Origin: a virus
Virus record (IMG/VR): IMGVR_UViG_3300010391_000161
Span: 1 to 36,622 of that record
Length of the DNA stretch: 36,622 nucleotides
Direction: 5' to 3' (one strand)
Notes under the pieces: generated by a model
Seen by the model: the letters and a program-made list of their open reading frames with translations, nothing else
Told to the model about the DNA's origin: nothing
Databases searched by the model: none
Position numbers and translations under genes: made by a program
In this document: piece by piece, positions 1 to 36,622 of the stretch
Layout of the letters: the number at the start of each line of letters is the position of its first letter
How positions within the stretch are numbered: position 1 is the first letter of the stretch

Positions 1-850
1 CACCGGTGAGTCTTTGCTTCATCTGTTGCAACTGATCGAAGAGCGGAATCGCCATGAGCTGTTCTCCTTGTGAGGATGGCGCTATGCCATCATTTTCTTT
101 GATTGTAAATAGTTTGTTGCGTGCACCGAAGTCGAATTTGCCCAGGTTGCGACCGACCGAGCAGCGATCGCGGTACGGGCAACCAGCCTTGCCGTACATC
201 GAGCAAGCGTCCTTGTTGCCCTCGAGCTGCTCGGCGGGGATCTTGCGCTTGCGGAGTTCCAGCATCGCGTGCGCCTTCTGCTCGACCGGTCGCCACGCCT
301 CATGCACCTGCGCCACCGTGCGCACGAGCGAGACCGGCCGCACCTTCGTCGAGTTTTTCTGGAGGTAGATCCAGCGCCCCTCGACCTCGCGGATCGGGTG
401 GCCCGAGAAGATCTCGAGCGCGGCGCGCGAGTAGCCCACGTGCTGCGCATCGGTCGCCAGGTCAGCCGGCGTCTTCGCCCAGTCGAGCGAGCTCGTGAAC
501 TTGTTGTCGGTGACGAGCACGCGGCCGTTCTCCGGCGGCGCGACGCAGTCGATGAAGCCGTAGAAGGCGTCGCCGGCCGCGTTGAGCGGGATCGTGAACT
601 CGTGCTCGACGAGCAGATGCGGCCCTGGCACCGGAAGGATGCCCGGCCGCATCGCAGCCTGCACGAGCTTGCCGAGGGCATCATCGCCGGGATGATCGCC
701 TCGAGTCAGAAGATTCTCGACGCGCTTGTGGCCGAGCACGCCGTCGGCTTGCGCCGCGCTCTGCGGCTCGGGGATGCCCTCGATGATCTTGAACGCCCAT
801 CGGCGTTGGCAGAGATCGAAGCCCTGCACCTGGCTGGGGCTGATTCTCAC
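1..850 (-). CDS. Cas4/RecB-like PD-(D/E)XK nuclease, partial (runs off the left edge)
   Basis: Probable DNA exonuclease for phage recombination or replication. I read it from a GTG at 850, which has a GAGGA-type ribosome site just upstream; the frame stays open to the window edge (283 codons seen). The PD-(D/E)XK core is visible: GFIDCV with Asp101, VTDNKF with Asp115 and Lys117, and the motif-IV pair Gln136-x3-Tyr140. Cys14 (in LCQRRW) together with Cys216, Cys224 and Cys230 has the one-plus-three spacing of the iron-sulphur cluster in Cas4/AddB-type nucleases. An ATG at 55, after AAGGAGAA, lies in the same frame, so an internal start is possible but no separate gene is required. It is the last visible gene of the minus-strand early operon. 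The family call is from motifs; the true C-terminus is unknown. Confidence 0.85.
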   Translation of the reverse strand, partial: MRISPSQVQGFDLCQRRWAFKIIEGIPEPQSAAQADGVLGHKRVENLLTRGDHPGDDALGKLVQAAMRPGILPVPGPHLLVEHEFTIPLNAAGDAFYGFIDCVAPPENGRVLVTDNKFTSSLDWAKTPADLATDAQHVGYSRAALEIFSGHPIREVEGRWIYLQKNSTKVRPVSLVRTVAQVHEAWRPVEQKAHAMLELRKRKIPAEQLEGNKDACSMYGKAGCPYRDRCSVGRNLGKFDFGARNKLFTIKENDGIAPSSQGEQLMAIPLFDQLQQMKQRLTG

Positions 851-903
851 TCGGTCCTCGCTTCCGTTCCGTTCGCTTCGCGCACGCGCTGTTCGCAACT
901 TCG

Positions 904-1179
904 CTACTTAGCACCCGCCTCCGACAAATCCTCGGCGATCGCGATCTGCATAATTCCCTGGGTGCTGAGCCACGCCAGCACGTCGATCGCGTCGAAGTGG
1001 CAAACCGTGTGGCCCCGCGTGTTGACGCAGGCGATCTCGCCGAGCGGCGATCTCGATCCAGCCAGGCGCATGCGCGCCGCTCGTCCGGGCCGGCGCGGCA
1101 GCACGAAAGCCACCTTGCTCAGGCCGTTCTCGTGCTCGAGCACTCGCTTGCACTCGAGCGCCATCTCCATAGGCGTCAC
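904..1179 (-). CDS. small hypothetical protein
   Basis: About 91 aa, not recognised. The chosen start is a GTG whose last two bases overlap the TGA of the upstream zinc-motif gene (GTGA junction); an ATG at 1170 is the alternative. The C-terminal half is rich in hydrophobic residues and ends in an Ala/Glu/Lys segment. It has two Cys but no pattern I can assign. It sits 53 bases before the nuclease gene in the same operon, so a DNA-metabolism accessory role is possible but only by context. Confidence 0.55.
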   Translation of the reverse strand: MTPMEMALECKRVLEHENGLSKVAFVLPRRPGRAARMRLAGSRSPLGEIACVNTRGHTVCHFDAIDVLAWLSTQGIMQIAIAEDLSEAGAK

Positions 1180-1325
1180 GACACTCTCATCGCGAGCTGC
1201 CGGCATTCGGTGCACCATGATTGCCCGCCTTCGCCGGCTCTTGCGTTGCTCGTGCCGAACGCCTCCGGGTAGGGCTTGAACACCGGGCGCTCCTCCTTGG
1301 CCGAGCACTCGGGGCAGCTCTTCAT
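1176..1325 (-). CDS. 49-aa zinc-ribbon-like protein
   Basis: A very small protein with two CxxC pairs (SCPECS near residue 4 and WCTECR near residue 38), the spacing of a single zinc ribbon. The middle contains a Pro/Lys/Glu-rich loop. Start ATG at 1325 follows GAGCGG, a weak ribosome site. The stop overlaps the GTG of the next gene. Such proteins in phage early operons are often nucleic-acid-binding or adaptor proteins, but nothing here shows a specific function. Confidence 0.6.
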   Translation of the reverse strand: MKSCPECSAKEERPVFKPYPEAFGTSNARAGEGGQSWCTECRQLAMRVS

Positions 1326-1372
1326 GGTCCGCTCGCGGTTGAAGCGCGAGCGACGCAAGCTCGGCTGCGCGC

Positions 1373-2371
1373 TCACGCTTTCACCCGCGCCATCACGGTG
1401 CCGACGTCTGCGAACTCGGCGACGACCTGCCGGTAGTCGCAACCGAAGAAGAAGATCGCCTGACCGACCCGGTTGCCGTCGCTCGCCTCGCCGGTCTCGG
1501 GGTTCACGAAGCCGATGCGCCCGCGCGTGAAACACACGAGCGCTCCCGCCTCGACCAGCAGGTGAAACCACGCCGGATCGGTCTGCGCGTTGACGAGCAG
1601 GATCGCTCGCTTCACTTCGCCGGCGGCGCGGTGATGAACGAGCTTCTCGATGAACTTCTGGCACAGCGGAGCCGAGTAGGGCGGGTTCAGGAAGAGCGTC
1701 TCGGCCTGCCAGTCGCGGGAGAGGCCGTCCTGCATCTTGGTGAAGAACGCCTTGGCTTTGACCGTCGCGTTGGCCTTCGCGGTCGGCGCGGGGTCGAGCT
1801 CGATGACGCCTCCGAGCACGCGCCGCGCCCTCTCGATCAGGTGGGGCGGCGTCGCCCACTCGTTGCCATCGAAGCCGACGCCCGCGGTGACGGCCAATAC
1901 GCCCGAGGTGGTGATTCTGGCGAGGTCTTTCTTGATCGCCTCTTTCCTGCCGATATACTCCTTCTCCGGAATCGCGTTGAGCTTTCGCCACCTGTCGACG
2001 TCTTGCCGGCTCACGCCGAGCGTCTTCAACATCTCGGAGTACGAGCTGACTCGTCCGGTATTGGACGAGTTGTTTTTCTTGTGGGTGCCTGCGCCTCCCT
2101 TGCTGCGATCGAGCTGCTCGGCGAATCCCCCTGCCTTCCTCTCGGCGTCGAGCCTGAGCTCGGCGGCATGGTTCACCACCTCGACGCTGAGCTTCGCCCG
2201 TCGCCCCCATATCTCCGCCACCGCGGCGATGTTGACGACGTGGATCGCATCGTCGATCGTTTTCGCCTCCGCCAAGAGCCGCGACGCTTTCTCGATCCGC
2301 GCCAACCCCGACGCTTCTTTCTCGACGCTGAGCTGTTTGGGCTCATGCGTCGTCACCAACGCTGTGCTCAT
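1373..2371 (-). CDS. phage DNA N6-adenine methyltransferase (phage Dam family)
   Basis: 332 aa. It transfers a methyl group from SAM to adenine N6 in DNA and probably protects phage DNA or marks origin sites. The C-terminal half matches the phage Dam-like family (Pfam Dam type): EWATPPHLI at 171-179, DPAP at 193-196 and the catalytic NPPYS at 229-233. The N-terminal 150 residues are helical and charged and include a helix-turn-helix-like piece (KTLGVSRQDVDRW, about 116-128) that may bind DNA. ATG 2371 has AAAGGAAAAG upstream, and the ATGA overlaps the upstream stop. GATC sites, the usual Dam target, are strongly clustered at 6681-6921, which may be its functional target; the actual specificity cannot be read from sequence. 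Confidence 0.85.
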   Translation of the reverse strand: MSTALVTTHEPKQLSVEKEASGLARIEKASRLLAEAKTIDDAIHVVNIAAVAEIWGRRAKLSVEVVNHAAELRLDAERKAGGFAEQLDRSKGGAGTHKKNNSSNTGRVSSYSEMLKTLGVSRQDVDRWRKLNAIPEKEYIGRKEAIKKDLARITTSGVLAVTAGVGFDGNEWATPPHLIERARRVLGGVIELDPAPTAKANATVKAKAFFTKMQDGLSRDWQAETLFLNPPYSAPLCQKFIEKLVHHRAAGEVKRAILLVNAQTDPAWFHLLVEAGALVCFTRGRIGFVNPETGEASDGNRVGQAIFFFGCDYRQVVAEFADVGTVMARVKA

Positions 2372-2655
2372 GGGGTGCTTTTCCTTTCGGCTTGCTCGAT
2401 CAACTGCAACTCGTCCGGCGGCTTCGACTGGAGCCAGACGAGGAGCTTGGGCTCGGGGCTGACGAGCCGCAGCTCGAGCCGGACGACCAGGCCGGAGACG
2501 CGCGCGGGCTCGCAACCGGGAGCTGCGCCGGCGAGGTCTTCGTACAAGACCGGCATACCGGTTTGCAGCGCCAGCCCCCTATCGCCGTGGGCGTCGCGAT
2601 GCTGGAGCACCGGCTTCTCTCGGCCGCGGGTTGGCGCCCAGAACTCGACGATCAC
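2368..2655 (-). CDS. small hypothetical protein
   Basis: 95 aa, not recognised. The start is a GTG overlapping the TGA of the upstream gene (GTGA), and its own TGA overlaps the ATG of the methyltransferase (ATGA), so it is translationally coupled on both sides. The first residues are hydrophobic (VIVEFW). The C-terminal half alternates Leu/Val with charged residues. The same frame continues upstream as an open reading frame to 3063, but the Arg/Ser-rich composition there marks a shadow, so the short form is preferred. Confidence 0.6.
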   Translation of the reverse strand: MIVEFWAPTRGREKPVLQHRDAHGDRGLALQTGMPVLYEDLAGAAPGCEPARVSGLVVRLELRLVSPEPKLLVWLQSKPPDELQLIEQAERKSTP

Positions 2656-2858
2656 GACACACACCAGCCCTTGCAGGCGCCCTTGCAGGCGCCCTTGCAG
2701 CACTGCGGCGAAGCTTCCCACCAGAGGCCGGGCTGGCGCACCACGATGACGCCGCGCACCTCCTCGACCCGGAAGCGCACTCCCAGGGCCTCGCTCAGCG
2801 TGGACAGGATACGCCGCAGCTCGGGCGGCAGATCGACCTCGCGCACGGTCGCCGTCAC
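2652..2858 (-). CDS. small Cys-rich hypothetical protein
   Basis: 68 aa. GTG start at 2858 overlaps the preceding TGA. The body (VREVDLPPELRRI onward) looks like a compact alpha/beta fold. The last 20 residues contain five Cys in a repetitive CKGACKGACKGWC pattern produced by a 12-bp tandem repeat in the DNA (2666-2700). The tail could bind metal or simply be an expanded repeat. No family was recognised. Confidence 0.55.
   Translation of the reverse strand: MTATVREVDLPPELRRILSTLSEALGVRFRVEEVRGVIVVRQPGLWWEASPQCCKGACKGACKGWCVS
2666..2700. repeat. 12-bp tandem repeat, about 2.9 copies
   Basis: The unit GGCGCCCTTGCA occurs at 2676-2687 and 2688-2699, preceded by a partial copy at 2666-2675. On the minus strand it encodes the CKGA repeats at the C-terminus of the small Cys-rich protein. 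The unit length is a multiple of three, so copy-number changes keep the frame. Confidence 0.85.
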
Positions 2859-3148
2859 GGTCGCTTCCCGAGCTCGAACTCGCGGCACGACCCGAGCCGT
2901 ACGTAGAAGGCGCTCTCGCGATCGCTATGCCAGGCCCAGGGTTCGACGCGCGCCCACAGCTCGCCGTCGTCGAGGCGGACGAGCGTGATGAACCGAGCTC
3001 CGAGCGGCTTGCCCCGAAGGGTTGGCTCGGCCTGCGCGACCTGCCATTCGATGCCCTCGCCATCGATCAGCCGGAACAGAGGGCCGAGCGGGCTCAAGAG
3101 CAGCTCGTCGCGCTCTTCGCGATCGGGCTCAGGGTCGGCGCAGACCAT
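2855..3148 (-). CDS. hypothetical protein of the early operon
   Basis: 97 aa, not recognised. The start ATG at 3148 is well supported by GAAGGAGG upstream. The N-terminus is acidic (PEPDREERDELLL). The middle reads like a small beta-rich domain with several Trp (WQVAQAE, ELWARVEPWAW). It overlaps the end of the upstream gene by 20 bases and the start of the downstream gene by GTGA. Confidence 0.6.
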   Translation of the reverse strand: MVCADPEPDREERDELLLSPLGPLFRLIDGEGIEWQVAQAEPTLRGKPLGARFITLVRLDDGELWARVEPWAWHSDRESAFYVRLGSCREFELGKRP

Positions 3149-3410
3149 CGGCCGCCTCCTTCTCCTTGAGCCTCGCCTGATGGGCTTTCCACACGCACGA
3201 GCAGAGCAGCCCTTCGCGCGTGCCATCCTTGTGCAGGCGCGTGCCGAACAGGCCGGTGCCGTAGCAGTGCTTGCAGCTCCGCTTGGCGAGCGCCAGGTCG
3301 ATGCGGATCTTGCCGCCGTTGCCGACCTGCGCCTCGACGATCTTGGGCTCAGCCACCGCGCCGCCTTCGGCCGGCAGTTGCTCGATCAGGCTTCCCTTCA
3401 CGCTGCTCAC
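3129..3410 (-). CDS. small protein with DnaJ-like zinc motif
   Basis: 93 aa. It contains CKHCYGTGLF, resembling a CxxCxGxG zinc-knuckle half, followed about 20 residues later by a second pair, LLCSCVW. Together the four Cys could hold one zinc. The C-terminus is a basic helix (WKAHQARLKEKEA). The GTG start at 3410 overlaps the TGA of the upstream gene. The function is unknown; zinc proteins next to phage primases may serve as nucleic-acid-binding partners, but this is only context. Confidence 0.6.
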   Translation of the reverse strand: MSSVKGSLIEQLPAEGGAVAEPKIVEAQVGNGGKIRIDLALAKRSCKHCYGTGLFGTRLHKDGTREGLLCSCVWKAHQARLKEKEAADGLRRP

Positions 3411-3679
3411 TGGTCAGCCTTCGGCTCGAGGGTTCGATCGAGCGCGATCTTGGCGATCACCTGGAGCTCGGCGAGCTTGCCGACCATCCAGCTCTCGAAC
3501 AGGATCGCGCGGGCTTCAGATTTCGTGAGGCCGGTCGGCGCCGCGACGAGCTGCGCCCGCATGATGCCGAGCCACTCGTTAGACAGATCGGCGCGGCGCT
3601 GGTCCATTGTGACCTGCAACTGATCGAAGGCTTCGTCGATCAAGGCCGGCTCGTTGCTCTCGTGCTCTTCGTTGTTCAT
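3407..3679 (-). CDS. hypothetical helical protein
   Basis: 90 aa, predicted to be largely helical from its pattern of Leu, Ala and charged residues, with an acidic N-terminus (MNNEEHESNEP). Start ATG 3679 is chosen because GGGAG lies 8-9 bases upstream and because the extension to 3763 is Arg/Ser-rich shadow sequence. It begins 10 bases after the primase-helicase stop. No family recognised. Confidence 0.6.
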   Translation of the reverse strand: MNNEEHESNEPALIDEAFDQLQVTMDQRRADLSNEWLGIMRAQLVAAPTGLTKSEARAILFESWMVGKLAELQVIAKIALDRTLEPKADQ

Positions 3680-3689
3680 CACCTGCTCC

Positions 3690-6185
3690 CTAGAAAGGCT
3701 CTTCCGCCGCGTTGATCGCCGGCACTTCGGGCATGTCCTCTGTACTTTTATCGTTCGCGTCATCGTCGTCTTGCCCCGGTACGCGAGGCGCCTCTTCGCC
3801 GTCCCACAGCGTGCGCATCATCCTCTCGCGATCGCCGATGCCGTGCGCGTCACTCCACGCGAATAAGGTGTCGACGATGATGTCGCGATAGCGGCGGCGC
3901 TCGCCCTTCCAGCGAAGGCAGGGACGTTCCGGTTTGGCGATGGCTCGCAGGGCGGCGCCGATCTTGGCCGTCTCGGGCTCGACCCGAGTCCGCTCGCCGA
4001 AGTAGAGCGCCCATCCGTCGATGATGGCCTGCTCGTTGACGAAGAGCTTGCCCTTGCCGACGCGCACGAGGCCGTCGGCTCTTTGAGCGTAGGGCTTGGG
4101 GTTCATCAGGAATCGTACGAGCCACTCGCAAGCGCGCGAGGTCCAGTCGCTCGAGATCGTCATCAGGCGATGCATCTGCGTCACGTCGCCCTCGACCCAG
4201 AAGCGGCGCCCTCGCGTCACCACGCGGTTTTTCTGGAGCCAGAGCGCGTGCCTGGCGATGCCTTCGCGCTTCCAGCGCTCTTTGGTCTCGCCGGGGACGC
4301 CGGCCATGTGGTCGGCGGAGGCTTCCGGGGCGCGCAGGTAGAGGAAGCGCTGGGCGATGGCCTCAAGATCTTGGCCCGAGAGCGCCTCCTTGCTCGAGAG
4401 CAGGTAGTCGTTGTTGGCGGCGATGACGAGCCGGATAGCGCCGCGCATCGCGGCGGGCGGAAGGTACTTGCGGGTCACGGTGCGCTCGAGCGTCGAGATC
4501 ATGGATCGGATCTGACCCGTGACGTCTTGCTTGCGCCAGCGCGCCTGACCGAAGTCCTCATCGGCGAGCACGAGGGGGCAGCGCAGGAGCTCCTCGTTGA
4601 ACGCCCCCGACATCGCGTCGTCGAACTTTGCCGGCGCGTCGGCCCAGAGCTGCGCGATGCCCATGGCAAAAATGGTTTTGCCTGCTGCCGGTCCGCCAGA
4701 GAGATAGAGCGCGCAGAGGAGCTTACCAAGGTCGGGGGCGCAGGCCATCCAGTCGCAAAGCTTTTCGTATGAGGGGCCGGCGAAGACGCGCAGCCATGCG
4801 TCGATCTCCGCGTCGAAGGAAGGCGCAAGATCCTCGCGCACGGGGCAAGCGGCCTCGTAAAGCACGCGGCGCTTCTCGTCGAAGATCGACGCGTGTCGCG
4901 TCAGGTCCACGACTACCTTCGCGGCGGCCGTGCCGAAGTCCTCAGCGAGCTCCTGCATCCCGCGTCGGCGGGTACCTCGCGGCCCTGGCTCGTTCAGAAG
5001 CACGGGGGAGCGCGCCAGGAGCTCGACGGCGGCCGTGCGCCCGAGCGAGGCGCCGTAGGGGCCGCGATAGCCGCCGTCGGGCGCCAGGACGTAGTAGACC
5101 TGATCGCCTGCGTGGACGATCCAGCGCTTGGCGAGCGCCTGTGCGGAGGCGCCTGGGTCGTGCGGCACCTCCGCTGCGGTGGCGATGCGGTCGAGGTCGG
5201 CATCGGTGTACTTGTCTCCACCGCGGAGCTGGGCGCTGTAGGCTTGCTCGACGCGCTCGACGCGGCGCTCTTCGGCCCACTCTCGGCGCTTCTCGAGCGC
5301 CCCTCGATAAGCCGTGGAGATCTCGGCCGCGGTAGGGGCGTCGCCGTCCCGAAGCGCGAAGGCGGCGCACGAGGACGCGAAGACCTCCTCGATAGCCTCG
5401 TCGGTGAAGGGGGCGTCCTCGCTCTTCTCGGCCATCCAGAGCGTCAGATCGAGGATGGCGGCATGCCGCTCGCCCTTCTCGGCGAAGGGCTGTCCGAGCG
5501 TCACCGCGCGGGTGGCGGCCTTGAGATGCTCTCCGGGGCGTCCTTGGTCGAGCAGTCGGAACAGCTCGCGAGCGCTCTCGACGATCGGCCGCTTGTCCTT
5601 CGGGGCGCCGTGCTGCGTCACGAGCGCATCCGCGTCGATCCAGGCGCCTTCGTTGCGAAACGCCCAGGCGACGGAGAGGTCGTAGGTCGTCGGCAGGTAG
5701 AAAACACGCGCGGGGTTCTTCGTGGCCGGGTCGTTTTTCCCGCCTACGAGGTTCTGCAAGGCGCCCCAGACGATCTTGTGTCGAGCGCGCGGGTAAGGTG
5801 CGTGCAGCGGGAGGATCACGCGCACTTTGATCTTGCCGGCCGCTACTGCGGATCCGTGCTTGTGGGTCGTGTACATCGCCCACTCGTAGGGCGAAAGCGT
5901 CGCGGCGACAGCTTCTAGACCAGGGTCGTCGAGGTCGTCGAGGTCGAGCCCCAGTGCGTGCATGGCCACGACATTGTCGTTCTTGTGGCCTTCGCCGGCG
6001 GGGATCTCACCGAGCACGATGCAAGGGCCGTCCTTGGCTTTGTTCAGCGCCGCCTCGTCGGTCCCGTCGGATCCCTTGACGACGTGCGACGCGAAGAACT
6101 CGAGCCATCTCGCCCAGGACGCCGTTTCCGGGACGCCGGCCTTGTCCCAAAGCGACTTATAGTGCGTGAAGATGAGGGGCCTCAC
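3690..6185 (-). CDS. bifunctional primase-helicase
   Basis: 831 aa, the main replication protein. It probably makes primers and unwinds phage DNA. The N-terminal part looks like an archaeo-eukaryotic-type primase/polymerase: an acidic pair Asp81-Leu-Asp83 in GLDLDDLDD, then KIKVRVILPLHAP and ARVFYLP strands. The C-terminal part is a superfamily-3-like/DUF5906-like helicase with Walker A GGPAAGKT at 497-504 and Walker B LVLADED at 538-544, followed by a conserved sensor-type strand (IRLVIAANND). The extreme C-terminus is acidic (QDDDDANDKS). GTG 6185 overlaps the TGA of the upstream small gene. The helicase call is firm; the primase call rests on weaker motifs. Confidence 0.85.
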   Translation of the reverse strand: MRPLIFTHYKSLWDKAGVPETASWARWLEFFASHVVKGSDGTDEAALNKAKDGPCIVLGEIPAGEGHKNDNVVAMHALGLDLDDLDDPGLEAVAATLSPYEWAMYTTHKHGSAVAAGKIKVRVILPLHAPYPRARHKIVWGALQNLVGGKNDPATKNPARVFYLPTTYDLSVAWAFRNEGAWIDADALVTQHGAPKDKRPIVESARELFRLLDQGRPGEHLKAATRAVTLGQPFAEKGERHAAILDLTLWMAEKSEDAPFTDEAIEEVFASSCAAFALRDGDAPTAAEISTAYRGALEKRREWAEERRVERVEQAYSAQLRGGDKYTDADLDRIATAAEVPHDPGASAQALAKRWIVHAGDQVYYVLAPDGGYRGPYGASLGRTAAVELLARSPVLLNEPGPRGTRRRGMQELAEDFGTAAAKVVVDLTRHASIFDEKRRVLYEAACPVREDLAPSFDAEIDAWLRVFAGPSYEKLCDWMACAPDLGKLLCALYLSGGPAAGKTIFAMGIAQLWADAPAKFDDAMSGAFNEELLRCPLVLADEDFGQARWRKQDVTGQIRSMISTLERTVTRKYLPPAAMRGAIRLVIAANNDYLLSSKEALSGQDLEAIAQRFLYLRAPEASADHMAGVPGETKERWKREGIARHALWLQKNRVVTRGRRFWVEGDVTQMHRLMTISSDWTSRACEWLVRFLMNPKPYAQRADGLVRVGKGKLFVNEQAIIDGWALYFGERTRVEPETAKIGAALRAIAKPERPCLRWKGERRRYRDIIVDTLFAWSDAHGIGDRERMMRTLWDGEEAPRVPGQDDDDANDKSTEDMPEVPAINAAEEPF

Positions 6186-6613
6186 GCGGCACCGCGAACA
6201 CAGCGCTCGCGAAGGCGCGTGACGATGCGCTCGATGGCCTCGAAGTTTTCTGCGCCCGAGCAGTCGAGCTCGACGTGAGGGGCGGCGGCGAGGATCTCGT
6301 CGGCCACGGCACGCACGGCGGCCTGAGGAGTGGCGACGCCCAGCACCGCGGCCAGATTTCGGAGCGGCGCTCGCGCCCCGTCGGAGGCTGGAATGGGCAA
6401 GCCGCCGACGGCGCCGGTGCCCTTCGGTCTGCCTCGGAAATCGAGGCTTTCAGCGTTTGGGGTCGCGGCGGGGACGAGGGCGGCAAGTGCTTCGATGCCC
6501 TTTCGGGTGTCATAATTCTCGGCGTGATCTTCGCTTTTGAGGATCGCGACGGCGTACCAGCCCGCGAGCCAACGAAGAGCGTAGCGTCTCGGCATGTCGA
6601 TCGTGATGATCAT
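6182..6613 (-). CDS. hypothetical protein, first gene of the minus operon
   Basis: 143 aa, not recognised. The N-terminus (RYALRWLAGWYAVAIL) is amphipathic and hydrophobic but interrupted by Arg, so a membrane segment is doubtful. The C-terminal half is helical and Ala-rich. ATG 6613 has no clear ribosome site; another ATG six codons in is an alternative. It is the promoter-proximal gene, directly facing the 386-bp control region, a position often used for regulators or initiators. That role is inference only. Confidence 0.5.
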   Translation of the reverse strand: MIITIDMPRRYALRWLAGWYAVAILKSEDHAENYDTRKGIEALAALVPAATPNAESLDFRGRPKGTGAVGGLPIPASDGARAPLRNLAAVLGVATPQAAVRAVADEILAAAPHVELDCSGAENFEAIERIVTRLRERCVRGAA

Positions 6614-6757
6614 CGGGGGCGCTTGTAAATCGACCCTGAAAAAAAGTAAACAAAAAAATAGGCGTTTGGTAACCGAAAAAGGCCGGATCGGATCAAGTGG
6701 ATCAGTGGCACCTTGATCTGTACTCTCTTAACGGCGAGAAATTACAACGGCGACCTA

Positions 6758-6804
6758 GCGCGCACGCGCACGCGCACGCGCACGCGTGTGCGCGCGCGCG
6801 TATA
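6758..6804. repeat. 47-bp alternating purine-pyrimidine (GC/AC) tract
   Basis: Every base alternates purine/pyrimidine, mostly CG steps with CA/TG and a final TATA. Such tracts are known to favour left-handed Z-DNA under negative supercoiling. It separates the two GATC repeat clusters. Confidence 0.85.
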
Positions 6805-6820
6805 GAGGGGCTGCCAAAAA

Positions 6821-6849
6821 CTGATCCACTGATCCAGTGTCGTTATAAT
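6821..6849 (+). promoter_or_regulatory. candidate rightward promoter
   Basis: A perfect TATAAT at 6844-6849 is preceded at 17 bases by CTGATC (6821-6826), a poor match to TTGACA that overlaps the TGATCCA repeats. If used, transcription would begin near 6856 and leave a leader of about 145 bases before the ParB-like gene. Overlap with the repeats suggests control by whatever binds them or by adenine methylation. The -10 is clear; the -35 is weak. Confidence 0.45.
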
Positions 6850-6942
6850 GGCACGCAGGTAGGGCTGCGGTGCAAAAGAGGCCGGATCAGGTGAGGTGAT
6901 CCAGCCTGATCCAGCTGATCCGGGGCGTTTTTGACGCCTATC

Positions 6943-6994
6943 GCGTTCTAGCGCGAAAGCGCTTGCGCTCGAGGCCAGCGTCGCGCTAGAACGC
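6943..6994. promoter_or_regulatory. perfect 14-bp inverted repeat before the rightward operon
   Basis: GCGTTCTAGCGCGA at 6943-6956 is repeated exactly in inverse orientation at 6981-6994, with 24 bases between. The second arm ends five bases before the ATG at 7000, where no Shine-Dalgarno sequence is seen. It could be an operator for a dimeric regulator, possibly the ParB-like product itself, or an mRNA stem controlling translation. Confidence 0.7.
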
Positions 6995-6999
6995 TTCGC

Positions 7000-7596
7000 A
7001 TGACGAAAACGACCGCGGTCAGGACGACGCCGAGGGCAAAGGTCGCACCGATTGCTCGCGTCGTCCAGCTCTCCGACCTCGTGCCTGACCCGACGAACAC
7101 GCGATCGCACCCCGAGCGGAGTAAGGCCGCCGTCGCGGCGAGCCTCAAGGAGCTCGGCGCAGGAAGGTCCATCGTCGTCGACGCAAGCGGCGTCGTTCGC
7201 GCCGGCAACGGGACGCTCGAGGCTGCGAGGGCGGCGGGCATCACCGAAGCCGTCATCGTCGAGACGGACGGCAAGCGCCTCGTGGTGGTGAAGCGACCCG
7301 ATTGGACGCCGGAGCAGGCGCTCGCCTACGCCATCGCCGACAATCGCACCAGCGAGCTCTCGCACTTCGACCACGACGCGCTACGCCTTGCGATGGAGCG
7401 TCTCGCTCAGCACGCCGTCGACACCGGCGACCGATCCCTCGTGGACGTCGTCGGCTTCAACGAGAAGAAGCTCGCCGGCGTGCTCGCACAAGCCGCGCCC
7501 ACTCAGGGGCCGGGCCCCGGCGCACGCGAGGTGTCGTTCACCGCCACCGAGGGCGCACTCGAACACGAGTGCCCGCGGTGCAAGTTCAAGTTCTGA
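7000..7596 (+). CDS. ParB-like nuclease-domain protein
   Basis: 198 aa. The N-terminal half matches the ParB/sulfiredoxin fold: VVQLSDLVPDPTNTRSHPER (21-40), then VVRAGNGTLEAARAAG (65-80), which takes the place of the usual GxxR box. This domain binds CTP or DNA in ParB and is common in phages next to methyltransferases, where its role is unclear. The C-terminus ends in one Cys pair (ECPRCKF). The start ATG lies five bases after a 14-bp inverted repeat and lacks a Shine-Dalgarno sequence; no better later start was found. It is first in the rightward operon and has the same domain as the N-terminus of the methyltransferase at 8666. Confidence 0.75.
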   Translation: MTKTTAVRTTPRAKVAPIARVVQLSDLVPDPTNTRSHPERSKAAVAASLKELGAGRSIVVDASGVVRAGNGTLEAARAAGITEAVIVETDGKRLVVVKRPDWTPEQALAYAIADNRTSELSHFDHDALRLAMERLAQHAVDTGDRSLVDVVGFNEKKLAGVLAQAAPTQGPGPGAREVSFTATEGALEHECPRCKFKF

Positions 7597-7637
7597 CGAA
7601 CTTGCGTATCTCAAGCGATCGTGGCGAGGTCGCGCCG

Positions 7638-8663
7638 ATGCGCGGCCCGTGGAAGCTCGCGCAGCTAGACGCGGCGCCGAGGCTTGGGCTTCGCGTCGTG
7701 TCGACGTTCTCCGGGGGCGGCGGTTCGAGCATGGGCTATCGACTCGCCGGCCTCGACGTCATCGCGGCCGTGGAGATCGATCCCGAAATGACCGATCGAT
7801 ACGAGACGAACCTCGGCGCCGGCAAGGCCGTGCGCGCTCCCGTCGGTGACGTCGCGCGCTGGACGGATGTCGAACTCGAGGCGCGCTTTGGCGCCGTCGA
7901 CATCCTCGACGGATCGCCGCCGTGCTCGTCGTTCTCGATGGCCGGCTCGCGCGAGGGCAAGTGGGGCGAGGCGCACAAGTTCCGCGAGGGTCAAGCGACG
8001 CAGCGGCTCGACTCCCTATTCCTCGATTTTGTCGAGCTCGCGCGTCGCCTTCGGCCTCGCGTCGTCGTCGGCGAGAACGTGATGGGAATGCTCATTGGCA
8101 AGGCGCGCGGCTTCGTGCTCGAAGTGCGCGACGCCTTCCTCGCCGCCAGCTACGAGCCACAGCTCTTTCAGCTCGACGCCTCTCGCATGGGCGTGCCGCA
8201 GCGCCGCAAGAGGATCGTGTTCGTGGCGCGGCGCCTGGACCTCGGGATGCCGCCGTTGTCGCTCGCGTTCGACGAGTCGTGGATCTCGGCGCGCGAGGCG
8301 TTCGAGGGCTGCGCGCCTCGCGCGGGCGAGAAGGTCATCTGGCTCACCGAGCGACACATCGGGCCGTGGGGTATGACGCGCCCGGGGCGCGCGCTCTCCG
8401 AGGTCCACTCGAAGGGGCACCTCTGGAATTGGCAGAAGATCGATCCCGACTCGCCGACGCAGACGCTCACGGCGAGCGCCGTGACGCCACTGCACTGGTC
8501 CGAGCCGCGCCACGTCGTCGACGCCGAGTGCGTGCGGATGCAGACATTCCCAGACGACTACGACTTCGGGTCGCTGCCGGCGCGCTACGTGTGCGGGATG
8601 AGCGTGCCGCCGCAGATGATGCGCCGAGTCGCGACCGCGATAGCGTCGTGGATGGGAGCCTGA
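7638..8663 (+). CDS. DNA (cytosine-5) methyltransferase
   Basis: 341 aa, about normal length for a single-domain C5 enzyme. It transfers a methyl group from SAM to cytosine C5. Ordered motifs are clear: I, FSGGGGSSMGYRLAG (24-38); IV, GSPPCSSFS with catalytic Cys96; VI, ENV (146-148); VIII, QRRKR (188-192); IX/X, PTQTLTAS and the C-terminal VPPQMMRRVATAIA. The target-recognition region is short. ATG 7638 is supported by GCGAGG upstream; the longer open frame to the left is shadow sequence. Together with the two adenine or N4 enzymes it suggests heavy modification of phage DNA, probably against host restriction. Confidence 0.9.
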   Translation: MRGPWKLAQLDAAPRLGLRVVSTFSGGGGSSMGYRLAGLDVIAAVEIDPEMTDRYETNLGAGKAVRAPVGDVARWTDVELEARFGAVDILDGSPPCSSFSMAGSREGKWGEAHKFREGQATQRLDSLFLDFVELARRLRPRVVVGENVMGMLIGKARGFVLEVRDAFLAASYEPQLFQLDASRMGVPQRRKRIVFVARRLDLGMPPLSLAFDESWISAREAFEGCAPRAGEKVIWLTERHIGPWGMTRPGRALSEVHSKGHLWNWQKIDPDSPTQTLTASAVTPLHWSEPRHVVDAECVRMQTFPDDYDFGSLPARYVCGMSVPPQMMRRVATAIASWMGA

Positions 8664-8665
8664 CG

Positions 8666-9946
8666 ATGGACGTCGAGACGATCGAGGTCGGCGAGCTGAC
8701 GCAGGACCCGCGCAACGCGCGTCTGCACCCTGACGAGAACCTCGCCGCCATCAAGGCGAGCCTCGCGGAGTTCGGGCAGGTTGAGCCTCTCGTGGTGCAG
8801 CGCTCGAGCGGCCGAGTCATCGGCGGCAATGGCCGGCTGCGCGCCATGCTCGAACTCGGGTGGCGGGAGGCGCGCGTCGTGCGTCTCGACCTCGACGACG
8901 CTCGCGCGACCGCGCTGGGGCTTGCGCTGAACCGCACGGCGGAGCTCGCGACGTGGGACACCTCGACGCTGACTGCGCTGGTGAGGGAGCTTGGGGAGGC
9001 GGGTGCGCCAGTCGCGTCGTTCGGCCTCGGCGAGGACGACCTTCGAGACATTCTCGCGGCCGCCACGGAACCGAGGCGCGACGTTCTGACTGAAGACGAC
9101 GTGCCGGAGCCACCGAGGAAGGCGATCACGAAGCTCGGGGACGTGTGGCAGCTCGGTCGTCACCGGCTCGTGTGCGGGGACTCCACCGATGGCGCGACGG
9201 TCTCAGCGCTCATGGGCGACGCTCGCGCCGGGCTGATGAACACCGATCCGCCGTACGGCGTTGGATATGCGAACGACGACCGCCCGAATCCGGGGGTGGC
9301 GAAGCCGCGGGTGGCGAAGCCGCGGGTGGCGAACGACACGCTGGCGGACGCTGCGTTGCAATCGTTTTTAGAAAGCGCCTTCCGCGCCGCAAAGACGCAC
9401 GCGCTGGGGGCGACCGCGGCCTGGTACCTGTGGCATGCGCACTTGACCCAGGGATTCTTCGCGGCGGCGGCGGCGGCGGCGGCGGCGGATGTCGTGCTGC
9501 ATCGGCAGATCATCTGGGTCAAGCCCGTGCTACTCCTCGGTCGTGGACAGTATCACTGGAAGCATGAGCCGTGCTTCATGGGATGGGTTCGCGGGCAGCA
9601 GCCTCCGGACTACGGGCTTGGGGCGGGAGAGAGGACGCAGACCACGGTGTGGGAGATCGCGTCGGTCACGAGAGAAGACCGCAAGGAGTTTAACCATGCG
9701 ACCCCGAAACCGGTCGGGCTCTTCGCGATCCCGCTCGTCAAGCACCTGCGCAACGGCGAGATTGCCTACGAGCCGTTCGCCGGGAGCGGTCCGCAGTTCA
9801 TCGCCGCCGAGCAGCTCGAGCGAACATGCTATGGAATCGAGATCGATCCGCGCTACGTGGACGTGGTGATCGAGCGGTGGCAGAACCTCACGGGCGGCAA
9901 GGCGACTCGTGCTTCTGGTTCGACGAAGCGCCGCGCGAAAGGATAG
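8666..9946 (+). CDS. ParB-like domain fused to DPPY (N6-adenine/N4-cytosine) methyltransferase
   Basis: 426 aa. Residues 1-130 form a ParB-like domain (ELTQDPRNARLHPDENL, then VIGGNGRLRAML). Residues 155-415 form an amino-methyltransferase with DPPY at 194-197 before the SAM motif FAGSG at 371-375, the beta-class order. Such fusions are common in phages and prophages and methylate adenine N6 or cytosine N4. The start has GGGAG upstream and lies two bases after the previous stop. Two in-frame expansions lie inside the catalytic region: a 15-bp repeat giving VAKPRVAKPR (9296-9333) and nine GCG codons giving a poly-Ala run (9461-9487). These may alter specificity or be neutral. Confidence 0.9.
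   Translation: MDVETIEVGELTQDPRNARLHPDENLAAIKASLAEFGQVEPLVVQRSSGRVIGGNGRLRAMLELGWREARVVRLDLDDARATALGLALNRTAELATWDTSTLTALVRELGEAGAPVASFGLGEDDLRDILAAATEPRRDVLTEDDVPEPPRKAITKLGDVWQLGRHRLVCGDSTDGATVSALMGDARAGLMNTDPPYGVGYANDDRPNPGVAKPRVAKPRVANDTLADAALQSFLESAFRAAKTHALGATAAWYLWHAHLTQGFFAAAAAAAAADVVLHRQIIWVKPVLLLGRGQYHWKHEPCFMGWVRGQQPPDYGLGAGERTQTTVWEIASVTREDRKEFNHATPKPVGLFAIPLVKHLRNGEIAYEPFAGSGPQFIAAEQLERTCYGIEIDPRYVDVVIERWQNLTGGKATRASGSTKRRAKG
9296..9333. repeat. 15-bp in-frame tandem repeat in the methyltransferase
   Basis: GTGGCGAAGCCGCGG occurs at 9296-9310 and 9311-9325, followed by half a copy. It encodes VAKPR repeats shortly after the catalytic DPPY motif. Confidence 0.9.
9461..9487. repeat. 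GCG trinucleotide run (nine codons)
   Basis: Nine successive GCG codons encode a poly-alanine stretch within the methyltransferase domain. The trinucleotide unit preserves frame when the copy number changes. Confidence 0.9.
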
Positions 9947-9955
9947 GCTTCAGGC

Positions 9956-10537
9956 GTGGGCAGGCCGCTCAAAAAACGCAAGGTCGTGACCGCACCATTG
10001 GCGCCCGAGCACCCGTGGGAGCGACAGCCCTCGGAGTCCGACACGGCCTGGGGGGCGTTTGTGACATACCGCGACCTCGGGCCCGACGAGCGCCCTCTCG
10101 CGAAGCTCGTGCAGAAGTACGCCAAGGGCAGGGCCAACTTCACGCGCTGGTCGTCGGCGTGGGACTGGGTCGCGCGCTGTGCGGTCTACGACGCTTGGGT
10201 CGACCGACAAGCGAGGCTCGCGAACATCGCCGCGATTAAGGACATGAAGGCGCGACACAGGCAGATCGCGATGTCCGCCGAGGGGGCCGGCGCCCTCGCG
10301 CTCAACAAGGTTATCGCCGCCGAGCGCAGCGGCACGACGCTGACTCTCAAGCCGTCCGAGATCAAGGACCTCCTCGAATTCGGCACGAAGCTCGAGAGGC
10401 TTACGCTCGGCGAGCCCGGCGAAATCGAGCGCGTCAGCGTCGAGGCCGCGCCCGTTGTTCACGACTACAGCGCCCTTAGCACGGAAGAGCTCTTGCAGCT
10501 CGGCGCGCTGACGCGCAAAGCGCGCGGCGACGCTTGA
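9956..10537 (+). CDS. terS: terminase small subunit
   Basis: 193 aa. It recognises phage DNA for packaging and recruits TerL. The N-terminus is basic (RPLKKRKVV). The central part (YAKGRANFTRWSSAWDWVARCAVYDAW) looks like the helix-turn-helix plus following helix seen in phage TerS-like proteins, and the rest is helical, suited to oligomer formation. The GTG start follows AAGGAT. The gene ends by overlapping the ATG of TerL (TGATG). The call combines weak family similarity with strong position evidence. Confidence 0.7.
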   Translation: MGRPLKKRKVVTAPLAPEHPWERQPSESDTAWGAFVTYRDLGPDERPLAKLVQKYAKGRANFTRWSSAWDWVARCAVYDAWVDRQARLANIAAIKDMKARHRQIAMSAEGAGALALNKVIAAERSGTTLTLKPSEIKDLLEFGTKLERLTLGEPGEIERVSVEAAPVVHDYSALSTEELLQLGALTRKARGDA

Positions 10538-13167
10538 TGAGCGCGCCGACCGCGCGGCGCAAGGGACCGCACCACAAGCAGAAGCTCGATGTGGTCGACT
10601 TGCGCGCCGTCGATCGCGAGATCTGCCTTCGTCAGTTCCGCAGGTTCGTGCCCGATGCCTTCGAGGTCGTGGAGGGCGGAGACGCCCACTTCTCGCTCGT
10701 GCGCGCCGGTAAGCGCTCGCCGAAGTTCATTGGCGGTTGGCACATCGACGCCATCGCCGATCACCTGCAAGCGGTTGCCGAGGATCAGATCAAACGACTC
10801 TTGATCAACGTGCCGCCGGGTACGTCCAAGAGCATTTTGGCTTGCGTGCTGTGGCCAGCATGGTTGTGGGCGCGCGATCCATCGCTCCGCTTCTTGTTCA
10901 GCAGCTACAGCGAAGATTTCACCAAGCGCGATTGCCGCCGCACGAAGGCCCTGATCGAGAGCGATTGGTATCGAAGCTTGTTCCCGGAGGTGAAACTCAA
11001 GCGCGACCCCGATACCGTGATGGAGCATCACACGACCGCCGAGGGCGAGCGGCACGGAGCCTCGACCGGCAGCGGTGTCACCGGCAAGCATGTACATTGT
11101 TTGCCGGCAGGGGTAAGAGTGCGTACGGAGCTCGGCGATTTAGACATCGCCGAGCTCGTGGCGATGCGCGAGCGCCCTCGTGTGTTGTCGATGAACCATC
11201 GAACGGGAAAGCTGGAGTGGCGACGTGTACAGGCCGTCAACGAGAGTCGAACGAACGAGCTTTTCGAGATCCGAACAGGTGGTGGCCGTTCGTTGCGGGC
11301 TACCGGGGAGCATCCCCTCTTCGTTCGTCAGCGGGGATACAGGCAGGCGCGTGATCTTGCCGACGGTGAAGCGCTGCTCGCCGTCGGGGAAGTGCCAGGC
11401 ATGCGGCACCAAGACCGACAGGCAGAGCGTTGTGTGCAAAACCTGTTACGGCAGGGCGAGAAAAGTCGTGCTCGAGATCGCGTGCTTTGCATGCGACAGG
11501 CGATTCGCGAAGCCGTTGTACGAGTACGAGAAGGCGCTGCGGCGAAAGCCCGACTCGCGCTTCTTCTGCTCGCGCGCGTGTTCGACAAGGCCAGGCGCGC
11601 GTGGCTACGTGAACGCCGTTTCGCGCAATTGCTTGATGTGCAGGACACCTGTGCCTTCGCGCCCGCGTCGGAGGTATTGCGGGGAGGCGTGCCGCCTTGC
11701 GGCGAGGGCCTCGCGGAGAAAGATCAAGGCGCGCAAGTGCGCGGCGTGCGCGGCGACGTTTCGGCCGAAGAGTTCTCGTCAGCGTTTTTGCGGGAAGGCG
11801 TGCGCGAACAGGGATCACGCGACGCGAATGATCGGGAGGGGCAACTCGCACTACAGGGACGGGAAGAGCTATGCCCTCTGGTTCGACCTGATGCGCGAGC
11901 CGATTCTCGAGCGCGACAGTGGCTGCGTCGCCTGTGGGACGACGACCGGCAGGATTGTGATCCATCACATCGACGAGGACGTGGCGAACAACACGCCGGA
12001 GAACCTCGTGGCGCTCTGCGCGCGCTGTCACCTCCGACATCACAAATCGAGGTGGACGCCGTTTCCGTGGTTGAGCGATCGCGCTGTAACAGCGTCGCGG
12101 TCTATGACCTCCAGGTGGAGGGAAACCACAACTTCTTTGCGAACGAGATTCTCGTCCACAACTGCATAGTCGAGGACGATCCTCTAAAAGCTCAGGACGC
12201 TCGCAGCCCACGCGCTCGCGAGGAGGTATGGGACTACCGCACGCAGACGCTCGGCTTTCGCCTCTTGCCCGAAGCGGGCTGGCGTATCGTGATCATGCAA
12301 CGCCTGCACGAGGACGATCCGAGCGGCCGCATCCTCGCGCGCGCCGGCAAGGACCGCGAGGAGGATCCCGACGAGTATGTCCACCTGTGCCTGCCGATGG
12401 AGTATGAACCACAGCGGCGCTGCACGACGGCGCTCTTCGCTGACCCGCGCAAGGAAGAGGGCGAGCTGCTTTGGCCACAGCGCATGAACCGCAGGTTTGT
12501 TGACGCGCTCAAAAGCCCGCAGGGTCTCGGAGAGTACGGCTTCGCGGGCCAGGCGCAACAGCGCCCCGCGCCAGCCGAGGGCGGCGTGATCAAGCGCGCT
12601 TGGTGGCGCTACTGGGAGACGATGCCGACCGAGCTCGACAAGGTGATCGTCTCGTGGGATCTGACGTTCAAGCACACCGGCTCGAGCTGGGTCGTCGGGC
12701 AGGTATGGGGCAAGAAGGGGCCGGACGCCTTTCTGCTTGATCAGGTGCGCGACAAGATGGACTTCCCGGCGCAGCTCGCCGCCATCCGGGCGCTCGCTAC
12801 GAAGTGGCCCGAGACGAAGGAGAAGCTGATCGAGGATGCGGCGAACGGCGCGGCCGTGATAAGCGTTCTCAGGAAGGAGATCCCCGGTGTCATACCGATA
12901 CCTCCGAGAGGCTCGAAAGAAGCTCGGCTCGCCGCCGTCGCGGTGTTCGTCGAAGCCGGCAACGTGTATTTGCCGCACCCGAGGATTGCTCCCTGGATCG
13001 ACGGGCTGGTAGAGGAGGTCACGATGTTCCCGAACGGCTCGAACGACGATCAGGCCGACTGTGCATCACAGGCGCTTTCGCGGCTGTTCGCGTCGGGCCC
13101 GAAGAAGCTCACGCAAGCCTTTAACCTCGCGGGCGCCGGCGAGAGGCCGAGCCCGTGGAATCAGTGA
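10537..13167 (+). CDS. terL: terminase large subunit with intein
   Basis: 876 aa before splicing, 521 after. It is the ATP-driven DNA packaging motor and nuclease. The ATPase Walker A is PPGTSKS (93-99). Walker B is IVEDD (544-548), immediately after the intein, which spans residues 188-542, so splicing is needed to join the ATPase. The C-terminal RNase-H-like nuclease has the expected acidic residues: Asp708 in SWDLTF, Asp767 in IEDAANG and the NDDQAD group (837-841). ATG 10537 overlaps the TerS stop; a TTG one codon upstream is less likely. The intein's middle third is translated in a frame that is not the coding frame of the DNA (see the nested HNH gene), giving an Arg-rich filler. Confidence 0.92.
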   Translation: MSAPTARRKGPHHKQKLDVVDLRAVDREICLRQFRRFVPDAFEVVEGGDAHFSLVRAGKRSPKFIGGWHIDAIADHLQAVAEDQIKRLLINVPPGTSKSILACVLWPAWLWARDPSLRFLFSSYSEDFTKRDCRRTKALIESDWYRSLFPEVKLKRDPDTVMEHHTTAEGERHGASTGSGVTGKHVHCLPAGVRVRTELGDLDIAELVAMRERPRVLSMNHRTGKLEWRRVQAVNESRTNELFEIRTGGGRSLRATGEHPLFVRQRGYRQARDLADGEALLAVGEVPGMRHQDRQAERCVQNLLRQGEKSRARDRVLCMRQAIREAVVRVREGAAAKARLALLLLARVFDKARRAWLRERRFAQLLDVQDTCAFAPASEVLRGGVPPCGEGLAEKDQGAQVRGVRGDVSAEEFSSAFLREGVREQGSRDANDREGQLALQGREELCPLVRPDARADSRARQWLRRLWDDDRQDCDPSHRRGRGEQHAGEPRGALRALSPPTSQIEVDAVSVVERSRCNSVAVYDLQVEGNHNFFANEILVHNCIVEDDPLKAQDARSPRAREEVWDYRTQTLGFRLLPEAGWRIVIMQRLHEDDPSGRILARAGKDREEDPDEYVHLCLPMEYEPQRRCTTALFADPRKEEGELLWPQRMNRRFVDALKSPQGLGEYGFAGQAQQRPAPAEGGVIKRAWWRYWETMPTELDKVIVSWDLTFKHTGSSWVVGQVWGKKGPDAFLLDQVRDKMDFPAQLAAIRALATKWPETKEKLIEDAANGAAVISVLRKEIPGVIPIPPRGSKEARLAAVAVFVEAGNVYLPHPRIAPWIDGLVEEVTMFPNGSNDDQADCASQALSRLFASGPKKLTQAFNLAGAGERPSPWNQ
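11098..12162 (+). mobile_element. TerL intein (355 aa in the TerL frame)
   Basis: A Cys1-type intein between GKHVH and CIVEDD of TerL. The N-terminal splicing block starts CLPAGVRVRTELGDLDIAEL; block B is RSLRATGEHPLFV; the C-terminal block is VYDLQVEGNHNFFANEILV ending His-Asn, followed by Cys+1. These are the standard nucleophiles for class 1 splicing. From about 11390 to 12050 the TerL frame has no stop but shows shadow composition: in a 58-codon sample near 11880-12050 only about 45% of codons end in G/C, against about 84% in the +1 frame, where an HNH endonuclease is encoded. Confidence 0.92.
11366..12169 (+). CDS. HNH homing endonuclease nested in the TerL intein, +1 frame
   Basis: Up to 267 aa from a GTG at 11366; an earlier GTG at 11225 would add shadow sequence. 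Residues 4-27 hold CxxC pairs (KCQACG, VCKTCY), followed by at least four more Cys-pair units of the type FCSRAC, CLMC, YCGEAC, CAAC and FCGKAC. Next comes GNSHYRDGKSYALW and a canonical HNH core: CVACG, His200-His201, Asn213, then CARCH with His222, and His225-His226. Codon third positions support this frame. No clear Shine-Dalgarno sequence was seen. The frame runs on to a TAG seven bases past the intein end, so its last 35 residues are antiphase to the splicing block. It is either a nested gene or a shifted intein nuclease domain. Confidence 0.8.
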   Translation: MKRCSPSGKCQACGTKTDRQSVVCKTCYGRARKVVLEIACFACDRRFAKPLYEYEKALRRKPDSRFFCSRACSTRPGARGYVNAVSRNCLMCRTPVPSRPRRRYCGEACRLAARASRRKIKARKCAACAATFRPKSSRQRFCGKACANRDHATRMIGRGNSHYRDGKSYALWFDLMREPILERDSGCVACGTTTGRIVIHHIDEDVANNTPENLVALCARCHLRHHKSRWTPFPWLSDRAVTASRSMTSRWRETTTSLRTRFSSTTA

Positions 13168-13358
13168 GACGATCCCCGATCGATGAGCTGCTCGATCAGC
13201 TTCGCGGCAAGCCTGTGATGCCGCGCGAGTGCTGGTTCGCGCTGTCGCCGCGTCAAGCTGAGAAGGTCGAGCGCAGAGCAGAGGCGCGGAGCATCACGCT
13301 GCTCGAGGCGTTCCGCGAGTTGCTGGCAGAAGACCTCTGCGTTGCTGGGAGGGCCTGA
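13155..13358 (+). CDS. small hypothetical protein between TerL and portal
   Basis: About 67 aa, mostly helical. It overlaps the TerL end. A GTG at 13155 (AGAGG upstream) or at 13164 (GTGA overlap with the TerL stop) could start it. The content (SPIDELLDQLRGKP, then LSPRQAEKVERRAEARSI) resembles small ribbon-helix-helix-like or adaptor proteins but is not assignable. The portal ATG follows three bases after its stop, so it is probably co-translated with the packaging genes. Confidence 0.55.
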   Translation: MESVRRSPIDELLDQLRGKPVMPRECWFALSPRQAEKVERRAEARSITLLEAFRELLAEDLCVAGRA

Positions 13359-13361
13359 CGC

Positions 13362-15785
13362 ATGGCCAAGGCCGCGTTCACCAAGTCGTTGCAGCTAGAC
13401 CTCGGGGTCCAGGGCTCGACGGGCCTCAAGCAGTACGGCGGTTGGATCTTCGAGGAGTTTCTGCCGCGGCTCCAGGGGCGCACGGGCGTCCTGACCTACC
13501 GCGAGATGATCGACAACAGCTCGACCATCGGCGCGATCCGCTACACGATCCGCAGCCTCATTCTCCAAGCCGAGTGGCGCGTCGAGCCGGCTGGCGACAC
13601 GCCGGAAGCGCGCGAATGGGCTGAGTTCGTTGAGGGCTGCCTCGACGACATGAGCCATACCTTCGAGGATTTTCTGAGCGAGCTCCTCTCGCACCTCGAC
13701 TATGGCTGGGCCTATCACGAGCTCGTCTACAAGATCCGTCGTGGGCCCGAGGCGACGAACCCCAGCTACCGCTCGAAGCACGACGACGGGAAGGTCGGCT
13801 GGCGCAAGATCCCCATTCGCTCGCAGGACACGCTCGACCGCTGGGAGTTCGAGCCCAGCGACAACGGCGTTCGCGGCATGTGGCAGTTCGATCCCTACTC
13901 GCCGAAGGGCAGCCAGCTCTTCATCCCCATTGAGAAGGCGTTGCTCTTCCGCACCTCGGGGAACAAGGGCAATCCAGAGGGCCGCGCTTTGACGCTGGAT
14001 ACGTCGGTGCCGACGCCCGATGGCTGGACCACGATGGGCGCGATCGAGGTGGGCGATAAGGTCTATGACGAGCGTGGACGGATTCGGTACGTCACCGCGA
14101 AGACAGAAGTGTTCCGCGATAGGCCCGTTTACGAGATCGAGTTCAAGGATGGTTCCGCGGTGCGAGCGGACACGAACCACCTATGGAGCGTGACGGACTA
14201 CAACGATCGAACCCTCGGCCGCGAGCCGCGAACGATCAGCACCGAAGAGTTGTTCGCCAAGAGCCAGAAGTCGACTGACCTGATCTTCTCGTGCGGCCGG
14301 GCGCCGGTGTTGGATGCTCCGAATCAGCCGCTGCCCGTCGATCCCTACCTGCTGGGTTATTGGCTCGGCGATGGCGCGATCGGGACGGCGACGTTCTCCG
14401 TATGCGACGAAGATCTGCCAAGTCTGCTGGAGCAGATCAGCGCGGCGGGCCACGAGCCTGGCGCGAGGAACGGCAACAACATCAGTGTGCCAGGTGTGTT
14501 CCGCGAGGCGCTGAAAGTCGCGGGCGTCTACCGCAACAAGCACATCCCGGCGACTTATCTGCGGGCGTCGTCTGAGCAAAGGCTCGCGCTGTTGCAAGGG
14601 CTGATGGATTCGGACGGGTTCACGCCGGCGAAGGATGCCAAGGATGTCGCAAGCGTGTTCCACAACACGGATCTGAATTTGATCCACGGGGTCGCCGAAC
14701 TCGTGCGGACGCTCGGGGGACGGCCGAAGGTCAAACTCCGCCAGCGGGCTGGCCGGCTCGGCGGCGAGCTATTCGGAAGACAGATCGTCGGCAGGCGCGA
14801 CCTGTGGGAGGTCCGGTTTTCGCTTGATCTCCCGACCCATCGACTCCCGCGGAAGCGCGAGCGGCAGAAGCTCGTCTCCGAATGCGATCGGGAGGTCGCG
14901 CTCAGCCATCACGTCATTCGCAACATTCGCCGGGTCGAGAACGCGGACACGGTATGCATCGAGGTCGACGCACCTTCACACCTGTTCCTCGCGGGCGATA
15001 GCATGGTGCCGACGCACAACTCTATCTACCGCAACGCCGTGCTCGATTATTTCAAGTTCAAGCGGATCACCGACATCGAGGCGGTCGGCATCGAGCGCGA
15101 CATGACGGGCTTGCTCCACATGCAGGTGCCGATCGAGATCCTCCAGGCGGCGCCGGGCTCGATCGAGATGACCATACGCAGCGAGCTCGAGCGTATGCTC
15201 GGCTCGCTCAAGCGCGACGAGCGCGAGTTCGCCATGACGCCGCCCGAGCTCAACGAGGAGGGCATGCCGACGGGCTTCAAGCTCGGGCTGCTCGCCACCG
15301 GCGGCCGGCGCCAGATCGATACCAACGACATCGCGCTGCGCTACATGAACAGCATGACCATGTCGACGCTTGCCGACTTCCTCATGCTCGGCAAGAACGA
15401 TGTCGGAAGCTGGGCGCTGGCGTCCAGCAAGACGCGCCTCTTTTCGTTTGCGCTTGGCGCCATCATGGACGCCGTTGCGGCCGTGTTCAATCGCTTCGCC
15501 ATCCCGCGACTGATGGCGCTTAACAGCGTGCCGGTCGACCTTCACCCGCACCTCGTGCACGGCGACATCGAGTCACCGCCGCTCGACGAGATCGGCAACT
15601 ACATCACCTCGCTCGCCACCGCTGGGCTGCTCACGCCGACCAAGCCGCTCGAGCGCAAGCTGCTCGAGTTCGGCAGGCTGCCGGCGCCGCCCGTCGACGA
15701 AGAGGACAAGCCACTGCCAGGCGAAGGCGCTCGGATCGCGCCCGAGCAACTGCTGCTCCCGCTCGCGCAGCCTGGGGTCGGGTAG
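13362..15785 (+). CDS. portal protein (Mu gp29/DUF935-like) with intein
   Basis: 807 aa before splicing, 462 after. It forms the dodecameric ring through which DNA enters the head. The N-terminal extein (LTYREMIDNSSTIGAIRY, LDYGWAYHELVY, RSQDTLDRWEFE) and the C-terminal extein (ITDIEAVGIERDMTGLLHM, LADFLMLGKN) fit the DUF935/Mu gp29 portal family. The intein covers residues 209-553, between NPEGR and SIYRNA, a conserved portal segment. Start ATG 13362 follows GGGAGG. The gene lies between TerL and the MuF-like protein, as is usual. Confidence 0.9.
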   Translation: MAKAAFTKSLQLDLGVQGSTGLKQYGGWIFEEFLPRLQGRTGVLTYREMIDNSSTIGAIRYTIRSLILQAEWRVEPAGDTPEAREWAEFVEGCLDDMSHTFEDFLSELLSHLDYGWAYHELVYKIRRGPEATNPSYRSKHDDGKVGWRKIPIRSQDTLDRWEFEPSDNGVRGMWQFDPYSPKGSQLFIPIEKALLFRTSGNKGNPEGRALTLDTSVPTPDGWTTMGAIEVGDKVYDERGRIRYVTAKTEVFRDRPVYEIEFKDGSAVRADTNHLWSVTDYNDRTLGREPRTISTEELFAKSQKSTDLIFSCGRAPVLDAPNQPLPVDPYLLGYWLGDGAIGTATFSVCDEDLPSLLEQISAAGHEPGARNGNNISVPGVFREALKVAGVYRNKHIPATYLRASSEQRLALLQGLMDSDGFTPAKDAKDVASVFHNTDLNLIHGVAELVRTLGGRPKVKLRQRAGRLGGELFGRQIVGRRDLWEVRFSLDLPTHRLPRKRERQKLVSECDREVALSHHVIRNIRRVENADTVCIEVDAPSHLFLAGDSMVPTHNSIYRNAVLDYFKFKRITDIEAVGIERDMTGLLHMQVPIEILQAAPGSIEMTIRSELERMLGSLKRDEREFAMTPPELNEEGMPTGFKLGLLATGGRRQIDTNDIALRYMNSMTMSTLADFLMLGKNDVGSWALASSKTRLFSFALGAIMDAVAAVFNRFAIPRLMALNSVPVDLHPHLVHGDIESPPLDEIGNYITSLATAGLLTPTKPLERKLLEFGRLPAPPVDEEDKPLPGEGARIAPEQLLLPLAQPGVG
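13986..15020 (+). mobile_element. portal intein, class 3 with in-frame LAGLIDADG endonuclease
   Basis: 345 aa starting at an alanine (ALTLDTSVPTPDGW) and ending VPTHN before Ser+1. The lack of a residue-1 nucleophile plus Trp275 after the block-B His273, Cys532 in VCIEVD and Thr551 in PTHN gives the Trp-Cys-Thr set that defines class 3 inteins. Two LAGLIDADG helices are in frame: LLGYWLGDG (330-338) and LLQGLMDSDGF (410-420), so this is a complete, conventional homing intein. Third codon positions are noticeably less GC-rich than in the portal itself, consistent with separate origin. Confidence 0.92.
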
Positions 15786-17492
15786 ATGCCTCTCGTGCTC
15801 GTCAGCAAGGCGAAGCGCGCCCCAGCTCCTCACGCGCTGGCCGCCGAGTATGAACCGGCGACGCGCAACGTGCGCCAGTTCGCCCGCGCCGCAGCCTCGG
15901 CGTTGCGCGCTGCTTCGGCGCAAGCAGGCTCGGACGAGCTTCTTCGTCTGGTCGCAGCGCAGGCTCCGATCGACCAGATCCTCGCTGCGATGAAGCTCGA
16001 TTCAGGCTCCGAGCTGCTTGTGCCGGCGTACGAGCGCGTGCTTCAGACCACCATCGAGATCGAGAAGAAGCGCAAGCGCAGCGTGCCGACCGTGCGGGTC
16101 AACCCGCGCTCGATCGAGTGGGCGCGCGAGCGCGGAGCCAAGCTCGTGCAAGGCGTCAGCGCCCAGACGCGCACCGCGATCCGCAACGTCGTGGCTCGCC
16201 AAGTGGCGCGGGGCGAGCGAGCCGAGTCCATGGTGCGCGGCATCATGCGGGTCGTCGGTCTCTTGCCGCGCGACGAGGCTGCGGTGGCGACCCGGCGCAT
16301 TCTTCTGCTCGAGCGCGGCGAGGACATCGAGCGCGCCGAGCGCCTGTCCGACAAGTACGCCGACGAGCTGCTCGAGGCTCGCGCGATGCGCATCGCGCGC
16401 ACCGAGACCGTCGCGGCCCAGAACCGCGGGCTGCTCGACACCTGGCAGGACGCCTTCGAGTCCGGGGCGCTGCCCGATACGGTCGTGCGCGTGTGGGTAT
16501 CGGCACCTCCGAGCGAGAACCCGGGGCGCCCGTGCCCCATCTGTCTCGAGCTTGATGGCACCGAGGCGCCAATGGGCCAGTCCTTCGAGTCGGCACTGCT
16601 CGACGAAAGCGTCCTGACCCCACCGGCGCATCCAAACTGCTTACCTGGGGATGCGGCAGTAGCAGCCGAGAGCATCGCGGCCGCGAGCGTACGGCGATAT
16701 GATGGAGATCTCGTCGTTATCCGCACGGCCGCAGGTCACCGTCTCGCCTGCACCCCGAACCATCCGATACTCGGGACTGGCGGCTGGCTTCCTGCGCGCT
16801 CGTTCCACATAGGAGACCACGTAGTCGGCGCTCGCCTCGGTGAGCGGATGCCTTCGCTCATCGACCCAGATCATGAGCACCGACCAGCCGCGATCGAGCA
16901 GGTAGCGCGTGCGCTCGAGGAGTCGCGCGTGGCGACGGCCCTGCCAGTGCCAATTTCCTCCGAGGACTTCCATGGCGACGGGAAAGGCTCCGAGGTCGCA
17001 GTTGTATGGGCCGATGGCTTGTTGAGGCAAGACCTCGAGTCCGCGATCAGCCAACATGCGAGCCAGCTTGATCTCGCTTCGAGAAGCGCCGAGCAGCCTC
17101 GACTGCCGCGTGATCGCCGCCTGCTCGAGCACTCGGCGCGAGACGCGCATCCCGCGCCGAGCTTCATGGGCACTCTTTGTGAGCGCCACGCGCTGCTCTG
17201 GACTCAGGCGCAGCATGCGAAGGCGATTCGCCTCGCTCAGACCGCGTGGCTTGACGCCGGCGGCAAGAAGTCGAGTGCGCACCCCGCCCCGAGCGATGTG
17301 GAAGGATTCGCTCAGCGACTTCTCCGACGCACCAGCCAGATACAGGCGCACAAGATCATCGACGTCCACGTCCAATCGTTTAGCAACCACGTGTTCAACC
17401 TCGAGACGGCGGTCGGCGCCTACATAGCACAGGGCCTCGTGACCCACAACTGCCGCTGCACGATGACGCTGCGAAGAGAGAGCGCGTCATGA
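15786..17492 (+). CDS. MuF/SPP1 gp7-like head morphogenesis protein with intein
   Basis: 568 aa before splicing, 297 after. It is a minor head protein that binds the portal and helps assembly and DNA ejection. The extein has the family's signature: ARAMRIARTETVAAQN helix, then CPICLELDG and, at the end, the HPNCRC motif. The intein (residues 285-555) splits this motif exactly between Asn and Cys (HPN / CRC), so splicing restores the metal-binding-type signature. Start ATG directly follows the portal TAG. A Vsr-like endonuclease ORF lies on the opposite strand within the intein. In a 37-codon extein sample about 92% of third positions are G/C, against about 62-72% in the intein. Confidence 0.9.
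   Translation: MPLVLVSKAKRAPAPHALAAEYEPATRNVRQFARAAASALRAASAQAGSDELLRLVAAQAPIDQILAAMKLDSGSELLVPAYERVLQTTIEIEKKRKRSVPTVRVNPRSIEWARERGAKLVQGVSAQTRTAIRNVVARQVARGERAESMVRGIMRVVGLLPRDEAAVATRRILLLERGEDIERAERLSDKYADELLEARAMRIARTETVAAQNRGLLDTWQDAFESGALPDTVVRVWVSAPPSENPGRPCPICLELDGTEAPMGQSFESALLDESVLTPPAHPNCLPGDAAVAAESIAAASVRRYDGDLVVIRTAAGHRLACTPNHPILGTGGWLPARSFHIGDHVVGARLGERMPSLIDPDHEHRPAAIEQVARALEESRVATALPVPISSEDFHGDGKGSEVAVVWADGLLRQDLESAISQHASQLDLASRSAEQPRLPRDRRLLEHSARDAHPAPSFMGTLCERHALLWTQAQHAKAIRLAQTAWLDAGGKKSSAHPAPSDVEGFAQRLLRRTSQIQAHKIIDVHVQSFSNHVFNLETAVGAYIAQGLVTHNCRCTMTLRRESAS
16638..17450 (+). mobile_element. MuF intein/Hint element (271 aa)
   Basis: A Cys1 intein: the first residues are CLPGDAAVAAESIAAASV, block B is HRLACTPNHPIL (Thr-Pro-Asn-His), and the C-terminal block is VFNLETAVGAYIAQGLVTHN before Cys+1. 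No LAGLIDADG or HNH is in the sense frame. The middle (ISSEDFHGDGKGSEVAVVW) is protein-like and stop-free but not a nuclease I recognise. The opposite strand carries a homing-endonuclease-like ORF over the same bases with codons exactly facing codons. Sense and antisense third positions over 160 codons (16860-17339) are about 72% and 74% G/C, so composition does not decide which strand is under stronger selection. Confidence 0.88.
16641..17390 (-). CDS. Vsr-like (EDxHD) homing endonuclease, antisense inside the MuF intein
   Basis: 249 aa from a GTG with GAGGT eight bases upstream; the open frame reaches back to a GTG at 17447. N-terminal residues 9-50 (DVDDLVRLYLAGASEKSL onward) look like a helix-turn-helix, followed by a basic linker (SEANRLRMLRLSPEQRVAL). 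Residues 100-175 resemble the Vsr-fold nuclease family: Glu106 in SRSEIKLARML, Asp132 in IGPYNCDLG, Glu141 in PVAMEVLGGNWHW and His148. Its TAA lies on the second codon of the intein, so the gene is wholly inside the element. Antisense ORFs arise easily here by chance, so the case rests on the ordered motifs and not on length. Confidence 0.72.
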   Translation of the reverse strand: MVAKRLDVDVDDLVRLYLAGASEKSLSESFHIARGGVRTRLLAAGVKPRGLSEANRLRMLRLSPEQRVALTKSAHEARRGMRVSRRVLEQAAITRQSRLLGASRSEIKLARMLADRGLEVLPQQAIGPYNCDLGAFPVAMEVLGGNWHWQGRRHARLLERTRYLLDRGWSVLMIWVDERRHPLTEASADYVVSYVERARRKPAASPEYRMVRGAGETVTCGRADNDEISIISPYARGRDALGCYCRIPR

Positions 17493-17584
17493 TCGAGGCG
17501 CTCGCCGATCTGTTCTGGCAACCTCTCGAGGTGATAGGACTTCGTCGGCGGTCCGAAGGCTGGGCCGGAGGTGCGAAGCCGTGA
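17489..17584 (+). CDS. 31-aa coupled mini-ORF
   Basis: Starts with an ATG overlapping the MuF TGA (ATGA) and ends with a TGA overlapping the GTG of the 1255-aa fusion gene (GTGA). The peptide (MIEALADLFWQPLEVIGLRR onward) has an amphipathic, hydrophobic first half and a Gly/Arg-rich tail. Its clearest job is translational coupling across the gap; a peptide function is unproven. Confidence 0.5.
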   Translation: MIEALADLFWQPLEVIGLRRRSEGWAGGAKP

Positions 17585-20500
17585 ACAAGTCCGCGATGCA
17601 GCTCGACGAGGTTCTGACCTTGGCGGAGGGCAAACTGCCTGGCTGGGCGCTCGCGGTGCTCAAGGCCCGGACGCGCAAGGCGATCGACGAAGGCGACTCG
17701 TCCAAGAGTGGACAAGTTGTGTCCGATGGCCCGAACGGCGAGGCGTCGCGGCAGACCCAGAAGCGCGGCCTGATGATCGCGCTCATGCTACCGAAGGCCG
17801 TCGCGATCAAGCTCGCGCAAGAGGGCGGCGAGCTACCCGAGAAGATGCACTGCACGCTCGCCTATCCGGGCAAGGTCGAAGATCTCCCGGCCGATGCGCT
17901 CGAGCGCGCCAAGCGCGCCGTCGCGAAGGTGGCCGCGGAGTTTGCCCCGTTCGTCGCCATGATCGGCGGCGTAGGGCGCTTCAATGCTTCGCTCACCTCG
18001 GACGGCAAGGATGTGCTGCACGCTTCGCTCGACGCGCCGATCTTGCCAGCGCTCCAGCAGGCCATTGCCGCGGCGCTCGACGAAGAGAAGATGTCACCGA
18101 AGCGCGAGCACGGCTTCGACCCTCACGTCACGCTTTGCTATCAGGACAAGGGCACCAAGGCTGAGCTGCCACAGGTGCCGACCACGCCCGTGATCTTCGA
18201 GTCGTTGTCGATCGTCGCCGGCGATGAGCGGATCGCCGATGTGCCTCTCGCCGGCGTCCGCGTGTTCAAGTCCGAGCCGATTGCCAAGAAGTTGACCGAG
18301 GCACAGCGCGCAGAAGTCGAGCTCGAGACCGAGCGCATTCGCGAGCGCTGCAAGACGCCCGAGGCTCGGCAGCCTCATGCGTTCAAGGCCGCTGAGTGGA
18401 CGCATCCGAACGGCCACCCGCGCTGCGCAGTCTGCGGCGATGAGGAGCCTGTCGGCGGTCGCTGCGAAGGCTACGTGGAGAAGAGCGGCCCAACACCGGG
18501 CGACGCCCACGTCGACGGACCGCTGTGGGGGCCGGGCTACGACTCCGAGTACGTCGCTGAGATGATGGCCGAGATGCGCCGTCGCGACTTGACGCTTGAT
18601 CAGGCGAAAGCTCGCGCCAAATCTGAGCTGCGTGATGAGGGCGCAACCGTTGAAGAGGCAGCCGAGCTCGTCGCGAAAGCGCGGCCGCTGAGCCGCGAGT
18701 ATCTCGAAGAAGCGTGGACGCTGGCGCGCAAGGTTCTACCGCCTTGGGCCTGGGCTCAGATCCACCAGCAGGCGAGGCCGAAGGCGAGCGTGCGAGGCGC
18801 AGCTCGCGTGCGCGAGGAAGAGCCGACGCTGTTCGAGAAGATTGCCCTCACTGACATCCGGCCCGGCAAGCTGCGCGAGCTGCCCGACGATGAGGTGCGG
18901 CTTGCGTGGGCGCGACTGCACCAGTGGCATGCGAACGCCAAGCGCACCAAGCGCCCGATCGAGAACTTCGTCAATGCCGCGCTCTGGACGTTGGACGAGA
19001 TGGCCCGGCGCGGCATCGACGTCGAGCGCGATGACGAACTCGTGCGGGCGATCGAGGAGCTGCGCGGCAAGCGCGCGTCGGTCGACACCTTCGCCAAGCT
19101 CAACGCTCTTCCGCGCGACCTCGTAGTCGTGCGCGACTTCGTCTCGGTGGTCGGCTCGACGGCGAAGGGCGACCGCGAGTCCGAAGACCTCGACGTGTTG
19201 CTACGGGCTCCGTGGAACCGCGAGGCGGGGCACTTCGCCATCCAAGCGGAGAACATCTGGCTGCCTCTGCGCAACGCGCTAGACGCCGACAAAACCGACA
19301 AGCTGCACTGGATCGACAATCCGCAGGGCGCGCACGGCGACTTCATCCCGCTCTACGATCTCGTGCTGCGCCGCCGCGACAAGCTCGCCGCCGAGGTGAT
19401 CAAGAGCACGGAGGATGCGGGCGTGCTGCTCGACGACGCCATCGCCTTGAACGCGGCGCTCGTCAGCGGCGAGACGCCGATGACCGAAGAAGCGCACGCC
19501 AAGCTCGCCGTCCTCCTGGATACGGCGCGTCGCGAGCTCGGCGAACCAAACGAGAAGAGCGCTCCGCAAGTCGAGAAGATCGCGCTGGCCGACAAGGTCG
19601 AGCCGCCGATCGACAAGGTCGAGTCGCCGATCGAGCTGTCGATGGAAAAGGCTGCCGTCGAGCCAGAGGGGGTCGAGCCATCGGTGCCCAGCTCCGGTCC
19701 CGTGGGAGCAAAGGTGCTGTTCATCGGCTCGTCGCCGGATCCAGTCGAAGCTGCGCGCAAGGAGCCGTTCGTCGGCCAATCGGGCGAGACGCTCAACGAG
19801 CTGTACCTAGGTCCGCTCGGACTTTCTCGGTCCGAGATCGCCGCGACCAATGTGGTGCCCATGCCGCTTGCGGATGATGATGGGCGCCCGCGCGAGCCGA
19901 CGGACGAGGAGGTCAAGCGATGGCTTCCGTGGCTCGAGAGCGAGATCGAGCGGCTCCAGCCCAAGACGATCATCGCGCTCGGGAACGTCGCTAAGCGCGT
20001 GCTCGGCGATCGCGCCCAAGCTGCGCTGCCGCACCCGGCGGCCGTGCGACGCTTCGGCGATTCCGGTGAGGTGTCGCGCAAGCTGCGCAGGGTGCGCGAG
20101 CTGCTCGGTCAGCCGGCAGCGAAGATCGAGAAGCAACCGGAGTCCAGCGAGGGCGGCGAGGAGACCAGCGGCTTTGCAGCATTCCGCGCTTGGGAGCGCA
20201 CGTGGCAAGACCAGCTCCCGCTCTCTGGCAAGGGCAAGTTCGTCTACCAGCATCACTGGCGCGGGCTCGACGAGGACCAAGCGCGCTCGGCCGGCGACGA
20301 GCAGCTCTTGCAGACCGATCACAGCGTGCACGGCGATCTGCGGCTCGAGGGGCAGAACGGCGAGCTGTGGGGCTGGGCAGTATTCATCGGCAGCGCCGCC
20401 GACAACAAGCGCGTCGGCGGCGACAAGCTCTTCGCGATGAACGATGGCAAGCTTTCCGAGCAAGACAAGCTGCAAGCCTCAAACAAGCTGCCGCAGCCGA

Positions 20501-21348
20501 AGCCGTGGCTCGAAGTCGGCATCGGCAAGCCCATGGTGGTGGAGCCCGGTGGCGTCGGCTCGACGGCGAACAAGTGGTCCAAGCTCTTCGCGCTCGACAC
20601 CGGCACGTACCAGCTCGGCGTGGCGCGCCAGCACAGCGTCGAGATCTTCCTTGACGGGAAGCACCTCCGTGGGCGATACCTAGTACAGTTCGCGCCCATC
20701 GGTGACAAGCGAGTCTGGCTGATCGACAAGCCAGCCGATCAGAAACCGATGGCAGAGACGCGCGAGCTCGCCGATGTAATAGGCGAATTGAGGCGGAAGC
20801 GACAGCGGTACTTGTTCTGGGGGAAGCCCGGAGAAGCGCCGCAAAAGCTCGATGTTGCGACCGGCAAGGTCGTCAAGTCGGCAATCGTACCGTTGCTCAA
20901 GGAGCGAACGCTCGAGGACAAGCGGATCGTTTACGGCGTCGTCTTGGACCCCTACATCGTCGATGCCCACGAAGACTGGGTCTCGCCGAACATGGTCGAA
21001 GAGACAGCGCACGGATGGTTCAAGGGTTCTCGGCTCGTCACGCTTCACCCCAAGACGCACGCGGAAGCGCAGGCCGTTGAGAGCTCGATCGTCGAGTATC
21101 CTTCCCGGCGCGACTACGTGAACGCCAGGCTCGGCGAGCCGCATAGGGCGTGGCGCAGGAAGTTCGGCGAAGACGTCGTTCATTCCGGCGCTTGGATCCT
21201 GGGCGTGCAGCTCAGCCCGGAATTGTGGGAAGCATACAAGCGCGACGAGATCGCTGCGTTCAGCATCGAGGGCTTCGGCATCCGCACGCCGACGACAGTG
21301 AAAGCGATGCCGAACGTCACCTTCGTGGACCTCGTCAGCGCCAAGTAA
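17581..21348 (+). CDS. giant fusion: 2H phosphoesterase, nucleotidyltransferase, UDG-like, LigD-PE-like, XkdF-like head protease
   Basis: 1255 aa in a single open frame. Segments in order: a 2H phosphoesterase fold with His90-Cys-Thr92 and His182-Val-Thr184 about 90 residues apart; a cysteine-containing linker; a nucleotidyltransferase core with GSTAKGD (525-531) and Asp536/Asp538; a uracil-DNA-glycosylase-like domain about 711-845 (VLFIGSSPD, EPFVGQSGETLN, LPHPAAV) lacking iron-sulphur cysteines; a LigD 3'-phosphoesterase-like domain with His891/His892 and HGDLRLE (His917, Asp919, Arg921); and about 1110-1255 an XkdF-like phage protease (YGVVLDPYIVDAHEDWVSP, AFSIEGFG with Ser1228). The protease position before scaffold and capsid is classical for head maturation. 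The other parts may be packaged or cut free as DNA/RNA repair enzymes. Each domain call is from motifs. Confidence 0.75.
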   Translation: MNKSAMQLDEVLTLAEGKLPGWALAVLKARTRKAIDEGDSSKSGQVVSDGPNGEASRQTQKRGLMIALMLPKAVAIKLAQEGGELPEKMHCTLAYPGKVEDLPADALERAKRAVAKVAAEFAPFVAMIGGVGRFNASLTSDGKDVLHASLDAPILPALQQAIAAALDEEKMSPKREHGFDPHVTLCYQDKGTKAELPQVPTTPVIFESLSIVAGDERIADVPLAGVRVFKSEPIAKKLTEAQRAEVELETERIRERCKTPEARQPHAFKAAEWTHPNGHPRCAVCGDEEPVGGRCEGYVEKSGPTPGDAHVDGPLWGPGYDSEYVAEMMAEMRRRDLTLDQAKARAKSELRDEGATVEEAAELVAKARPLSREYLEEAWTLARKVLPPWAWAQIHQQARPKASVRGAARVREEEPTLFEKIALTDIRPGKLRELPDDEVRLAWARLHQWHANAKRTKRPIENFVNAALWTLDEMARRGIDVERDDELVRAIEELRGKRASVDTFAKLNALPRDLVVVRDFVSVVGSTAKGDRESEDLDVLLRAPWNREAGHFAIQAENIWLPLRNALDADKTDKLHWIDNPQGAHGDFIPLYDLVLRRRDKLAAEVIKSTEDAGVLLDDAIALNAALVSGETPMTEEAHAKLAVLLDTARRELGEPNEKSAPQVEKIALADKVEPPIDKVESPIELSMEKAAVEPEGVEPSVPSSGPVGAKVLFIGSSPDPVEAARKEPFVGQSGETLNELYLGPLGLSRSEIAATNVVPMPLADDDGRPREPTDEEVKRWLPWLESEIERLQPKTIIALGNVAKRVLGDRAQAALPHPAAVRRFGDSGEVSRKLRRVRELLGQPAAKIEKQPESSEGGEETSGFAAFRAWERTWQDQLPLSGKGKFVYQHHWRGLDEDQARSAGDEQLLQTDHSVHGDLRLEGQNGELWGWAVFIGSAADNKRVGGDKLFAMNDGKLSEQDKLQASNKLPQPKPWLEVGIGKPMVVEPGGVGSTANKWSKLFALDTGTYQLGVARQHSVEIFLDGKHLRGRYLVQFAPIGDKRVWLIDKPADQKPMAETRELADVIGELRRKRQRYLFWGKPGEAPQKLDVATGKVVKSAIVPLLKERTLEDKRIVYGVVLDPYIVDAHEDWVSPNMVEETAHGWFKGSRLVTLHPKTHAEAQAVESSIVEYPSRRDYVNARLGEPHRAWRRKFGEDVVHSGAWILGVQLSPELWEAYKRDEIAAFSIEGFGIRTPTTVKAMPNVTFVDLVSAK

Positions 21349-21424
21349 GGCGCTCCGTCCCACCAACAGATCTCAGAATCGAAAGTGTCGACGGGAATGG
21401 GCTCGTCGGCGCCAGGAGCGTGCG

Positions 21425-22252
21425 ATGGCAGAGAAGTCTATCAACGCACTGACCAATCTCGAAACGCTCGGCGTGAGCCTGGTGCGACGAGGCGCGAACA
21501 AGAGAAAGTTTGCGATCACAAAGTCGGAGGGTCCTATCATGGACGAAAAGGCTATCGAGCTGTTGACGACCGTGCTCAAGGAAGCCAGTTACGACGGCGA
21601 AGAGAAGGTGCTCGAGCAGCTCAAGAAGGCGCAGCTCGACGAGAAGGCGATGAATGCTGTCAACGGCGCCATTCGCATCCTCTCAGCGTTCAGCGACAAC
21701 CCGGAGATCAAGAAGCTGCTCGCGGGCCTCAAGGCGGCGGTCGGCGGAGAGGGCTATCCCATGCCGAAGGCAGCCAAGAAGGCGGACGACAAGAAGCCCA
21801 CGGGCTACCCGATGCCGATGCAGAAGGCGCTCGAAGGCATGCCCGACGAGCAGCGCGCAGCATTTGAGCCCGTCATGAAGGCTCTGTGGGAGGCATCGGA
21901 GGCTGCGGCCACCGAGCGCATCCAGAAGGCCGAGGAGCGTGCCGTCAAGACCGAGGCGATCCTCAAGTCCGAGCGCGACGAGCGGCTCAGCAAGGAATTC
22001 GTCGCCAAGGCGGCCACCGAGTACAGCAACGTGCCCGGCAAGTCCGAGGAACTCGGCGCCATCTTGAAGTCGCTGCACGATGCCTCTCCCGAGCTCTGCT
22101 CGAAGATCGAGGGCGTGCTCAAGTCGGCGCAGGCAATCCTCAAGGAAGGCTCGATCCTCGTCGAGAAGGGACGCGCGGGTGAAGGTAACGCCAGCGACGA
22201 TCCGTGGTCCAACATCGAGAAGGCCGCGGAAGCGGCCAGCGTCGCGCAGTAA
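21425..22252 (+). CDS. scaffold-like head protein
   Basis: 275 aa, rich in Lys, Glu and Ala and largely helical, as expected of a scaffold. The start (GVSLVRRGANKRKFAIT) resembles the segment often found at the C-terminus of phage head proteases, suggesting it was split from the protease gene. The middle has a Pro/Lys-rich linker (GYPMPKAAKKADDKKPTGY) before a long coiled-coil-like region. AGGAG precedes the ATG. Lying between protease and capsid, it is probably cleaved and removed during head maturation. Confidence 0.65.
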   Translation: MAEKSINALTNLETLGVSLVRRGANKRKFAITKSEGPIMDEKAIELLTTVLKEASYDGEEKVLEQLKKAQLDEKAMNAVNGAIRILSAFSDNPEIKKLLAGLKAAVGGEGYPMPKAAKKADDKKPTGYPMPMQKALEGMPDEQRAAFEPVMKALWEASEAAATERIQKAEERAVKTEAILKSERDERLSKEFVAKAATEYSNVPGKSEELGAILKSLHDASPELCSKIEGVLKSAQAILKEGSILVEKGRAGEGNASDDPWSNIEKAAEAASVAQ

Positions 22253-22276
22253 GCGCGAGCGCAACAGGAGAAAGCC

Positions 22277-22648
22277 ATGGCTTACGAAGTCCCTCTCCAC
22301 AAGCCGCCGGTCGGTCTCGCAGCTGCGGATCTTTCGGCTCATCAATTCAAGTTCGTGAAGGTCACGGCAACCAACGCGGTCAACATCTGCACCGCAGGCA
22401 CCGACTTCGCGATCGGCGTGTTGCAGAACAAGCCGCTCAGCGGGGTCGCCGCTGAGGTCGAGACGCAGGGGACGACGAAGGTCGTCGCCGGCGCCGCGGT
22501 CGCTGCGGGCATGGGTGTGATGCCGGACGCCTCCGGGCGCGCTGTCACCGCCACCGCGACCAACAAGGTCCAAGGCATCTCGCTCGAGGCGGCAGCCGGC
22601 GCAGGTGAGATCATCACCGTTCTGCTGCGCGGTGGGGGCACGCTGTAA
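22277..22648 (+). CDS. head decoration/cement-like protein (DUF2190-like)
   Basis: 123 aa, small and beta-rich with a Gly/Ala/Val composition and no Trp. It has the look of DUF2190 capsid-decoration proteins: a GVLQNKP segment, then a Val/Ala/Gly stretch and a C-terminal TVLLRGG strand. The ATG is preceded by AGGAGA. It sits immediately before the major capsid gene, the usual place for a stabilising outer protein. Confidence 0.7.
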   Translation: MAYEVPLHKPPVGLAAADLSAHQFKFVKVTATNAVNICTAGTDFAIGVLQNKPLSGVAAEVETQGTTKVVAGAAVAAGMGVMPDASGRAVTATATNKVQGISLEAAAGAGEIITVLLRGGGTL

Positions 22649-22675
22649 AGCGTGACCCAAGAAAGGAGAACGAAC

Positions 22676-23848
22676 ATGAGTCTCGAATTGGTCAAGAAGT
22701 CCTACGCGCCGTGGGTTCGGGGAGCACCTGGAGCTTTCCGGGCGATCCAGAAGGCCGAGAAGGTGTCGGAGTTCATGCGCACCGAGAAGGGCGCCGAGAT
22801 GTACGCTCAGTACCTCTTGGCTCACCCCGAGCAGGTGCACGCGCACGCCGGACCGATCATGAAGTCGCTGATCATGAAGGGCCAGCCCACACCGGGCGAC
22901 GGCCATGTGAACCAGCCTCTTTCGATGATCTCGATCGCGTTCCTGCAAGACCTCAACGAGTTCATTTCGGACAAGGTGTTCCCGAACATCCCGGTCCAGA
23001 AGAGCTCGGACAGGTACTACTTCTACCCGAAGGGCAACTGGTTCCGGTCGCAAGCCAAGGAGCGTGCGCCGGCTACCGAGTCTGCGGGCAGCGGGTACGA
23101 TCTGGACTCGACCCCGACGTACAACGCCGCGGTCAAGGCCGTGCACAAGGATATCGACGACCAGCTCCGTGCGAACGCGGACCCGATGATCGACCTCGAT
23201 CGCGACGGGACCGAGTTCGTCACCCGGCAGCTCGCGCTCAAGCGCGAGAAGGATTGGGCGGCCCGCTTCTTCACGACTAGCGTGTGGACCGGTTCGACCA
23301 CGGGCGGCGACATCACGCCTGGCACCCTCTGGTCGGCGCCGGGCTCGACGCCGATCGAGGACATCCGGGCGCAGAAGTCGAGCATCAAGACCAAGACGGG
23401 CTACAAGCCCAACACGCTCGTTCTCGGAAACAGGGCGTGGGACGTGCTCCAGGATCACCCTGAGTTCACGGACCGCATCAAGTACACCGAGCGAGGCATC
23501 GTGGGCCTGGACCTCATCGCGGCGGTGCTCGAGCTCGACCAGGTGCTCGTCGCCACAGCGGTCGAGAACACCGCGGCCGAGGGTGCGGCTGATAGCATGG
23601 CCTTCGTGATGGACTCGAAGGACGCGCTGCTCTGCTACAGCAATCCGCGTCCGAGCTTGATGAGCCCCTCGGCAGGGTACATCTTCTCGTGGGCGGGCTA
23701 CCTCGGCGCTGGTCCTGCGGGCCAGCGTATGAGCCGCTTCCGCATGCAGCCTCTGCGTGCGGACCGCGTCGAGGGCGAGATCGCCTACGACATGAAGGTT
23801 GTGGCCCCCGAGCTCGGCGCGTTCTTCAACAACGCCGTCGCTCCGTAA
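22676..23848 (+). CDS. major capsid protein
   Basis: 390 aa. The N-terminal 70 residues are helical and could be a delta-domain removed by the protease. The rest (LNEFISDKVFPNIPVQKSSDRYYFY, DWAARFFTTSVW, LVLGNRAWDVLQDHPEF, RMQPLRADRVEGEIAYDMKVV) fits a HK97-fold capsid protein. AAAGGAGAA lies before the ATG at 22676, a strong ribosome site that suits a highly made protein. It is followed by a 12-bp hairpin. Confidence 0.85.
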   Translation: MSLELVKKSYAPWVRGAPGAFRAIQKAEKVSEFMRTEKGAEMYAQYLLAHPEQVHAHAGPIMKSLIMKGQPTPGDGHVNQPLSMISIAFLQDLNEFISDKVFPNIPVQKSSDRYYFYPKGNWFRSQAKERAPATESAGSGYDLDSTPTYNAAVKAVHKDIDDQLRANADPMIDLDRDGTEFVTRQLALKREKDWAARFFTTSVWTGSTTGGDITPGTLWSAPGSTPIEDIRAQKSSIKTKTGYKPNTLVLGNRAWDVLQDHPEFTDRIKYTERGIVGLDLIAAVLELDQVLVATAVENTAAEGAADSMAFVMDSKDALLCYSNPRPSLMSPSAGYIFSWAGYLGAGPAGQRMSRFRMQPLRADRVEGEIAYDMKVVAPELGAFFNNAVAP

Positions 23849-23865
23849 GCAGTTGCGTTGCTGGG

Positions 23866-23892
23866 GCATGGCGAGTTAAAAACTCGTCATGC
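23866..23892 (+). promoter_or_regulatory. 12-bp stem hairpin covering the next start codon
   Basis: Bases 23866-23877 pair with 23881-23892 along all 12 positions in RNA (one G-U pair), with an AAA loop. It begins 17 bases after the capsid stop. The ATG of the next gene (23889-23891) lies inside the 3' arm. There is no following U-run, so it is more likely an RNA-stability or translation-control element than a classical terminator. Confidence 0.7.
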
Positions 23893-24236
23893 CCTACATC
23901 GCGCTCAAGACCTTTGATGGGCCAGGCGGAGTGAAGCGCCGCCCCGGCGACATCGTCCCCGAAGCCTCGACCTGGAAGAACCCAAAGCCGTGGGAAAACT
24001 CCGGCCACGTGAAGTTCGTCTCCGATGCGGAGATCAAGGGCGGTCGCTGGATGCACTACGAGTCGTTCGCGGGTGCCGGCGCCATCCGAGCCCCAGTGCT
24101 CGAGCCGAGGCTGGCCAAAATGCCCGAGCCGCCCGAGCCAGAGCTCGACGTCGGGCACGAAGAGCCCGAGCACATGGAGCCGGAGTCGACGCCGAGCGCA
24201 AAACGCGGTAGCAAAAAGGGGAAGCACCGCGGCTGA
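23889..24236 (+). CDS. hypothetical head/neck protein
   Basis: 115 aa, not recognised. The first 65 residues look folded (YIALKTFDGPGGVKRRPGDI, FVSDAEIKGGRWMHYESF). The rest is a low-complexity Pro/Glu/Lys tail (PEPPEPELDVGHEEPEHMEP) that is probably disordered. No separate ribosome site is visible because the start lies in a hairpin. The position after the capsid gene suggests a head-tail joining or minor head role. Confidence 0.55.
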   Translation: MPYIALKTFDGPGGVKRRPGDIVPEASTWKNPKPWENSGHVKFVSDAEIKGGRWMHYESFAGAGAIRAPVLEPRLAKMPEPPEPELDVGHEEPEHMEPESTPSAKRGSKKGKHRG

Positions 24237-24261
24237 GCGAGGCTAGAAGGAGCGCGAGCAG

Positions 24262-24705
24262 ATGTCTTGGACCTACGTGCTCCCTATCACCGCGCCGAAA
24301 GACGAGGTTCGCTTCTACTCGGGCGATACCGATCCTTCGCGACCGCTGGTGCAGGACGAGGAGATCGCCTACGTCCTGTCCAAGCAGCCTGACGTTCGCC
24401 TCGCGGCGGCCATTGTTTGCGACGGCATCGTCGGCAAGCTGAGCCAGAACGTCGACGCGCGCGTCGGCGATGTGTCCGAGAGCTCGAGCCAGGCGGCCGA
24501 GGCGTTCCGCAAGCGCGCGGCAGATCTGCGCAAGGAAGCGACCAAGTTCGCGCTGCCGATCGTCGGCGGCGTGTTCAAGACGCAGAAGGAGACGCTGGAT
24601 CAAGATGCCGATCTCGTGCAGCCCTCGTTCCGCATCGGCCAGGACGACCATCCTGGCATTCCAAGCGAACGCGAGGACCGCCTCGACAAGCCCTGGGGGT
24701 CGTGA
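24262..24705 (+). CDS. head-tail connector-like protein
   Basis: 147 aa. The pattern VRFYSGDTDPSRPLVQDEEI, then LAAAIVCDGIVGKLSQ and a long helix (SQAAEAFRKRAADLRKEA) fits the helical connector proteins that sit under the portal in many tailed phages. AAGGAG precedes the ATG. It is the first of four short connector and tail-completion genes between capsid and sheath. Confidence 0.65.
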   Translation: MSWTYVLPITAPKDEVRFYSGDTDPSRPLVQDEEIAYVLSKQPDVRLAAAIVCDGIVGKLSQNVDARVGDVSESSSQAAEAFRKRAADLRKEATKFALPIVGGVFKTQKETLDQDADLVQPSFRIGQDDHPGIPSEREDRLDKPWGS

Positions 24706-24707
24706 CG

Positions 24708-25178
24708 ATGGCCCGCGACGTGCGCGTCGTCGATCGCGGCTGGCGCAAGCTCGTCGACAACATGAAGCGCACCCCACAGGTGAAAGTGCGGGTCGGGATC
24801 CAAGGCCCGGAGGCCGAGACCGACCGCGGTGGCATCACCAACGCCGGGCTTGCCTCGGTTCACGAATTCGGCTCGCCGGCGCGCGGCATACCCGAGCGAT
24901 CTTTCATGCGCTCGACGTTCGACGAGAAGCAGAAGGGCTATCAGAAAGAGCTCGACCGCATCGCCGGCGCGTCGCTCGACGGCGCCGAGCTCGAAGGCGA
25001 GATGCTTCTGCTCGGCGAGCAGTATCGCTCGGACGTGATCGACAAGATCCGCTCGGGCATCCCGCCAGCTCTCTCGGAGATCACCATCGCGCGCAAGGGC
25101 GGAGAAGCCACGCCGCTCATCGACACCGGGCAGCTTCTCAGCTCGATCAGCGTGGTCGTCGACAAGGGTAAGCGCTAG
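24708..25178 (+). CDS. HK97 gp10/virion-morphogenesis-like neck protein
   Basis: 156 aa. The run VKVRVGIQG, LASVHEFGSPARGIPERSF and ATPLIDTGQLLSSI is typical of HK97 gp10 / Mu gpG-type head-tail joining or tail-completion proteins. The start ATG at 24708 is three bases after the upstream stop; the longer open frame to 24417 is shadow sequence. Probably part of the neck. Confidence 0.75.
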   Translation: MARDVRVVDRGWRKLVDNMKRTPQVKVRVGIQGPEAETDRGGITNAGLASVHEFGSPARGIPERSFMRSTFDEKQKGYQKELDRIAGASLDGAELEGEMLLLGEQYRSDVIDKIRSGIPPALSEITIARKGGEATPLIDTGQLLSSISVVVDKGKR

Positions 25179-25550
25179 ATGCGCACGCTCGACGCCAGGC
25201 GGATCCTGCCGCGCTTCGCCGTGCAGCCGCTCACCGTGCGGCGCAAGGCGGCCGGCACGTTCGTCAAGGGCCGCTATGTGCCGTCGGCCACCGAGTCGGT
25301 GCTGACGATCGCGAACTGCTCGCTCCAGCCAATGGACGCCGAAGAGCTCGAGCTGCTCCCCGAGGGCTTTCGCACCAAACAGGTCGTGAAGATCTACTCG
25401 CCCGAGGAGCTTCGCACCGGCGACGCCGAGGCGGGCCACGAGGCAGATCGCGTGGAGTACAAGGGCGAGACGTTCGAGGTGCACTCGGTCGAAGACTGGG
25501 ACGATCACGGTCGCTTCTGGAAAGTGATTTGTGTAAAACAAGGTCAGTGA
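25179..25550 (+). CDS. hypothetical neck/head-completion protein
   Basis: 123 aa, starting directly after the previous stop. A small beta-rich protein (VLTIANCSLQPM, VVKIYSPEELRT, DRVEYKGETFEVHSVEDW) whose last part resembles the stopper/head-completion fold seen in many myoviruses. The gene order supports this; family identity is not certain. Confidence 0.6.
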   Translation: MRTLDARRILPRFAVQPLTVRRKAAGTFVKGRYVPSATESVLTIANCSLQPMDAEELELLPEGFRTKQVVKIYSPEELRTGDAEAGHEADRVEYKGETFEVHSVEDWDDHGRFWKVICVKQGQ

Positions 25551-25551
25551 C

Positions 25552-26157
25552 ATGCCAGCTCCTTCGCCGATAGCCTGGGACGACGTCGAGGACGCGATCT
25601 ACGACTGGTTCGTAGCAGCGACCGGGCTCGCGACCATCTGGTCGGAGCAGGATGCGCCGCAGCCGCCGTATCCTTACGCCTCGCTCAACATCACGAGCGG
25701 CCCAACGAAGGTCGCGGGGCTTGACGAGACGCGCACCACCTACGATGTCGGGCAGCTGCTCGGCCAAGAGATCGGCATCGAGACCGCTGGCTTGCGTGAG
25801 ATCACTCTCTCGTGCCAGATCCACGCGCGGCAGCTCGACGCCACGCCCGCCAACCATCCCCGCAATCTCATGTCCAGAGCGCAGTCGAGCCTCGGCATGG
25901 AATCCTTCCTATCGGGCTTGCGGGTTGCCGGCCTGTCCGTGATAGAAGAAGGCCCAGTGCAGAACGTCAGTGAGGTCGTAGAGGACACGTGGATAACTCG
26001 AGCCATGATGGATGTGAGATTCGGCCTCGCCGCGAGCGTCGAGGAGCGCGTCGGTTACATCAAGGACACCGAGGTCAAGCCCATCCTCAAGAAGCCGGAC
26101 GGCACGACCATGGTCGACGACGATCTGCTCGAGAAGTTCACGGTGGTCGGACCGTGA
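25552..26157 (+). CDS. tail terminator/neck protein
   Basis: 201 aa. It begins WDDVEDAIYDWFVAATGL and continues with PYPYASLNITSG, resembling the phage neck terminator family (LIC_12616-like). Such proteins end the tail tube and join it to the head. It lies immediately before the tail sheath gene, as expected. The start ATG follows the preceding stop by one base. Confidence 0.7.
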   Translation: MPAPSPIAWDDVEDAIYDWFVAATGLATIWSEQDAPQPPYPYASLNITSGPTKVAGLDETRTTYDVGQLLGQEIGIETAGLREITLSCQIHARQLDATPANHPRNLMSRAQSSLGMESFLSGLRVAGLSVIEEGPVQNVSEVVEDTWITRAMMDVRFGLAASVEERVGYIKDTEVKPILKKPDGTTMVDDDLLEKFTVVGP

Positions 26158-26172
26158 TCGGAGACTAGCGCC

Positions 26173-27663
26173 ATGGCACTCAAAGACATCGTCAACGTCA
26201 CGATCACCAAGGAGACCGCTTCGGTCGCGCGCGCCGGATTCGGCACGCCGTGCATCCTGGCGTTCTTCTCAGCAACGCATTTCACAGAGCGTGCCCGCAG
26301 CTACGACGACCTCGACGGTCTCGTGGCGGACGGCTTCGGTCCCGAGCACTTCGTGCACAAGGCGGCGACGGCCATCTTCTCGCAGAACCCGAAGGTCTCC
26401 GAGCTCATCGTCGGCCGCCGCACGCTGGCGCCCGACCGCAAGGTGCGCCTGACGCCCGTCGCTTCGCCTCCCGCGAACGTCCTGTACCGGATCAAGGTCA
26501 ACGACGCGAATGCCGAGTTCACGACTGACGCGACGCCGACCGTCGCCGAGATCACCGCTGGCCTCGCCTCCGCCATCAACGCGCTCACGCCGGCAGCGTG
26601 GGTCCTGTCCACTCCCTACGTTGTCGGCGACCGCCGCACGAACGGCGGCAACATCTACCAAGCCACGCAGGCCGGCACATCAGCCGCGTCCGGCGGCCCC
26701 TCCGGCACGCGCAACGATATCACCGACGGCACCGTGAAGTGGAAGTACGTCGGCCCCGTGGTCGCCGCGACCGATATCGGCCCTGGCACCAGCATCCTGC
26801 TCGACCAAGGCACAGCCGGCGCGCCGTTCGTCTGCGAGGTCGAGAAGCGGCAGCTCCTCATCCAGAAGGATGAAACGCTCGATCCCGGCATCGCGACCGA
26901 TCTCTCGAACGTGCGCACCGATCTGTCGGGCAGCGACGCCTGGTACGCGCTCGTCACCGACGCGCACAGCGAAGCCGAGATCAACGCTCTCGCGTCGCCG
27001 ATCGAGACGCTGCGCAAGATCTTCCTCGCGTCGTGCGCCGACGACGAAGTTCTCACGACCTCAACGACCGACGTGGGCAGCGACATCAAAGCTGCGTCCT
27101 ACGCGCGCACGGCACTCATGTATCACGAGAAGACGGCAACCTTCCCCGAGGGCGCCTTGGGCGGCAAGCTGCTCCCGAAAGATCCTGGCTCGGAGACCTG
27201 GAAGTTCAAGACGCTCGCAGCCGTCACGCCTTCCAAGCTGACGTCGACCGAAGAGGGCAACGTCGTCGGGAAGAACGTCAACAACTACCAGACGGTCGCC
27301 GGCGTCAACATGACCGCCGAGGGTGTCACCGCTTCGGGCGAGTTCGTCGATATCACGCGCTTCATCGACGCCCTCACCGCCGATATCGAGGAGCACGTCT
27401 TCGCTCGCCTGGCAGCGCTCGACAAGATCCCATTCACCGATTCCGGCATCGCCATCATCGAAAACGAGATCCGCGGCTCGCTCCTGCGCGGCATCCGTGT
27501 GGGCGGCCTGACGGCTGATCCCGCTCCAACGGTCACGGTGCCGCTCGCGAAGGACGTCGACCCGCTCGACAAAAACGCCCGCATCCTGCGCAACGTGCTG
27601 TTCACGGCTGTGCTTGCGGGCGCCATTCACAAGCTCGAGATCAACGGCCGCCTGACGGTCTGA
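26173..27663 (+). CDS. tail sheath protein (DUF3383-like)
   Basis: 496 aa, the contractile outer layer of the tail. The N-terminus (DIVNVTITKETASVARAGFG, then FVHKAATAIFSQNPKVSELI) and C-terminus (SLLRGIRVGGL, RNVLFTAVLAGAIHKLEI) match DUF3383-type sheaths. Residues 143-194 hold an inserted module (STPYVVGDRRTNGGNIYQAT, then a GPSGT turn and DGTVKW) that also appears in the baseplate J-like and DUF2612-like proteins downstream and probably forms an exposed knob. Its start follows the upstream stop by 15 bases. Confidence 0.9.
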   Translation: MALKDIVNVTITKETASVARAGFGTPCILAFFSATHFTERARSYDDLDGLVADGFGPEHFVHKAATAIFSQNPKVSELIVGRRTLAPDRKVRLTPVASPPANVLYRIKVNDANAEFTTDATPTVAEITAGLASAINALTPAAWVLSTPYVVGDRRTNGGNIYQATQAGTSAASGGPSGTRNDITDGTVKWKYVGPVVAATDIGPGTSILLDQGTAGAPFVCEVEKRQLLIQKDETLDPGIATDLSNVRTDLSGSDAWYALVTDAHSEAEINALASPIETLRKIFLASCADDEVLTTSTTDVGSDIKAASYARTALMYHEKTATFPEGALGGKLLPKDPGSETWKFKTLAAVTPSKLTSTEEGNVVGKNVNNYQTVAGVNMTAEGVTASGEFVDITRFIDALTADIEEHVFARLAALDKIPFTDSGIAIIENEIRGSLLRGIRVGGLTADPAPTVTVPLAKDVDPLDKNARILRNVLFTAVLAGAIHKLEINGRLTV

Positions 27664-27675
27664 TAGGAGGACGCG

Positions 27676-28103
27676 ATGGCTCTCAAGACCTACGACCCGG
27701 CACAGGTGACCATCATCTTCGCCGGCATCCCGATTTCGGGCTTCGCCGAGGGCACCTTCGTCTCGGTCGAGCGCAACGAGGACTCGTGGGCGCTCCAGGT
27801 CGGCGCCGACGGCGAGGCGACGCGCGCCAAAAGCAACAACAAGTCGGGCCGCGTGACGCTCACGCTCATCCAGTCGTCGTTCTCGAACGACGCTCTCTCG
27901 GCGGTGATGGCCGTCGACGAGAACACGCCGGCGGCGATGGCATCGGCCCGCTGCTCGTCAAAGACCTCTCCGGCCGCACGCTCGTAGCCGCTGAGACGGC
28001 CTGGCTCACGCGCCCCGCGACGGTAGAGTTCGGCCGCGAGGCCAGCGAGCGCGAGTGGGTCATCGAGACCGATCAGCTCCTCATCTTCGCGGGCGGCAAC
28101 TAG
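27676..28103 (+). pseudogene. tail tube protein (DUF3277/Mu gpM-like) with a frameshift near 27936
   Basis: The first 87 codons (TYDPAQVTIIFAGIPISGFA, then TFVSVERNEDSW and ATRAKSNNKSGRVTLTL) and the last 55 codons (PLLVKDLSGRTLVAAETAW, FGREASEREWV, ending FAGGN) together make a normal DUF3277 tail tube of about 142 aa. They are in different frames: the second begins by moving back one base around 27936, in a GGCGGCGAT context. The unshifted frame stops at 27987 (103 aa). I see no slippery heptamer, so a missing G (assembly error or mutation) is more likely than programmed frameshifting. The protein is essential for a contractile tail, so a true break would matter. Confidence 0.8.
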
Positions 28104-28106
28104 CGC

Positions 28107-28550
28107 ATGTCTCAGGCCGACGGATCCAAGAAGCGGATCGAGGGCGTCGAGTACACGGTCTATCACCTTGATCCGACGGTTTCGTACCGCCTCTCGCGCC
28201 GGCTTGGCGCCGTGCTCGGCCCCACTCTCGCGGCGGCGGTCGGCACGGGTGGGTCTGCGAAAATGCTGGACGCCGACGTCGGCAGCCTGGCCCGAGAATT
28301 CTTCGATCGGCTCGACGAAAAGCTGCTCGACGACCTCGTCGAGAACTTCAAGGACGTCACGCTCGTTGACGGCAAGAAGTTGCGCGACGTCTTCGCAATC
28401 CACTTCCGCGGCAAGATCGACCAGATGTTCGAGTGGCTCGCTTTCAGCCTGTCGGTCGAGTACGAGGGGCTCCTAAAAAAAGTCCGAAGCGGTATCGGCC
28501 GCGCCGCTCTACTCCGACAGACACCCGAATCAGGATCCCCGAGCACCTAG
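28107..28550 (+). CDS. tail assembly chaperone, short form (gpG-like)
   Basis: 147 aa in the zero frame, with a helical body (SYRLSRRLGAVLGPTL, EFFDRLDEKLLDDLVENF, MFEWLAFSLSVEYEGLL). Placed between tube and tape measure, this is the tail assembly chaperone position. Near its 3' end an A AAA AAA heptamer allows a -1 shift to a second frame, giving the longer form. The last 20 or so codons of the short form are Arg/Ser-rich and look like overlap filler. Confidence 0.8.
   Translation: MSQADGSKKRIEGVEYTVYHLDPTVSYRLSRRLGAVLGPTLAAAVGTGGSAKMLDADVGSLAREFFDRLDEKLLDDLVENFKDVTLVDGKKLRDVFAIHFRGKIDQMFEWLAFSLSVEYEGLLKKVRSGIGRAALLRQTPESGSPST
28475..28481 (+). promoter_or_regulatory. -1 ribosomal frameshift site, A AAA AAA (G)
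   Basis: Seven A's in the phase x-xxy-yyz relative to the 28107 frame (CTA AAA AAA GTC), a classical -1 slippery heptamer. After the shift the ribosome reads AGT CCG AAG from 28481. It occurs exactly where the chaperone gene's second frame opens. Confidence 0.88.
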
Positions 28551-28714
28551 CCGTCGACTGGCTTTTCTGGCGCCTCGTGATGCGACAGATTGCGGGCTGG
28601 GAGGAGATCCGGCGATACTGGGATCTGGGCGAGGTACTCGATGCAAACGAGGCCCTCGACATCCAGGACGACGCCGATTGGCTCGCGTCCAAGCCGAAGG
28701 GTAGCAAACGATGA
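28481..28714 (+). CDS. tail assembly chaperone frameshift extension (gpGT-like)
   Basis: 77 codons in the -1 frame, fused to the first 125 codons of the chaperone to give about 202 aa. It contains LAVDWLFWRLVMRQIAGWEE and ALDIQDDADWLASKPKG, a folded-looking domain corresponding to the T part of GT fusions that binds the tape measure protein. It has no good start of its own. Its TGA overlaps the ATG of the tape measure gene. Confidence 0.82.
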   Translation, partial: SPKRYRPRRSTPTDTRIRIPEHLAVDWLFWRLVMRQIAGWEEIRRYWDLGEVLDANEALDIQDDADWLASKPKGSKR

Positions 28715-30369
28715 TCGTCCGCGAGCTCATCGCGATGTTCGGGTTTCAGGTCGACAAGAAGTCGGAGACCTCCGTCGAGTCATCCGTCCAGGGCATCATC
28801 AAGGGCGCGAAGCTTTTAGGCACGGCGCTCGTCGCCGGCGCGATCACGAAGGGCATCTTCGATCTGGTCGAGGGCACCGCCGAGATGGCCGACAACCTGG
28901 GCGCCACCGCGCAGAAGCTCGGCGTCGGGGCTCAGGCTCTCCAGGCGCTCCACTTCGCAGGCAAGCTCGCCAACGTCTCGAACGAGGAGCTCAACACCGG
29001 CCTTCGCACGCTCGCGAAAAACGCTTTCGAGGCCGGGACGGGCAACAAAGAGGCGGGCGAGAGCTTCAAGCGGCTGGGCGTCAACGTCCGCGGCGCCAAC
29101 GGGCAGCTCAAGCCCGTCGACACGCTCATGACCGAGCTCGGCGACCGCTTCAAGAACCTCGGCAGCGATACCGAGCGGGTAGCTGTGGCGCAAAAGCTGT
29201 TCGGCCGCAGCGGCGCCGCTTTGCTCCCTCTGCTCACGCAGGGCTCCGCAGCCATCGCGGCGCAGCGCAAGGAGCTCGAAGACCTCGGCGGCGTGATTGA
29301 CGACGAGCTCATCGAGCAGGGCGATCGCTTCACCGACAACCAAGACAAGATGCGGACGGCCGTGCAGGGCCTCAAGAACGTCGTCGCTAAGGCGCTCCTG
29401 CCGGTCTTCAACGAGTCGGTCGAGGCGACGCTCGAGTGGTTCAAGGCCAATCGCGAGATCATCCGTCAGAACCTCGTAGCGTTCCTCGAGAAGGCCATCG
29501 CAGCGTTCGGGCGCATCAAGCGGTTCATCGTCGACGTGATCGACACGGTCTTTGAGTGGGTCCGATCGCTCAGCCCCGTGCAGAGCGCCCTACTCAAGGT
29601 CGCGGCCGTCGCCGCCGGGCTTGCGCTTCTCTTAGCGCTGCCGGGAGGCGCGCTCATCCTGCTCGGGATCCTCGTCGGGCTCCTCATCGACGATTTCCAG
29701 ACGTGGCGCGAGGGTGGCAAGTCGGTCATCGGCGACCTCATCGGCTCGCTCGACGAGCTCCAGATGCAGTTCCCCACCCTCTCGGCGGTCGTGCAGACCA
29801 TCGGCGCGACGTTCGGGACCGTCCTTCAGGGCATGCAGGATACTTTGTTCTCCTGGATCCAGTTCTTCATCGACATCTTCACGGTCGGCCCGGTGAAAGC
29901 GGTCGAGAACTTCGCCAACAACACGCTCATGATCATCGGCGACCTGTTCGGAGTCGACCTCGTCGGCGCCGTGCACGGCTTCATCAACGAAGCTGGAGCC
30001 GCTATCGCCGGCTTCTGGCGCTCGATCGTCGCCGGCGCCAAAGCTGTCGGCAGCGCTGTGCTCGAAGCTCTCAAGTTTGCCTTCGAGAACAGCCCGATCG
30101 GTCTCGCGCTCAAGGGCAGCAAGGCGCTCGCCGGCGCGGTGAGCGGTCTCTTCGGCGGCGAAGCTGCCGCAGCGCCGACGGCCGCGGGGCGGCCTGGAGT
30201 CGGAGGGGCATCCAGCGAGCAGACCAACAACATCGACATCTCGGTCAACGCGCAGGGACAGACCAACGATGAGGTCGGACTCGCTATCGGTCGGCAGGTC
30301 GAGCTTGTGCTCGAGCGCCAGAACCGCGACGCAATGGGGGCCTTGACGACGGCCGCCCCAGCGCTGTGA
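28711..30369 (+). CDS. tape measure protein
   Basis: 552 aa. It sets tail length and is ejected with the DNA. N-terminal helices (EMADNLGATAQKLGVGAQAL, AQKLFGRSGAALLPLL) are typical of phage tape measure proteins. A central hydrophobic stretch (LLKVAAVAAGLALLLALPGG, then ILLGILVGLLIDDF) would form two membrane segments, as usual in this family. The C-terminus is Ala/Gly-rich and ends in a short strand region. It is short for a tape measure, which implies a short tail. The ATG overlaps the chaperone extension stop. Confidence 0.88.
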   Translation: MIVRELIAMFGFQVDKKSETSVESSVQGIIKGAKLLGTALVAGAITKGIFDLVEGTAEMADNLGATAQKLGVGAQALQALHFAGKLANVSNEELNTGLRTLAKNAFEAGTGNKEAGESFKRLGVNVRGANGQLKPVDTLMTELGDRFKNLGSDTERVAVAQKLFGRSGAALLPLLTQGSAAIAAQRKELEDLGGVIDDELIEQGDRFTDNQDKMRTAVQGLKNVVAKALLPVFNESVEATLEWFKANREIIRQNLVAFLEKAIAAFGRIKRFIVDVIDTVFEWVRSLSPVQSALLKVAAVAAGLALLLALPGGALILLGILVGLLIDDFQTWREGGKSVIGDLIGSLDELQMQFPTLSAVVQTIGATFGTVLQGMQDTLFSWIQFFIDIFTVGPVKAVENFANNTLMIIGDLFGVDLVGAVHGFINEAGAAIAGFWRSIVAGAKAVGSAVLEALKFAFENSPIGLALKGSKALAGAVSGLFGGEAAAAPTAAGRPGVGGASSEQTNNIDISVNAQGQTNDEVGLAIGRQVELVLERQNRDAMGALTTAAPAL

Positions 30370-30377
30370 GGTGACGC

Positions 30378-30980
30378 ATGGCACTCTTGCTCACCAAACA
30401 AGTCGTCGTCATCGAGAGCCTCTTTCCGATCACGACGGTCATCCAGCTCGAGGCGTCGATCTCCGAGACGCACCGCCGCGCGGCCGACCTCACCGAGCAT
30501 CCGGTCGAGTTCGGATCGGACGTCACCGACCACATTCGCTTCCGCGCACGGGAGCTCGACATCACGGGCATCATCTCGAATACGCCCATCCAGCTCCTTG
30601 CATCGTTGACGCGCCTGCCCTCCGTGCCGGCCGGAGATCCAGGCTCGCGCGCCGAGGACGCTTTCCAAGAGCTCGAAGACATCATGGAGGCGGGCTCGCT
30701 CTGCACGATTGCCACGACGCTCAAGACCTACACCGACATGGCGCTTGTTGCGCTCGCGACCCCGCGCGACGCGCAGCGAGGCAACATCGCCGAGCTTCAA
30801 ATGACGTGGCGGGAGGTGCGCTTTGCCGAGACGCTCAAGGTCGCCGCCCCTACTCCCATGTCTCCCGTGAAGTCCATCACCGCGGAGCTCGGCAAGCAGA
30901 GCGCCAACGCGGCCAAAGCCGCTTCGGCAGCTGATTCTTCCTCCACGCTGAAATCAATCGCGGGAGCGCTGGGAAGATAA
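30378..30980 (+). CDS. Dit-like distal tail protein
   Basis: 200 aa. The segment VIESLFPITTVIQLEASISE and DHIRFRARELDITGIISNTP matches the Dit-like N-terminal domain of phages with Mu/Pam3-type baseplates, where it links the tube to the baseplate hub. The C-terminus is an Ala/Ser/Lys-rich tail. It follows the tape measure, as expected. Confidence 0.75.
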   Translation: MALLLTKQVVVIESLFPITTVIQLEASISETHRRAADLTEHPVEFGSDVTDHIRFRARELDITGIISNTPIQLLASLTRLPSVPAGDPGSRAEDAFQELEDIMEAGSLCTIATTLKTYTDMALVALATPRDAQRGNIAELQMTWREVRFAETLKVAAPTPMSPVKSITAELGKQSANAAKAASAADSSSTLKSIAGALGR

Positions 30981-30981
30981 C

Positions 30982-31317
30982 ATGGCCACCGTCCAGATCC
31001 CCACGCGCATCGATCTCGGCATCTACCGCATGACGGTGGACCTCGACGGCGCCAGCTTCATCCTTCGGTTCGTCTTCAACGAGCGCGAGGGCTTCTGGTA
31101 CTTCGATCTCGCCGACGTGGACGCCCTGCCGATCCGCTCGGGCATTAAGGTCGTCACGGGTTTCTCGCTCACCCGGCTCATCCGAGATAGGCGGCGTCCG
31201 CCCGGCGAGATCACGGTCATCGACACCACCGGCAGAGACCGCGAGGCGGAGCTCGACAATCTCGGCGACGAGATCCTCATGAATTACACCGAGGCGGCCG
31301 ACGTGCCTGCGGAGTGA
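30982..31317 (+). CDS. baseplate plug protein (Pam3 gp18-like)
   Basis: 111 aa. A small beta-rich protein (LGIYRMTVDLDGASFILRFV, EGFWYFDLADVDALPIRSGI) corresponding to the plug domain described in the cyanophage Pam3 baseplate. It sits between the Dit-like and hub genes, the same order as in those phages. The start ATG follows the upstream stop by one base. Confidence 0.72.
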   Translation: MATVQIPTRIDLGIYRMTVDLDGASFILRFVFNEREGFWYFDLADVDALPIRSGIKVVTGFSLTRLIRDRRRPPGEITVIDTTGRDREAELDNLGDEILMNYTEAADVPAE

Positions 31318-31320
31318 CCC

Positions 31321-32163
31321 GTGGGAGCCCTCCTCAATCGGCAGTTCGCGCTTAACATCGGCGGTGTCGGCATCGCCACGTCGATCGTTGACCCGACGCG
31401 CATCCACTCGACCCTGCGCGTGGCGTTTCGCATCGAGCGCACATCGCAAAAAGAGCCGAATCCTGGCGAGGTCACGATCTGGAACCTCGCCAAGGACAGC
31501 CGCACGCTCATCGAGTCGGCCAAGCTGCCGCTCGCTTTGTCGGTAGGCTACTCGGGCTTCCTCTTTCAGATCTACTCGGGCGATCTGACGTATGCGGCTT
31601 CGCAGAAGCAGGGCGTAGACTGGGTCACGAAGATCCAACTCGGCGACGGGGCCAAGCAGTTCAAGTCGGCCCGCATCAACACCTCGCTGGCCGCCGCCAC
31701 CCCGCTCTCAGCCGCCATCCAAGCGGCATCCGCGGCCCTCGCTGTGCTGCCGGGCAACATCGGGACGCACCTTTCGAACATCAGGCCGGGCGCTCCGCAG
31801 GCATTTCCGAAGGGCATCGTGCTTTCGGGCAAGGCCGAGGAGGTGCTCGACAAGCTGCTCAAGTCCGCCGGCTACGAATGGTCGATTCAGGACGGTCAGC
31901 TCCAGGTGCTCGCGCCGACCGAGCCCGCGCCTGGAGCAATGGCGCAGCTCTCAGCCGACAGTGGCCTTGTGGGCGCGCCCGAACGCAGCGACAAGGGAGC
32001 CGTCAAGGGGCGTTGCCTCATCCAACCGGACATCCTTCCGGGACGGCTCGTATCGATCGTCAGCTTCACCGTGACTGGCGTCTTCAAGGTCGAGCGCGTG
32101 GTGTTCTCGGGTGACTCTTGGGGACAGGACTGGTATCTTGACTTCGATTGTAGACCAATATAA
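31321..32163 (+). CDS. baseplate hub protein
   Basis: 280 aa. The N-terminus (RVAFRIERTSQKEPNPGEVT, IWNLAKDSR) and the LSVGYSGFLFQIYSGDLTYA segment are typical of the hub proteins of simple myovirus baseplates. The middle contains an Ala-rich helical part and the C-terminus ends in a beta domain (RLVSIVSFTVTGVFKVERVV). GTG 31321 is the likely start, three bases after the preceding stop. It is followed by a free-standing HNH gene. Confidence 0.78.
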   Translation: MGALLNRQFALNIGGVGIATSIVDPTRIHSTLRVAFRIERTSQKEPNPGEVTIWNLAKDSRTLIESAKLPLALSVGYSGFLFQIYSGDLTYAASQKQGVDWVTKIQLGDGAKQFKSARINTSLAAATPLSAAIQAASAALAVLPGNIGTHLSNIRPGAPQAFPKGIVLSGKAEEVLDKLLKSAGYEWSIQDGQLQVLAPTEPAPGAMAQLSADSGLVGAPERSDKGAVKGRCLIQPDILPGRLVSIVSFTVTGVFKVERVVFSGDSWGQDWYLDFDCRPI

Positions 32164-32172
32164 GCCCCGCGC

Positions 32173-32703
32173 ATGGTTCGTCACTATGTCCCCAACGGCA
32201 AGCCGTTTGGTCCTAAGCCCCTCCCGCTAGAAGCTCGTTTCTGGCGCTTCGTGAAGAAGGCTGGTCCAAACGAATGTTGGCTATGGCAAGGCGCGCGTCG
32301 AGGCCCGGGCTACGGGCAGCTCCGAGTCGGAAGCCTTCGAGATGGCTCACGGGCTGTGAAGCCAGCGCACCGCATCGCGTATCAACTTGCTACCGGAGAG
32401 ACGATAAAGTCGAGCGATTTCGTCTGTCACTCGTGTGACAATCCGCCGTGCTGCAACCCACGCCACCTGATCCTGGCAAATGCCGCTTGGAACACCGCAG
32501 ATATGCTCCGCAAGGATCGGCACTGGGTGAGTTCAAAGATCGGCGAGCGAAACGGGCGTGCGCGTTTGACAGCTCGCGATGTTCTACGACTTCGAACACT
32601 TCGCAGGAAAGGATCGACCCTGGTCGAATTAGCTTCTACCTTTTCGATCTCTCCCTCTCATGCTTCCAGAATCGCGACGCGCATCGCATGGAGCCATCTC
32701 TAG
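32173..32703 (+). CDS. free-standing HNH homing endonuclease
   Basis: 176 aa. The order ECWLWQGARRGPGYGQL, AHRIAYQLATG, VCHSCDNPPCCNPRHL, NTADM is the HNH_3-type core, with catalytic His and zinc Cys. The C-terminus (LTARDVLRLRTLRRKGSTLV) looks like a helix-turn-helix that would fix DNA specificity. In its first 77 codons only about 57% of third positions are G/C, far below the neighbours, so it is a recent arrival. It lies between hub and spike genes without disturbing either, the typical location of an intergenic homing gene. Confidence 0.88.
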   Translation: MVRHYVPNGKPFGPKPLPLEARFWRFVKKAGPNECWLWQGARRGPGYGQLRVGSLRDGSRAVKPAHRIAYQLATGETIKSSDFVCHSCDNPPCCNPRHLILANAAWNTADMLRKDRHWVSSKIGERNGRARLTARDVLRLRTLRRKGSTLVELASTFSISPSHASRIATRIAWSHL

Positions 32704-32712
32704 GAGCCCCGC

Positions 32713-33429
32713 ATGCCGCAGACGACGAAAGCCCAAAGCCGCACTCCGTCCCTCGCCGAGGTGCTGCGAGCCGCCATCGAATCCAAAATCGAGGGCCTGC
32801 ACGTCGCGCTGCCGGGCAAGATCGAGCTCTACGACCCCGTGACCCAGAAGGCGAACATCTCGCCCATGATCATCCGGCGCGTCGCCACGGTCGAGGGTGA
32901 GGAGCTCATCGAGCCGCTGCCCATCCTGACGGATGTGCCGATCGTCTTCCCGCGCTCGAACCAGTTCTTCATCTCGTTCCCGCTCATGCCCGGCGATCAC
33001 GTGCTGCTCGTCTTCAACGAGCGTTCCATCGACAACTTCGTGATCGGCCCGCCCGGCATCCCCGCCGACCCGCAAGACTTCCGCACGCACGACCTTTCGG
33101 ACGCGGTCGCCTTCCCGGGCTTCTGGCCGCTGGCGCGGGCGCTGCTCCAAGCTGACCCCGCCAACATGGTCCTCGGCGCCGACGCTGGCGGCATCCAGGT
33201 GCACCTAACGCCCATCGGCACGGTTGAGATCAAGCAAGGTGGCGGCGTAGCGACCTTCTCTCTGGCCATCGCTGAGAAGCTCCAGGCGCTCTACACCGCC
33301 GCGAAGGCTGCGTTCGACGGCCACACCCATGCGACCGGCGTCGGCCCCTCTGGGCCTCCGGTCCCCACGGCCATCTTCCCGCCGTGGGACGCGACCATCG
33401 CTTCGATCAAAGCCAAGATCCAGGATTGA
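32713..33429 (+). CDS. baseplate spike protein (Gp138-N/Mu gp45-like)
   Basis: 238 aa. The N-terminal OB-type domain (YDPVTQKANISPMIIRRV, FPLMPGDHVLLVFNERSIDN) matches Gp138-N spike proteins, which pierce the outer membrane. The C-terminal part (VLGADAGGIQVHLTPIGTVE) is the beta-helix type, followed by a helix and an HTH motif (His204, His206) within DGHTHATGVGPSGPP. HxH pairs bind iron at spike tips in related phages; whether this one does is inference. Confidence 0.8.
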   Translation: MPQTTKAQSRTPSLAEVLRAAIESKIEGLHVALPGKIELYDPVTQKANISPMIIRRVATVEGEELIEPLPILTDVPIVFPRSNQFFISFPLMPGDHVLLVFNERSIDNFVIGPPGIPADPQDFRTHDLSDAVAFPGFWPLARALLQADPANMVLGADAGGIQVHLTPIGTVEIKQGGGVATFSLAIAEKLQALYTAAKAAFDGHTHATGVGPSGPPVPTAIFPPWDATIASIKAKIQD

Positions 33430-33432
33430 CGC

Positions 33433-33915
33433 ATGCCGCTTACGCCCGCGTTGCTCGCCGCCGAGCTCGACACGCAGGTCCAGAACGCGGCGACGGAGCC
33501 TCCGGCGCGAGCTGCGCTGGCGCTCGCCTGGGCCAACTACTTCTACAACGCCACATCGAACGGCGTGCCCGTGACGCCAGGCTCTCTCGCCGGCGCTCAG
33601 GCCGCGATGGCCGCCGCGCTGACAGGCATGTCCGTATCGGGCGCCGGCGCCGCGGCCATCCAGGCGGGCATCACGGCCTTCTGGACCGCGATCGTCGGCA
33701 CGCCGCCCGCGATCTTCGCTGCGGCTACGGTCATCACCCCGCCGCCGACGCTCGGCGGCATCGCCGCGGCGCTGCCGCCCGTATTCGCCGCCAACACGAT
33801 GCCCGGCGTCACCAAGACCCAAGCTCTGAACGCGATCGCGATCGTGCTGCACGCGAACGGTGGGATCGGGAGCATAGCTACTTTCCCGGGGCCGGTCGTA
33901 GCGCCTATACTCTAG
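33433..33915 (+). CDS. hypothetical baseplate-associated protein
   Basis: 160 aa, very rich in Ala, Gly, Pro and Thr and mostly helical. I do not recognise it. It lies between the spike and the gp25-like wedge genes, where similar Ala-rich ORFs are found in related phages. It starts three bases after the spike stop. Probably a small structural or assembly protein. Confidence 0.55.
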   Translation: MPLTPALLAAELDTQVQNAATEPPARAALALAWANYFYNATSNGVPVTPGSLAGAQAAMAAALTGMSVSGAGAAAIQAGITAFWTAIVGTPPAIFAAATVITPPPTLGGIAAALPPVFAANTMPGVTKTQALNAIAIVLHANGGIGSIATFPGPVVAPIL

Positions 33916-33918
33916 GCC

Positions 33919-34281
33919 GTGGACATCGCGCTCGACTCGCTGACCGGAGATCTGCTCGTAGAGGGCGGAGACCTCCAGATCCTCGAAGGGGTCGACTCGA
34001 TCGAGCAGCACGTGGCCATTCGCTTGCAGTTCTTCCAGGGCGAGTGGTTTCTGGACACCCGCATCGGCATCCCCTACTTCACCAACATCTTGGTCAAAAA
34101 CCCCGACCTCGGCGCCGTGCGCTTCCTGCTTCGCAACGCGGTCGCCACGACGCCCGGCATCGACAAGATCGAGCGATTCGACTTGGCATTTGACGCCGCG
34201 GCCCGCAAGCTGAGCGTCGACTTCGAGGCTTCGACGGAAGAAGGCACGTTGACCTTCGACCGCGAGCTGATCCTAGTGTGA
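33919..34281 (+). CDS. baseplate wedge protein (gp25/gpW-like)
   Basis: 120 aa. The family pattern is clear: DIALDSLTGDLLVEGGDLQI, then IRLQFFQGEWFLDTRIGIPY and a helix with RFLLRNAVATTPGIDKIERF. Such proteins connect the sheath to the baseplate and are homologous to lysozyme-like gp25 of T4 without its catalysis. The GTG at 33919 is the likely start; the stop precedes the J gene by seven bases. Confidence 0.85.
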   Translation: MDIALDSLTGDLLVEGGDLQILEGVDSIEQHVAIRLQFFQGEWFLDTRIGIPYFTNILVKNPDLGAVRFLLRNAVATTPGIDKIERFDLAFDAAARKLSVDFEASTEEGTLTFDRELILV

Positions 34282-34288
34282 GGGCCAG

Positions 34289-35629
34289 ATGAGCAGCTTC
34301 GGAGTGACCCCAGAGGGGTTCAAGCAAAAAACGGTCCAGGATCTCAAGACCGAGATCGAGGACGCCGAGCGCGCTTCCTTCGGCTCTGGGGTCAATCTGC
34401 TCGCGACGTCGGTCTTCGGGCAGCTCAATGGCGTCTTCTCCAACCGCCTCGCCGAGCTCTGGGAGGTCGCGAACGCCGTCTACCGCGCGCTGTACCCGGA
34501 CAGCGCCACGGGAGAGGCGCTCGACAACGTGGCGGCCATCACGGGCGCGCTGCGGCTCGCTGCGGCCAAGAGCCAGGCGCCGAGCGTGATCTGCACGGGC
34601 ACCGCCGCTACCGCTCTCGCCGCAGGTCGCGTGCTGTCGGTTGTGGGCGCTGGCGATCGGTTCGTCTCAACCACCGCAGCGGTCCTGGCAGCCGCCACAG
34701 CTCGAGCGCCGTCTACGCCCTACGTCGTCGGCGACGTCCGATCCAATTCGGGCAATATCTACGTCGTCATCACGGCCGGCACTTCGAGCGCCGGCGCAGG
34801 TCCCAGCGGCACGAGCACCGACATCATCGACGGCACGGTTCACTGGCGCTTCGTCGGCACCGGCACCTCTTTCGCGCTCGTCAATTTCGAGTCCGAGGAG
34901 TTTGGCCCGATCAACGCGCCGGCCTTCACCCTGACCGTCATCGAGACGCCGGTAGCGGGCTGGAACGGGGCTGCGAACAGTCTGGACGCGGAGCTTGGGC
35001 GCGACGTTGAGAGCGACGCTGACTTCCGTGTGCGCCGCGAGGAGCTCCTGCGTTTAACGGGCTCGGCCACGCTCGAGGCCATCAGGTCCCACGTCCGCGC
35101 GATCGTGGGAGTACAGCAAGTGTTCGTCTTCGAGAACACGGGGCTCACGGTCGACGTCAACGGCCTGCCGGGCAAGAGCTTCGAGGTCGTCGTGGAGGGC
35201 GGGCTCAATCAGGATATCGCCGACACCATCTTTCTGCATAAGCCCGTCGGCATCGAGACCTTCGGCTCGGTCAGCGTGAACGTCGAAGACTCGCAGGGCT
35301 TTATGCACGCGACGGAGTTCAGCCGGCCAACCACCATCAACATGTGGGTCGACGTCACGGTGCAGGTCGACCCGCAGGTCTTCCCGGTCGACGGCATCGA
35401 TCAGGTGAAGCAGGCCATCGTCGATCTGGGCGACGCGCTCCAGATCGCAGACGACGTCATCATTCTCAAGTTCCGGTGCACACCTCTCGATAGCGTGGCG
35501 GGCGTGATCGACGTGCCCGTTATCAAGATCGAGGACACCTTCCCGCCGCTCAACACCGCCAACATCATCGTTGCGCTGCGCGAGCTCGCAGTCTTCGACA
35601 CCTCGCGAATCACCGTGACGGTGATCTAG
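34289..35629 (+). CDS. baseplate J-like protein with inserted surface module
   Basis: 446 aa. It forms the ring of the baseplate with the DUF2612-like protein. The N-terminus (TPEGFKQKTVQDLKTEIEDA, NRLAELWEVANAVYRALYP) and the middle (DFRVRREELLRLTGSATLEA, GVQQVFVFEN) match baseplate J proteins. Residues 140-190 (STPYVVGDVRSNSGNIYVV, then AGPSGT and DGTVHW) are the same module as in the sheath. Its insertion after the N-terminal domain suggests an exposed loop. The C-terminus is a beta domain. Confidence 0.88.
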   Translation: MSSFGVTPEGFKQKTVQDLKTEIEDAERASFGSGVNLLATSVFGQLNGVFSNRLAELWEVANAVYRALYPDSATGEALDNVAAITGALRLAAAKSQAPSVICTGTAATALAAGRVLSVVGAGDRFVSTTAAVLAAATARAPSTPYVVGDVRSNSGNIYVVITAGTSSAGAGPSGTSTDIIDGTVHWRFVGTGTSFALVNFESEEFGPINAPAFTLTVIETPVAGWNGAANSLDAELGRDVESDADFRVRREELLRLTGSATLEAIRSHVRAIVGVQQVFVFENTGLTVDVNGLPGKSFEVVVEGGLNQDIADTIFLHKPVGIETFGSVSVNVEDSQGFMHATEFSRPTTINMWVDVTVQVDPQVFPVDGIDQVKQAIVDLGDALQIADDVIILKFRCTPLDSVAGVIDVPVIKIEDTFPPLNTANIIVALRELAVFDTSRITVTVI

Positions 35630-35630
35630 C

Positions 35631-36368
35631 GTGGCCGGCTTGATCGAAAAGAGCACGCACCTCGAAGAGGCGCTGGCGCAGCTCGCCGAGCAGTTCAAGC
35701 GCAAGCCGAACGTCGAGGCGCTGCTCGCAGCGTTCGTGGCGCAGGTGCAGGAGCTCGAGGGCGTCCTCTTCGATCTCATGGAGGATCGGGCAATCGACAC
35801 AGCCGCCGGGATACAGCTCGACGGCCTGGGTATCATCATAAACGAAGAGCGCCAGGGGCGCGACGACTCCGCGTATCGTCAGGCTATTCGAGCGCGCGTT
35901 ATGCTCAACACTTCGAGCGGCACGCCCGAGGACATCATCGAGATCGCGCGCGCTGTGCTTGGCAACGTCGAGATCGAGATCATCGAGGCATATCCGGCTC
36001 ACTTCGACGCCATCGTCAACGATCCGGTCACGCCCGACCCGCCTGCCTGGCAGCCGTCGACTTCCTACGCTCTCAGTGACAAGCGATCGAGTTTCGGCAA
36101 CGTCTATGTGGTCGTGGTCGCTGGCACGTCCGCGGCCTCGGGAGGCCCCAGCGGCACGGGCGCGGGCATCGTCGACGGCACCGTGACCTGGAACTACTCG
36201 GGTCTGGGCGTGGGCGCTCGCGCGGCTACACTCGTGCTCTCTGGCAAACCCGCGGGGGTCAAGGGGATCATTCAATGGCACGAGGACGCCACCCCCTTTG
36301 CATTCGATACCGACCCGGAGGGCGCGGGCTTCGACGCGGGGGCCTTCGCGCAGGCGCACGACTTCTGA
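35631..36368 (+). CDS. DUF2612-like baseplate protein with the same inserted module
   Basis: 245 aa. IQLDGLGIIINEERQGRDDS and AYRQAIRARVMLNTSSGTPE are typical of DUF2612/Mu gp48-like tail proteins that sit between baseplate J and the tail fibre. Residues 140-192 hold the module shared with sheath and J (WQPSTSYALSDKRSSFGNVY, GPSGT, DGTVTW). The GTG start follows the J stop by one base. Confidence 0.8.
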   Translation: MAGLIEKSTHLEEALAQLAEQFKRKPNVEALLAAFVAQVQELEGVLFDLMEDRAIDTAAGIQLDGLGIIINEERQGRDDSAYRQAIRARVMLNTSSGTPEDIIEIARAVLGNVEIEIIEAYPAHFDAIVNDPVTPDPPAWQPSTSYALSDKRSSFGNVYVVVVAGTSAASGGPSGTGAGIVDGTVTWNYSGLGVGARAATLVLSGKPAGVKGIIQWHEDATPFAFDTDPEGAGFDAGAFAQAHDF

Positions 36369-36383
36369 TAGAGGGGAACACCA

Positions 36384-36622
36384 ATGCCAGCGAGTTTCAG
36401 CAAGCCGACAGAGATCCCGCGATGGGCCGATACCGGTACCGTCGTCGTCCCCTCTGAGGCAAAAAAGGACTCCGGGTGGCTGACGCTCGAGAAGCCACCA
36501 GCCTCGTTCTTCAACTGGCTGCACAACCGCGGTGGGCAGTGGTTCAAGTGGCTGAACGAACGAATGTTCGATGGCGCGACGGCCGATGACTTCAAGATAG
36601 TCGCGATCACGGGCACGACGAC
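36384..36622 (+). CDS. tail fibre protein, N-terminal part (runs off the right edge)
   Basis: At least 79 residues. GAGGGG precedes the ATG. The start (IPRWADTGTVVVPSEAKKDS, then WLTLEKPPASFFNWLHNRGG and WFKWLNERMFDG) is the usual N-terminal baseplate-attachment segment of phage tail fibres, with the typical PPASFFNWL and FKWL motifs. The receptor-binding part lies beyond the window. Confidence 0.75.
   Translation, partial: MPASFSKPTEIPRWADTGTVVVPSEAKKDSGWLTLEKPPASFFNWLHNRGGQWFKWLNERMFDGATADDFKIVAITGTT

Follow-up and report, generated by a model that had tools for sequence, protein, structure and literature searches.

The terminase gene and its intein

The window, by which we mean the whole stretch of DNA analyzed (36622 bases of an IMG/VR-type virus record, 65% G+C), carries a gene for the large terminase subunit, TerL, on its forward (+) strand, where all features of this locus lie. 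The TerL open reading frame (ORF) occupies 10534-13167, has an ATG at 10537, and runs for 877 amino acids uninterrupted by stops. It matched the Pfam families Intein_splicing (E=1e-17) and Terminase_6C (E=7e-14) as well as PHROG_38 (terminase), and the terminase family matches flank an intein on both sides. This intein spans 11098-12162, with all of its splicing residues in the TerL frame. By alignment with intein-free TerLs, the N-extein (10537-11097) ends in VTGKHVH and the C-extein (12163-13164) begins with Cys+1 directly upstream of Walker B (CIVEDDP). Because intein-free TerLs align across the junction, the insertion can be placed precisely between two residues of an otherwise unbroken host protein; the TerLs of Aeromonas phage vB_AsaM-56 and Gordonia phage Portcullis aligned continuously over it.

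Class 1 inteins have Cys or Ser at position 1, TxxH in block B, a block F, and HN in block G followed by Cys, Ser, or Thr. The corresponding residues in the window are C1, TGEH, VYDLQVEGNHNFF, and HN/C. The N-terminal splicing block (11098-11370), comprising Cys1, block A, and block B, starts with CLPAGVRV, its Cys at 11098, and reads TGEHPLF at block B; Cys1, T69, and H72 were invariant in 13 inteins. The C-terminal splicing block (12058-12162) contains block F VYDLQVEGNHNFFAN and block G ILVHN. Across 44 inteins, C1, T69, H72, D337, and N345 were invariant. AF2 built a Hint fold from the two intein ends (residues 1-100 and 317-355) at a pLDDT of ∼98, and the best Foldseek matches of these ends were intein splicing domains, including that of Mtu RecA (TMt 0.88). 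By its residues, modeled fold, and insertion site, the insert is a canonical class 1 intein (Cys1, HN/Cys+1) and is predicted to splice.

Between the two blocks lies a linker (11371-12057) that reads in the TerL frame as an Arg-rich filler of ∼229 codons without a stop, modeled by AF2 at a pLDDT of ∼50, and in the +1 frame as zinc-cysteine units and an HNH core. When the TerL-frame filler was used as a query, two collection searches returned no phage homologue; the result serves as a control, indicating that the filler is not a recognizable protein. We also considered a group I or group II intron at this position and rejected it, as there was no Rfam match in 10400-13300 up to E=0.1.

Two neighboring genes also harbor inteins. 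The portal gene (13362-15785) has one with a LAGLIDADG domain and residues that follow the class 3 pattern, namely Ala first, W in block B (HLWSV), C in block F (VCIEV), and T before HN (PTHN/S). The Mu F-like head protein gene (15786-17492) has another at ∼16641-17459 (C/LPGDAAV ... VTHN/C; Intein_splicing E=5.7e-7), so that three consecutive head and packaging genes each carry a different type of intein. A 123-amino acid +1 ORF within this third intein (17056-17427) was tried as a second nested gene and rejected, being Arg/Ser-rich with no PHROG match. Elsewhere in the window, a DNA methylase ORF (7922-9946) has an N-terminal ParB-like domain, an alanine run, and a short VAKPR repeat.

The HNH frame inside the intein

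The original prediction placed both splicing blocks in the TerL frame and an HNH nuclease with its zinc-cysteine units at +1, and our searches bore this out. The +1 ORF at 11225-12169 is a predicted HNH endonuclease coding sequence of 314 amino acids with a GTG start, and it matched PF01844 (E=6e-5, above the Pfam cut-off) and PHROG_1271, HNH endonuclease (E=3.7e-20). The catalytic core, residues 234-274 of this ORF, is encoded at 11924-12046. In 45 HNH homologues, the HH, N, and H residues of the core were invariant, and these together with the cysteine pairs were invariant or nearly so. A profile search hit structurally characterized HNH proteins; a fold search gave no match below E=0.001, and its matches to HNH enzymes were weak.

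Base composition in the core region also distinguishes the two frames. At 11880-12050, the third codon position was G or C in 47 of 56 HNH-frame codons (84%) versus 24 of 56 TerL-frame codons (43%), close to the ∼84% and ∼45% first claimed. When synonymous codons of the HNH frame were shuffled with the protein held fixed, 6-7 stops were expected in the TerL frame of the window; 0 were observed (P ∼0.0005), in agreement with the earlier statement that the TerL frame stays open across the nuclease.

The extent of the nuclease had been put at ∼11366-12060. The nuclease is indeed there but is not confined to that interval, and its frame probably opens with the GTG at 11225, which falls within the N-terminal splicing block, and runs to 12169, slightly beyond the intein. 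A Shine-Dalgarno-like (SD) GGAG (11214-11217) lies within the splicing-block coding sequence 7 nt upstream of the predicted start, with a duplex dG of -6.0, and such signals were enriched in the family described below. The stretch from 11225 to 11370 would thus be dual coding, with the TerL frame specifying intein block B and the +1 frame the HNH N-terminus.

Recurrence, selection, and probable mobility in phage TerL inteins

We searched IMG/VR contigs for related elements using the HNH alignment as query and, independently, using the C-terminal splicing block and C-extein alone. The searches yielded 106 complete elements in 72 clusters, most of them on metagenomic contigs, with G+C contents from ∼0.35 to 0.71. 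The HNH frame was at +1 in 62 of the 72 clusters (57 of these full length), and the remaining 10 were mini-inteins without HNH. Comparison of TerL inteins among relatives had been set beforehand as the test that could refute a nested gene, and an HNH homologue in the host frame was found at the site in 0 of 72 clusters. In-frame HNH inteins were detected in other genes, a ribonucleotide reductase (L061) and an RNA ligase (L132), indicating that our method is able to see in-frame cases. The host gene was TerL in all sampled loci, and the site was always the one immediately upstream of Walker B. An AT-rich contig (L002), found with the HNH protein query, had the same layout as the window, and so did the complete genomes of two isolates, Gordonia phage Clown and Synechococcus phage S-EIVl, in which the HNH frame is at +1 and TerL, open throughout, is annotated as one gene labeled only “terminase”. 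Recurrence of the double coding in dozens of distantly related phages indicates that the arrangement is genuine and under selection and that it did not arise from a sequencing error.

We then compared the number of TerL-frame stops with that expected from synonymous shuffling. In 57 full-length elements with 12761 HNH codons, ∼538 stops were expected and 0 were observed, a zero that arises partly by construction because the set required both splicing blocks in one ORF, while combined P values come out too small because related elements are not independent and phylogeny was ignored. The third frame of the same elements contained 591 stops versus 533 expected. In two locus sets assembled without the one-ORF filter, the TerL frame was open, as in the window, at every locus with HNH and both splicing blocks except L240. 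At L240 (2162-4475), one apparent indel exchanges the host and HNH frames and breaks both genes; it may reflect natural decay or may be a sequencing error.

The avoidance of stops was visible at the level of single codons. Out of 3335 HNH codons preceding AA/AG/GA codons in the 57 elements, 0 ended in T, versus 2317 of 9369 elsewhere; a TerL stop requires exactly such a pair. The equivalent frame of 114 HNH relatives without a detectable intein contained 956 stops in 9818 codons. Between close pairs of elements, dN/dS in the linker was 0.06-0.31 in the HNH frame versus 0.84-2.4 in the TerL frame, a pattern that was reversed in the exteins, and linker substitutions were concentrated at HNH third positions, which are TerL first positions. 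These values indicate that the HNH protein is conserved and that the TerL-frame linker is merely kept open. As judged from the alignments, the HNH frame is under purifying selection and the filler is selected against stop codons only, and the AF2 models, confident at the splicing ends and poor in the filler, agree. The suggested nested gene, whose overprinted frame would serve as the intein linker, is supported, and the overlap reaches into the N-terminal splicing block as well.

To locate the beginning of the HNH frame, we counted +1 stops along the N block. In 15 elements, 32 stops were observed in nt 0-126 versus 31.6 expected, and beyond this point 0 were observed versus 18.3 expected. A map of 57 elements likewise showed that +1 stops fall away near column 70, and at the adjoining column 24 of the 57 had a start codon in the +1 frame, 17 of these ATG. 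Strong SD-plus-start combinations in the +1 frame of this region occurred in 17 of 57 elements, versus 6.3 +/- 2.4 in host-synonymous simulations; when only ATG was counted, there were 10 versus 1.9 +/- 1.4. Neither mini-inteins nor the other shifted frame showed such an excess. From ∼nt 90 of the N block, substitutions fell at a mixture of first and third positions, as predicted for dual coding. The start codon was not universal, with some elements having only TTG or a weak SD, and in three (L171, L181, and L233) +1 stops persisted later into the N block and a start codon followed soon afterwards.

The intein was patchily distributed among close relatives. Of the 79 informative relatives in one TerL group, the site was empty in 72 and held the intein in 7, all 7 with HNH at +1. 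One empty site (L248) has a C-extein 87% identical to that of an element-bearing locus (L180), and another (L261) differs from L258 by an insert of ∼1.1 kb exactly at the intein site. Both of these empty sites retain an intein-type junction, GANC/LIVDDPFK, not the usual GAHL/AIVDDP, and may be either permissive targets or precise losses. Decay was also evident. The HNH frame was interrupted by a stop in L039 and by deletions in L057 and L060, with the TerL frame open in all three, and further stages included shrunken remnants and mini-inteins. At the same site, L178 (1-2253) and L179 present a third solution, a fractured TerL intein; in L178 the N-half ORF ends in a stop and is followed by a GIY-YIG-like ORF (395-1192) and by an ORF beginning just before the C-half and C-extein. 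This range of filled, empty, decayed, and fractured sites, as read from the sequences, is consistent with a homing cycle.

We also compared identities among elements. HNH and TerL identities were correlated (overall r=0.89); outliers, for example L002/L207 (HNH 49%, TerL 24%), are no more than suggestive of horizontal transfer. A search for close relatives of one element (L241) returned only three identical copies.

Interpretation and comparison with known systems

Together these data make it very probable that an HNH homing-type endonuclease gene, independently translated, is overprinted at +1 on a splicing class 1 TerL intein. A single mRNA would be read in two ways. Ribosomes in the TerL frame would produce N-extein, splicing block, filler, splicing block, and C-extein, and the Hint domain, given its conserved residues and fold, would excise itself together with the filler in cis. 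Other ribosomes would initiate within the N-terminal splicing block, in the window at GTG 11225, and make a separate zinc-ribbon HNH nuclease. To judge from its family membership and patchy distribution, this nuclease would cut intein-free terL alleles, into which the whole element would be copied.

An indel in the HNH sequence would also shift the essential TerL frame, so ordinary frameshift decay of the nuclease should be lethal. Decay would then be tolerated only through nonsense mutations or deletions of whole codons, of the sort seen in L039, L057, and L060. We consider it likely, if less so than the nested gene itself, that these elements form a widespread and ancient phage intein family in which the endonuclease is an independent gene overprinted at +1 with its ribosome binding site in the N-terminal splicing block, and in which the lethality of indels would shield the selfish gene. 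Overlapping phage genes tend to be small. In at least 62 lineages of the TerL family, the same ∼800 bases serve both a nuclease of ∼300 residues and a spliceable essential protein, with measurable selection on both frames. If correct, the arrangement shows how a selfish gene may escape frameshift decay and represents a second type of endonuclease hidden from gene callers. A further prediction is that, in other mini-intein-like genes, any insert without an assigned function is worth reading in all frames.

Two explanations would make the overlap an artifact, and we regard the chance of either as minute. According to one, assembly or sequencing indels displaced an ordinary in-frame HNH intein in the window contig. 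Two indels of opposite sign would mimic the picture in a single sequence, and L240 illustrates a frame swap by a single indel. However, they would have to recur with an identical frame relation in 62 clusters, including the complete genomes of Clown and S-EIVl, and they cannot produce avoidance of TerL-frame stops at the codon level, which refutes this explanation for the family. Two compensating shifts had been offered initially as the alternative to an HNH gene lodged out of frame, and the same evidence, with an open TerL frame over the +1 gene in those 62 clusters, supports the nested gene. According to the other, the TerL frame is open merely through high G+C and the overlap is meaningless. 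The window is G+C-rich, other frames in it are open too, including a 303-amino acid reverse-strand ORF, and the shuffle test alone was not significant for three G+C-rich elements (L015, L180, and L208). Nevertheless, elements of 38-45% G+C were equally open, and the deficit of stops over the 57 elements was absent from the third frame, where counts were as expected.

Another question is how the HNH frame is translated. Programmed ribosomal frameshifting (+1 or -2) near the N block, which would give a fusion of TerL-N, splicing block, and HNH with no start of its own, would also be expected to make +1 stops disappear near one place in the N block, as they do, and a strong SD is absent from some elements. 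For this last reason frameshifting stays a live but weaker rival. The enrichment of SD-plus-start signals exactly in the +1 frame and region argues against it, as does the differing point at which +1 opens between elements (L171, L181, and L233), and we noticed no common slippery motif on unsystematic inspection; we consider frameshifting unlikely. Function is a separate matter, since the nested HNH could act not in homing but in packaging, as a helper of the terminase, much as do the HNH proteins that many phages encode next to TerL. HNH proteins are known in phage packaging machines (Kala et al. 2014, cited in PMC10448857), and every nested HNH that we found was associated with TerL. Even so, close relatives commonly have a mini-intein, a decayed HNH, or no intein, indicating that the HNH is dispensable for packaging, and its presence is patchy, as for a mobile element. 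A helper role thus seems quite improbable, and we favor an independently translated homing-type endonuclease.

In existing descriptions, an intein and its endonuclease form one polypeptide, of which the endonuclease is a domain. The TerL elements resemble canonical endonuclease-bearing inteins, whether LAGLIDADG or in-frame HNH as in the L061 and L132 genes, in having a Hint domain and in carrying the endonuclease where inteins normally do, between blocks B and F. The difference is that in canonical inteins the nuclease belongs to the intein polypeptide in one frame, whereas in the TerL family it is a separate predicted product in another. Group I introns, which also remove themselves, may carry homing endonuclease ORFs that are not in register with the host gene. 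The TerL elements share this feature, but there is no Rfam match in the TerL region and, since the host frame is open, removal would happen at the protein level, unlike that of a group I intron. Fractured genes with split inteins, which Dassa and colleagues are said to have described in 2009 (cited in PMC3229294), reportedly carry an independently translated endonuclease between the halves, with the host frame broken and splicing in trans. An endonuclease gene translated on its own between intein halves is the common element, and L178/L179, with the GIY-YIG-like ORF, resemble fractured genes; in the +1 family, by contrast, the host frame is unbroken, which would still allow cis splicing.

The closest parallel is ShiLan, in which an HNH lies out of frame in phage methylases with the host frame open, no intein, and no ribosome binding site seen (Arsenault, Gosselin, and Gogarten, Genes 2025; PMC11855218). 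In both systems a zinc-finger HNH sits out of frame in a host gene without a stop across the insert, distribution is patchy, and translation is unexplained. ShiLan has no splicing domain and its insert is thought to remain in the methylase, whereas the TerL insert, which has an Intein_splicing match, interrupts an essential packaging gene as a complete intein and is predicted to be removable. The TerL family is also far wider, and its start region overlaps a splicing block and is enriched in ribosome binding sites. Our literature search turned up no description of an intein that contains an endonuclease out of frame, apart from whatever is contained in a 2025 preprint known by its title (Gosselin, Arsenault, and Gogarten, “Actinobacteriophage Inteins: ... 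Non-Canonical Architecture”, bioRxiv 10.1101/2025.01.02.630785). That title suggests unusual architectures, and the preprint may already describe part of the TerL arrangement; its phage collection includes Clown, so priority may rest with it. In STALEMATE, an engineered entanglement, a second-frame gene is given an internal ribosome binding site (PMC12455656), and the TerL/HNH overlap would be a natural counterpart of such engineered sequence entanglement.

Follow-up and report, generated by a model that had tools for sequence, protein, structure and literature searches.

Large inteins of the canonical PI-SceI type combine a Hint splicing domain, the residues Cys1, Asn and Cys+1 and a presumed homing function with an endonuclease domain that is read in frame with the host protein. 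In fractured genes with split inteins, reportedly described by Dassa in 2009, the nuclease is said to be free-standing between the two split-intein halves, on DNA of its own. Group I introns can carry a homing gene antisense to the element, as the MuF intein described below does, and the L2066 rDNA introns are an example (PMC9548176); unlike that intein, however, they are RNA elements without a coding constraint from the host frame and without double coding. An out-of-frame HNH insertion in a methylase gene, without any splicing domain, has been described as the ShiLan element (PMC11855218). In connection with overlapping frames, the same paper refers to a preprint of 2025 that deals with non-canonical inteins of actinophages. 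Judged by its title and by this citation, the preprint probably covers part of the result presented here, perhaps the TerL or MuF cases of Gordonia phages. Among the papers searched we found no description of an intein with an antisense nuclease, with the reservation that the preprint may report some of the Gordonia cases, and it seems that the double-coded arrangement has previously been described only in part.

The window, that is, the whole stretch of DNA analysed here, is a complete IMG/VR virus record of 36.6 kb (IMGVR_UViG_3300010391_000161; 65% GC). An initial annotation had proposed that three adjacent packaging genes each hold an intein, with three nuclease families in three coding geometries, and both statements are borne out by splice junctions, domain matches and empty alleles. 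The terL gene (10534-13167, plus strand; phrog_38 9.5e-89, Terminase_6C 7e-14) consists of exteins at 10534-11097 and 12163-13167, separated by an intein of 355 aa at 11098-12162 that lies directly ahead of Walker B (GKHVH/CLPAG...LVHN/CIVEDD, with slashes at the splice junctions). Its Hint domain is recognised over the cut-off by the Pfam model Intein_splicing (PF14890; 1e-17), and the NCBIfam N- and C-terminal splicing models match as well. A putative HNH homing endonuclease ORF is placed at 11225-12169 on the plus strand, in the +1 frame of the intein (open from 11195 to 12169; zinc-finger/HNH part at about 11420-12130; PF01844 6e-5, phrog_1271 4e-20). The MuF (head morphogenesis) gene at 15786-17492 on the plus strand (Phage_Mu_F 2.9e-7) holds an intein of 271 aa at 16638-17450 (AHPN/CLPGD...VTHN/CRCTM, with TPNH in between). 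Here the Intein_splicing match of 5.7e-7 is below the cut-off of the model, and the Hint domain is recognised by matches within the family and by its predicted Hint ends. Both inteins carry the residues of class 1, namely Cys1, block B T..H, the C-terminal His-Asn and Cys+1. On the minus strand, codon-in-register with the MuF intein, a predicted Vsr/EDxHD-like nuclease of 249 aa spans 16641-17390, from a GTG at 17388-17390 to a TAA at 16641-16643; the gene most likely starts at 17390 and not at 17447.

Class 3 inteins follow a W-C-T motif rule. The portal gene (13362-15785, plus strand; Portal_Mu 1.5e-19, phrog_113 8e-54) is interrupted at 13986-15020 by an intein of 345 aa (NPEGR/ALTLD...PTHN/SIYRN) that has Ala1 and no Cys or Ser at that position, followed by NHLW, TVCIEVD and PTHN/S, and that contains a LAGLIDADG domain in frame (LAGLIDADG_3). 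Its best solved relatives are the class 3 DnaB inteins 6bs8 and 6rix (E 1e-23). Judged by its sequence it is an ordinary class 3 intein with LAGLIDADG in frame, and thus a variant of the PI-SceI kind, whereas in TerL and MuF the nuclease is a separate overlapping gene. A free-standing HNH gene that had been placed in the tail block is real as well (32173-32703; HNH_3 2e-6, zf-His_Me_endon). Just beyond MuF, a 1255-aa ORF at 17581-21348 fuses 2'-5' RNA ligase, uracil-DNA glycosylase superfamily and XkdF-like protease domains, and relatives in Gordonia phages have a large gene called 'RNA ligase' or 'head maturation protease' at the same place.

All three intein sites are empty in two viral contigs, L032 and L033, whose three exteins are 46-70% identical to those of the window. 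The uninterrupted sequences are GVTGKHVHCIVEDDP in TerL (the L033 allele joins GKHVH/CIVEDD), NPEGRSIYRN or NPEGRSILRT in portal and PPAHPGCRCTM in MuF, and therefore the inserts in the window are true insertions; for the empty alleles we relied solely on these two contigs, which were checked by hand. The same contigs bear on a further suggestion of the initial annotation, that homing cuts in the three inteins jointly carry the entire packaging module into competing phages. The spacing of the inteins, all within 6.4 kb, would suit such a drive, and several inteins occur together in a few other records (G016 and G017). However, most MuF-intein records show one intein by PF14890, although this model misses class 3 inteins such as that of portal and the counts per record are therefore minimal. 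Moreover, the closest relatives lack all three inteins, the inteins seem to be gained and lost separately, and no co-converted flank is visible, because the C-extein of TerL is nearer to that of the intein-less L032 (62%) than to that of the intein-bearing L005 (48-50%). A module-wide drive is thus unlikely. It may be fairly inferred that head assembly awaits three simultaneous splicing delays.

The main finding of this study is that two of the three geometries are conserved double-coding designs, beyond mere variety: well over a hundred further phage sequences have the hidden-frame nuclease arrangement at the sites seen here. The TerL and MuF inteins are very probably double-coded mobile elements that keep their splicing domain and their homing endonuclease in different readings of the same DNA. 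The host strand and frame would encode the splicing domain, joined by a long and apparently unstructured linker, and the DNA of this linker (in MuF almost the entire intein) would encode a separate homing endonuclease in another reading, HNH in the +1 sense frame in TerL and Vsr/EDxHD-like in the codon-in-register antisense frame in MuF. Conservation shows that selection preserves the nuclease sequence, and the deficit of stops together with free-standing controls shows that it also holds the splicing frame stop-free, so that both proteins are probably made. The precursor would splice to mature MuF or TerL, the MuF nuclease may be made from an antisense transcript, and the nuclease would cut the empty allele, with repair copying the whole intein. 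The ShiLan element resembles the TerL and MuF inteins in its patchy distribution and in having its nuclease encoded in a different frame of an insertion that is itself in frame and free of stops. It differs in that it is not excised, is read from the sense strand and sits in another gene; in the TerL and MuF inteins the nuclease is enclosed by a complete splicing domain, and in MuF it is encoded on the antisense strand. Unlike in fractured genes, the host ORF is continuous in intact loci, with the MuF nuclease antisense inside a continuous intein.

In the window the antisense ORF matches PF18741 with 4e-5, under the cut-off, and the same model matches 34 of 48 nucleases of the family. The nuclease residues D132, E141, H148 and R160 are invariant, and E106 is nearly so. 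Structure prediction gave a model with a mean pLDDT of 90.9. Among solved structures it matches the homing endonuclease I-Bth0305I best (3r3p; E 1.4e-3, prob 1.00), a moderate fold match with a TM score of 0.62 by target length over about 100 residues. The antisense protein is accordingly modelled with both the fold and the residues of an EDxHD/Vsr-like nuclease of the I-Bth0305I kind, and it shares with these enzymes the association with phage inteins. Using tblastn we found matches in 128 phage records, with E values down to 1e-35. At the loci whose annotation was examined the nuclease lies within head-morphogenesis genes on the opposite strand, the sole exception being Acinetobacter phage BUCT629, where it is free-standing. 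Wherever the host gene at these loci is intact, the nuclease is codon-in-register with it, two frames are open and the other four contain stops (GC 0.41-0.68). Another 128 of 132 loci from viral contigs and genomes show the same in-register antisense geometry, and the design spans phages of many hosts (GC 0.39-0.71). Free-standing copies adjoin intein-less MuF genes at three loci (L030, which is BUCT629, L225 and L287) and possibly represent a stage preceding or following the association with an intein. In Escherichia phage BEU35 (L027) the MuF intein sits at RTSTTC and not at the usual HPN/C site of related Guernseyvirinae (as in L021, a Jerseyvirus), and its nuclease frame is broken by a stop within the matched region.

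For the MuF host frame to stay open, the nuclease must avoid TTA, CTA and TCA. None of these codons was seen in the nucleases of 20 loci, where 77.5 were expected. When the count is extended to 153 loci, which form 118 clusters at 60% identity, 22 stops turn up in the splicing frame compared to 603 expected; the expected counts derive from local codon usage, and since the loci share ancestry the z-scores are overstated. As many as 148 of these loci are without any stop in the splicing frame, all 22 stops being confined to the other five. Three of the five are the free-standing copies, which have 15 stops versus about 12 expected, so that the constraint is evidently lost without a surrounding intein; the other two (L271 and L338) appear frameshifted or decayed.

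It might be argued that the inteins no longer splice and that the nuclease is the sole live product, with the host ORF kept open for another reason such as the avoidance of polarity in the head operon or the tolerance of the insert as a loop. Elements of the ShiLan type do persist without a splicing domain (PMC11855218), but all 42 MuF host proteins compared, of which 41 are matched by Intein_splicing, share Cys1, the T and H of block B, the last Asn and Cys+1, and the MuF intein of the window, modelled in its own frame, has confident Hint ends that resemble solved inteins. Loss of splicing is therefore very unlikely. The same model leaves residues 127-218 with a pLDDT below 50, predicted to be disordered, and this speaks against the idea that the sense linker is a functional domain itself and the overlap a true compromise between two proteins. 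Part of the linker is conserved (FHGDG), but this part sits opposite the nuclease domain, and the sense linkers of TerL are hardly conserved. The substitutions point in the same direction. Between Fosterous and Vivi2 the nested part shows 24, 11 and 44 changes at nuclease positions 1, 2 and 3 (equal to 44, 11 and 24 at the host positions), whereas the exteins of the same MuF genes show 3, 3 and 32 changes at host positions 1, 2 and 3. Changes thus accumulate at host position 3 in the exteins and at nuclease position 3 in the intein, which means that at the intein the coding constraint passes to the opposite strand. In nine of nine close pairs the host frame has more amino-acid changes than the nuclease frame, about twofold in most of them and 97 to 68 in the most diverged one, and a functional linker is very improbable indeed.

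Within the double-coded MuF inteins the nuclease has a start codon to itself and often a Shine-Dalgarno site as well, both supplied by the complement of splicing block F. The start codon lies opposite the histidine codon of this block (in GHVYNL or FHGxVYNL), and the two histidine codons, CAT and CAC, can only give ATG or GTG on the opposite strand. A start codon was found at this position in 106 of 122 loci. CAT is used for the block F histidine 96 times among the 122 loci, compared to 46.6 expected, and a Shine-Dalgarno core precedes the nuclease start in 55 of the 106 loci, compared to 18.1 expected (both by synonymous resampling of host codons; z-scores of about 10, inflated by shared ancestry). 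In the window a Shine-Dalgarno-like GAGGT is located at 17398-17402 on the minus strand, 7 nt before the GTG. The TAA of the same gene is the complement of the Leu2 codon of the intein, a rare TTA, and in many other loci the nuclease stop likewise lies opposite Leu2 of CLPGD. A search for a sigma-70-like promoter of the antisense gene found none.

The TerL intein of the window has no host-frame stop compared to 6.7 expected, and over 21 loci there are 0 compared to 254.7 expected by synonymous resampling of the HNH codons. A TerL intein with a nested +1 HNH occurs at the same site in Gordonia phage Clown and Synechococcus phage S-EIVl, and the +1 geometry is present in 30 of 31 TerL relatives from viral contigs (GC 0.35-0.70). 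Similarity in the HNH frame exceeds that in the host frame in all 171 pairs (171/171; mean 347 versus 104). We also looked across the relatives for an internal start with a Shine-Dalgarno site for the HNH genes and found nothing conserved. That high GC and the genetic code by themselves account for the second open frame has next to no probability, and we rejected it: the in-register antisense phase is the cheapest one, with just three codons to avoid, and the window is rich in GC, but the pattern persists in loci of GC 0.39-0.50 whose remaining four frames contain many stops, the free-standing copies do have the stops, and TerL employs another phase.

We consider it likely that a large and old class of phage inteins is double-coded by design in at least three phases (+1, +2 and antisense in register), and that in the MuF class the sense splicing motif also supplies the start codon of the nuclease, often with a Shine-Dalgarno site, so that the nuclease is expressed independently of the host gene and perhaps in opposition to it. 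Such an expression logic would be unusual for inteins: the nuclease need not fold as part of an essential late protein's precursor, and an antisense nuclease could be produced at a different time, from the other strand. Since standard annotation misses nucleases in hidden frames, many inteins that are called nuclease-less may carry one. With an in-register antisense overlap, an excess of start signals, free-standing copies as natural controls and over 100 lineages, this is an unusually clean case of natural double coding, and the MuF and TerL inteins should be of use in studying the origin and persistence of overlapping genes.

Some TerL genes are interrupted more than once or elsewhere. In three of them (L116, L119 and L165) Walker A and Walker B each hold an intein, and in L116 the one at Walker A contains LAGLIDADG in frame and the one at Walker B a +1 HNH. 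An intein at a third TerL site (L354; 1361-2203 within 3-2318, in the record of L279) has its HNH in the +2 frame (HNH_3 2.4e-14), and the same record also holds an antisense MuF nuclease.

Follow-up and report, generated by a model that had tools for sequence, protein, structure and literature searches.

The window, meaning the whole stretch of DNA analysed here, comprises 36,622 bases with a GC content of 66% and is a virus record in IMG/VR. Within it, a plus-strand gene for a MuF-like minor head protein is interrupted by an intein, and the opposite strand of that intein holds a long open-reading frame for a putative homing endonuclease. The features of the locus are the following:

15786..17492, plus strand: MuF-like minor head protein ORF, intein-interrupted, 568 aa (Pfam PF04233, Phage_Mu_F, E 2.9e-7; PF14890, Intein_splicing, E 5.7e-7)
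16638..17450, plus strand: intein, 271 aa, Cys1 to Asn271 (alignment A4; Foldseek intein matches)
16638..16850, plus strand: N-terminal splicing half (N-Hint), with sense conservation exceeding that imposed by the antisense residues and pLDDT ~90 over residues 1-65
16752-16763, plus strand: block B, Thr-Pro-Asn-His, within N-Hint
17349..17450, plus strand: C-terminal splicing half (C-Hint), from motif alignment A4 and the sense structure model
17388-17405, plus strand: block F, His-Val-Phe-Asn-Leu-Glu, within C-Hint
16641..17390, minus strand: antisense putative homing-endonuclease gene, 249 aa, with an N-terminal HTH and a Vsr-fold core (profile, fold and Pfam)
17390-17388 and 16643-16641, minus strand: GTG start and TAA stop of the nuclease gene, read from the sequence
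17398..17402, minus strand: Shine-Dalgarno GAGGT, the reverse complement of the block F Asn-Leu codons, its position kept in most clusters
17073..17075, minus strand: nuclease Glu106, invariant in family alignment A3
16995..16997, minus strand: nuclease Asp132, invariant in alignments A1 and A3
16968..16970, minus strand: nuclease Glu141, invariant in A1 and A3, facing sense Phe111 (sense Phe or Leu)
16965..16979, both strands: dual-coded motif, sense Asp-Phe-His-Gly-Asp and antisense Val-Ala-Met-Glu-Val, conserved on both strands
16851..17348, both strands: nuclease zone, with a wobble flip in relatives, no sense stops and low sense pLDDT

The intein interrupts the MuF motif HPN^CRC, with junctions at Cys1 (16638, HPN^CLPGD) and Asn271 (17450, THN^CRC), and its motif set (Cys1, Thr39-xx-His42, His270-Asn271 and a +1 Cys) is present. 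In alignment A4, Thr39, His42 and Asn271 were invariant, as was Cys1, found in every row. AlphaFold, run with alignment rows taken from IMG/VR loci, predicted the N- and C-Hint halves of the sense protein well, with pLDDT below 50 at residues 124-193 and 205-219, and Foldseek matched the model to the GyrA, RadA and RecA inteins with probability 1.00. A profile search with the sense intein also returned inteins. The MuF gene contains a continuous intein with a Hint fold by prediction; a split intein was considered and rejected, as the sense frame is continuous in 58/58 loci of the set described below. The adjoining portal gene (13362-15785, plus strand) has an apparent intein of its own with a sense-oriented LAGLIDADG endonuclease (PF14528, E 1.7e-5), the first residue of which intein is apparently Ala, not Cys, so the neighboring head genes portal and MuF would carry two inteins of different design.

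At its full extent the antisense ORF covers 16641-17447, its TAA facing intein Leu2 (TTA) and its GTG facing the penultimate intein codon, and the two frames stand in exact codon-facing-codon register. A sequence-only reading of the window had given these limits for the intein and the ORF, the exact alignment of sense and antisense codons, the positions of Glu106, Asp132, Glu141 and His148 counted from GTG 17390, and a GAGGT preceding that GTG. All of these were verified, and the choice of GTG 17390 as start holds, with its position conserved in relatives.

The same reading had described the product as a Vsr-like EDxHD nuclease with an HTH. When the single antisense protein was used as a query against the PDB no match was found, and a family profile was required: a profile of 22 relatives matched the homing endonuclease I-Bth0305I (PDB 3r3p) with E 4.3e-6. 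The AlphaFold model of the antisense protein (mean pLDDT 83, with the HTH and nuclease core mostly >90) likewise had 3r3p as its top Foldseek match (E 9.6e-4, probability 1.00), I-Bth0305I being the best PDB nuclease match by profile and by fold alike. In Pfam, the window nuclease matched PF18741 (MTES_1575) at E 3.6e-5 with 24.2 bits, below the 38.2-bit gathering cut-off, while 12/28 nuclease relatives matched this family at E <0.01 (best 2.6e-11); DUF559 was also matched, and the HTH domains matched resolvase- and sigma-like HTH families. PHROGs held no family for the window's copy. The Vsr-type fold was thus borne out by 3r3p, MTES_1575 and DUF559. Strict EDxHD membership is less certain: Glu106 and Asp132 are invariant in A3, but His148, present in the window, is not conserved across the family. 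At the end of the antisense ORF, a stretch of ~22 residues opposite intein block A has predicted disorder, and its sequence is probably imposed by the sense strand.

A tblastn search with the antisense protein found 128 phage records, with hosts including Gordonia, Mycobacterium, Salmonella, Pseudomonas, Klebsiella, Escherichia and Vibrio, and further Acinetobacter, Haemophilus, Aggregatibacter, Pantoea, Edwardsiella and Rhodococcus; with the sense intein as query, a similar set of 124 records was obtained. In all annotated cases examined except Acinetobacter P1068, the nuclease lay antisense within the minor-head/MuF gene or a matching unnamed gene. Relatives in the sequence collections were gathered by scans with single proteins. 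With the IMG/VR relatives added to the GenBank ones, there were 58 nuclease-plus-intein loci, ranging from 38 to 69% GC; clustering by nuclease identity gave 38 groups at 90% and 32 at 70%. A genome-contig collection returned no relative. These 58 loci support the proposal that one 813-bp element carries a splicing domain and a nuclease gene on opposite strands. For Salmonella phage PK1 (L018, 2306-3115, plus strand) one annotation enters, besides the head gene, two hypothetical proteins that overlap each other (XRA40086.1, XRA40087.1) in place of the antisense nuclease, and in Escherichia phage fEg-Eco06 the sense gene is annotated as a 'minor head protein with inserted intein' with the antisense gene absent from the annotation. 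Two plasmid records, from Candidatus Promineifilum breve and Streptomyces platensis (L027, L028), contain the element together with phage head genes and are probably plasmid-prophages. Acinetobacter P1068 (L025, 2294-3187, plus strand) and an IMG/VR relative (L064) have a free-standing nuclease gene in convergent orientation to a MuF gene that lacks the intein, which is possibly the ancestral or a sister state.

An open antisense frame alone proves little in a GC-rich window, because other long antisense ORFs exist. Nine of ten others tested in the window had no Pfam match; the tenth (3690-6185, minus strand) matched DUF5906 at E 1.4e-7 and is a genuine minus-strand gene. The significance of the present ORF comes instead from its homologues, namely from the absence of in-register sense stops where about 70 were expected and from the wobble flip. 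The sense frame facing the nuclease match had 0 stops in 58/58 loci, compared to 2-46 in each other register. A sense stop arises wherever the nuclease codon is TTA, CTA or TCA, and from the codon usage of neighboring genes 69.7 such stops were expected in 14 phages and 0 were seen (summed log10 P -36), an expectation for which neighbor codon counts were small in some loci and kinship was uncorrected. The free-standing P1068 nuclease served as a control and has 9 sense-stop codons vs 9.4 expected.

In the codon-facing register, sense position 1 is the antisense wobble position, and differences between related phages were expressed as a ratio of sense position 1 to position 3. For Gordonia groups A and B, Guernseyvirinae and the Edwardsiella/Klebsiella pair, the extein ratios were 0.21-0.75, and those of the nuclease zone rose to 1.67, 2.08, 2.04 and 1.37, respectively, with counts taken over all pairs within each group, which are not independent. 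The splicing halves, which are short, gave intermediate ratios of 0.18-1.18, and the Pseudomonas/IMG pair, a saturated comparison, gave 1.01 with no clear flip. GC3 in the nuclease zone was 72% sense and 74% antisense, matching an earlier hand count, but the whole N-extein had 85% rather than the 92% of that count. The wobble comparisons indicate that selection sees the antisense protein in the middle of the element and the sense protein in the exteins; the nuclease zone is thus under selection mainly on the minus strand, with the sense strand serving mostly as an open, disordered linker.

Two alternatives bear on these data. The antisense ORF could be a chance shadow of the intein linker, as antisense frames are often open in GC-rich DNA; the 66% GC of the window and its other long antisense ORFs with no family match fit such a shadow, but the layout persists at 38-45% GC, variation within the nuclease zone is greatest at the antisense wobble positions, the catalytic residues are invariant, and the nuclease family and fold match a homing endonuclease. 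Together, the sense-stop deficit, the wobble flip and the I-Bth0305I profile match led us to reject this explanation, whose probability we consider negligible. No homologue turned up in which the antisense frame is broken while the sense frame stays intact, the pattern that the sequence-only reading had named as the mark of a shadow ORF. The sole damaged copy (L062), from a record marked UNVERIFIED, was rejected as shadow evidence because its frameshift hits both frames. Conversely, the antisense gene could be the sole functional product, with a dead or non-splicing intein and a fortuitously open sense frame. The predicted disorder of the sense middle is compatible with a dead intein, but Cys1, Thr39, His42 and Asn271 are invariant, the Hint halves are under sense constraint, sense stops are avoided throughout, and the head gene MuF needs to have its C-terminal motif restored, all of which make this reading very improbable.

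The reading preferred here, in which both strands are functional, is also reflected in the placement of the nuclease start. In 29/38 clusters, an ATG or GTG with a Shine-Dalgarno directly faces the block F His, block F taking the form H-V-Y/F-N/D/T-L or H-W-V-Y-N-L; the Asn/Asp-Leu codons, read as their reverse complement, supply this GAGGTT- or GAGATC-like Shine-Dalgarno ~8 nt upstream. In the remaining 9/38 clusters, mostly divergent ones, the start lies away from this His. The block F His codon is CAT, which yields ATG on the other strand, in 9/11 GC-rich loci vs 22% CAT in their exteins (P 4e-5, kinship uncorrected). The nuclease stop usually falls inside the intein near its N-terminus, opposite Leu2 or an N-Hint Ser/Leu.

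A second point of contact between the strands is the dual-coded motif, for which the family form is nuclease Val-Ala-Val-Glu141-Val opposite sense Asp-Phe-His-Gly-Asp. Across loci of 38-69% GC, its Ala codon is GCC in 35/38 clusters and its middle codon GTG or ATG in 31/38, so that at the DNA level the 15-bp VAVEV/DFHGD segment hardly varies among phages spanning that same range. The free-standing relative uses other codons at the motif, and its reverse does not yield DFHGD. Once nuclease residues and codon usage were taken into account, sense conservation opposite nuclease residues 61-95 was no more than expected, whereas the sense strand was strongly conserved opposite residues 137-142 and 201-249, the latter being the N-Hint, as expected. 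The sense strand is more than stop-free, because the DFHGD motif is conserved in its own right.

Mobility was addressed by joining the flanks of the insert and searching for uninterrupted genes. With a Guernseyvirinae query, the joined flanks matched uninterrupted MuF genes over >=80% in one place in 406 records, and with a Gordonia query the same test gave 102 records; among the matches listed, the full-length ones were single pieces. Because the joined flanks match uninterrupted genes, the element is an optional insertion at an exact site. Where MuF genes are 98-100% identical near the site, the splicing halves can be only 26-33% and the nucleases 28-32% identical, indicating that the splicing domain and nuclease come and go together, since near-identical MuF genes carry divergent versions of both. 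In Gordonia phages, L005, L012 and L013 compared to L006, L010 and L011 have exteins that are 84-100% identical and element versions that are only ~30% identical at the same site. The element is present in Gordonia phage Vivi2, in which an ATG of the nuclease faces block F, and absent from its relatives Geodirt and Brandonk123. Besides HPN^C or IN^C, a further MuF insertion site, TSTT^C, was found in L029; the Escherichia phages BEU35 and fEg-Eco06 (L029, L060) have the element at TSTT^C and related Salmonella phages at HPN^C. A promoter and terminator scan found no sigma-70-like minus-strand promoter.

The exchange of the element also bears on whether a former homing endonuclease now has mainly another role, such as regulation of MuF through HTH binding or antisense RNA. 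The match of its HTH domains to resolvase- and sigma-like families would suit a regulator, as would an antisense message overlapping the MuF message. This role appears unlikely, however, given the invariant catalytic Glu/Asp/Glu, the joint replacement of splicing domain and nuclease between near-identical MuF genes, and the presence/absence polymorphism at an exact site.

The element is very probably an intein with an antisense Vsr-fold homing endonuclease, in which the sense product would splice and the antisense nuclease would mobilize the whole element. Building on the two frames and their predicted folds, the selection on both, the start and stop positions, the intein-free alleles and the joint replacement documented above in the sequences, we infer splicing, antisense expression, cleavage and homing in the following order. 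MuF would be made with the intein, which would splice out at HPN^CRC to leave an intact MuF. The same DNA would be transcribed in reverse to give an antisense message, and translation from the start and ribosome-binding site formed by the reverse complement of block F would produce the HTH and Vsr-fold nuclease. During co-infection, the nuclease would cut an intein-free MuF gene at the insertion site, and repair would copy the entire 813-bp element into the cut allele. The central sense codons would act mainly as an open, disordered linker, with the one dual-coded motif excepted. As for its history, a P1068-like nuclease gene would likely have been inserted in reverse in the linker of a mini-intein, after which selection would have kept the sense frame open.

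Each part of this arrangement is known, and as far as checked the arrangement itself is new. Dassa et al. reportedly described in 2009 fractured-gene loci, in which a free-standing gene for a Vsr-like endonuclease separates the two parts of a split intein. Such loci likewise tie a Vsr-like endonuclease to an intein, mainly in phages, but there the intein is split, whereas the present intein is continuous in sense with the nuclease overlapping it antisense in codon register. Conventional LAGLIDADG inteins also place an endonuclease between the splicing halves and move at the DNA level; in these, however, the polypeptide that undergoes splicing includes the endonuclease, whereas the present nuclease is encoded separately and antisense. 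I-Bth0305I (structure PDB 3r3p) and the EDxHD (Vsr-like) phage homing endonucleases have been reviewed (PMC3943268). Like the present nuclease, I-Bth0305I is phage-borne and multi-domain, with the same catalytic fold and Glu/Asp residues and added DNA-binding domains, but it is encoded in a group I intron rather than antisense in an intein, and the EDxHD His is not conserved in the present family. Antisense homing-endonuclease genes occur in nuclear group I introns, e.g., I-DsqI (PMC9548176), where the gene is also opposite the strand of its host element. That host is a self-splicing RNA, whereas the present host is a translated intein with Hint motifs, and in the group I case no base codes for two proteins because the intron is untranslated. 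The sequence-only reading knew of no description of the arrangement, and in the open-access literature antisense endonuclease genes were found only in group I introns and no antisense nuclease was found in an intein; this literature did not cover all key papers, and an earlier description is conceivable. In a survey of mycobacteriophage inteins (PMC5050341) the words antisense, opposite and overlap are absent.

We conclude with good confidence that the antisense-nested intein represents a widespread and undescribed class of mobile element, with a splicing domain and a homing endonuclease on opposite strands in exact codon register, a nuclease start formed by block F in reverse complement, and a DFHGD/VAVEV motif, including a catalytic Glu, constrained on both strands. 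Fully nested antisense gene pairs in which both proteins are recognizable and both frames are under measurable selection are rare. This layout is found in dozens of phage lineages, well-studied phages of Salmonella and Gordonia among them, and it points to a group of homing endonucleases that for the most part lack annotation. An intein can, by this arrangement, carry an endonuclease that is kept out of the spliced polypeptide. Mutations that leave the intein protein unaltered can inactivate the nuclease, and vice versa, so the constraints of splicing and homing are separable, and the dual-coded motif offers a natural test case for protein evolution on both strands of one sequence.

Follow-up and report, generated by a model that had tools for sequence, protein, structure and literature searches.

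HK97-type and XkdF head proteases are usually free-standing proteins of 200–400 aa, and XkdF is one that we take to be an assemblin-like peptidase. The prohead protease of phages SPN3US and T4 recognizes an AxE motif, as against the [VIL]xK considered here. The HK97 protease, too, cuts after a lysine (K103/S104; PMC10275583). Phage polyvalent proteins, some with a C-terminal assemblin-like peptidase, are a published class (Iyer et al. 2017, PMC5512222), and the polyprotein described below fits that class. It is encoded in the window, by which we mean the whole 36,622-nucleotide stretch of viral DNA analyzed (IMG/VR record IMGVR_UViG_3300010391_000161). We consider it rather probable that this is a polyvalent protein of the virion, with a prohead protease of its own in the same chain, and that it is cut in the head.

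A multidomain gene in the head module

The gene and its relevant neighbors are:

15786..17492, + strand: upstream neighbor, a MuF-like head protein that contains an intein-like insert
17581..21348, + strand: polyprotein gene, 1255 aa, GTG start
21425..22252, + strand: scaffold-like protein in which the same lysine motif is abundant
22652..23848, + strand: major capsid protein (MCP), with an ATG at 22676 and the lysine of the propeptide end (IMK-GQPTPGD) at 22877-22879

The single frame at 17581..21348 (+) is open throughout its 1255 codons, as an earlier sequence-only reading had claimed, and the size, linkers and genome position all match its description. TerL, portal and MuF genes lie upstream, and scaffold, MCP and sheath genes downstream. 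The gene thus sits amid virion and packaging genes, as those of polyvalent proteins do; the chain carries at least two unrelated enzyme domains, and XkdF at aa 1110-1233 supplies the C-terminal assemblin-type peptidase. An assembly fusion was rejected because the same architecture recurs across dozens of separate contigs. A tRNA search found none, and PADLOC, run on three proteins, gave nothing for the window's polyprotein.

Domains of the polyprotein

17596..17682, + strand: N-terminal helical tag, aa 6-34, resembling the tag at aa 371-400
17758..18255, + strand: 2H phosphoesterase domain, aa 60-225 (Pfam PF13563, PF02834)
18691..19068, + strand: helical tag and helical domain, aa 371-496 (family HMM)
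19108..19386, + strand: probable pol-beta-type nucleotidyltransferase (NTase), aa 510-602 (motif, relatives' profile matches)
19684..20106, + strand: UDG-fold domain, aa 702-842 (Pfam PF03167, fold)
20167..20775, + strand: LigD 3'-phosphoesterase-like (PE) domain, aa 863-1065 (profile, fold, conserved residues)
20908..21279, + strand: XkdF (Peptidase_S78_2) protease, aa 1110-1233 of 1255 (PF14550)

The XkdF-like protease proposed for the C-terminus is confirmed: PF14550 matches aa 1110-1233 with 49.9 bits against a curated cut-off of 24. Ser1228 is conserved in 55/55 aligned members, and a column that holds His in 54/55 is Pro1157 in the window. The conserved His and Ser presumably have a catalytic role. 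H1156 or H1160 might replace the His, the protease might be inactive, or the Pro might be a sequencing error.

At the other end of the chain, the tags at aa 6-34 and 371-400 match one another (BLAST E 6e-6, that pair alone compared), and an HPhelix profile matches aa 8-32. The model of aa 371-496 has pLDDT mostly 84-95, lower between the tag and the helices. A search for related loci with the N-terminal 364 aa alone gave no match. The 2H domain (PF13563 at aa 88-194, 50.9 bits, curated cut-off 27) has both HxT/S motifs, H90-C-T92 and H182-V-T184, each also found in a relative (L014). The NTase is probable, and the weakest of the five domains. Its segment in the window reaches a profile E of 0.054 at best, another search gave nothing at E<=0.05, and a fold search listed no NTase, its top rows being ribosomal and helical proteins with Z about 6. 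Among relatives, NTP_transf_2 is matched by 9/50 (best 2.6e-6), and the GS...DxD motif of pol-beta NTases is present, with G108, D119 and D121 of G..DxD invariant in 50/50 and S109 in at least 90%.

The UDG-fold domain scores 69.7 bits to PF03167 at aa 704-824 (curated cut-off 24.3), and its predicted fold matches Thermus thermophilus UDG (1ui0/1ui1) with Z 19.6; superfamily profile and fold agree. Family 4 UDGs have a GExPG first motif and Fe-S cysteines. The first motif here is GSSPD in the window and G[A/S]SP in relatives, without the Glu, and aa 702-842 of the window contain no Cys; given the absence of both GExPG and Cys, we assign the domain to the UDG fold only and not to family 4.

The PE domain scores 17.7 bits in the window, below the Pfam cut-off of 31.1. 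With the PE family profile, LigD-PE entries are the top PDB chains (E 2e-4 to 5e-4), and the predicted fold aligns 123/124 residues to 3p43 (Z 13.4). The LigD-PE residues listed in PMC8656161 include Gln40, His42, His48, Asp50, Arg52, His84 and Tyr88; equivalents of the first five are kept. H37, H62, D64 and R66 (A4 numbering), corresponding to the metal triad His42/His48/Asp50 and to Arg52, are invariant in 40/40, HxDxR having been aligned to the PDB chains and H37 assigned from the Q-x-H pattern and order. The His84/Tyr88 pair is not apparent in the region of the sequence alignment inspected by eye. The PE domain had no match in a search of 50,697 phage records.

Chance motifs were rejected as a source of the domains, the Pfam or fold scores of UDG, 2H, XkdF and PE far exceeding chance. 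All five names given in the sequence-only reading hold as fold or motif, the NTase least securely. Its description of them as DNA/RNA end-processing enzymes is plausible, with the reservation that UDG lacks, and PE appears to lack, certain catalytic residues. These two might be inactive, their role in the head being to bind DNA or to act as structural filler. We regard this as possible but on the unlikely side: the first motif G[A/S]SP in place of the standard GExPG and the apparent lack of His84 and Tyr88 speak for it, even with the five other equivalents kept, whereas the invariant metal site of PE suggests retained chemistry.

A family of related polyproteins

Comparison with related XkdF fusions, which the same reading had proposed, revealed a family-wide arrangement; that reading had overlooked both this and the DNA ligase present in most relatives. 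The IMG/VR family comprises 68 non-redundant ORFs, the majority longer than 800 aa, after removal of 12/80 at >95% identity. Its core order is helical tag - NTase - [methyltransferase] - ATP DNA ligase - [UDG] - LigD-PE - XkdF, with Acb1, 2H, D12 methylase and metallo-beta-lactamase as optional domains; the window copy, unlike most relatives, is without the ligase. In the 24 relatives' ORFs scanned with Pfam, ligase was found in 18, UDG in 14 and XkdF in 19. Family domain HMMs were seeded from and run on the same protein set, and alignments A1-A4 are chosen subsets of 10, 56, 50 and 40 rows. Six relatives whose cassette stops after PE (L009, L067, L068, L069, L072, L078) have no XkdF in the fetched stretch. 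Two adjacent ORFs of L011 were considered as a single protein and kept separate. Ku was found in 0/28 records, which may be fragments, and a claim of Ku-dependent NHEJ was therefore dropped.

The polyprotein's ligase is the sole PF01068 ligase found in 11/15 records searched, and may thus also serve replication. This bears on a different account, in which the enzymes work inside the infected cell, either ahead of packaging or while it proceeds, and might for instance repair nicks or ends in replicated DNA. Being fused to the protease would only couple their expression and bring them to the prohead, and after cleavage they would leave or be degraded like other propeptides, which are generally expected to exit the head (PMC10052503). 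The optional cargo (Acb1, D12 methylase, 2H) suits early-infection counter-defense better than packaging, and we judge this account unlikely.

A lysine motif shared by linkers, scaffolds and MCP propeptides

Inter-domain linkers show an enrichment of about 4.7-fold for the motif [VIL]xK-[AS], and scaffolds an equal one. In 250 linkers (those over 80 aa excluded) it occurs 112 times, against a shuffled mean of 24.1 and maximum of 38 (500 shuffles), and its density is 1.43 per 100 aa in linkers versus 0.27 in domains. Linkers share ancestry, which shuffling leaves in and cluster representatives only lessen; with one representative per 70% cluster the count is 45 versus 10.6 (31 clusters), and with one per 60% cluster 19 versus 5.1, maximum 13 of 1000 (13 clusters). 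In scaffolds, a set picked by HMM, 285 motifs compare with 60.5 expected from shuffling. MCP (21 observed, 21.1 shuffled), the TerL C-terminal part (5, 13.1), sheath (14, 10.9) and tape (27, 24.0) show no such enrichment; portal counts are 43 and 30.0, and MuF is mildly enriched (31 versus 17.3). When other residues are put at the K place, K alone stands out in scaffolds and K and W do in linkers, the W excess being due to one fixed homologous motif; the R, E, D and Q controls are at or near chance. Scaffolds are helical, and certain spacings may be favored in them.

Seven [VIL].K[AS] sites occur in the window's polyprotein, five of them at junctions; of the other two, K28 belongs to the N-terminal tag and K72 to the 2H domain. 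The candidate cleavage lysines are:

18268..18270, + strand: K230 (VFK-SEP), motif position
18481..18528, + strand: K301, followed by an MCP N-terminus copy at aa 302-316, SGPTPGDAHVDGPLW (PSSM)
18676..18678, + strand: K366 (VAK-ARPLSREYLEE), motif position
19402..19404, + strand: K608 (VIK-STE), motif position, pLDDT 44
20131..20133, + strand: K851 (IEK-QPE), a weaker candidate as P1' is not [AS], pLDDT 52
20875..20877, + strand: K1099 (VVK-SAI), motif position, pLDDT 69

Model confidence is low, 44-69, at K366, K608, K851 and K1099. K366 lies just upstream of the point at which 13 relatives start with Met and without the motif; one further relative (L033) has a long N-terminal extension, and the motif is missing at its tag.

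The same signal marks the MCP propeptide, which ends IMK-GQPTPGD in the window. In 33/36 anchored non-duplicate relatives the MCP Met lies <=9 aa before a DVHVN anchor, and exactly where those 33/36 begin, the three propeptide-bearing MCPs, of the window, L013 and L014, show I-x-K with G or S as the next residue. The MCP of L038 begins at the propeptide boundary without a Met. Further, aa 302-316 of the polyprotein score 22.3 bits against a PSSM of the MCP N-terminus, the best of 1400 shuffled proteins reaching 12.7. Such mimicry of the mature MCP N-terminus directly after a motif lysine is counted in two polyproteins only, those of L041 and the window, since the L057 score (8.0 bits) lies in the tail of the shuffled distribution and the L043 score (14.3) is marginal; it is absent from L013, the window's nearest relative.

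Sequence statistics thus support cleavage at [VIL]xK-[A/S/G] domain junctions, and the idea of the sequence-only reading that the linkers are cut gains from a lysine motif common to linkers, scaffold and MCP propeptides. That the polyprotein instead stays uncut, as a large multidomain virion protein whose lysine motif merely reflects helix or linker composition, strikes us as quite improbable. Phage N4 packages its virion RNA polymerase without cleavage (PMC5512222), and the substituted His (Pro1157) and the six relatives in whose fetched stretches XkdF was not found would agree with it, but composition hardly explains either the specificity for lysine or the MCP propeptide boundary.

Proposed mechanism

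The domain make-up, family-wide conservation, genome position and common lysine motif of the polyprotein are supported; packaging, cleavage in the head, injection and enzymatic activity of the pieces are inferred steps. The helical tags and C-terminal protease domain suggest that the polyprotein enters the prohead as a single chain. XkdF would cut it after Lys in [VIL]xK-[A/S/G] at domain junctions, and by the same signal would also remove the scaffold and the MCP propeptide. Cuts at K230, K301, K366, K608, K851 and K1099 would release 2H, NTase, UDG-fold and LigD-PE-like pieces and leave the protease by itself, at about 156 aa. The freed pieces may remain in the head and reach the host along with the DNA, where they would act on nucleic-acid ends, processing or protecting them. 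The combination found in relatives, NTase, DNA ligase and PE, closely resembles bacterial LigD minus Ku, and some relatives have in addition an anti-CBASS protein (Acb1) or a DNA methylase.

A bolder proposal, which we offer tentatively and think doubtful as a whole, is that an uncultured phage clade carries a virion-borne LigD-like end-repair kit as a protease-containing polyprotein, that one lysine code cuts scaffold, propeptide and cargo, and that MCP-like N-termini anchor some cargo to the shell until injection. If true, prohead proteolysis would be both head maturation and release of a packaged enzyme kit; cut sites would be readable from sequence, making virion cargo predictable in uncultured phages; and it would suggest that certain phages come with end-healing enzymes of their own, delivered alongside the genome.

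Comparison with known systems

Like polyvalent proteins, this is a late head-module protein with several enzyme domains, 2H and pol-beta NTase among them, and a C-terminal peptidase, and for those proteins too packaging and injection have been predicted (PMC5512222). The main text of that paper has 0 mentions of XkdF or glycosylase and 3 of ligase, RNA ligases among them, and in the passages and sections consulted it describes neither a LigD-like set nor a common lysine motif. In openly licensed PMC papers, no description of this fusion was found.

As is proposed here, a single prohead protease in SPN3US and T4 acts on numerous head proteins through a short motif, and some of these proteins are ejected into the host, but there the protease is separate and its substrates are the products of many genes (PMC10052503). 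Rhizobium phage RHph_TM16 has in its head module a gene annotated "DNA methyltransferase/prohead protease" (phrog_1530), joining a methyltransferase to an S78_2-like protease; at 633 bases, unlike the polyprotein gene, it has no room for other domains. Relatives of the window resemble the LigD of bacterial NHEJ (PE, ligase and polymerase) in joining a LigD-PE fold, an ATP ligase and a nucleotidyltransferase in one chain. They differ from it in that the NTase replaces the primase-type polymerase, the order is another, Ku is found in 0/28 records, and the window copy is without the ligase. Finally, the locus shares with the HK97-type prohead proteases (gp4, S78) and Bacillus subtilis XkdF (S78_2) the protease family and the place in head gene order, and with HK97 (K103/S104) a lysine at the cut, here predicted; unlike in HK97 gp4 or B. 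subtilis XkdF, the protease shares its chain with other domains that amount to about 1100 aa.

Polyprotein Gene and Domain Content

A sequence-only reading of the window had proposed a head protease fused to four nucleic-acid enzyme-like domains in a single 1255-codon frame, and in this 36.6 kb virus contig the frame is indeed uninterrupted. It lies in the following order.

10534–13167, TerL
13362–15785, Mu-type portal
15786–17492, MuF
17581–21348, polyprotein gene, open throughout its 1255 codons
Downstream, scaffold-like protein, a decoration-like protein (our own reading), MCP, tail sheath and a tape protein (assigned by eye)

The three adjoining upstream genes carry intein-like inserts: an intein splicing domain at aa 204–543 of TerL, another at aa 293–555 of MuF (score under the cut-off), and a LAGLIDADG match at aa 405–483 of the portal.

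The 2H phosphoesterase, UDG and XkdF domains named in that reading all score over the Pfam cut-off. Its LigD-PE-like domain is likewise supported, by a profile search of PDB chains and by an AlphaFold2 model of aa 364–1255 (mean pLDDT 81; 56 sequences) that matches LigD-PE 3p43 (Z 13.4) as well as UDG 1ui0/1ui1 (Z 19.6). The probable NTase assignment rests on a G..DxD motif, invariant in 50/50 aligned members, and on the NTP_transf_2 profile, matched in 9 of those 50; a fold search with that segment gave no NTase among the matches listed. In the window's XkdF domain, Pro1157 (21049–21051), immediately preceded by a His, occupies a column where 54 of the 55 aligned members have His. The first motif of UDGs usually includes a Glu, and the domain here does not have it. 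The PE domain retains its metal-site residues and may lack equivalents of His84 and Tyr88, both required in P. aeruginosa LigD (PMC8656161). Weak matches to PF03013, a pyrimidine dimer glycosylase family, occur in 5 of 50 NTase-alignment members (best 6.4e-4); the helical region (window aa 371–496, 18691–19068, and its equivalent in relatives) might therefore be a further DNA-repair remnant.

Extent of the Family

Related loci came from a first scan (11), a profile scan (69; 103 stretches matched) and genomes (two MAGs, one from Bacillota and one from Dehalococcoides). Eighty ORFs with a PE/XkdF profile became 68 once near-duplicates were removed; the window's polyprotein and a second, adjacent ORF from locus L011 bring the set to 70 proteins, some ending at contig edges. 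Local profiles found PE in 68, XkdF in 57, ligase in 55, NTase in 52, the helical region in 48, UDG in 38, methyltransferase in 23, MBL in five, and 2H and Acb1 in two each. Among the 56 uncut proteins longer than 300 aa, the counts are PE 55, ligase 46, XkdF 46, NTase 45 and UDG 28. Pfam searches of the ORFs of 24 relatives gave XkdF 19, ATP DNA ligase 18, UDG 14, D12 adenine methylase 3 and Acb1 2. The PF01068 ligase was found nowhere in the window, nor in one other of the 15 records searched, and XkdF was found neither on the polyprotein nor within the fetched stretch in six relatives. Among the phages of a 50,697-record collection the PE domain had no match; most of the polyprotein is present in no phage record, with partial matches only (52 records).

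In the Dehalococcoides MAG protein (L078:5863–9816), NTase, ligase and PE are joined to a D12 methylase, which is matched over two stretches, and the protease is absent: the repair cassette occurs apart from XkdF too. A 2592-aa relative (L076:3982–11757) holds an intein splicing domain, LAGLIDADG stretches, HNH, D12 methylase and MBL. Two further relatives (L012:2–2107 and L041:5854–10062) carry the anti-CBASS domain Acb1 well over the cut-off (115.1 and 79.6 bits), pointing to possible counter-defence cargo in the head.

A Candidate Lysine Cleavage Signal

Read by eye, domain junctions show a recurrent [VIL]-x-K with a small residue (A, S or other) after it. Since this motif was noticed before counting, the test on linkers was not a blind one; the scaffold and MCP tests were done afterwards. 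The form [VIL].K[AS] occurs 112 times in 250 linkers of ≤80 aa, versus a shuffled mean of 24.1 and a maximum of 38 in 500. Its density is 1.43 per 100 aa in linkers versus 0.27 in domains, and with R or E replacing K the linker counts fall under chance. Keeping one protein per 70% cluster leaves 45 versus 10.6 expected, and per 60% cluster 19 versus 5.1. Scaffolds, the usual substrate of prohead proteases, are likewise enriched (285 versus 60.5 expected), and a mild excess is seen in portal (43 versus 30.0) and MuF (31 versus 17.3). There is no excess in MCP (21 versus 21.1), TerL parts (3 versus 3.9 and 5 versus 13.1), sheath (14 versus 10.9) or tape (27 versus 24.0).

Protein starts provide two natural experiments. 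In 33 of 36 anchored, non-duplicate MCPs of relatives, a Met lies ≤9 aa ahead of the anchor DVHVN, and the MCP of locus L038 starts at the anchor position without Met; at that point the propeptide-bearing MCPs read IAK-G (L013), IAK-S (L014) and IMK-G (window), the dash marking the proposed cut. The start of the helical tag (window aa 371–400) could be placed in 21 polyproteins, in 13 of which Met stands right ahead of the tag and the motif is absent. Among those with upstream cargo, [VIL]xK-A stands at the tag start in the window, L014 and L013 (the last with Met as well), L045 has IQK-S farther upstream (by eye), and L033 has no motif there. These patterns suggest that the lysine motif is a candidate cleavage signal common to linkers, scaffold and MCP propeptides.

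In the window (aa 302–316) and in L041, a candidate cut lysine is directly followed by a stretch that nearly duplicates the N-terminus of the mature MCP, scoring 22.3 and 24.0 bits (best among 1400 shuffled proteins, 12.7); L043, at 14.3, is borderline. This mimic is sporadic, since L013, the window's nearest relative, is without it.

Comparison with Known Systems

As far as the openly licensed PMC literature searched shows, the LigD-like set in such polyproteins, the extent of the family, the capsid mimic and the putative lysine signal shared by linkers, scaffold and MCP are new. We infer that the polyprotein may be packaged, cleaved and injected. HK97 is cleaved at K103/S104 (PMC10275583). 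An earlier study (PMC5512222) has already described phage proteins of the polyvalent type that bear an assemblin-like peptidase at the C-terminus, and has predicted their processing in the head.
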